DNA of 31,872 nucleotides from a virus. Positions 1-31,872 of the stretch are shown piece by piece (the first letter of the stretch is position 1; every line of letters begins with the position of its first letter). The DNA lies in the IMG/VR virus record IMGVR_UViG_3300037137_001397, positions 1 to 31,872 of that record; one strand, given 5' to 3'. The position numbers and the translations under genes were made by a program. Below the pieces are notes generated by a model. It ran no database searches, was not told where the DNA came from, and saw only the letters and a list, made by a program, of their open reading frames with translations.

Positions 1-91
1 AACTTCCCTTTGCCATACCCCTACTCTTTTGGTTGCCACCATTATCGTAAAGCCACGGTGGGTCAGCGTAGATTATCTGGTATTTTTTCAT
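1..91 (-). CDS. MT-A70 family adenine methyltransferase, N-terminal fragment (runs off left edge)
   Basis: The minus-strand frame starts with ATG at 91 and stays open to the window edge, giving 30 residues that begin MKKYQIIYADPPWLYDNGG. The YADPPW sequence is the catalytic (D/N)PPY/W motif of MT-A70 type N6-adenine methyltransferases, which characteristically place it within the first 15 residues. A purine-rich AAAGGT lies about 7 bases before the ATG. Phage enzymes of this family are usually solitary and methylate adenine in phage DNA, protecting it from restriction. It is separated from the lysis genes by a terminator, so it probably starts a new transcript. Only the N-terminus is visible, so target and completeness cannot be judged. 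Confidence 0.75.
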   Translation of the reverse strand, partial: MKKYQIIYADPPWLYDNGGNQKSRGMAKGS

Positions 92-154
92 ATTTTTACC
101 TTTGGTGCGTCAAGCGTTTCATTGCCATGATTATTTCCCAAACGTTTCTCCGAA

Positions 155-185
155 TAAAAAAGCCCGTCCCGTTGGGCGAGCTTTT
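155..185 (-). terminator. Rho-independent terminator after the lysis module
   Basis: On the minus strand an imperfect hairpin (AAAAGC pairing with GCTTTT outside, CCC with GGG inside) runs into six T residues. It lies about 27 bases past the stop of the YiiX-like gene and before the MT-A70 start, so it probably ends the long late transcript. Confidence 0.6.
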
Positions 186-211
186 CGGAGGAGGGTGATG
201 AAAAGCGTATT

Positions 212-727
212 TCAGACCGTATATTTTAACGGCATTGGGCCGACTTTGAACTGTTTCGCACAAATTGACGCCAACCGACGCGGGCTGACCGGATTGTGCC
301 TGTTCGGGAATATGCCCGCCCTGGCAAGTGCATAATCAACACATTCTGAGCAATAGAATCGCTTATCGTCTTGCAAATGCCACGGCAAGAGGAATCCAAA
401 TATGCCCCAATAGTCATAACCCGCACCAACTATATCTTTCGCTGCCTCAAACAGACGCACCTCTTCTTTGTCGCTCACGGCCTTTTCAATATAGTCCCAG
501 CGACTACGGTGTTTCAAAACTATTTCCGGCAACTCAAAACGGACGCCTGTAAAATTGCCGCGTGAAGCAGAACTAAAACAAACGCCGAATCTGTCGAGGA
601 ATTGTAACTCGACGTGGGAATATGGAGGAGTGCCCCAATTCCAAAGGCCAGTCCAAAAAGAAATAGCATCGTCAAGCCAGCGACCGTCTTTGCCCGCCTT
701 GTAAAATAGGATTTTTATTGTCCTCAT
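212..727 (-). CDS. YiiX/YebB-like permuted NlpC/P60 peptidase (possible lysis enzyme)
   Basis: A 171-residue protein whose ATG overlaps the stop of the preceding holin-like gene (ATGA). The order of catalytic elements is that of the circularly permuted NlpC/P60 group: a histidine in YSHVELQF (His38) comes first and a cysteine in FYCSECVDYAL (Cys126, with Cys129 nearby) follows. YiiX-like proteins are papain-fold hydrolases acting on peptide or acyl bonds, some on cell-wall peptides. As the last gene of the late transcript, next to a small membrane protein, it could be the endolysin, though no wall-binding domain is present and no signal peptide is seen. A structural role or ejection-associated hydrolase is the alternative. 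Confidence 0.75.
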   Translation of the reverse strand: MRTIKILFYKAGKDGRWLDDAISFWTGLWNWGTPPYSHVELQFLDRFGVCFSSASRGNFTGVRFELPEIVLKHRSRWDYIEKAVSDKEEVRLFEAAKDIVGAGYDYWGIFGFLLPWHLQDDKRFYCSECVDYALARAGIFPNRHNPVSPRRLASICAKQFKVGPMPLKYTV

Positions 728-906
728 GGCGACTTGTCCTTTTCAGGAAGTGGCGCTCGACCGCGCCCAAAGACGGCCCCAGCGATAAACATAAATACAT
801 TCTCGATTGTCTGCGCGGTTAATCCGCCGGTAAGTCCGACATAGACAAAAACAATCACCACGCCGACAACCAAAGTCCTGGCCGAAAAATTACGAATGGT
901 AATCAT
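724..906 (-). CDS. Small holin-like membrane protein
   Basis: A 60-residue protein with two hydrophobic stretches, roughly residues 11-28 (VVGVVIVFVYVGLTGG) and 32-47, ending in a charged tail (PLPEKDKSP). Size, topology and position directly upstream of a papain-fold hydrolase fit a small holin or holin-like pore protein of the inner membrane. Its ATG overlaps the stop of the acyltransferase gene and its own stop overlaps the next ATG, so all three are translationally coupled. No family is recognised; the holin role is inferred from topology and context. Confidence 0.7.
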   Translation of the reverse strand: MITIRNFSARTLVVGVVIVFVYVGLTGGLTAQTIENVFMFIAGAVFGRGRAPLPEKDKSP

Positions 907-1454
907 TTTGTAATCACCCCGCCTTTCAATAACTTGTCTGATAAATTCTCAACCATACTCCTGTTTAATTTGCCGGTCGGTATAATAGGAGTTCCCCAGT
1001 ATTTCGTCCACGGCTCGGTATCTCTATTAACGATTGACCCCGCGCCGATTATCGAACCTTCGCCGATTGTAACGCCTGGCATCACTATTACCCCGACACA
1101 AAGGAATGCGTAATTCTCGATAAAAACCTTCGACCTTGTTACTTTTCTGTATTCAATTGGAACGGTATTGCCCACCAGACCCGAACCATCGGTGTCGTCC
1201 GTACCGGTTAGAATTGTGCATCGGGCGGCAATGTTAGCAAAACTGCCTATCTCGCAATACCCACCGCCGCCGATGTATGTGTAGGGAGCAATATGGACAT
1301 AACGGCCTATCTTCAATCCGCACCCGCCCATAAGCCAGCAGTATTCGCTGATAATCACGTTACCGGCCATTTCAATCTGTTCGGGATTGATAATAGTATT
1401 CGGCTCGTAAATTTTAACTTCCGGGCCGCAGATTTTAAGCTTGCTTAAATCCAT
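903..1454 (-). CDS. Hexapeptide-repeat (left-handed beta-helix) acyltransferase
   Basis: A 183-residue protein with the imperfect hexapeptide periodicity of LbH acyltransferases: IGRYVHIAPYTYIGGG, then IGSFANIAARCTI, and near the C-terminus VMPGVTIGEGSIIGAGSIV followed by a WGTP-like segment, as in Maa/NodL/VatB type O-acetyltransferases. Such enzymes transfer acetyl groups from acetyl-CoA to sugars or similar small acceptors in the cytosol. The usual active-site histidine after the central loop is not obvious to me. The gene overlaps the papain-like gene by 20 bases and is coupled to the holin-like gene. In a phage a plausible job is acetylating host surface sugars, or a glycan made by the glycosyltransferases at 14324-16646; the substrate is unknown. 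Confidence 0.8.
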   Translation of the reverse strand: MDLSKLKICGPEVKIYEPNTIINPEQIEMAGNVIISEYCWLMGGCGLKIGRYVHIAPYTYIGGGGYCEIGSFANIAARCTILTGTDDTDGSGLVGNTVPIEYRKVTRSKVFIENYAFLCVGVIVMPGVTIGEGSIIGAGSIVNRDTEPWTKYWGTPIIPTGKLNRSMVENLSDKLLKGGVITK

Positions 1455-2241
1455 TTATAATCGTCCCGTAAGTATCTATAAGCATCCGCGACAACTCCGA
1501 CCAGCGATAATAACAACGTCCGTTATCACCGTGTTTCTCGCCCCAAGAGCCATCTACAAAGAATCTTTCGATACCGTTCATCGATCGATACCCACCTATA
1601 ATCACTTCGTGGCCGCCCCTGACCTGAGACGGATCGTAAGAATTGACAATCCCGCTTGACGACGCAAGGCAATAGTTAATATCGACCATCGCGCCTGTCA
1701 GTATCGGACCTTTTTGTGATAACCATTGTTTCAGGACGCCGTAAACCGTATCAAGATTGACGTAATCACTGATTACCCATTGCGCCATCCTTGCAAGCAA
1801 ATCATCGCCGTCCCCAACGTAGAAACTCGGAGGAACAGAAAATTGCCATTCCTCCTGCGGTATCATCCCCGTATTCTTCATCGTTTCAAGAATCGACTTT
1901 CCGTTGCTGCCGCCGCCGGTACAGAACGGCAAAGTATCGAGCCACGGGTCTATCATCGAGGCGAATGAATACAAACAGGTTTCGGACGGCCTTTTGCCGG
2001 TTTGATATTTAATAAGATTCGACCCCGCAAAGCCCGTGCATAATCCTGTTTCGCCCTGGTCAGGAACAAGGAAATCCTCTGGTCGCCAATCAACCTCGGC
2101 CTTTAACGGCTCTTCAGCCAGATGTTTAGCAAGATAGAATTTCCTGTGCTGGTAAAAGCGTAACGACCGTTCCCGCAATGTCTGCTCGACCGGCACAACA
2201 TCCAAGACACGATTAACACCGTTTACTTTAACGGTTGACAT
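1435..2241 (-). CDS. Papain-like (C1 family) cysteine peptidase homologue
   Basis: A 268-residue protein behind a strong AAAAGGAG ribosome site. It carries papain-family signatures: DQGETGLCTGFA, with the oxyanion-hole Gln62 and nucleophile Cys68, then RGGHEVIIGGY with His211, and DGSWGEKHGDNGRCYYRW in place of the usual NSWG...WG..G motif. The residue aligned with the papain catalytic Asn looks like Gly231, preceded by Asp230, which is unusual. No signal peptide is evident, although a 45-residue N-terminal extension with many basic residues precedes the catalytic domain. Position between a lipoprotein and an acyltransferase in the lysis region suggests release or entry functions; degradation of a host surface protein is also possible. 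Confidence 0.8.
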   Translation of the reverse strand: MSTVKVNGVNRVLDVVPVEQTLRERSLRFYQHRKFYLAKHLAEEPLKAEVDWRPEDFLVPDQGETGLCTGFAGSNLIKYQTGKRPSETCLYSFASMIDPWLDTLPFCTGGGSNGKSILETMKNTGMIPQEEWQFSVPPSFYVGDGDDLLARMAQWVISDYVNLDTVYGVLKQWLSQKGPILTGAMVDINYCLASSSGIVNSYDPSQVRGGHEVIIGGYRSMNGIERFFVDGSWGEKHGDNGRCYYRWSELSRMLIDTYGTIINGFKQA

Positions 2242-2743
2242 TGTTTCTCCTTTTTAATCCAAGAGAATTATTGTCCCCCGTTTCGTAGATTGTTGATACG
2301 GCCCAGTAGTAACTCGAACAGGTATCCTTGAACATTTTGTATGCGCTCTCTATTTCATCGGGCGTGGCCGGGGAGCTTATCTTGACTGATACCCCATATT
2401 CGGCCTGTAATTCCTTTTCGACCGCCGGCCTGAGCATTGCGCTTTCTTTGTTAAGCTGGTTCATGCAGTTTATCGCGCAGGCGATTTGTTCCGGCGAAAC
2501 TGCCCCGCCATTGATTATGCTTGCATGCCAGCCGTCGATGCACAGTTCCAGCGTCTTGACTACCGCCACATTGGTAATCGCGGCTGGCTTATCGATGACG
2601 CCAAGTTCCACGGCGAGCGTCTTTACGCCGATTGCACCTGTCGATACCTTGCAGACGCCGACAAAATTATCAGAGTTGCAACCAGAGATGAAGAGGCAAA
2701 TCGTTAACGCCAAAATCGTTTTTCCCATGCTTGTCATAATCAT
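2228..2743 (-). CDS. Predicted lipoprotein of the lysis/surface module
   Basis: A 171-residue protein with a type II signal peptide: a hydrophobic run (ILALTICLF) followed by the lipobox ISGC, so the mature protein would start at a lipidated cysteine near residue 22. Two close ATGs exist (2743 and 2737); the second sits better behind the AAAGGA site. The rest is soluble and mostly helical, with a few further cysteines. An outer-membrane lipoprotein beside small coiled-coil and membrane proteins recalls the o-spanin of Gram-negative phages, but it is larger than usual spanins and I recognise no family. A superinfection-exclusion lipoprotein is an alternative. Confidence 0.75.
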   Translation of the reverse strand: MIMTSMGKTILALTICLFISGCNSDNFVGVCKVSTGAIGVKTLAVELGVIDKPAAITNVAVVKTLELCIDGWHASIINGGAVSPEQIACAINCMNQLNKESAMLRPAVEKELQAEYGVSVKISSPATPDEIESAYKMFKDTCSSYYWAVSTIYETGDNNSLGLKRRNNVNR

Positions 2744-2943
2744 TTTCCTTTCATTTCTTGGGTTAAATTGCTAAATTTTTGTTTCCACTCGGCTATTTCG
2801 CTGTCCTTAAATTCCGCCATTAAATTCAGACGATTTATTTCTTGCTCAAGTTTTCGCTTTTCGGCCTCGGCGGATTCGAGACGATTGTTCAGAATCGCGA
2901 TTGCCTGATTCTGCTGCTCTATTGTTTTGTCCTTGTCGTCCAT
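2740..2943 (-). CDS. Small coiled-coil protein
   Basis: A 67-residue, highly charged protein that is almost entirely heptad-like (NRLESAEAEKRKLEQEINRL), predicting one long coiled coil. There is no membrane segment or signal peptide. A GAGG site precedes the ATG. It lies between a coiled-coil membrane protein and the lipoprotein, so it may pair with one of them. No function is recognised. Confidence 0.7.
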   Translation of the reverse strand: MDDKDKTIEQQNQAIAILNNRLESAEAEKRKLEQEINRLNLMAEFKDSEIAEWKQKFSNLTQEMKGK

Positions 2944-2950
2944 ATAGACC

Positions 2951-3280
2951 TCATGGTTTTAGATATTTCCATACAATCTCAATAACAAGCAAAACACCCA
3001 TGCCGATATAGACGGTCTTGGTCAGCCAGGACATATCTTTCATTAAACTTTCGTGTCTTATTTCATACTCATTCTTAGTTATGAACGTCGCCTGTAATCG
3101 CACAAGCTCGGCCTTGGCGTTGTTCAGGTCGTTTAGATGCTTTTCGAGATTGTCGGCGGCCAGTTTCAACGCCTGCTGCGATAATTTGTCTCGAAGTTCG
3201 AGGCGTTTTTCGAGTTCGGCAAACTTGCTGTCGAAGTATTCAATGCAGTTTATGCTCAAAATTTGCTTGCAATCGGCCAC
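2951..3280 (-). CDS. Coiled-coil protein with C-terminal membrane anchor (XhlA-like layout)
   Basis: The 109-residue frame starts with GTG at 3280 behind a clear AAAGGA site. Residues about 17-70 form a coiled coil, and residues about 88-107 (VYIGMGVLLVIEIVWKYL) form a single membrane segment close to the C-terminus. That layout matches XhlA/hemolysin-type phage proteins that work with holins, and also tail-anchored spanin-like proteins. Its place at the start of the lysis module agrees. The assignment is by architecture only. Confidence 0.7.
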   Translation of the reverse strand: MADCKQILSINCIEYFDSKFAELEKRLELRDKLSQQALKLAADNLEKHLNDLNNAKAELVRLQATFITKNEYEIRHESLMKDMSWLTKTVYIGMGVLLVIEIVWKYLKP

Positions 3281-3327
3281 TGTTAATTCCTTTCATTGTT
3301 GCTAATCTTTAATTTGAGAATTTCACG

Positions 3328-3744
3328 TTATGCGTTTCTTAATGTGCCGTAAACTTCCACGTCAACTATGCAGGAAGCGACGGTACATCCGGTAGTAACG
3401 TCCATACAGAAAATCTCCCCTGCAACATATTCCGGCGTAACTGTGGGTATCGTTGCGTGTTGAACGGGAGGGGCGATAAACTTGCCCGAAGTACCCGCAA
3501 GGAAATTCGTCAAGGTTTGGGCGGCGAGCCAATCTGTTTTGGCGGTTGTCTTGCCAAAAGTCACAACCGTCCCCGCTGCCGAATATGGAAGTTTACAAAA
3601 CTTCACCCTATCAACATCGAATTTCTTCCCAGCCGGGCCGGTAAAAAGATTAGTCGTTGCCACGGTTTTAAGTTCTACGTCCTCGATTCTTGCCAACAAA
3701 GCAACACCGTTTTCCTCGAAAATATCACTAAATGTCTCGGCCAT
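3328..3744 (-). CDS. Hypothetical virion-associated protein downstream of the tail tip
   Basis: A 138-residue protein preceded by a strong AGGAGA site. It is rich in Val, Thr, Ala and Gly and reads as a beta-strand protein without signal or membrane segments. It follows the tail tip gene and a 68-residue protein, where phages often keep fibre, tip-accessory or head-decoration genes. I do not recognise the family. A minor tail or fibre-associated protein is the most economical guess. Confidence 0.65.
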   Translation of the reverse strand: MAETFSDIFEENGVALLARIEDVELKTVATTNLFTGPAGKKFDVDRVKFCKLPYSAAGTVVTFGKTTAKTDWLAAQTLTNFLAGTSGKFIAPPVQHATIPTVTPEYVAGEIFCMDVTTGCTVASCIVDVEVYGTLRNA

Positions 3745-3754
3745 GATTATTCTC

Positions 3755-3961
3755 CTAAATTAAAGGGTTGTATTGTCTTTTGATTACCGTTCTCTGATTA
3801 ACGCTGACCATGATATTGCCGTGCCGATTGATGAGCGGATGTTGTGCCTTGTATAATTCCCTATCCATCTTCGTAATTATGCCGTTAAATACCGCCCCCC
3901 AATTCTCGATAGCGTCAGCCAGCAAGGGGAAGCTAAAATTATCCGTATATGCTATTGCCAT
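3755..3961 (-). CDS. Hypothetical small protein
   Basis: A 68-residue protein with an AAGGAT site before its ATG, lying 11 bases before the stop of the tail tip gene on one side and 10 bases from the next gene on the other. No motif is recognised; it has no membrane segment. Tight spacing and a proper ribosome site support it as a real gene of the tail operon. Confidence 0.6.
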   Translation of the reverse strand: MAIAYTDNFSFPLLADAIENWGAVFNGIITKMDRELYKAQHPLINRHGNIMVSVNQRTVIKRQYNPLI

Positions 3962-3972
3962 AATTCTAATCC

Positions 3973-6900
3973 TTAAACATTCACAACCTCAATTTCTGAT
4001 TCCGTTATCGACCGCAAAGACCGGCGCGGTATAACTTTTATGACCGCTGTATCATTGCCGCCGAGGTCTGCCGTTTTGTCAATCACTTCGGATTCGGAGG
4101 TCGCCGCAACACTTCGCTGACCGATAGCGACGCCGGCAGTCGTCTCGAATACCAGGTCGATGCTTTGCAATTCCGAATCCGCCAGATAATTGCCATAGCT
4201 AACGCCGGACCCGCCGACAAGTTCCGTCTCACTGTCGCCATATTCCCATATCGGATAAGTGTCATTCAAATCGAATCCGCCCTGATTGAAGCCGGTCAAT
4301 CTCTGCCCCGGCAGATTCCAGTAAAGCGTAAAACTGCTCCCGGTGTATTCAGTCCCGCCGCCGTCCGTTTCGCCCGTCGTCAATCGCAGTAGTCCCGCGC
4401 CCGCCGGTCTTTGATATAGACCTTGAATCTGATACGAGCTCGCCGTGACATCGGCTATCAGTTGTATCTCGTTTCCGTAAAAGGTGAGGGCTTTGAAATA
4501 TACGGTCTTGCCAATATCTTCCGGCGTGAAAATGTAATTAAAATTAGTATCGAGCGTTGCGAAGATTTCGCCAATACTGTGGGCTGTGGCTTCCGTTCCG
4601 AACAGCCCACGTATTACGCCGGTGATTGTCCAGACGCCCTCGGTAACAGTTTCGACCGCCGTTTTATATGCGATTATCTCTTCGCCGATTTTGCATAAGT
4701 GGCGGTTATTGAAAAAGTCATCATCATTTGCCGCACTTGCCAGGTCCGTAACCGTCCCGATATTGACCTCAATCGTATCTTCACCCATATAGACCGGGGC
4801 CGGATAAGCGGGCATAAGTTGCGTTATCGTACCCGTACTATTTGCGGAACCGCCCGTAACTTCGTCGATAGTCGCCTTGCCGAGTAATGTAAAGCCGCTA
4901 TCGGCGGAATATGACTTGAAAATATACCATCCGTTGGTGTCCGCCCCCCCGGGCGCAAAGCATAATTTCAACGCGGGATTATTCACGTCCTCAAAAAACG
5001 CTATGCTTGCGCCGATTATAACCGCTTCTTCATCCGGCGTTCTTTGTGAGGTCTGGCCGTTAAATGCAATCTCTGGGTATAATTCCGTCGTATCCTCCAT
5101 CGCCTCAATTTCGAGCGTGCGTCCGTCTTTGTGTTCGCTTATTGAGGTTATGCGCAATTTTTCATCGGTCAATAGGAATCCGTCAGTGATTGTGCCGACG
5201 ACGCCGGGATGGACGAGCATATTCTTATAACTGACCGCAAAATTATAGATGCTGAACCGGTACATCGAGTCGAATAAAATCCGATAAGCCATTTTCATGG
5301 CAAGCGTAGAATTATGAATGCCCGCCAGTTGGATTGTCTTCTTGCGGATGTGCCCGCAAATGCGCTGGTCAACTTCGTCCTTCGCCACGGCGACGGCTAT
5401 ATCATAATCCGCATCTCTGTTCGTCCAGACAATCTCGATATGATTATAGGTATCGTTATATTCCCGTTTTTTAATTCTTACCGGCGGCGGAGGACTTTCG
5501 CCCTCCTCTGAAACAATATCGTCTCGCGTCAAGTCAACGGCGGAATCCTCCTCGCGCATTATCCCTATGGCGATTTCGCCGTTTTTGTGATATATGAATC
5601 CCGCAAAATGAACGCAGATACAATCCAGCCAGTCAACCAAACTCCTCTGCTCGTTAAGAACAATCGACATCATAATATCGTTGGTTTGGCAATACGCCAA
5701 AGCGGTATCGTATGCCTCCTCGTTCATTGCCAAAGGCGTAAAACGCTCGATAAGATTCCTGATAATAACCGGCGGATATTCGTCCTTTGCGTTAATTAAG
5801 TATCCCGGCCAATTAACAGCATCCGTCGTCATCCAAGCATAGGCCGTAATAGTACCAAACATACCACTACCAAAACCATCCAGAGAAGAAAGTAACGCCA
5901 AATTCTGGTCGTATATCTCAAAAATGTTTGTAGTAACTGAGTCATACTTTTTAATTACTACAATATGTCCCCATAAATCCACATAAAGAGTTTGAGCATC
6001 AGAGCATAATATAGTTTTTACTTCTTCTAATTCGATTCGAGCATTTGAACCGGTACTCATAAGACCTATTGTGAATCCGGCTGTTGGGGGGATAAAAGTA
6101 ACTTTAATTTTATGAATTGTACCCCCATCCTTCGCTGTCCTTACATAAATATAATTATTCAAAACACAAATTGCCCCTGTTCTTATGGTATAAGAACTGG
6201 TGTGCGGAACACCGTTCGATAAAAGACCAACATCCATATCTTCCGAAATGCCACCTAATATAATTCCATTAGGAAAAACTGTGTCCAGCATAAAAACACA
6301 AAGATTTTCGCTACCACCAACATTCCAGGAAGAACCACTGCCACCAGATATTGCATATTTTATTGGGAATCCATTCCACAAAATTGTAGCAAGAAGAATG
6401 TGATAAGGTGAACGGCTACCACTGGGATTGTAAGCAGGCCCATACAGTGTTTGCATTAAATGTCCATCATCGGCAGAGTATTTATGTATGGTTTGAAAAG
6501 ATGAACCACCTATTGTTGTACCGGACGCAAGATAAACATTGCCATCGTCGTCAACATCTAAATAATACGAGGCAGTCGTATCTTCTGTGTTTTTCCAAAT
6601 CTCAAGACCAGTTTCTAAACTGAATTTGTATAGGCGAGTGTCATCAGCAAAATTCATATAAATATATTTTGAATCCTTTGTGACTTTGACGGCTCTTGGT
6701 AACTTACCTGTATTACCCCATCCACCAATCGGCTGGAAGAAGTTGTTAATAACATTGCCATCTTTGTCTATCTTTACGAGGTAAGTTCCATCTGTATATC
6801 CTTGGGCAATATAAAGATTGCCATAAACATCTTGCGTTAAGCGACCAGAACCTGAACCGGTCTGCGTGTACCGAACTACCCTCTCTGCACCAGTAAACGT

Positions 6901-7848
6901 AGCTGGCGTGAACGGGCTATAGGTAAATTGCAGTTCATCCTCAGTCGTTCCAGCAAGTAACACATAAGTTGCACTGTAATGGGCAGAATTAGTTATGCTT
7001 ATTGTCTGTCCTGCTTTGAACGGATGGCCAGTACAGGGCAAGCCGACAACATTGCCACCAACATTTCTCGCCACGCCACCCGCATCCAAACAAAGTGTGT
7101 CTGTGCCCATAAAGGGGACACCCCAAACTCCACCATTTTCGGCAATGTAGGTCATTTTATAACCGGCAAACTTCGACACCTCGAAAACGAAATTAGGGAT
7201 TGCCTCTGTATTGCCCAATTCATAATCCTCAAAAAGACAAAGAGCGTCGTGTTTATATTCAGCGAACTCCTCGCCGATTAAGGCAGATATGCCGGTATTG
7301 TTTCTGCCGTCAAACCAAGTGAAGCCAATAATGTCGGCGTACGTACTGCTCAAATCGGCTTTCATAATCTGGTCTGTTATTATCAGAAATATCTGGTCAC
7401 TTGTTTTCGGGTAAATCTGTTCTTTGCCCTTCCAAATTCTGCGCACATAAGCGGGGCCTTCACATAGGGCTATGATGAAAGACCGTTTATATCTTGTTTC
7501 CTCAACAGTCTCTCCGCCGCCGCCCTTGCCGCCGCCCTTGCCGCCGCCCGATGAGTGTTTAACGGTATAGGGCACTGGCGGACCTGCCCAGATAATGTTT
7601 CCCGCAATTCTTTCCGTACCATAAAGAATAGGTTTTGGTATTGCCTTTACCGTTTGTTGTAGCGGGTAATTTGAAATTTTCGGCATACTGGATTTCGGCT
7701 GTTTCGTGGGGAACATTATCGCGCCAAGGTATCCGCCCGCCATTGCGCCGATTCCTATGCCAAACCCACCCATGCCCAGCATACTGCCGAGATACATCCC
7801 GCCGATAGTCATTCCTAATTGCAAATATGAGTTTGTTTTATTGGACAT
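3973..7848 (-). CDS. Large tail tip / host-specificity protein with inserted beta-propeller-like segment
   Basis: A 1291-residue protein. Residues 11-45 form a Gly/Met-rich zipper-like hydrophobic segment typical of the tip proteins that follow NlpC/P60 genes in GTA-like and lambda-like phages. A glycine/lysine loop (about 100-112) precedes ETVEETRYKRSFIIALCEGP, the start of the conserved tail region. The conserved part resumes near 685 with the PPVIIRNLIERF segment and continues into fibronectin-like C-terminal domains. Between them, residues about 231-680 hold repeated beta-propeller-like blades (for example DGNVYLASG, DVYGNLYIAQG) not expected in this family. The protein should form the distal tip that contacts the receptor. 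Its ATG overlaps the peptidase gene. Confidence 0.85.
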   Translation of the reverse strand: MSNKTNSYLQLGMTIGGMYLGSMLGMGGFGIGIGAMAGGYLGAIMFPTKQPKSSMPKISNYPLQQTVKAIPKPILYGTERIAGNIIWAGPPVPYTVKHSSGGGKGGGKGGGGETVEETRYKRSFIIALCEGPAYVRRIWKGKEQIYPKTSDQIFLIITDQIMKADLSSTYADIIGFTWFDGRNNTGISALIGEEFAEYKHDALCLFEDYELGNTEAIPNFVFEVSKFAGYKMTYIAENGGVWGVPFMGTDTLCLDAGGVARNVGGNVVGLPCTGHPFKAGQTISITNSAHYSATYVLLAGTTEDELQFTYSPFTPATFTGAERVVRYTQTGSGSGRLTQDVYGNLYIAQGYTDGTYLVKIDKDGNVINNFFQPIGGWGNTGKLPRAVKVTKDSKYIYMNFADDTRLYKFSLETGLEIWKNTEDTTASYYLDVDDDGNVYLASGTTIGGSSFQTIHKYSADDGHLMQTLYGPAYNPSGSRSPYHILLATILWNGFPIKYAISGGSGSSWNVGGSENLCVFMLDTVFPNGIILGGISEDMDVGLLSNGVPHTSSYTIRTGAICVLNNYIYVRTAKDGGTIHKIKVTFIPPTAGFTIGLMSTGSNARIELEEVKTILCSDAQTLYVDLWGHIVVIKKYDSVTTNIFEIYDQNLALLSSLDGFGSGMFGTITAYAWMTTDAVNWPGYLINAKDEYPPVIIRNLIERFTPLAMNEEAYDTALAYCQTNDIMMSIVLNEQRSLVDWLDCICVHFAGFIYHKNGEIAIGIMREEDSAVDLTRDDIVSEEGESPPPPVRIKKREYNDTYNHIEIVWTNRDADYDIAVAVAKDEVDQRICGHIRKKTIQLAGIHNSTLAMKMAYRILFDSMYRFSIYNFAVSYKNMLVHPGVVGTITDGFLLTDEKLRITSISEHKDGRTLEIEAMEDTTELYPEIAFNGQTSQRTPDEEAVIIGASIAFFEDVNNPALKLCFAPGGADTNGWYIFKSYSADSGFTLLGKATIDEVTGGSANSTGTITQLMPAYPAPVYMGEDTIEVNIGTVTDLASAANDDDFFNNRHLCKIGEEIIAYKTAVETVTEGVWTITGVIRGLFGTEATAHSIGEIFATLDTNFNYIFTPEDIGKTVYFKALTFYGNEIQLIADVTASSYQIQGLYQRPAGAGLLRLTTGETDGGGTEYTGSSFTLYWNLPGQRLTGFNQGGFDLNDTYPIWEYGDSETELVGGSGVSYGNYLADSELQSIDLVFETTAGVAIGQRSVAATSESEVIDKTADLGGNDTAVIKVIPRRSLRSITESEIEVVNV

Positions 7849-8305
7849 ACGCCCTCAATTTGTTGCTATTCATTCTGTAAGTATTAGTCCAGCGTTTGCC
7901 CCATTGTGAATTTTGAAGTGTGCCGTAAACGCACCGGCCAGCCGTAACAAAACAATGGGCGAAAAGATTGTCTCGAAGATAAACGCCCGTGTGCGCCCGT
8001 TGGCAACGACCAAAGCCGAACACTAAAATATCTCCTGTTGTCTTTTCGTTTTTCGGAATTGAATCGGCGGTCTTTCCGAAGAAATTCGTCATCAATGGTA
8101 GGTCCGCATTATCAATATGCAAATTCCAGTCCCTGTCGTAATTCGGCATAGTGAAATCTTGTAGAAATCCAAGTTGTCTCAAAATAGCAACCAATAGGCC
8201 AGTACAATCGCAACCAAAAAATGACATTCCCCGGTGCTGGTAAGGCACTTTGCTTTTTACAAATAATTCGGCCCTTTCCGCAATTTGTAGATTCAAGTTT
8301 TCCAT
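7838..8305 (-). CDS. NlpC/P60 tail peptidase
   Basis: A 155-residue papain-fold peptidase of the kind sited next to phage tail tip genes (lambda K-like). The catalytic Cys34 lies in FGCDCTGLL, His105 in GDILVFGFGRCQRAHTGVYL, and a likely third polar residue is His117. It probably cuts peptidoglycan peptides locally during DNA entry or matures tail tip proteins. I take the ATG at 8305, which forms a TGATG overlap with the preceding stop; a GTG at 8308 is the alternative start. Confidence 0.85.
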   Translation of the reverse strand: MENLNLQIAERAELFVKSKVPYQHRGMSFFGCDCTGLLVAILRQLGFLQDFTMPNYDRDWNLHIDNADLPLMTNFFGKTADSIPKNEKTTGDILVFGFGRCQRAHTGVYLRDNLFAHCFVTAGRCVYGTLQNSQWGKRWTNTYRMNSNKLRAYVQ

Positions 8306-10065
8306 CACATCATCGTTTCTTCGACTTTAGGGACATAAACATAGCCATTAAAATTATCGATATTATCGAATCGGTCACGGCATACCGCCCCCGTTAAATC
8401 GCAGCCGGGATAGATTGCGTAAGCGACCCCGGCGACAATCGCATAAGGAAACGCCCACATAACCGTTATAGTTGACGCGGTATTTGAAAGAATTTTGCGA
8501 CGCTGGCCGTTATTCGCCCCACTTGTAATATGAAGTTCGCCCAATTCGTAATACGTCGTATCTTCTTCGGGTGTGCCGTTTACGACAACCAGATTATCTT
8601 CGTGAACCAACAACTGATTATCCGCAAACCCTGCGCCGGTTTGATTTACATACCAGATATATCCTGACGTTGCGGTTAGATAAACGATATTGACGACTGT
8701 AGCCGTCGCCGAGTCGCCATAAGCCGCGTTTCTTATTTCGTCGATTTCGTCGGCGGATAAAATATCGCTGAGCACAACAACTTCGTCCAGTTTTGCCTGT
8801 AAAGCGTTGCCGCCTGAAGCCCTGCCAAGTTCAAATGCGGCATCCGTGATATAAATGTTATTAGTAGTATTACCGGCCTTCTCTGTAGAGAGTCCCGTGC
8901 TCGAATCGTAAATACGAATACGATACGACTTATCGCTATCCTGATATGTGATGCCGACGTGATACCAGATATTGATTGCCACTGAAACCGTATCGTCTTC
9001 TATTTTCTCGGCAAGTGTCCCACTCGAATACCCAAGATAGAAACCGAATCTTTTAGTTCCGGCATTATTATAAACCATTGCTACAAAACTTCTTTTGCTA
9101 CCAGACGTAGCAAATTTGCTAACTATCGCCTGGTATCCGGACGTGGATGGTAGCGATGAAAACTTTACCCAGAATGTGGTTGATATTTTTTTATTGGTAT
9201 CGCCGTTTTTCAAGGGGAATCCGGCGGACAGAGAAGCATCGGCCAAAGTCATATAATCACTTGATGCAAAAACGCCCGCGCATCCGCCCTGCTTAAAATC
9301 GGCAACATCCGCAGCCACCCCGGAATTGGTCAGCGTATTCGTGCTTTTTGAATCTGCTCCCAGCGCGGCACTTTCAAGATTGAACAGGGCTTTGCAGTTT
9401 GCATCCGCCGAAAAATCATTTATAGCGCCGATTGTATCGCCTATAAGAATGGGATTAGCGGAATCTCCCCCGTCGAAATTGGCCTTATTGATAGTGCCCC
9501 GCGTCGGGTCAATCAAAGTAGTTTTGGACCCATCTGTGGCCGTGCCAGAGTAGGCGTAATCGGCCTTTATCAGACCGCACATATCGTCAAATAGACAGTT
9601 ATTGCACGGCTCCTGATACATCTGTTCCGGAACTTGAATCACCAAACTTTCAAGAATCGACCGGCAATGCAAAACCAATTCCTGCCTGTTAAATTCAGGC
9701 GAACCATAGCCGACAAAAAGAATGATTTCCTTATCGACGGCGTAATCATCCGTCCAAAGAATCCTTTTGATTGTAACCGTGCAGCCATCGAGTAAATTCT
9801 TTTGAACCAAGTCGAATAAATCGCCGGTGATATTCCCCAAAGACACATCAACCGCCTGCGATTCAAGATTGAGATTCTGCGAAATAGGACTTCGCATAAT
9901 CGGCAAAGACTCATAGATAATTGGCGTTGCGTCCCACGTTATGTTTTTGGTATGAGAGGTATAATGATACGATATGCCGTTGGTCAAGGTGATTATGTAT
10001 AACTCACAGACCTTGACCTTCGTTAAATCTATTGCTGCGGAAAAGCTGGAATTAACATCTCTCAC
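8305..10065 (-). CDS. DUF2163/BR0599-type tail tip protein with an inserted LamG domain
   Basis: A 586-residue protein. Residues 1-205 match the DUF2163 N-terminal domain, with clustered cysteines in PCNNCLFDDMCGL (154, 157, 163). The C-terminal BR0599-like domain ends in YPGCDLTGAVCRDRFDN and NFNGYVYVP (Cys555, Cys562). This cysteine set parallels lambda gpL, which holds an iron-sulfur cluster, so this protein may too. Residues about 222-452 separate the two halves and read as a concanavalin/LamG jelly roll (ISTTFWVKFSSLP, WYHVGITY, LDEVVVLSDILSADEI). The protein is normally about 270-300 residues, so the LamG part is an insertion. It sits in the usual order between DUF2460 and NlpC/P60 genes. 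Confidence 0.85.
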   Translation of the reverse strand: MRDVNSSFSAAIDLTKVKVCELYIITLTNGISYHYTSHTKNITWDATPIIYESLPIMRSPISQNLNLESQAVDVSLGNITGDLFDLVQKNLLDGCTVTIKRILWTDDYAVDKEIILFVGYGSPEFNRQELVLHCRSILESLVIQVPEQMYQEPCNNCLFDDMCGLIKADYAYSGTATDGSKTTLIDPTRGTINKANFDGGDSANPILIGDTIGAINDFSADANCKALFNLESAALGADSKSTNTLTNSGVAADVADFKQGGCAGVFASSDYMTLADASLSAGFPLKNGDTNKKISTTFWVKFSSLPSTSGYQAIVSKFATSGSKRSFVAMVYNNAGTKRFGFYLGYSSGTLAEKIEDDTVSVAINIWYHVGITYQDSDKSYRIRIYDSSTGLSTEKAGNTTNNIYITDAAFELGRASGGNALQAKLDEVVVLSDILSADEIDEIRNAAYGDSATATVVNIVYLTATSGYIWYVNQTGAGFADNQLLVHEDNLVVVNGTPEEDTTYYELGELHITSGANNGQRRKILSNTASTITVMWAFPYAIVAGVAYAIYPGCDLTGAVCRDRFDNIDNFNGYVYVPKVEETMM

Positions 10066-10724
10066 TCGCTCACCTCAAGCAACTGGACTTCCTGCGCCTG
10101 CCATAAATCGGGGTAAGGGCTTATATCGGCGTGAATATCCGAATCGAATCGGACGAGATAATAAAATTCGTATTGTGCGGTTACTACCTGCCCCGTCGTC
10201 AGTGCGCCATTCGCTGAAGTGCCCGCCGTCCAATTGATAATACCCGTCGCATCGTTAAGCGTAAAATGCGTTCCTTCGGTTTTCGTAGAACCATCGATTT
10301 TGACTACCGGGGCAAACGTGCCGCTTGGGACTATATTCTTTTTGTCCTCCTCCCAATACTCCGACAAGCCGATAAGGTATCTTTTGACTAACTGGGTAGT
10401 CGTCTCGCCGCCCGCAGCAGTTACTATGCACTCCGTCAAAGCACAGGCGTAATCTTCCCTGTCCTGATAATAAAATGTCTCGTATCGGCCTCTTGCTCGC
10501 TGGAATAAAGCGATTAGCACATCTCTGCCGGCCTTGTCTAATAATTCCCAATTCGGATACCAGCGACGTACCGGCTGCTCTAAAATCTGATTACGTTGTT
10601 CTTTGGCGTTATCGTATCGGACGACATCGGTTAGCCAGGTCAACTCTTTTCGCAACGGGTGCGCTTCGTCCCAGCCCTTGAAAGCCGCCTGACCAATAAC
10701 ATCGTTTATGACTATGTTAATCAT
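10062..10724 (-). CDS. Distal tail protein, DUF2460-like
   Basis: A 220-residue protein in the slot directly after the tape measure and before the DUF2163 gene, the order seen in gene transfer agents and related siphoviruses. The segment LLDKAGRDVLIALFQRARGR followed by TFYYQDREDY matches the conserved part of DUF2460 proteins, which form the distal tail ring. The middle (FAPVVKIDG...GIINWT...GQVVTAQYEFYYLVRFD) is the second conserved half. Its ATG overlaps the tape measure stop and its stop overlaps the next start. Confidence 0.8.
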   Translation of the reverse strand: MINIVINDVIGQAAFKGWDEAHPLRKELTWLTDVVRYDNAKEQRNQILEQPVRRWYPNWELLDKAGRDVLIALFQRARGRYETFYYQDREDYACALTECIVTAAGGETTTQLVKRYLIGLSEYWEEDKKNIVPSGTFAPVVKIDGSTKTEGTHFTLNDATGIINWTAGTSANGALTTGQVVTAQYEFYYLVRFDSDIHADISPYPDLWQAQEVQLLEVSE

Positions 10725-13024
10725 AAATTATCCCGCCTGCCTGGATGATTGTATCTGTTCGCACCTTGAACCATTGAGGCGATTGCCTTTTTGTTACTGG
10801 ACAAGAACCTATAAGTACCCGCCGCATCTATGGCCGAGACATTGATATTGACGTTTGAAGTGCCCCGCGAATATTCTCTGTTCTGCTCTGCCGTCAAAAC
10901 CCGCTCGCCCCGATGCGCGATAATCGGTATGGCATCCGGCTCAAGATTCAGACCCATTCTTGCCCGTGGCGCGTTCGCAAAAACAGAAATTGGAACAGGT
11001 CTTATATTTGCTCGCTGACCTACAATGCCGCCTGCTCGCAAAAACTCGGGATTAGTAATAGGTGTATTTGGGGTTGAGTAATTCTCTGGACTCCATCCAC
11101 CGCCGCCCCATCCACCACCCCCGCCAAATAAACTGAAAGCACCAACCCCGCCCCCCACGGCGGCCCCGCCCATAGAAACAGAAGCATTCTGCGCAGCGAC
11201 TGCCAAACCGTTAAGTGAGGCCGCAGCTCCCGTCGCTGATATATCCAATGCCTTAACACCCGTTCCGCCTTCAAGACCGAACATTCCCCCAAACGGCTCG
11301 GCAATCTTCGCCATTATATTCCGCGCGATAATATCAGAGGCCATTCTCAAAAACGCCTTACGTATCGAGTCGGCCATACCTATCAGAGCATCTTTGAAAC
11401 TCATACCCTCGGCAGAGATATTGTAAAATAAATCGCTGAACGAACCTTCAACTGATTGTATTGCTTCGGTGAATTTGTTGGCGAAATAGTCCGAAGTTTT
11501 CGCCATATCCTTGCGCAATTGTTCGAGATATTTCTGCCAAGCGGTTTGGGACTTTTCGAGTTCATTCGCCCTTGCTTGCGTTCCGGCAATTACTGCCGCC
11601 GTGTTCGGATACGCAGGAGACGCAGTAGTCGGTATATTTCCTGCGCCGTATGTTCCTTTGGATTTGGAGATTTTAGATTCCGCCACCTGTATCTTGCCCA
11701 AATAAGAATCGTAAATGTCCGACAATCTCTTTTTCAGATTATCAGTTACCACTTGGCTTGCTTTTGAATCGACGGGATTCTTGGAGATATAATCATCAAT
11801 CTCTTTTGTGGCCTGTGCCCAAGCATCTTTAGCGACATCGCCCACGTTTCTTTGTTCGGACGCAGGGAGTTTCCACATCTTCGAGAGCATATCATTTTGG
11901 ATTTCGTGCGCCTTAGTTGCGATTGCCACCGACCTTGCCATCGGGTCTGTAATGGCGTCTTTTGTCGCCGCAATAATTCTCGGCCCGATTGACATTATGA
12001 CTGCCACAATCGAATCGGCCATAAGCTCGAATACCGCGACGACCATATCCTTAACAACCAATAATGCGCCGCGCCAGTCGGTTTGCAGATAAGTTATGAA
12101 ATTACCAAGTGAAGTCATCCACTTGCCGACAGCATCGGCAATCGCCGGGCCGTTGGCGGCCAGCCAGTCGCGCATCGCACCAGCAATTTGATTGACAATG
12201 GGCAATAACTTTTCGCCGATTTCTATACCCGTAACTTTCAACTGGTCCCAAAACGATTTAAGAACAGAGCGCCCTTCGTTAAGATGCTTCTGCATATATC
12301 CTTGCGCCTTGCCCATTTTTTCAAGGATAATAGCATAAACAATTGCCGACTTTTGGGCGGCGGTCATTTCCCCGCCCTGTAAATATATCTGGTGATTCAT
12401 CGCCCATGTCTTTACGGTATTCTCGTCGAGCAAAACTCCATACTGCCTCATTGAGCGGGCGTTGCCGACCATAGCCGACTGCAACGCATCAAACATTTCT
12501 TCCGGCTTTGTGTTGTAAAGCGCGGCCATATCATAGCCAAGTTGAGTAAGCGTTGTTGACATATCCGCCGCCGTTTTGTTGCTGTAACCCATCGTAGTCA
12601 AAAGAATCTGAAATTCAGAGATTATCCGTCTGACTTCATAGGGATTTAATCGCAGGGATTTCGCAAGTTGGTCTGAGAATTTCCGCGCAGATTCCTCCAT
12701 ATTGCCCATCGCCGCCGAAAACTTCTCCTCCGTCTCATGGGCATCGGCCGCTAACTTGACGGATGCTATTCCTGCCGCAATCAGGGCAGCGATAATATAT
12801 TTCATCGCCAGTTTGATGGTATTGTAAATGCTGGCGAACATTCGCTCGAACATACCCGCAATCGAAGATCCGAAGGATTTGAACGCGCCAGTCAAGCCCT
12901 GCAAATTCGCTTGGACCTTAACAGCAAACATCTTAATCTCCGACACGGCTTTTGTAAGGCCGGTCGATAGGTCTTTCAAATCCGCCGTTATCTTAACCGC
13001 CAGTTGTCCGAGATTTGTTGCCAC
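10721..13024 (-). CDS. Tail tape measure protein
   Basis: A 767-residue protein, the second longest here, located directly after the chaperone pair as in most siphoviruses. It is mostly helical, with a hydrophobic segment around residues 72-92 (AMKYIIAALIAAGIASVKLA) and a conserved stretch on either side (HETEEKFSAAMGNMEESARKF). The C-terminal 120 residues are glycine-rich. The protein sets tail length; using the usual 0.15 nm per residue gives a tail of about 110 nm (inference). Its ATG lies inside the end of the chaperone extension frame. Confidence 0.9.
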   Translation of the reverse strand: MATNLGQLAVKITADLKDLSTGLTKAVSEIKMFAVKVQANLQGLTGAFKSFGSSIAGMFERMFASIYNTIKLAMKYIIAALIAAGIASVKLAADAHETEEKFSAAMGNMEESARKFSDQLAKSLRLNPYEVRRIISEFQILLTTMGYSNKTAADMSTTLTQLGYDMAALYNTKPEEMFDALQSAMVGNARSMRQYGVLLDENTVKTWAMNHQIYLQGGEMTAAQKSAIVYAIILEKMGKAQGYMQKHLNEGRSVLKSFWDQLKVTGIEIGEKLLPIVNQIAGAMRDWLAANGPAIADAVGKWMTSLGNFITYLQTDWRGALLVVKDMVVAVFELMADSIVAVIMSIGPRIIAATKDAITDPMARSVAIATKAHEIQNDMLSKMWKLPASEQRNVGDVAKDAWAQATKEIDDYISKNPVDSKASQVVTDNLKKRLSDIYDSYLGKIQVAESKISKSKGTYGAGNIPTTASPAYPNTAAVIAGTQARANELEKSQTAWQKYLEQLRKDMAKTSDYFANKFTEAIQSVEGSFSDLFYNISAEGMSFKDALIGMADSIRKAFLRMASDIIARNIMAKIAEPFGGMFGLEGGTGVKALDISATGAAASLNGLAVAAQNASVSMGGAAVGGGVGAFSLFGGGGGWGGGGWSPENYSTPNTPITNPEFLRAGGIVGQRANIRPVPISVFANAPRARMGLNLEPDAIPIIAHRGERVLTAEQNREYSRGTSNVNINVSAIDAAGTYRFLSSNKKAIASMVQGANRYNHPGRRDNL

Positions 13025-13397
13025 GTTTTGCCTTTCGATATTTTTCCAGGAAAGCCGTTATTTCCGGCATCCCTTGTTTCAGCCAAGCGTTCTTTTCGTC
13101 CTTTGTAAAACTGAATGTCGGCAAGCCAAAATCCTTGCCCTTCAAATCATCAAGTTGGCCGTCTATGCTCGCCGAAGGTTTCTTTTCTTTGATTCCCATA
13201 AAGGCGAATAAGGAAAGGCGTATTCGTTCCAGCGATACCTCTGCCGGCGGTATCGTTAGTAATCGCTGGTTCGCCTGCTCTGTGTAATGCAGCAATTCCT
13301 GCAAGGTCAATCGTCGTATCTGTTGCGGCGTCCATCCGAACCTTTCCGACAAGTCAAAAAATATATCCGGCCAGTTTAGGGTTTCGTCTCCATCAGA
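12993..13397 (-). CDS. Tail assembly chaperone, frameshifted extension (gpGT-like)
   Basis: This frame has no convincing start of its own: a TTG at 13352 lacks a good ribosome site and cuts off conserved-looking residues (NWPDIFFDLSERFGWTPQQI). It is open upstream to 13397, where it is in the -1 frame relative to the preceding gene. A G_GGA_AAT slippery heptamer lies exactly at the junction. A -1 shift would join 114 residues of the first frame to 134 residues of this one, a 248-residue product like lambda gpGT. Its stop overlaps the tape measure start, the expected order. Chaperones of this type coat the tape measure before tail tube assembly and are absent from the virion. Confidence 0.85.
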   Translation of the reverse strand, partial: SDGDETLNWPDIFFDLSERFGWTPQQIRRLTLQELLHYTEQANQRLLTIPPAEVSLERIRLSLFAFMGIKEKKPSASIDGQLDDLKGKDFGLPTFSFTKDEKNAWLKQGMPEITAFLEKYRKAKRGNKSRTTGG

Positions 13398-13738
13398 TTT
13401 CCCTGAACCGGCCCCGGCGAGTTTTTTAAGTCGGTAGCGAAGAGATTTTTGAGCTTATTGGTCAAACCCTGTAATTGCTCGGTATCGAATTGGCCGATTG
13501 TCCGCTCGGCGTCCTTTTCGGTCATATCGGGATTGTGCTGCAAAATCAAACCAACCAGCAGATTCACAAAATCCCGAACCCGCCCGCTATTAAAATCTAT
13601 CTCGCCGATGCTCTTATCGTATTTGTTTTCGAGATAGAGAATTGCGCTGACCTTGATTTTGTTATCAATCAAAAGGCCCGGCGCAATCTCTATCGTTTCG
13701 ACCGACAAGTCCTTTGCCTTTGTAACTGGCTTTGTCAT
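13376..13738 (-). CDS. Tail assembly chaperone, short form (gpG-like)
   Basis: A 120-residue protein between the tail tube gene and the tape measure, the invariant location of gpG-like chaperones. It is acidic, helical at the C-terminal half (DAERTIGQFDTEQLQGLTNKL) and ends shortly after the slippery heptamer with NLMETKP. In phage lambda the short and frameshifted long forms are made at a fixed ratio and both are needed to assemble the tail. The sequence itself has no strong family signature; the assignment rests on position, size and the frameshift site. Confidence 0.85.
   Translation of the reverse strand: MTKPVTKAKDLSVETIEIAPGLLIDNKIKVSAILYLENKYDKSIGEIDFNSGRVRDFVNLLVGLILQHNPDMTEKDAERTIGQFDTEQLQGLTNKLKNLFATDLKNSPGPVQGNLMETKP
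13397..13403 (-). promoter_or_regulatory. Programmed -1 frameshift slippery site GGGAAAT
   Basis: Read in the chaperone frame the heptamer is G GGA AAT, the X XXY YYZ form, differing from the phage lambda G-T site (GGGAAAG) only in the last base. It is 19 bases before the zero-frame stop, and the -1 frame is open from here to 12993. Confidence 0.85.
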
Positions 13739-13753
13739 AACCCCTTCTTTCGA

Positions 13754-14311
13754 TTACTGTTCAACCTCATCGGCAACAAAACCCATCTGGTCGCCCGCTA
13801 CTCTGTCTTCATCCGCCAACGCCGTAAACTCAATGTCCTGCAAAGATATGTCTTCTTCGTGGAATGGGATATTCAGGACGCGATTACTAACTGCGGCGTA
13901 AAATACAACGATGATTTTCTTCGTTGTGCCAGGCCTGGTATGCTCGAACCGAAGCGGAATCTCGCTGACCGTCTTATCGCCGCCAAACTTGAAAATATCG
14001 TAGCTGCTGCTGCCGGGCGCGGAGAAGCTTGACGGGTCATAAGAGGGGAAACTCCCACTCAAAGCAACCGCCGTGGTCACACCTAAAGCAAGATGAAGAT
14101 TAGCCACGTTAATCTCCGCCAAGGATGCAGTGAGCTTTGCGGTTTCGCGGATTACGAATCGCTTGACTACCCCGGTCATATTCGCCGGTTTGAAGTCAAC
14201 GAACTCTCCTGTGGTGGTAAAAACCACATCGCCCTTCAAGTGCCCGACATCTATGTTATTGAGGTACAAGTCGCCAGAACCCAAAATTACCTGTGAAGTG
14301 TCTTTTGCCAT
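13754..14311 (-). CDS. Major tail tube protein
   Basis: A 185-residue protein that begins AKDTSQVILGSGDLYLN, the style of opening common to siphovirus tube proteins. It is rich in beta strands and has no membrane segment. A GGAGCATAAAAA ribosome site precedes its ATG, a strong signal fitting a highly expressed structural protein. It lies next to the chaperone pair, as expected. Hexameric rings of this protein should stack around the tape measure to form the tail tube. Confidence 0.85.
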   Translation of the reverse strand: MAKDTSQVILGSGDLYLNNIDVGHLKGDVVFTTTGEFVDFKPANMTGVVKRFVIRETAKLTASLAEINVANLHLALGVTTAVALSGSFPSYDPSSFSAPGSSSYDIFKFGGDKTVSEIPLRFEHTRPGTTKKIIVVFYAAVSNRVLNIPFHEEDISLQDIEFTALADEDRVAGDQMGFVADEVEQ

Positions 14312-14323
14312 TTTTTATGCTCC

Positions 14324-15289
14324 TTAATTTTTATTATTGTTCAGAACCATTTTGAAAACTCTGTCATACTCTTGTGCAATTTTGTTTATGTCGTGAAACT
14401 CTTCAGCAAAACGGCGACCATTATTCGCCAGGTCAATTCGCAAAGCAAGATTATTTTTCAAAAGCATAATCTTGTCGGCTATATCTTTGGAGTTGCGCTC
14501 GATGAACAGACAGTTGAATCGGTCTTTAAGTTTTTCGCCGTGGAAGCCGACTTTTGTAGTCAAGACCGGCACGCCGCAGGCAAGGGCCTCAGTAACTACA
14601 TTCGAGCAACCTTCACCCAAGCTCGGCAGTACCAGGCAATCAATCTGCTGGTAAAATTCCTTCGGCATCAAGTCGTGGGCAATCTGGCTGTGGGCATGAA
14701 GCAATTGCTTTGTCTTTATCTCGCCCAGCAAACCGATTGTGGCCTCTACCCAGTACTTATAGCCCTTATAATGCAAGCCCATGCCCCAGATATTGCCCGC
14801 AAAACCCGCAGTGAAGACCCGATTCGGATTAGGTTTGCCCGGCTTGAATATCTCCAAGTCAACGCCATTCGGAATTAAAAAGGTATTGTCGTTGGCGTTC
14901 TTGCCTATCTCGAAAAGCTGCTCGTTGGTAGCTATGACCGCCGCGACACCTTTTAACTGCTCATCGTATCTGCCCGATTTGTTCTCTTCGTCCACAACCA
15001 TACCCCCTGACCTGCAAACCACTTTCTTTTTATCTTTCACCAACCGCAAACTGCATACGTTTTGCAGCATCGTTAAATCAAAGTAATCAACCAAGCCATC
15101 TGCAACCGGCACGGCTGATATTTTGGTCGTGTTCTTTTCGCCGCAACTTTTGCACGGATGAATCAAATCTATTGGCCGCTGTCCCATAATCCTCACAAAG
15201 CGAAAGTCCTTGAGACGGTCGATAATCTGATGCAGGGTTAAACCCCATGACCAGCTCAAAGCGTTCTCAACTGATAAAATCGTATTCAT
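14324..15289 (-). CDS. GT-B fold glycosyltransferase (family 4-like)
   Basis: A 321-residue protein. The C-terminal half has the nucleotide-sugar binding signature of GT4 enzymes: FAGNIWGMG after the linker at about 163-171, KGYKYWVEA, and PSLGEGCSNVVTEALACGVP, in which Glu226 and Glu234 form the EX7E motif. IPNGVDLEIFKP at 139-150 marks the linker typical of this family. The N-terminal half is less conserved and carries a CKSCGE pair of cysteines. The gene overlaps the methyltransferase stop (ATGA) and lies between tail completion and tail tube genes. It probably glycosylates a virion protein or a host surface sugar; the acceptor is unknown. Confidence 0.85.
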   Translation of the reverse strand: MNTILSVENALSWSWGLTLHQIIDRLKDFRFVRIMGQRPIDLIHPCKSCGEKNTTKISAVPVADGLVDYFDLTMLQNVCSLRLVKDKKKVVCRSGGMVVDEENKSGRYDEQLKGVAAVIATNEQLFEIGKNANDNTFLIPNGVDLEIFKPGKPNPNRVFTAGFAGNIWGMGLHYKGYKYWVEATIGLLGEIKTKQLLHAHSQIAHDLMPKEFYQQIDCLVLPSLGEGCSNVVTEALACGVPVLTTKVGFHGEKLKDRFNCLFIERNSKDIADKIMLLKNNLALRIDLANNGRRFAEEFHDINKIAQEYDRVFKMVLNNNKN

Positions 15290-15726
15290 TTTACTGCCTT
15301 CAAAACAACGCTGACCGTGGAGGTTTTCTCGAAATTAGTATTTTCCAATTTCCACGGTTTCGGCTTGTAAATGCTGTATCTTTTATAAGAAACATCAAAG
15401 TACTGAAAAGTAAATTCGTTTGGACAGGTGTAATGCGTTGGGTCTTGGCAGGCACCAGCGCTCAGGCAATGCGGCGATACGATAGCGAGAGTTCCATCAG
15501 GAATAGAAATTCGCCACAATTCATTCATAAGACAAATTCTGAATTTTGGTTCTATGTGTTCCCAAACATGATTCATTATTATTGACTCAAAAGTGTTGTC
15601 GGAAAAAGGAAATGGGAATCTCTGTATATCGTGAACAACATCGACACCTTTTAATTCGCGTATGTCCATGTTGACATATCCATCCATCACCCTTTCACCG
15701 CAACCGATATTTAATTTTTGAGACAT
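15286..15726 (-). CDS. SAM-dependent methyltransferase, class I
   Basis: A 146-residue protein. The SAM-binding motif I is KLNIGCGER at residues 4-12, followed by the acidic residue in GYVNMDI and by FPFPFSDNTFESIIMNHVWEHI, the standard motif region of Methyltransf_11 enzymes. It is short for the family, so the substrate-binding part is minimal. The ATG at 15726 is chosen because AAAGAG precedes it and the SAM motif starts right after; an alternative upstream start adds 11 residues. Being wedged between two glycosyltransferases, it most likely methylates a sugar or glycosylated product. Confidence 0.8.
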   Translation of the reverse strand: MSQKLNIGCGERVMDGYVNMDIRELKGVDVVHDIQRFPFPFSDNTFESIIMNHVWEHIEPKFRICLMNELWRISIPDGTLAIVSPHCLSAGACQDPTHYTCPNEFTFQYFDVSYKRYSIYKPKPWKLENTNFEKTSTVSVVLKAVK

Positions 15727-16646
15727 AATCTCTTTCTTAATTCGGCGCAATTGCCCCAAAATGTTAGATTGTCAGTAATCACCGACATGAAGGATTTCTG
15801 GTTACTGATGCACCCTTCGTGTCTTATATCAACATTTGGAACAGGGCTGGTGTATGTATTTAGTTTGGCCCATTTAATTATTCTGTCTCTTCCGGGCTCG
15901 ATATATTCTATGGCTTTGTAGCCGTGCTTTTTTAACAGTTCGAGTTTTTCCCGGAAAACGTTCCTGAAATCACAAGCATATCCCGAAAATTGACTCAGTA
16001 TTTTATCCGAAGAACCAATACTGTATCCGTTAGAAGTGCATCTGAAATTATTGGTGTTGCAATTGAATTGTTTGTCAGCAAAACAGTACGATTGAAGGCT
16101 CGTAAAATGGCTGCTGTGATACAATACGTCATGTTCCGCAAGAAACACGTATGTTTTCGCATCAAAAAATTCTAATCCGGCCAAAATCTGTTCCATGATG
16201 CTTTGTATATTTCTTGGCTTATCGCCAACGCAAATGTTGTTCCTGACATTGACCGGTCTCTGGCTGACTACTGCTATTGGAATGCCGCCCGAAGCATTCA
16301 CTAAATTACTCCATGCGGTCACTCCGAGAACAGTCCCATCCAGCGTGTTGTCGGTGTAATATAAAATCCCGTGATTGGGCCTACTTAGCTGTCTTAGGCT
16401 TGTTAATGTAAAAACGATTTTGTTATCATGTATTTTTTCGATATACTTTAAAATTGCCACATGAGGCACGACCACAATATCCGCCGCACCAACTCGTTCC
16501 AACAGTTCGCCAAGCGTCGTGTTTTCTTTGACCAGCGGGTCGTGTTCAAAATCGGTCAGTATGTGGGAAAGCCGACGCGAGCGATTATAAAACGCCCACT
16601 CTTTAACGTCGCATACCCAGCAGATTTTAGGTTTACTTGTCGCCAT
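15711..16646 (-). CDS. Probable glycosyltransferase with GT-B-like start and GT-A-like core
   Basis: A 311-residue protein. The N-terminus (ICWVCDVKEWAFYNRSRRL, residues 8-27) resembles the opening of phage GT-B type glycosyltransferases. From about residue 121 the sequence changes to GT-A character: GIPIAVVSQRPVN, then YVFLAEHDVLYHSSHF with an HDV (DxD-like) metal site. The combination suggests a fusion of a GT-B start with a GT-A catalytic domain. The gene is overlapped at both ends by neighbours and begins the three-gene sugar cassette. Donor and acceptor are unknown. Confidence 0.7.
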   Translation of the reverse strand: MATSKPKICWVCDVKEWAFYNRSRRLSHILTDFEHDPLVKENTTLGELLERVGAADIVVVPHVAILKYIEKIHDNKIVFTLTSLRQLSRPNHGILYYTDNTLDGTVLGVTAWSNLVNASGGIPIAVVSQRPVNVRNNICVGDKPRNIQSIMEQILAGLEFFDAKTYVFLAEHDVLYHSSHFTSLQSYCFADKQFNCNTNNFRCTSNGYSIGSSDKILSQFSGYACDFRNVFREKLELLKKHGYKAIEYIEPGRDRIIKWAKLNTYTSPVPNVDIRHEGCISNQKSFMSVITDNLTFWGNCAELRKRLCLKN

Positions 16647-16962
16647 AGACCGCCAAAAACTCTTGATTTTGATTAAGCGTTTCCACTAACCTTATTCGTG
16701 TTTCTCTCGCCTGTTTGTCCTTTGCATAGCTCGAATTAAAAACGTCGGGCGACAAAGACAGTTTATGCTCCAAGAGTTTAGCGTTCATCTTGACGCCCAT
16801 AATAAATGCCTCTTCGAGCAGGCCGACAAGTTTTTTTAGAGTCGACGGCTCGTCCTGAAACTCCCAAACAATAATGTCGAATAACTGTCGGTGAACTTCG
16901 CAGATTGTCCGATGTTGATTTAGCAATTTGCCCTTTTCCGATTCAAACACCGCACTTATCAT
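16633..16962 (-). CDS. Hypothetical tail-region protein
   Basis: A 109-residue, helix-rich protein overlapping its neighbours by 4 and 14 bases. No motif is recognised. It lies just after the tail terminator gene and before the sugar cassette. Short helical proteins are often found at this place, but no function can be given. Confidence 0.65.
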   Translation of the reverse strand: MISAVFESEKGKLLNQHRTICEVHRQLFDIIVWEFQDEPSTLKKLVGLLEEAFIMGVKMNAKLLEHKLSLSPDVFNSSYAKDKQARETRIRLVETLNQNQEFLAVYGDK

Positions 16963-17366
16963 TTAGGTATTGCCTTCAAGATATATCTGTGTTGACAGTA
17001 ATAGCAGTTGTAGTCCTCATGCAATAACTCTGGTCCACCCCAGTCCCACTTAATCATCAGGTTGTGATAATCCGTTGGCGCAATAGTTGCGCTATCGAGC
17101 AACGCCCGGACTCGATTCAAAACCGCTTCGTAGTTATTGCCATAGGCCGTGATATTAAAATATATCGTTTGTGGGAATCGGCCTGTTTGCAAACTAACAT
17201 AATAAGTCAATAGGGGAATATCGGGAACCTTCGGCGGCGCGGACAGGAAAACGCATTGAGGTTTTGTTGTGGCATTGTAACCCAGCAAGTCGCCAAGTGC
17301 CCCGGAGGACGATGATTTTGCATCATCATTAAGAATCTTATAAATTATCTCTCGCAGGGTTGACAT
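16959..17366 (-). CDS. Tail terminator / completion protein (gpU-like)
   Basis: A 135-residue protein lying between the HK97 gp10-like gene and the tail genes, the slot of the tail terminator. It opens with a helix (STLREIIYKILNDD), then has beta segments (IYFNITAYGNNYEAVLNRVRALLD) and a conserved-looking C-terminal strand (DYNCYYCQHRYILKAIP), the alpha/beta pattern of gpU-like proteins. Its start overlaps the preceding stop as TAATG. The role is capping the tail tube for joining to the head. Confidence 0.75.
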   Translation of the reverse strand: MSTLREIIYKILNDDAKSSSSGALGDLLGYNATTKPQCVFLSAPPKVPDIPLLTYYVSLQTGRFPQTIYFNITAYGNNYEAVLNRVRALLDSATIAPTDYHNLMIKWDWGGPELLHEDYNCYYCQHRYILKAIPK

Positions 17367-17734
17367 TAGGCAAGTGACTCCGTAATCCGGCGTTTCAGGT
17401 TTTCTTCGTTACCGACCAGGGCGGGCCACAAAAACGGGTAACGCATTTCGACCGCCAAGGCATAATCTGTCGGCGCAAATACGGTCGCCTCGACCGACTC
17501 ATAATCGACTTTGGATAATTCCTGAGTAATACTCCGCGTCAAGTTGCCGGTCTGATTCCGATACCGTCCCTGCGCGTGAGCATCAGCGCCGTGACCGGCT
17601 TTGGCATTATTGGCAACATCGACAGACACCTTCTCCACCGCCTCGGCTATTGCGCGAAGGAATTTGCTCTGTTTCAGCATCAGGTTATTTATGACCTGCT
17701 GAATACCCGTAACTGTTGTAAATTTGTCGGCCAT
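17366..17734 (-). CDS. HK97 gp10-like tail/neck protein
   Basis: A 122-residue protein whose layout matches HK97 gp10-like proteins: an N-terminal helix ending in VANNAKAGHG, the QTGNLTRSI motif (residues about 61-69, the diagnostic TGnLrrSi segment), then a beta segment and APTDYALAVE, corresponding to the conserved YA..vE. It joins head completion and tail assembly. TAATG overlaps on both sides couple it to its neighbours. Confidence 0.85.
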   Translation of the reverse strand: MADKFTTVTGIQQVINNLMLKQSKFLRAIAEAVEKVSVDVANNAKAGHGADAHAQGRYRNQTGNLTRSITQELSKVDYESVEATVFAPTDYALAVEMRYPFLWPALVGNEENLKRRITESLA

Positions 17735-18264
17735 TAAATTTCGCCCTTGGTTTTATTGAGCAAAATCATTTTGTGCCCTTCGTATCTCAGAACGTGAACG
17801 ACATCCTCGAAAGTCCCATCCGTTCTGTAAATCCGGTCGCCTTCAAGAACATCAATATCGACTGAGCAAAAGACCTTCGCGTCGTGCGCTATGTTCAAAC
17901 CAATAGGTAGGCGTGATGTATTGCCGGATGCTGGCATCCAGTCGCCGTTAAAGTCCACGCCCGCCTGCGCCCATGATTCGGTCGCCATTCCCACAGAACC
18001 AAAAGAATTTATCCTTCGATGAACCTGCAAAATTTCCATCCAGTCACCTATGATATAATCCGTGTCATCTTCGGGGTCGAAGTTTTCTAAATCCGCTATG
18101 ATAAAATCTGTGCCATCCTCAGGTGTGAAGTTTGCCAAGTCCGCCATAATTGAATCGGTATCACGTTGCATTTGCGCGACGTGTTCAGGCACAAATACTC
18201 CGTGCCTCGGCCTCATATCAGGCACGCTTTTATCAACAATCTGCGGCATATCGAAATTAGGCAT
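17734..18264 (-). CDS. Head-tail connector-like protein with acidic tandem repeats
   Basis: A 176-residue protein preceding the gp10-like gene, where a head closure or stopper protein is expected. The C-terminal half (IGDWMEILQVHRRI...VFCSVDIDVLEGDRIYRTDGTFEDVVHVLRYEGHKMILLNKTK) is a beta-rich domain like that of head closure proteins. Residues about 36-72 hold a 16-residue acidic motif repeated in tandem (MADLANFTPEDGTD, IADLENFDPEDDTD, then a partial third), encoded by a 48-base DNA repeat. The repeat is likely an insertion expanded by slippage. Confidence 0.7.
   Translation of the reverse strand: MPNFDMPQIVDKSVPDMRPRHGVFVPEHVAQMQRDTDSIMADLANFTPEDGTDFIIADLENFDPEDDTDYIIGDWMEILQVHRRINSFGSVGMATESWAQAGVDFNGDWMPASGNTSRLPIGLNIAHDAKVFCSVDIDVLEGDRIYRTDGTFEDVVHVLRYEGHKMILLNKTKGEI
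18048..18163. repeat. 48-base tandem repeat inside the connector gene
   Basis: Two full units (18048-18095, 18096-18143) and part of a third are clearly related, diverging at scattered positions. The unit length is 16 codons, so the reading frame is kept and the acidic motif repeats. Confidence 0.75.
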
Positions 18265-18911
18265 TAAGGGTGGACTCCCTTCTCGACCGTCCTTGTTGCG
18301 CCGTCATAAGTTAATACTTGTGTTGTGTTGATAACATTATTCACATCATACGTTCTGAATTGAGTACCCGATGATGCTGTCTTATAGAAATACCAGCCCC
18401 ATGCCTGCCATAATGCCTCGTAACCGTTTGCTGCAAGTCCGTGCGGGAATTTATTGCCTGTGAAGCCGGTTTGAATCTCATTTGTGTCGGCAAGAATAGC
18501 CAAGATATTAGCGTTTGTATTTGCATCGATGCTTCCAGTGCCGTACTTCCAATCCCAATAAGTCTGTGATACAACCTCTATATTCCCCTGCCATACTGGG
18601 AGGCCGTTTATATCATTCACATCGATCCGCAACCATCCTGCCGTTCCGGTATCTGTCGAATTTAGCGGGCATTTATAAACACCGTGAGAATCATAAACCA
18701 AAGAACCAATATGATTTTTGGCCGACATATTGGCATTACCATACTTTGTCAAAAAGATATTCGTATAGGGGATAGTTAGTGAGGGGAGATATACCCCATT
18801 TGAATCAGTGAATGGGCCAAGCGGGATATTAGCGTCGGTGCTTTGCGGGATTTCAATAGCTCCCGACAATCCGGCAATGAGTAAGATAATCAGAATTAAA
18901 AATCTTTTCAT
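18264..18911 (-). CDS. Virion/tail-fibre family protein with Sec signal peptide
   Basis: A 215-residue protein. Residues 1-18 are a signal peptide (MKRFLILIILLIAGLSGA, basic start, hydrophobic core, small residues at the cut). The mature part follows a pattern I know from phage structural proteins: LGPFTDSNGVYLPSLTIPYTN, then SKN-like AKNHIGSLVYDSHGVYKCPLNSTDTGTAGWLRI and GLPVWQGNIEVVSQTYWD, including the ladder of conserved aromatic residues. In that family the protein is normally not exported. The gene starts directly after the LamG gene's stop (TAA then ATG). Coupling and position fit a virion component; the signal peptide does not. Confidence 0.75.
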   Translation of the reverse strand: MKRFLILIILLIAGLSGAIEIPQSTDANIPLGPFTDSNGVYLPSLTIPYTNIFLTKYGNANMSAKNHIGSLVYDSHGVYKCPLNSTDTGTAGWLRIDVNDINGLPVWQGNIEVVSQTYWDWKYGTGSIDANTNANILAILADTNEIQTGFTGNKFPHGLAANGYEALWQAWGWYFYKTASSGTQFRTYDVNNVINTTQVLTYDGATRTVEKGVHP

Positions 18912-19754
18912 TTAATCGCACCTATGTCTTTTATTGTGCATCAATAAAGGGACGCAATTTCTATGACCATTTACGTTATAGAGTTGGGTGATTTCGTCCT
19001 CCGATAATGCCTTGTTGAAAATCATTACATCGTCGAGAGAACCGATAAATTTATAATCAGCAAACGGCCCTCCATCGTTGTCTATAGAATTTGTTGCACC
19101 TAAATAATACCTATAACCAAGATAATTTATGCTTGAAATTGGATTAGAAAATTCAATTACATCAGATTCACTAATAAATTCGCCATTAACATATAATCCT
19201 ATTTTGGCGGAAGTGGCGGTTATTACAGTGAATACTTGCGTAATCATCGTCCAGTTAGTAGTTCCATCAGCCCAAACTGGCGTACTCAGAATCATGCCTT
19301 CATCTTGGTTAACCCAATTAACCGAAACTCGTCCATTTGTTATATGAGCAATGTTGGTTCCAGTACTGCCGGTAAAGTCGAAGAAAAGGTCAATTCCGCA
19401 GATAACTTTATTTACTACCAGCTCGCTTTGCCCGTCATCTGGTTTTGCCCACAGATTTATTGAAAAACTATTCCTAAACGTCGTCTGGAATGTGGCGTTC
19501 GTATCTACATAATCGCTCGTCCCGTTAAACATCAGCGCCCCGCCGACCTTGCCGGTTGTATGGTGAGCAGAGGTGTTCGCATCTGTGCCGTTAAAAGTCC
19601 CGTTCGACAGTCCGCAGGAATCAATAACGACGGTGCTGTCGGCGTTGTCGTCCATCTTATACCAGCATATTAAATTGCTATCTGTCTCCCACCAGCCCGC
19701 CGCCGCAGTTCCCGCCAGAATCAGTATCATCAAAATCATTATCAGCTTTTTCAT
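18912..19754 (-). CDS. Secreted LamG/concanavalin-like lectin-fold protein
   Basis: A 280-residue protein. Residues 1-19 form a signal peptide (MKKLIMILMILILAGTAAA), leaving a mature N-terminus GWW. The remainder reads as a LamG/concanavalin-A jelly roll: WYKMDDNADSTVVIDSCGL, then LMFNGTSDYVDT, FSINLWAKPDD and FIGSLDDVMIFNKALSEDEI, the standard closing strand. LamG domains typically bind sugars or proteins, so it may bind host surface glycans. It is the second LamG domain in the window (see 8305-10065) and the two end motifs are similar. Confidence 0.85.
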   Translation of the reverse strand: MKKLIMILMILILAGTAAAGWWETDSNLICWYKMDDNADSTVVIDSCGLSNGTFNGTDANTSAHHTTGKVGGALMFNGTSDYVDTNATFQTTFRNSFSINLWAKPDDGQSELVVNKVICGIDLFFDFTGSTGTNIAHITNGRVSVNWVNQDEGMILSTPVWADGTTNWTMITQVFTVITATSAKIGLYVNGEFISESDVIEFSNPISSINYLGYRYYLGATNSIDNDGGPFADYKFIGSLDDVMIFNKALSEDEITQLYNVNGHRNCVPLLMHNKRHRCD

Positions 19755-19787
19755 ATTATCAGAATCCCATAAATCCTTAAATCATTT

Positions 19788-21332
19788 TTAATAAAAAACG
19801 CCATATAACAACACTTTCCCTACCATATAAGTAACTGAAGCGGTAATCGGGCAGAAATAAATAGCCGTTCCCGCAGGGAATACTTTGTTAATACCCGTTG
19901 CGGAAACACCTGAAGCTGCACTAGCATAAAACGCATCCGTTGTAGTAAACGTACTAAGGTCAATTGTCTTTTTCCAGATAATCAGATTTGACGTATCTGA
20001 AATGGTATATGACGCGCCAGGAGTACCGCCAGTGATATTCAAAAAAATTACTTTTGTTATTATCAATGTTTTACCAGCAGGCACAGTATAAAGCAGGGCA
20101 TTAGTGTCGTGAAAATTCACGTCTGAGTAAGATAGGAATTGTTCAATATACAACCTGTTTGCTTGCAGATTCGGCTCTGTCTGCCAAATCGGATTATTGT
20201 TCGTTCCGTTATTTGTGAGAACGGAATTTACATCAGTAGATTTCGGCAGAATGGTTATTGTATTCGCTCCACTAATATAGAGAATGTCGCCCTGAACTAA
20301 AGTTGGCAGGCCAAACGAAGTAAGAATCGGAAGTTTGTCAGTGTAAGTAATCGCTCCATTAGTCAACAGTGAGCCGCCGGGGCCGCTACCTGTGCAGAAA
20401 GCCACCCGTGCATCTTGCGTAAATGTCTTAATATCGTAAAGAGTTCCTGCAATAGTAGAAGTCGTTGAGAAAATACAGTTTTGAATGGTGCTGTTGCCAT
20501 CAACCGCCGAAATGCCCGTGCAGGCGATAGTGCCGCTTGAACGTGTATTCTCAACGGTAATCGAACTGTTATTTATGTGAAGTAATACACGACCAGAAAT
20601 TCCGTGTTGCGTGATATTACCCCAACCGTCTCCCGCATAGCTATTAAATATATTACAGTCGCTAATGTATAATACGTTCCCTGTTCCGCCGGTAAACAGC
20701 ACTATTGTATCAAAATGAGTACGAAAAATCGAATTAGTTATATACCCAATAGTATTGCTTTCTGTGGCTTGGATACACAGGCCATCTGAATCACCCAAGA
20801 CAGTCACGTGGTCAAGATAGTACGTATCACCGGTAGAATTTGGGCCAATCCCATACTGATAAGTAGCGCCACCAAACAAATTCATATCTATAATCAAATC
20901 TTGCACATAAGAGCCATTACAGACGACAAAAACATTCGAACCAGCAGGCGAAGTATAACTATTCTTAAAATGTGTTGAACCATAAACACCTCTCGTGGTA
21001 ACATTCGGCTCGAAATATGTTTTTCCGCTATTGCCAAAGTCATAATCACCAGGTCCGCATTGTATCAGGCCGCCTTTTGTAACGACCGCTCTTGCGAGAT
21101 TATATGCCGCCGCTCTTGCTACATTAGTATCTGCTGTTGCGGTAAATGCCGTTCTGATTCCATTAGTATTCAGCACAACTACATCGCCCAATTTACCCCT
21201 CAAACTTCCCCCCACGTTAATATCGCGGACATTTGCATCAGTGGAGGAGTTAAGGGACGTACCACCCCACCAACCGGCAGAACAGACCGAAGCAAGCGAA
21301 AAAACAATAAGGGTAGTTAGTAATTTTTTCAT
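19788..21332 (-). CDS. Secreted beta-helix tail-fibre-like protein
   Basis: A 514-residue protein behind an AGGAG site. Residues 1-19 are a signal peptide (MKKLLTTLIVFSLASVCSA) and the mature start is GWWGG. Residues about 95-310 have short beta-rich repeats with many Asn/Gly/Ser (for example YIDHVTV-like YLDHVTVLGD, CNIFNSY, NSSITVENT, NCIFSTTS) typical of right-handed parallel beta-helices such as tailspikes or pectate-lyase folds. The C-terminal region (LLYTVPAGKTLIITKVIF...ISDTSNLIIWKK) is a beta-sandwich like fibre tips. No catalytic residues are recognised. It could recognise or degrade a host polysaccharide. Confidence 0.8.
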   Translation of the reverse strand: MKKLLTTLIVFSLASVCSAGWWGGTSLNSSTDANVRDINVGGSLRGKLGDVVVLNTNGIRTAFTATADTNVARAAAYNLARAVVTKGGLIQCGPGDYDFGNSGKTYFEPNVTTRGVYGSTHFKNSYTSPAGSNVFVVCNGSYVQDLIIDMNLFGGATYQYGIGPNSTGDTYYLDHVTVLGDSDGLCIQATESNTIGYITNSIFRTHFDTIVLFTGGTGNVLYISDCNIFNSYAGDGWGNITQHGISGRVLLHINNSSITVENTRSSGTIACTGISAVDGNSTIQNCIFSTTSTIAGTLYDIKTFTQDARVAFCTGSGPGGSLLTNGAITYTDKLPILTSFGLPTLVQGDILYISGANTITILPKSTDVNSVLTNNGTNNNPIWQTEPNLQANRLYIEQFLSYSDVNFHDTNALLYTVPAGKTLIITKVIFLNITGGTPGASYTISDTSNLIIWKKTIDLSTFTTTDAFYASAASGVSATGINKVFPAGTAIYFCPITASVTYMVGKVLLYGVFY

Positions 21333-21343
21333 AGTAATAACTC

Positions 21344-21754
21344 CTATCTATAACGATAAATTACATAAATTCCGGCAGTTGTGGGAGCGGCGCTTAGGGT
21401 AACATTGAGATTGGCATCAGCTTCGCAAGCAAATAAAGGCAATTCCATATTGCTTGACTGTTCAAACAATCCACCTGAGTTACCCATTGCAAGAGGGACG
21501 ATTGTGCTGTTCCCTGACCTTAATGTTACGGTTGTAGCCGTATCGGAGGAAAGCACTATGGCAAACACTTGTATTTGCTGACCGGTAACCGCTGGGAGTA
21601 CTTGCTTTGTTGTTTCTCCAGATAAAACAACGGACAAATGCGATGCATAACCGACGGCGGGCTGTCTGCTGATATTGCCGGAAATCGTTGTCGCCCACAC
21701 TACGGATATGGCAAGCAAAACAACTGCACATATTACCAAAATTGTTTTCTTCAT
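21344..21754 (-). CDS. Small secreted beta-sandwich protein of a phage decoration type
   Basis: A 136-residue protein. Residues 1-21 are a signal peptide (MKKTILVICAVVLLAISVVWA). The mature part has a recurrent phage pattern of beta strands: AVTGQQIQVFAIVLSS, TVTLRSGNSTIVPLAMGNSGG and NVTLSAAPTTAGIYVIYRYR, known in small virion accessory proteins that lack signals. It begins just beyond the terminator at 21768-21801. It is preceded by an AAGGG site. Confidence 0.7.
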   Translation of the reverse strand: MKKTILVICAVVLLAISVVWATTISGNISRQPAVGYASHLSVVLSGETTKQVLPAVTGQQIQVFAIVLSSDTATTVTLRSGNSTIVPLAMGNSGGLFEQSSNMELPLFACEADANLNVTLSAAPTTAGIYVIYRYR

Positions 21755-21767
21755 TTGTGTTACCCTT

Positions 21768-21801
21768 AAAAAGACCGGCGCAAGTTCGCGCCTGCGCCGG
21801 T
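21768..21801 (-). terminator. Rho-independent terminator
   Basis: A 9-base stem (ACCGGCGCA with TGCGCCGGT) and a 10-base loop are followed on the minus strand by CTTTTT. It lies between the 88-residue gene and the small secreted gene, so it would end or attenuate transcription from the head genes. Confidence 0.85.
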
Positions 21802-21805
21802 AATC

Positions 21806-22072
21806 TTATTGTTCGTTTTCGCTGTTATCCTTTCCGAATTGGTCAATATCCGTATCGAAATTCATTTTGGCAATTTCGACGACATCATTCCCGCCAACGT
21901 CCGATGCCGGATTTTCGAGCAATGCCTTACGCACTTTCAGCAAATTGTCTAATCGCTGGCTCGCCGATACCGATTTATCGCCCTCTTTGTAGTCGACAGC
22001 CGACACGCTCGTGAGCATATCGGCTACAAGGGCGGCTATCTGGTCATTTACAATCGTTAAGTCAAGTGGCAT
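21806..22072 (-). CDS. Small head-tail joining-like protein
   Basis: An 88-residue protein. The ATG at 22072 sits behind AGAAGGTGA and begins MPLDLTIVNDQIAALVADML; an earlier start would add an unlikely basic leader. A segment rich in charged residues (YKEGDKSVSASQRLDNLLKVRKALLENP) resembles the gpW-like small head-completion proteins. It follows the 293-residue signal-bearing gene and precedes a strong terminator. Head-tail joining is a fair guess only. Confidence 0.65.
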   Translation of the reverse strand: MPLDLTIVNDQIAALVADMLTSVSAVDYKEGDKSVSASQRLDNLLKVRKALLENPASDVGGNDVVEIAKMNFDTDIDQFGKDNSENEQ

Positions 22073-22083
22073 AAATTCACCTT

Positions 22084-22965
22084 CTAAAGTCCGGTGGCAT
22101 GAATCCGGTAAGAGCAAATTACTCGCACGACTCCAGTGGCCGAACTACCTATCGGGTCGCCGACAGAGCAAGCAAGGACAACTGCCAAGTTTTCGTAGGT
22201 GTTAGCCGCAGCACCTGCGCAGGCAGCAGGCGTTAATTTTGCCATGCGGTCAGCGGATGCCGTGCCAAGCAAAAGAGTTTGAGTAACCGTGCTTGTAAGT
22301 AGTGTTCCTGCCTTATTGGTGTAATACAATCCAAGCGTCTCTGTATTGGCATCGAATTGTGCGCCAGCATAATCGTGAATCAATACAGCACTAACGACCT
22401 CAACCATATTATGCGCACCTGGGGTAGCGACAATCACTTTAGGGGTAACACTTAACGCTTTAAGTTGTGCATTAGTAACCGTAACGGTGGCGATATACAA
22501 CTTTGAGTCGTTACTGAAATTTATATCGGCAACACCATTCAAGGTCATCGCCGCCGATTCGTTGCCGATAGTAATCGCCCCAGTAGCGCCTGCGGTACCA
22601 ATCTTGATTGCTCCAGAAAATTCATTAGCATCACCGAGATTTATAGGGCCAGCGCGATAATCGCCCGAAAAAGTTCCCGCAGCCCAGGCAAGTGTTCCTG
22701 CCCCGTCCGTGTCCGCCAAAACGTAACCAGCAGAACCATAAGCCGTCGGCAAAATATAAGCCAAATTTGCCGATTGGTCGCCCCCCGTGAATTGGGAGTA
22801 GTGGTGCGGCGCTGTGCCGCTTTCGGGGAATATCAACGTCCCTGCTGTCAAGTTGCCTATCTTCCAAGGGCCATCGACATTCATTAAATAGTCGGTCCCG
22901 AACAAACTGCCCACCAAAACAAACAGCGTCAGGCCGGCCAGTAAGACAAAAGTTTTCATTCTCAT
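22084..22965 (-). CDS. Tail-fibre-like protein with Sec signal peptide
   Basis: A 293-residue protein behind a strong GGAG site. Residues 1-23 form a signal peptide (RMKTFVLLAGLTLFVLVGSLFG). The next part contains YILPTAYGSAGYVLADTDGAGTLAWA, close to the linker motif (LPTADGSAGQVL.TDGSG.LSW) that opens many fibre knob domains. The C-terminal 130 residues (LKALSVTPKVIVATPGAHNMVEVVSAVLI to VVRVICSYRI) match a widespread phage fibre or structural domain. The combination of a normal tail-fibre protein with an export signal is odd. It follows the capsid terminator, so it starts a new transcription unit or relies on readthrough. Confidence 0.75.
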   Translation of the reverse strand: MRMKTFVLLAGLTLFVLVGSLFGTDYLMNVDGPWKIGNLTAGTLIFPESGTAPHHYSQFTGGDQSANLAYILPTAYGSAGYVLADTDGAGTLAWAAGTFSGDYRAGPINLGDANEFSGAIKIGTAGATGAITIGNESAAMTLNGVADINFSNDSKLYIATVTVTNAQLKALSVTPKVIVATPGAHNMVEVVSAVLIHDYAGAQFDANTETLGLYYTNKAGTLLTSTVTQTLLLGTASADRMAKLTPAACAGAAANTYENLAVVLACSVGDPIGSSATGVVRVICSYRIHATGL

Positions 22966-22981
22966 TTTCGTTTCTCCAGAT

Positions 22982-23008
22982 AAAAAACTGGGGAGGGGTC
23001 GCCTCCCC
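22982..23008 (-). terminator. Rho-independent terminator after the major capsid gene
   Basis: A perfect 7-base GC stem (GGGGAGG with CCTCCCC) and a 5-base loop precede AGTTTTTT on the minus strand. It lies 20 bases past the capsid stop, the usual place for terminators that trim highly expressed capsid messages. Confidence 0.9.
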
Positions 23009-23027
23009 GTTATGGTTTCGCGTGAAA

Positions 23028-24146
23028 TTACGCCGCGCCAGTTGATTTACCGACGTAACGGTAATCAATTGCGCCGACCTTCGAGTCATAGCGAATCTTG
23101 TAGCTCGCCACAATGTCCGATTCCCAGGCATCGTCGTTGTTGTCGTTGTAGCTTCTCTGGCGGACCTCCATCGGTATCACGATTTTCTCCATAAACTGCT
23201 TCTTGAAGTCGCCGAGATACCAGATAACCGAGGATTGCGCATCGAGCAGGGGCGAGGACAGAATCGTAAACATATTCGCAAACGGATTGCGCTCGTTATT
23301 AGCCCCGCCGGGGAGAACGTCGTTTACGATTATCCTGCGGGCCGTGATTTCAAGAGCTATCGGCACGAGCAGAATCTTGGGTTGCACAAAAATATATTTA
23401 CCGTTGTCGTCTTTCATCAGGCGGAGCAGGTTGTAAAGTGCCCTCAAATCGGTGTAGTCGGCAAGGATGTCAGTCGTCAGATTGTCCAGCGTATGCGGCG
23501 CCGTTGTAGCGTCGTTGTAAAGAGCAACGCGGGAACCGGACGGATACCAGGCGTAGTATCCGGTGATGTCCTGAATGGTGTTGATTGCTCGCGTTTCACG
23601 GTCAATGGCCATAAGTTCGCCCATATCCGCCGCCCGTTTCATAACGAGTCCGGTCTGGTCGAATCGTACGGCCTCATCGGTGATGTCCAGAATCAATCCG
23701 CGCTTGCCGTGTCCGATTTCGGCGTATTTGTCGTTGATGTTCGCAAGATGCGGATACTTGCCTTTTTCGACAATATCCTCCATATCACCGGAAAGATACG
23801 CACCCGGTATCTTGTCGGTTTCCTGATTGCTTGGGAATGGCGTGACGAGTTGGTCGGCGATTTTTGCCGCCGCCGTAAAGGCGTCCATAACAATCTTGCT
23901 CAGGAGGGTCCCTACAATCGTTGAGAACTGCGCAGCTCCCACCGATTCGACCATTATGTGCGATTGCGCGGTGTCGATTCCGCAACCTTCGGCTGTCTCG
24001 CGTAAACTGAAATTGCCGACATCGATATGGTTCGGGTCAGTTGCGGGTAGCATTAAATCCGCTTCCAGCATCTTCGCCATAGCAGCGACTTTGCCGCCAC
24101 ACTTGCTTTCGAGTATGCTTTTAATTTGGTGTCTATTGAAAATCAT
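23028..24146 (-). CDS. Major capsid protein
   Basis: A 372-residue protein in the position of the major capsid protein: after the protease and decoration genes and followed by a terminator. The N-terminus (MIFNRHQIKSILESKC) is helical and the rest alternates helices and strands in the HK97-fold manner, with ILLVPIALEITARRII and YLGDFKKQFMEKIVIPMEVRQRSY resembling the core of Mu-like/HK97-like capsids. The ATG at 24146 lies nine bases from a TTGGAG site; an earlier TTG would fall inside that site. The protein forms the procapsid shell cut or expanded with the protease. Confidence 0.85.
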   Translation of the reverse strand: MIFNRHQIKSILESKCGGKVAAMAKMLEADLMLPATDPNHIDVGNFSLRETAEGCGIDTAQSHIMVESVGAAQFSTIVGTLLSKIVMDAFTAAAKIADQLVTPFPSNQETDKIPGAYLSGDMEDIVEKGKYPHLANINDKYAEIGHGKRGLILDITDEAVRFDQTGLVMKRAADMGELMAIDRETRAINTIQDITGYYAWYPSGSRVALYNDATTAPHTLDNLTTDILADYTDLRALYNLLRLMKDDNGKYIFVQPKILLVPIALEITARRIIVNDVLPGGANNERNPFANMFTILSSPLLDAQSSVIWYLGDFKKQFMEKIVIPMEVRQRSYNDNNDDAWESDIVASYKIRYDSKVGAIDYRYVGKSTGAA

Positions 24147-24190
24147 TTTTGTAATCTCCAAAAAATGTTAATTCGTTTCGGTTTCACCGG

Positions 24191-24664
24191 TTACGTCTGC
24201 TCGCTATGCAGTAACTTTTGCGGCAGGAGTTTGCACAGACAAGCCGTTCCTGTAGCCGACTTTTCCTTGACACAAACTGCCACTTGGCTTGTCGAACCGG
24301 CAACCAACGCTTGTGAATCACAGGCGAGTGTCGTGGCGTAAATCTCAAGCAGGTCACCAAAACTAAGCGCAGCCGCGGCTTGCAAATCAAGCTGGAACAC
24401 CGATTCCAAGCTTATATCCACAGGGATACGCTCGGTTTCACCGGCGGCGGAGTCGCCCATAGCAATTCCGACAAGCGTATCGGCTCCGAGTTCTCTGTTT
24501 GCGGCGGCATCACCAGCATCCGCAAGAGAAGCGGCGGGCACGGCATACTCATTACCGGCTTCCATGCAAATAAAATCGCCCTTCTTTACTACCGTTGCAC
24601 TCTCCACAGGCAGGGTGATTATGCATTGCGGCCCGCTGTGGTATCTTTCTGTAGAAGTTGACAT
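24191..24664 (-). CDS. Head decoration-like protein
   Basis: A 157-residue protein with the AGGAG site eight bases before the ATG at 24664. It is strand-rich with many Ala, Gly and Thr, with no membrane segment. It contains segments typical of small capsid-associated proteins, such as VVKKGDFICMEAGNEYAVPA and DLLEIYATTLACDS. It lies directly before the major capsid gene, as decoration proteins usually do. It likely stabilises the expanded capsid. Confidence 0.75.
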   Translation of the reverse strand: MSTSTERYHSGPQCIITLPVESATVVKKGDFICMEAGNEYAVPAASLADAGDAAANRELGADTLVGIAMGDSAAGETERIPVDISLESVFQLDLQAAAALSFGDLLEIYATTLACDSQALVAGSTSQVAVCVKEKSATGTACLCKLLPQKLLHSEQT

Positions 24665-24712
24665 ATCAACATCTCCTAACTTAAAAAACAAAATTTCGGT
24701 TTCAGGCGGATG

Positions 24713-25135
24713 TTAAACACACTCTTTGATATGAACCGGTTTGTCGCCGGACATATCTTTGCCGCCGCCCATATTCACGACGCCCTTCTTGCCGCTAATG
24801 GCGAGCAATCTGTCCTCGATGAGTTCTTTGGATTGCTCCTCGATACTCTTGCCGCCTTCTTTGGCTTCGAGGGTATAAAGTTGATTCTTAAACACTTCGG
24901 TTTTCGCCTCCAGGGGCAGTTTGCTTTCCGAAAGCACCTTGTCGATTTTGGATTTCTTCTCAGTTAACGCATCTTTGACCTTGAGCGTATCGAGGTTCTT
25001 TGTTGCCTCGGTAAGTTTTACGGTCAGGCCGTTAACTTCCTCGTCGCGGGATACTGCGCCTTCCGCGGAAAGGGCTTCACATAAATCTTTTCGATTCGTT
25101 TTTAGACCGTTAAGGTCTATGTCCTTCCATTCCAT
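24713..25135 (-). CDS. Nested scaffold protein (internal in-frame start)
   Basis: Within the protease frame, codon 176 is ATG (25135), preceded by AAAAAGGAG with a 6-base spacing. This is a full ribosome-binding site inside a coding region and lies exactly at the border between protease and scaffold. Translation here gives a 140-residue protein of mostly charged helices ending near KECV. The layout matches lambda C/Nu3, where the scaffold is made from an internal start in excess over the fused protease. Confidence 0.75.
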   Translation of the reverse strand: MEWKDIDLNGLKTNRKDLCEALSAEGAVSRDEEVNGLTVKLTEATKNLDTLKVKDALTEKKSKIDKVLSESKLPLEAKTEVFKNQLYTLEAKEGGKSIEEQSKELIEDRLLAISGKKGVVNMGGGKDMSGDKPVHIKECV

Positions 25136-25660
25136 GTGATTCTCCTTTTTATCTGTGTCTATTGATTCAAACATTCCTTCGTTCGTAGCGCCAGCCCACA
25201 CGAGGTCAACGCTATGCACTTCACTTATTGACTCGACAACCTTCTTGCCGTTTTGCTGACCCCAGTTACCACTCGCGTTATGACTGAGTGCCGCCATATC
25301 GGGCATCGTCTCTGCAATGTCTGCAAACAGTTTCCCGTTCTCATTCGGCAGACCGATGAAATCGCCCCTGAGTTTTTGGCCCGATTCATCGAAGCGGACA
25401 TTTGTATATTTCCCGGCCAAATTCCGCACGTCACGCCGTTTGGATTTTTCCTCCTCGCTGCTGGGATGATTGATGAACGCTTTGGCGTTCTCGTAAAGAC
25501 CGACAGCCCCCTTTAACGCTTCAGGCAGGTAATCGTAACCGTGCTTACTCTTCAATCCCAGCAAGGCGACGCCGCGGATGTTGTATGTTTTCTTGCTGTC
25601 ATCTCGCTCAATCGTTGCCCCCTCGAACATTTTGTCGGATTCAAGTATCAGGTGTTTCAT
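24713..25660 (-). CDS. Prohead protease fused to scaffold
   Basis: A 315-residue protein. The N-terminal half resembles phage prohead serine proteases: FINHPSSEEEKSKRRDVRNLAGKYTNVRF contains the probable catalytic His65, MAALSHNASG the probable nucleophile Ser126, and VVESISEVHSVDLVW the conserved strand. The C-terminal half (residues about 176-315) is charged and helical, as expected for a delta or scaffold domain. The ATG at 25660 is chosen because AAGGAAGG precedes it; an earlier start would add 80 unlikely basic residues. The protease cleaves scaffold and itself after procapsid assembly. Confidence 0.85.
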   Translation of the reverse strand: MKHLILESDKMFEGATIERDDSKKTYNIRGVALLGLKSKHGYDYLPEALKGAVGLYENAKAFINHPSSEEEKSKRRDVRNLAGKYTNVRFDESGQKLRGDFIGLPNENGKLFADIAETMPDMAALSHNASGNWGQQNGKKVVESISEVHSVDLVWAGATNEGMFESIDTDKKENHMEWKDIDLNGLKTNRKDLCEALSAEGAVSRDEEVNGLTVKLTEATKNLDTLKVKDALTEKKSKIDKVLSESKLPLEAKTEVFKNQLYTLEAKEGGKSIEEQSKELIEDRLLAISGKKGVVNMGGGKDMSGDKPVHIKECV

Positions 25661-25662
25661 AA

Positions 25663-25845
25663 TCAATCCTTCCTTTTGGGTTCTTTGATTTTGTAACCCT
25701 CTTTGAAACGGTCTCGCCACTTCTGATAACACATAGCGGCGGCCTGTTCGTTTGGCGTGTCCGGACCTTCGCCTTTGACAAAACCTATGCAGCGACTCAC
25801 AAAATCGCTTTGCTGTTCCCCTTTGTTTGGTCTCGGTAACGGCAT
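25663..25845 (-). CDS. Small protein associated with the prohead protease
   Basis: A 60-residue protein that starts MPLPRPNKGEQQSDFVSRCI behind a GGAGT site. I recognise this opening from short phage segments found just before or fused to capsid maturation proteases, with the pattern ending in EQAAAMCYQKWRDRF. It is charged and helical, and the gene stops three bases from the protease start. It is likely an accessory assembly protein; no activity is known to me. Confidence 0.75.
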   Translation of the reverse strand: MPLPRPNKGEQQSDFVSRCIGFVKGEGPDTPNEQAAAMCYQKWRDRFKEGYKIKEPKRKD

Positions 25846-25858
25846 TTTTTACTCCAAT

Positions 25859-25920
25859 AAAAAAACCGGCGCACAAACAATAACTGCTTTTGTAAAGCAA
25901 TCACTGCTTACGCGCCGGTT
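25859..25920 (-). terminator. Rho-independent terminator with internal direct repeats
   Basis: A 9-base stem (AACCGGCGC with GCGCCGGTT) closes a 39-base loop and is followed by seven T residues on the minus strand. Inside the loop are two near-identical 12-base copies (AAGCAGTGATTG and AAGCAGTTATTG) and a small inner hairpin. It lies between the 59-residue gene and the 60-residue gene, whose ribosome site follows right after. Confidence 0.8.
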
Positions 25921-25949
25921 AGTCCGGTCTCGTAATACTTATTTAGTTA

Positions 25950-26129
25950 TCAAACCGCTGCTCTAATTTTTTCTATTTCTCTCGTTACATTCGCCTGCTT
26001 TATTTCGCCGGCATCAAAAACAAACTCGCAAACAACCGAGCCGTATCCTAACAATTTGGCTCGTTCTTTCAGTTTCTGCCATATATTATCGGCTTTGTTC
26101 TCGGCACTTGTCAAGGGCTTATCGCTCAT
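25950..26129 (-). CDS. Small hypothetical protein after the MuF-like gene
   Basis: A 59-residue protein whose ATG overlaps the MuF stop (ATGA), indicating translational coupling. It begins MSDKPLTSAENKADNIWQKL, has a central beta-like stretch (GSVVCEFVFDAGEIKQA) and ends with a helix. The pattern (a short helix, then VxxEFxFxxGxI) recalls small phage proteins that follow the MuF gene. Function is unknown. Its end lies 30 bases from the terminator. Confidence 0.7.
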   Translation of the reverse strand: MSDKPLTSAENKADNIWQKLKERAKLLGYGSVVCEFVFDAGEIKQANVTREIEKIRAAV

Positions 26130-27079
26130 GCCGCCACCGCAACGCTTTCGGCAATATGAAGTTCAAGATAACACATATCATTCGGGTGCAATAAATCCGG
26201 CTCGTCGTCTTTAGCGAAAAACTTTCCTTCTAAGGCAAGACAATCTTCGCAAGGGTCAATACCGCTTGTTCGCCATATCCAGCCGTCAATCCATTCCTTT
26301 TCGTTGGCATAAGCAATCGTCCCTTGCATATATGCCTGCGCCATTTCAGTTCGGGCCAGACGCATGGCGTTTTTGTAGCTTGACCGATAAACGCCAACGC
26401 CCGGATGATACGCAGCGGCGGGTCTGCTTAATACAAGTCGTCCGTTCACATTAACCCGTCTGAATAATCTGTTTGGTTCGACAAGGAACCCGCGTATATC
26501 CCTGCTCAGTTCTGCCGGGCTTTGGCCGCTTGCAATGGCGGTAACGATTCGGCTCTGTATTGTCTTTTGTGCCTGATATGTTACGTCCCATATCCGGTCG
26601 CTCAATACTCTGGCCGATGGCGTGGCAAGCAATTTACTTAAAGCCCGATTCTGGATAACTGACCATTGTGAGGCGGCAAATAGCTCCTGTGTCGCATCAT
26701 ATCGCCTGATTTTGCTATCCGGCCCGATAAAGCTGGTCCCGATGTTTATCTTATATCGACCCGGCAGCATAGCGGCGTTCATCGACTCAATAGAGGCCAT
26801 AAGCCCGTTGCTTATGCCCTGTATTCGCCCCCGTGTGATTATGCCGGTCATCTTCTTGCGCAGAAGCACTGTTTGCTCTTGCAGATAATCGCGGAGTTTA
26901 ATCAGGGCGGAGTTCGGCAGTTCACCCGCCACAGCCAAACGGTTGATTCGCTCAGTCAAGGCGTCCGCTGTTTCTCGCAGACCGGCAAGAATCTTCCCAT
27001 CCTGCAATTCGATATAGTTAAACCACCGGTCAAATGCCTTGCTTGCCGCTAAACGAATTTTCTCTGCTGAGTCGGGCAT
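26126..27079 (-). CDS. Minor head protein, MuF/SPP1 gp7-like
   Basis: A 317-residue protein following the portal module. The C-terminal third has the family signature: ARTEMAQAYMQGT, then GWIWRTSGIDPCEDCLALEGKFF and LLHPNDMCYLEL, with the Cys-rich loop and HPND/C motif of phage MuF domains. The N-terminal two thirds are helical. MuF proteins bind the portal and are few per head; they take part in DNA packaging or ejection. Confidence 0.85.
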   Translation of the reverse strand: MPDSAEKIRLAASKAFDRWFNYIELQDGKILAGLRETADALTERINRLAVAGELPNSALIKLRDYLQEQTVLLRKKMTGIITRGRIQGISNGLMASIESMNAAMLPGRYKINIGTSFIGPDSKIRRYDATQELFAASQWSVIQNRALSKLLATPSARVLSDRIWDVTYQAQKTIQSRIVTAIASGQSPAELSRDIRGFLVEPNRLFRRVNVNGRLVLSRPAAAYHPGVGVYRSSYKNAMRLARTEMAQAYMQGTIAYANEKEWIDGWIWRTSGIDPCEDCLALEGKFFAKDDEPDLLHPNDMCYLELHIAESVAVAA

Positions 27080-27080
27080 T

Positions 27081-27434
27081 TTACTTTGTCAACGTCTCAA
27101 GAAATTCCGGGGCGAATCTATAACCGACATTCTCAAGCCCCTGTTTTCCTGTTTTGAACGCATGACCGTCTTTCTTGAAACACCATACCTTGCCGTCTGT
27201 GCCAAGATATTCGTAACCATGGGCGATATAAGAAGCGGCGACATCGTTGACGACTTCGGGTTTTGGTTGTCCCTGCTTCTTCGGGGCCGGTTTATCTTCT
27301 ACCTTCTCCAGCAATTCAGATAGTCGTATCAAATCTCGTGGTGCTGCATCCGGCTTCGGTTCGCCTTTAGAATTGAGGCACATTATCTGTAAGACCTTCA
27401 ATTCTTTTTTCTCTGATTTATTAAGTTTCGGCAT
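27081..27434 (-). CDS. Hypothetical protein between portal and MuF genes
   Basis: A 117-residue protein. The start at 27434 (MPKLNKSEK) is preferred since GGAG lies six bases before it; an upstream ATG at 27440 is inside that spacer. The N-terminal 55 residues are lysine- and proline-rich and probably disordered. The C-terminal half (AASYIAHGYEYLGTDGKVWCFKKDGHAFKTGKQGLENVGY) is a compact domain I do not recognise. It overlaps the portal stop by 14 bases. Confidence 0.7.
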   Translation of the reverse strand: MPKLNKSEKKELKVLQIMCLNSKGEPKPDAAPRDLIRLSELLEKVEDKPAPKKQGQPKPEVVNDVAASYIAHGYEYLGTDGKVWCFKKDGHAFKTGKQGLENVGYRFAPEFLETLTK

Positions 27435-29049
27435 TAGCATCTCCTTTTATGTTTGGTTGATTTTGCCCGGACTGTGATTGATTGTTATTGCTGTTCATGC
27501 CCGGCTGGTTCGGATGATTCAATTGGTTATCCGCCGCCTTGGCGCGTTCCATATTCGCCTTATCCTCTTTGTCAATCTGCGCCTGCTCCTGTTTGTAATC
27601 GTAACCGAGCTTGCTGGATAATGTCTGGTCGCTCGCCCAGGCGTTTTGTTTGTGAATCTGATACGACTCTGTTTCTTCTTTCAGGTTGCGGGCAATTAAA
27701 GGGCCGAACTCGACCTGGCACTCGATGTTTGTTTCAATCTCTTCGGCTTGTGCATCCTGCTTTGTTATCGCCTCAAGGAATTTCCCCGCCTCTTTATTGC
27801 CCGCCTTTACAAGTTTACCGAGATATGTCTTTGTCGCGGATGATTCCTGCGTCAAGGTCTTTTTCGACTTGGCCGATATTTCCCCGCTCTCGATACCGAA
27901 CCGAATTACCTTTTGGAATATCTGATTAAAAAGGTCGGCGAAGAAGTCCTGATAATCCTCAATCATGCGAACAAACGGGCTTTCGCTAACCATAGAGCTT
28001 GAGTAATTAGCATTTGAGGCATCTCCCCTGATTATATATTCCGGCAGTTGCGTTCCTAATCCGATTCTCAATTGTATCGCCCTGCCATCCTCTTTGGTGT
28101 CTGTGGCGTTGATATTGAGAGCGTCGAATTTCCAGTCGATACCGCGAGTAACCAGAACAGAGCCGGCTTTGGGCATTTTCTTTTTTTCGGTATTCGGCGA
28201 CTCACTTGGTTTAGTGGTGTTCTCAAATTTATCCGTCACGTTGGTCAATGGACCTGATCCGGTTGCGTTGCCGATTAGATTGTAAATTGTGCGTATCTTA
28301 TTGAGCTTAACCCTGTCGTCGAGCCAGCCGGAATACTGCCGGATATGCTTTGCCACGCCAATTAAGAATGAGATGCCCCGTTTGACATTTGAATCGACAA
28401 GAATTTTAGCGTGGATTATTTCATCGGCGGGGATAATCTCATGCTCCTCAATCAACTGCTTTCTGAATGTCCGGTAATAGTTTACGGGTTTTTCCACGTC
28501 CTCCGGGTCGCACTCGACACCGTAACTGTGGTTAAGGTCGCCAAGCCAGTCCCTTATCTCGTTCACGTCGATGCAGCGGATTGTATTGTAAGCGGGGGAC
28601 GGATTGTCGATATTCGTCCGGGCAGGAATACCAAAAAAGCGAACAAAGACCTCTCCGTCCCTCATAGCCCGCTTTACAATCTCTTTACTTCGCATGTCCC
28701 ATTTATTTACTTTGGCCCAGGTGTCCCAATAATCTTGGACATCTTGGTTTTCGTCGAGGGCCATAATCCTTACGTTCTTGCCCATAATATAATGCTGCAT
28801 AGTGTCAAGTATGCACCGGCCCTCAGGCGTATAGGCGATTTTTAATGCCTGCTCCTGCATTACCGTAATATCGTTTTCGTCGTATATCGCCTTGCCGTCG
28901 CCGGATAGTTTAGACCAGGCATCCTCGTCGTCGTCTTTGGAGAATGAGGGTATTGACTCAATCAGCTTTCGCTGCAACAACGTCTGCTCAATCGCAAGCC
29001 GCGTCTGCTCTCGCTTTAATCCTATCGATGGGAATAATCGCTCAAACAT
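27421..29049 (-). CDS. Portal protein
   Basis: A 542-residue protein between terminase and MuF genes, with an AAAGGAT site before the ATG. It has portal hallmarks: a crown-like N-terminus, DEIIHAKILVDSNVKRGIS, a tunnel segment (YIIRGDASNANYSSSMVSES followed by PFVRMIEDYQDFF) and a long Asn/Gln-rich C-terminal tail (SNNNQSQSGQNQPN). The protein forms the dodecameric ring at one vertex that holds the packaging motor and the tail. Confidence 0.85.
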   Translation of the reverse strand: MFERLFPSIGLKREQTRLAIEQTLLQRKLIESIPSFSKDDDEDAWSKLSGDGKAIYDENDITVMQEQALKIAYTPEGRCILDTMQHYIMGKNVRIMALDENQDVQDYWDTWAKVNKWDMRSKEIVKRAMRDGEVFVRFFGIPARTNIDNPSPAYNTIRCIDVNEIRDWLGDLNHSYGVECDPEDVEKPVNYYRTFRKQLIEEHEIIPADEIIHAKILVDSNVKRGISFLIGVAKHIRQYSGWLDDRVKLNKIRTIYNLIGNATGSGPLTNVTDKFENTTKPSESPNTEKKKMPKAGSVLVTRGIDWKFDALNINATDTKEDGRAIQLRIGLGTQLPEYIIRGDASNANYSSSMVSESPFVRMIEDYQDFFADLFNQIFQKVIRFGIESGEISAKSKKTLTQESSATKTYLGKLVKAGNKEAGKFLEAITKQDAQAEEIETNIECQVEFGPLIARNLKEETESYQIHKQNAWASDQTLSSKLGYDYKQEQAQIDKEDKANMERAKAADNQLNHPNQPGMNSNNNQSQSGQNQPNIKGDANAET

Positions 29050-29058
29050 TTTTATCCT

Positions 29059-30504
29059 TTACGCAAAGGCGTAATCCCCTGCAACTATCATTTCCGGTTC
29101 AACGTATTCGGCAAGCATCTTATATGCGCCCGAGGTCCAGTCCACCTGGTCGTCATGTGCGTCCTCGTGACCCGTAAACTCGACAAGTTCTTCGATATAC
29201 TCATCGGCACCCTTGCCGCGGATTATAAAGAATTTTCCTTGCTCTGCCCGACCTATCCACGGCAACGCACGGACAAGTTTCTCACTGTCCACGCCGTAAC
29301 CGCGAATATCAATCTCCCTTAACATCGGGTCCGCAATAAGGTCATCGACAAAACCCTTTTGTGTTGCAACACTTTCAATACCTACCGAAACGCACTCCTG
29401 CCGAGCAATTAAAGTAATCATTCGTTTACTTGTGGGCCATTCCTGCTGCTCGTGCACAAGCTTGCGAACGTAGATATTGCCGTCTATGTCAATTGCCATT
29501 TGGCCGCTTGCTGTATAATCCGCGGTTGTTTTCTTTGTGACCGCCAAATCCCAATACCTTACCCATTGTAAATTATCCGGTGCTGCCTCAATAACCTTCA
29601 ACCATTCACGTTTGATTCTTGCGCCTGTGGGCGATTCTGGCCGCTGTTGATATAAGGCGTTCCAGTCATAGGAGCCGCCCACCTTAATCTTATTCAAGGC
29701 ATCGGCATTGTATTTGTTCGGCCATAACGCCTCGCCTTCGCTGCGGGGGTCTTTCGGGTGCGTAAACTCCGTATTTTCGTAAACGGCTGGCAAAGACACA
29801 ATCTTCCATTTATCGCCGTCTGGATTATTCTGTGCCTCTTTGATTAGCCAGCCGGCAAGGTCATCTATGTGCCAGCGGGTCTGCAATAACAGAATCCGCC
29901 CGCCCTTTTCAAGCCGGGTCCGCAACGTAGAACGATACCATGCCTTAATCCCGTCTCGGACGGTTTTACTTTCCGCCTCTTTGCGGTTCTTGTGGGGGTC
30001 GTCGATGATAGCATAGTCCGCGCCGGTCCCTGTTATGCCCCCCCCTACGCCCGTGGCTCGATACTTGCCGCGTTTGCCGACGATTGTAAACCCTTTGGCC
30101 TGCTTAATGGCCGTATCGTTGCATTTGTAGCCGACGTGCTTCAGGGGGGAGTAGGGGAATAGCTCGTGATATGACTCTGAAAGCATTATGCCTTGAACGT
30201 CCCGGCTCATATCGCCTGATAAGTCCATGCCATAAGTGGTGAAGATTATCTGAGCATCGGGATTGTGACCGTAAATAAAGCCGGGCAATCGCCTTGCACA
30301 TATCTCCGATTTACTATGACGTGGGGGCATAAACAGCATAAGATTATATGGCTTCGGCGACAAAACCCACGCCTCTACCTCTTCGCAAACAAGTCGATGA
30401 TGCCAATTTGTCTCAAACTTCGCATAAGTGTATTGGCAGAAATTGAGTAAGTGCCGACGGGCCTCTCGTCGTTGAATCTCCTCGCGTATCTGAATTTTTT
30501 CAAT
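29059..30504 (-). CDS. terL: Terminase large subunit (unusual start)
   Basis: The frame gives 481 residues if read from ATT at 30504, which overlaps the TerS stop as ATTGA. The ATPase has Walker A (FMPPRHSKSE, residues 58-67), Walker B (YAIIDDPHKN, Asp168/169) and the LLLQTRWHIDDLAG motif. The RNase H-like nuclease domain has RYWDLA (Asp318) and HDDQVDWTS near 450-454. No ATG, GTG or TTG lies between the upstream stop (30538-30540) and TTG at 30363; that TTG would start only 11 residues before Walker A and lose the conserved-looking FETNWHHRLVCEEVEAW. The true start is therefore a non-standard codon or depends on frameshifting. TerL pumps DNA into the head and cuts it. Confidence 0.85.
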   Translation of the reverse strand: MEKIQIREEIQRREARRHLLNFCQYTYAKFETNWHHRLVCEEVEAWVLSPKPYNLMLFMPPRHSKSEICARRLPGFIYGHNPDAQIIFTTYGMDLSGDMSRDVQGIMLSESYHELFPYSPLKHVGYKCNDTAIKQAKGFTIVGKRGKYRATGVGGGITGTGADYAIIDDPHKNRKEAESKTVRDGIKAWYRSTLRTRLEKGGRILLLQTRWHIDDLAGWLIKEAQNNPDGDKWKIVSLPAVYENTEFTHPKDPRSEGEALWPNKYNADALNKIKVGGSYDWNALYQQRPESPTGARIKREWLKVIEAAPDNLQWVRYWDLAVTKKTTADYTASGQMAIDIDGNIYVRKLVHEQQEWPTSKRMITLIARQECVSVGIESVATQKGFVDDLIADPMLREIDIRGYGVDSEKLVRALPWIGRAEQGKFFIIRGKGADEYIEELVEFTGHEDAHDDQVDWTSGAYKMLAEYVEPEMIVAGDYAFA

Positions 30505-30946
30505 CAGCGGGTTCGTTTGGAATCCCTTCCAAAACTTCTAATCGCCTTTGCAGTTCTTCGTCGGACATCTTTTCATAATCACCGGCTGCCGGTCTGCTAT
30601 CCGGTCTGCCCATCAAAAACTCTTCAAGCCGAATCATGTTGTCCAGGTCTTTATATGTCGAGCTGCTTTTATCTTCGCCGTTGTTTATCTTCAGGACCAA
30701 CCGATTCTTCGCAAAGCGGACCAGCTTCAGATTCTCGGCCAGGCGGTTCGATATAGCTTTGTCCGCCTTCTCATTCGCCTTCGCCTTAATATCCGCTATA
30801 CGGGCGTCCCAGTTGTCACTGGCTCGATAACGACCACAGGTAATTTCGCAGATTCCACACTTTGCGGCAACGTAAACCAAACTTTGTTGCTCGCAGTAAG
30901 CGGCGAACATCTCATTGCGTTTAGAATCTTTAAGTCGGCTTGACAT
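30500..30946 (-). CDS. terS: Terminase small subunit
   Basis: A 148-residue protein directly before the large terminase, as usual. The N-terminal 55 residues contain a helix-turn-helix-like region (VYVAAKCGICEITCGRYRASDNW) with the pattern of TerS DNA-binding domains. The middle is a long helix suited to oligomerisation, and the C-terminus is acidic (SDEELQRRLEVLEGIPNEPAD), where TerL is commonly bound. The protein selects the packaging site. It starts 17-20 bases from a weak GAGAAAG ribosome site. Confidence 0.8.
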   Translation of the reverse strand: MSSRLKDSKRNEMFAAYCEQQSLVYVAAKCGICEITCGRYRASDNWDARIADIKAKANEKADKAISNRLAENLKLVRFAKNRLVLKINNGEDKSSSTYKDLDNMIRLEEFLMGRPDSRPAAGDYEKMSDEELQRRLEVLEGIPNEPAD

Positions 30947-31245
30947 TTCATTTTACGGATACTTTCTCGACAACTTGCAAATTCTCAGGACGGTCATGCC
31001 CGGTCTCGAATTTATAAACTTCCTGTTTACAATATGCTTGCGCTTCTTACGCATACTCTTACAATCAGCATAACTCCTACAAATAGCAAGGATAATACAA
31101 GAATGGTATGTTTTTGTGACATTGATATTCGGGTGTCGTAAAAGCGTTAATGCTTTATAACGATTACTGCCTAAGCACCGGATTGTGTCAATGTAATTCT
31201 CGGAATGGTATGATTTGCTGCCATTGCAAACCCCCGCCAATTCTA
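30947..31245 (-). other. Gap between mom-like gene and TerS: promoter, no firm gene
   Basis: This 299-base gap holds the candidate promoter below. A 95-codon frame (30953-31240, TTG start) has an odd composition rich in Cys, His, Lys and Arg and no ribosome site, so I do not call it. A 31-codon frame at 31027-31122 has one hydrophobic segment (ILVLSLLFVGVMLIV) but no ribosome site. The gap may also hold a packaging site recognised by TerS; nothing distinct is visible. Confidence 0.4.
31163..31191 (-). promoter_or_regulatory. Candidate sigma70-type promoter for the late transcript
   Basis: On the minus strand a perfect TTGACA (31186-31191) is followed after exactly 17 bases by AGTAAT (31163-31168), four of six matches to TATAAT. 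A small inverted repeat (AAAGC...GCTTT, 31141-31156) falls at the expected start of transcription and could be an operator. It would drive the head and tail operon. No sigma factor is proven for this host. Confidence 0.45.
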
Positions 31246-31317
31246 AGCCCTATGGTCGGGGTTGAACCGCCAACTCGGAACTGGACGCTCCGTGTGATAC
31301 CGTTTCACCAATAGGGC
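31246..31317 (-). tRNA. Glycine-type tRNA-like sequence overlapping the end of the mom-like gene
   Basis: Read from 31317 leftward, it folds as a cloverleaf: a 7-base acceptor stem (GCCCTAT with ATAGGGC), T8 and G9, a D-arm of GTGA/TCAC around AACGGTA (with G18-G19), an anticodon stem CGGAG/TTCCG, loop CGTCCAG, a four-base variable loop, and a T-arm (GGCGG with CCG-CC) that needs one bulged A at 31256 around TTCAACC. The D-arm size is that of bacterial tRNA-Gly(UCC), and G1:C72, C2:G71, C35, C36 and U73 agree with glycine identity. Anticodon UCC is preceded by G33 where U33 is nearly universal, and position 38 is G. No CCA is encoded. It may not work in translation. Confidence 0.65.
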
Positions 31318-31872
31318 GGATAATCTTTTGGCCTTTATACATCCTTGCACCCATTTCGTCAATTTTACTGAAAGGCAAAACAGGCACGGTTAAATTTGCT
31401 TTTTCTTTGGGGTCGAGAAAATATATATATCGAAGTTGAAAACCCTCTTTTGGCTTCCAGCCTGCGTTTTTATATATCTTCATTGACGACGCACCTGTTT
31501 CAAGTATATTGTTTGCCTTAGTATGCGTTGTTCTGGATATGATGGATTTCGCTTGCCGCTGCTGCTGCTGCTTGCAACCATATCCCGTGAGCGACGCTCT
31601 CGAAAACACCTGCTTAGCCCGCTCCCGCTCCCGCTCCCCGCCTATGCCGGGCCGGATGCTTGTATCGCAAAAAATTTCTCCCGTTGGGGCTTCCCATATT
31701 TGGTTATTTTTTTTAATGCCCGTCAGCACAAACCCACTTGCCCGATATATCGTCCCGTCCCCACACTGGCAACCGTCAGCAAAACTAACAACCCATTTCA
31801 ACTGGTGGTAATTCTTTTTGAGCCATTTGAACGAATACGCCAACGCCCTGCTTTCACCGTTTCTTGGTAGCC
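31250..31872 (-). CDS. Mom-family adenine hypermodification protein (5' end outside window)
   Basis: The frame is open to the window edge and gives 206 residues; the true start lies further right. Features I recognise from Mom-like proteins (GNAT fold) occur in order: LPRNGESRAL, WVVSFADGCQCGDGTIYRAS and FVLTG, and later GFQLRYIYFLDP, NLTVPVLPFSKIDEMGARMYKG. In phage Mu, Mom turns adenine into N6-(carbamoylmethyl)adenine, making DNA resistant to restriction. The last 23 codons (RPIGETVSHGASSSELAVQPRP) coincide with the tRNA-like sequence, so this C-terminal tail may be a by-product of that RNA and not part of the fold. No internal membrane or signal sequence is seen. Confidence 0.85.
   Translation of the reverse strand, partial: LPRNGESRALAYSFKWLKKNYHQLKWVVSFADGCQCGDGTIYRASGFVLTGIKKNNQIWEAPTGEIFCDTSIRPGIGGERERERAKQVFSRASLTGYGCKQQQQRQAKSIISRTTHTKANNILETGASSMKIYKNAGWKPKEGFQLRYIYFLDPKEKANLTVPVLPFSKIDEMGARMYKGQKIIRPIGETVSHGASSSELAVQPRP

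Follow-up and report, generated by a model that had tools for sequence, protein, structure and literature searches.

The window analysed here, a stretch of 31,872 nucleotides from the IMG/VR virus record IMGVR_UViG_3300037137_001397, ends in a mom-like gene whose reading frame runs through a tRNA-Gly-like RNA encoded on the same strand. The locus raises the question of what this RNA does for Mom: whether it donates the glycine for the modification of DNA, acts on the mom transcript, binds Mom without donating, decodes glycine codons or has no function at all. To our knowledge, the donor of the Mom modification has been an open question for decades.

The mom frame and the overlapping RNA

The features of the locus are listed in Table 1. 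The assignment of the gene to the mom family, made in the preliminary description, was borne out by profile matches to Pfam PF25680 Mom (E 3e-24, 86.3 bits at a cut-off of 27.1) and to phrog_1384 (E 3e-25). The sequence and ARAGORN also agreed with that description in that the frame crosses a same-strand cloverleaf (31246-31317), with its stop codon (31250-31252) inside the 3' strand of the acceptor stem (31247-31253), and the cloverleaf carries every feature ascribed to it, i.e. G1:C72, C2:G71, U73, the anticodon UCC, G33, G38 and a bulged T-stem. ARAGORN called it tRNA-Gly(TCC), the single tRNA in the 31.9 kb window. The mom gene precedes a terminase large subunit-like ORF, and mom also lies ahead of terminase in Psychrobacter phage Y8A. 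Among the tail genes (14324-16646, minus strand), the window additionally contains one glycosyltransferase-like ORF, one methyltransferase-like ORF and one more hypothetical ORF, as judged from their translations only.

Table 1. Features of the mom locus of the window
Feature	Position	Strand	Details and basis
mom-like gene	31250..31870	-	206 codons; 5' end lost at contig edge; stop TAG 31252-31250
Ser codon	31850..31852	-	aligned with the residue mutated (S124A) in the inactive Mu Mom structure 8BV8; alignment
tRNA-Gly-like RNA element, type A (D-arm present)	31246..31317	-	ARAGORN; model R1
Element ends	31317 (G1), 31247 (C72), 31246 (U73)		CCA not encoded
Acceptor stem, 5' strand	31311..31317	-	GCCCTAT; pairs with 31247-31253 (ATAGGGC); sequence, fold
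D-arm	31294..31308	-	GTGA AACGGTA TCAC; sequence, model, fold
Anticodon arm	31276..31292	-	6-bp stem and 5-nt loop G33 U34 C35 C36 A37
Anticodon bases	31284 (C35), 31283 (C36)	-	
T-arm	31254..31271	-	GGCGG TTCAACC CCG-A-CC; bulged A = 31256
Terminase large subunit-like ORF	29059..30363	-	downstream of mom; reading of translation

Scored with the Rfam tRNA model, the element reached 23.8 bits and remained below the gathering score of 29; in scans with an E-value setting, it was missed within 973 bases and recovered within 106 bases. Given this score, it is regarded as a relative of tRNAs rather than a standard tRNA. Covariance model R1, trained on an alignment of related elements (A5, see below) that does not include the window, returned 60.9 bits (E 6.5e-14) for the element and no second match elsewhere in the window. 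Since R1 was built on other loci, the element is not a product of chance. Phages often integrate into tRNA genes, and the sub-threshold Rfam score of the element by itself would be compatible with a fortuitous cloverleaf or with a relic of a host tRNA gene left at an attachment site. The probability of either is practically negligible, because the entire covarying element is found at mom across hundreds of loci; the attachment-site relic was rejected on this ground.

Recurrence, covariation and layout of the element

In the four nearest viral relatives (L001-L004), the 3' end of each mom gene forms the same RNA, with a 7-bp acceptor stem, a CC-bearing loop, the T-arm GGCGG-7-CCGACC and a terminal TCCA. 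ARAGORN called no tRNA at these four loci although the elements are present, so that it does not provide a fair test for the absence of the Mom-linked RNA; applied with relaxed settings to Mom loci without the element, it yielded only noise. Searches by protein identified the element at 80 of the 80 best viral loci for window-like Moms and at 80 of the 80 best for Moms of the HWHYS/PYPK type. As the protein queries included element-encoded tails, which may enrich element-bearing loci in these sets, the fairest figure is that for bacterial genomes: none of the 45 hits was discarded, and 41, from many phyla, carried the element (exceptions: L346, L348, L349 and L350). Directly after mom in L346 (3224-3285, a Tenericutes MAG) lies another tRNA-like sequence that ends in ACACCA, has A73 and apparently lacks an anticodon arm; its free folding was no better than that of shuffled sequences.

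The linkage was also approached without the use of Mom, by scanning all IMG/VR viral contigs for the motif GGCGG-N7-CCGACC-N5-GCTCCA (17 fixed bases). At least 120 stretches matched. In 118 of the 120 matches listed, a strand complementary to the acceptor 3' strand lay 32-43 nt upstream of the motif, and in 115 of the 120 the element lay at or close to a Mom ORF of the same orientation. In three more (L046, L067 and L131), the element lies at the edge of the locus with C-terminal Mom codons visible, which raises the number at mom to 118. These are the same 118 matches that have the acceptor strand, and the remaining two (L100 and L159) have neither. Perfect 7-bp stems were formed in 113 of 119 cases, compared with a mean of 11.2 (maximum 19) when acceptor strands were swapped between loci. 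The L100 match (approximately 9843-9871, minus strand), flanked by a ParB-like and a terminase gene, occupies the position of mom in phage Y8A and is perhaps a decayed element that remained after the loss of mom.

Two types of element were distinguished: a cloverleaf (alignment A5, 40 sequences) and a D-armless form with a long central hairpin (type B; alignment A6, 34 sequences). Cells with changes on both sides of a pair numbered 228 (61 after shuffling) in one alignment and 132 (42 after shuffling) in the other. In an alignment of 102 elements from the protein-identified Mom loci, 97.2% of the cells were paired and 544 carried double changes, compared with 135 ± 11 after shuffling; in the T-stem, all five pairs around the bulged A covary, and none is broken. 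Because the model used to collect these 102 elements had been trained on sequences chosen by the motif, the T-arm motif and the 3' GC-U-CCA are invariant partly as a result of selection; the 5' partner strands, the stems and loop bases 33-34 were not selected for. The covariation and recurrence proposed as a check in the preliminary description were therefore clearly present in mom homologues (544 double-change cells versus 135; 41 of 45 genome loci). When the RNAs of the window, L001 and Y8A were folded without constraints, the acceptor stem and the central hairpin formed in all three and the D-arm in two (window, L001); the bulged T-stem was recovered for L001 and Y8A, and the T-arm of the window adopted a shifted alternative. 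The Mom-linked RNA is a large family that apparently has no name.

The element was placed relative to mom in 106 cases, 83 at the 3' end and 23 at the 5' start, the start codon in the latter usually lying a few bases ahead of it. The mom frame is open through the element in 71 of the 3' and 22 of the 5' cases (93/106), and the 3' type mainly uses two phases relative to the element (43 and 34 cases, with 6 in the third), so that one RNA fold specifies different peptides. Other loci carry it on the opposite strand immediately beyond mom (L237, L240 and L241), about 350 nt downstream (L338) or in two copies (L324 and L286). The varied frames, the placement at either end, the duplications and the opposite-strand copies imply that selection acts on the RNA and not on a peptide; conservation of a peptide was rejected as the cause, since the element is translated in at least two phases. 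The earlier idea of a tRNA-dependent system packed in one gene thus describes the commonest layout, but not the 5', separate downstream, opposite-strand and tandem arrangements. At 5'-type loci such as L157, L107 and L142, the first ~25 Mom residues (CGDSSxxExPLFQ..GGSIPTSPLQ) are the translated RNA element, and protein profiles may have taken in this peptide as protein sequence.

These layouts bear on a role of the RNA as a cis-acting regulator or processing signal of the mom transcript, which would recruit RNase P or GlyRS and tune expression without donating glycine. Such a role would suit an element that sits at or inside one end of mom with the frame mostly open through it, as its excision would destroy the mRNA. 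We nevertheless consider it unlikely: the opposite-strand, distant and tandem copies suit a product acting in trans, and a processing signal would need neither C35 and C36 nor U73.

Among cultured phages, Psychrobacter phage Y8A carries two unannotated D-armless copies in tandem just after mom (L005:4410-4477 and 4482-4550), which have U33 and differ by a compensatory helix (CTG/CAG versus CAG/CTG); the paper describing this phage reports no tRNA genes (PMC10434257). Salinibacter phage B2_17 contains a member of the family that is annotated as tRNA-Gly (85.3 bits), and Arthrobacter phage Wyborn a divergent copy in whose T-stem, in our own reading, a U can be placed as a bulge at the corresponding position. 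Microbacterium phage MenE is an independent, convergent pairing of mom with a tRNA-Gly: a canonical tRNA-Gly(CCC) that has an ordinary T-stem and U33, the sole annotated tRNA in 38.5 kb, adjoins mom in antisense orientation (L377:1854-1928) and is shared by nine further Microbacterium records. The element is absent from the mom locus of phage Mu and from most other cultured-phage Mom loci examined, Mu through ICP1, and no match was obtained when E. coli genomes were searched at the DNA level with a phage mom. In a tree of 140 Moms (FastTree, many weak forks), every major part includes element-bearing Moms, with types A and B interspersed, and element-less Moms appear at several places.

Glycine identity and decoding features

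Across the 102 elements, G1:C72 and C2:G71 are each present in 102, G3:C70 in 98, U73 in 101 and C35 in 102; C36 was found in 97, with five more shifted in the alignment. These bases match the bacterial glycine identity set, which comprises U73, G1-C72, C2-G71, G3-C70, C35 and C36 (PMC9976931, Table 1), except that the window has C3:G70, one of three such cases. The invariance of the full set strongly implies that the element would be charged by GlyRS, an inference from sequence for which there are no aminoacylation data. The single element with A73, from a member of the Saccharibacteria (L352), might follow the GlyRS type of its host.

Features required for decoding were not conserved in the same way. 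Base 33, which is U in all decoding tRNAs, is U in 38, G in 32, A in 20 and C in 11 of the elements, and base 34 is U in 53, A in 35, C in 12 and G in 2. The commonest central hairpin has 6 bp and a 5-nt loop (NNCCA or NNCCC); the window element itself fails the decoding criteria, with G33 instead of U33 and a loop of five rather than seven nucleotides. The D-arm is missing from many elements. The bulged A in the T-stem is present in 102/102, and none of these elements has an uninterrupted 5-bp T-stem. The T-stem is a contact site of EF-Tu, and the tRNA-Gly of staphylococcal wall synthesis evades EF-Tu through changes at 49-65 and 51-63 (PMC9976931). From this observed anatomy, without binding data, we infer that the element escapes EF-Tu and translation.

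Phages often carry tRNAs, and an ordinary tRNA-Gly boosting the translation of glycine codons might be suspected from the ARAGORN calls of some copies as tRNA-Gly(TCC) and from the canonical Microbacterium copy. This explanation is very improbable in view of the unkept U33, A34 in a third of the elements, the 5-nt loops, the bulged T-stem, the frequent lack of a D-arm and the location at mom of 118/118 elements with an acceptor strand among the matches listed. A decoding tRNA was rejected because U33, the 7-nt loop and the intact T-stem are lost and the Rfam tRNA score does not reach the threshold (23.8 <29).

Alternatively, the RNA could bind Mom without donating, as a cofactor, guide, inhibitor or substrate modified by Mom. 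The exclusive linkage of the element with Mom would fit such a partner, and there is a precedent in the TacT GNATs, which recognise Gly-tRNA via U73 and G71 (PMC9976931). This possibility is rated as quite unlikely, because it leaves unexplained the retention of the complete glycine charging set amid otherwise free sequence, a pattern for which glycine donation accounts directly.

Proposed glycine transfer and comparison with known systems

The Mom protein of L001 (68% identical to that of the window) was modelled with a pLDDT of 77.8, exceeding 90 across most of the core and falling below 50 in the RNA-encoded tail. The model has a GNAT fold and best matches Mu Mom 8BV8 (Z 21.9, 201 residues), an inactive S124A mutant. 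With S124 assigned by us to the ESR motif, using a numbering offset of 10, the aligned active-site residue is Ser in 218 of 230 Moms and Thr in 11. In window Mom, the conserved Ser, SFAD and Tyr can all be recognised, the contig ending before the N-terminal His is reached. As Ser, SFAD and Tyr are kept alike in element-bearing and element-less Moms, both should act alike. Among the matches listed, the fold search returned no relative that uses aminoacyl-tRNA, the nearest being CoA-type GNATs; on the basis of the model, which does not on its own demonstrate a tRNA site, this proximity may be taken neither to support nor to exclude tRNA use.

The formula of the known Mom product, which we take to be N6-(carbamoylmethyl)adenine, is that of adenine with one glycyl residue (C2H3NO) added. 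The product is isomeric with N6-glycyl-adenine, which a glycyl-tRNA-dependent GNAT would be expected to form; from this formula, glycine transfer by Mom is inferred. The product chemistry and the exclusive linkage to Mom agree in pointing to a donation of glycine to DNA, again by inference. The element is thus quite probably a dedicated, non-decoding tRNA-Gly and the glycine donor for Mom, with charging and donation inferred in the absence of biochemistry. It would be transcribed with mom and presumably excised as a tRNA, with RNase P cleaving at G1 and the CCA being encoded or added. Host glycyl-tRNA synthetase would then charge it with glycine, and the lack of U33, the short anticodon loop and the bulged A where EF-Tu grips would keep the charged RNA from translation, guaranteeing a donor pool unconsumed by ribosomes. 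Judging from the chemistry, Mom would move the glycine onto adenine N6 in DNA, and a Smiles-type rearrangement with a five-membered spiro intermediate may then convert the N6-glycyl-adenine into N6-(carbamoylmethyl)adenine. Moms without the element, such as that of Mu, would draw on host glycyl-tRNA.

The proposal of an RNA dedicated to Mom holds insofar as a conserved, glycine-specific, decoding-defective RNA is present at many mom genes, but not for the many Moms, including Mu's, that lack it, which indicates that the Mom reaction does not strictly require a dedicated RNA. More generally, Mom is probably an aminoacyl-tRNA-dependent DNA base modifier for which many phages carry the donor RNA, often within the mom frame, and for which others rely on host glycyl-tRNA. 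The finding points to glycyl-tRNA as the Mom donor and is directly testable; if true, it would answer the donor question for the Mu modification and link the chemistry of protein synthesis with the modification of DNA, a connection that we know from no other system. No paper tying Mom to tRNA was found in the open-access PMC literature, an earlier subscription or preprint report not being excluded; with this coverage, novelty means not found rather than proved absent. As far as could be found, the data suggest an undescribed kind of DNA modification, in which Mom takes glycine from tRNA. The RNA family has mostly been overlooked by standard tRNA annotation (ARAGORN on L001-L004; the Y8A paper), offers D-armless, GlyRS-type minimal tRNAs and includes cases in which mom nucleotides encode protein and tRNA simultaneously.

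Among known systems, CmoX/CmoY likewise attach glycine to a phage DNA base, but do so by means of an amide ligase that acts on 5-carboxymethylcytosine and uses ATP and free glycine, without a tRNA donor (PMC12783734). TacT-type toxins share the GNAT fold and act on glycyl-tRNA, reading U73 and G71, whereas they acetylate the charged glycine and have neither a DNA substrate nor a cognate RNA gene (PMC9976931). Bacterial tRNA-Gly and the element have in common the acceptor identity set, C35 and C36, the CCA (encoded in most elements) and, for type A, the cloverleaf; the element differs in the lack of the U33 rule, the short anticodon loop, the T-stem bulge, the D-armless type B and the location within a protein gene. 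Mu Mom (8BV8) belongs to the same family and shares the fold and the conserved Ser, SFAD and Tyr, but its gene has no RNA element and is expressed with Com. FemXAB are GNAT-related transferases. The staphylococcal non-proteinogenic tRNA-Gly used by FemXAB for pentaglycine is charged with glycine, as inferred for the element, and withheld from translation through T-stem alterations that reduce EF-Tu binding (PMC9976931), these being pair changes rather than the bulge that the element has at the EF-Tu site (without binding data). It is a host chromosomal RNA with a full cloverleaf that serves wall synthesis, whereas the element is encoded by phages and linked to an enzyme that modifies DNA.
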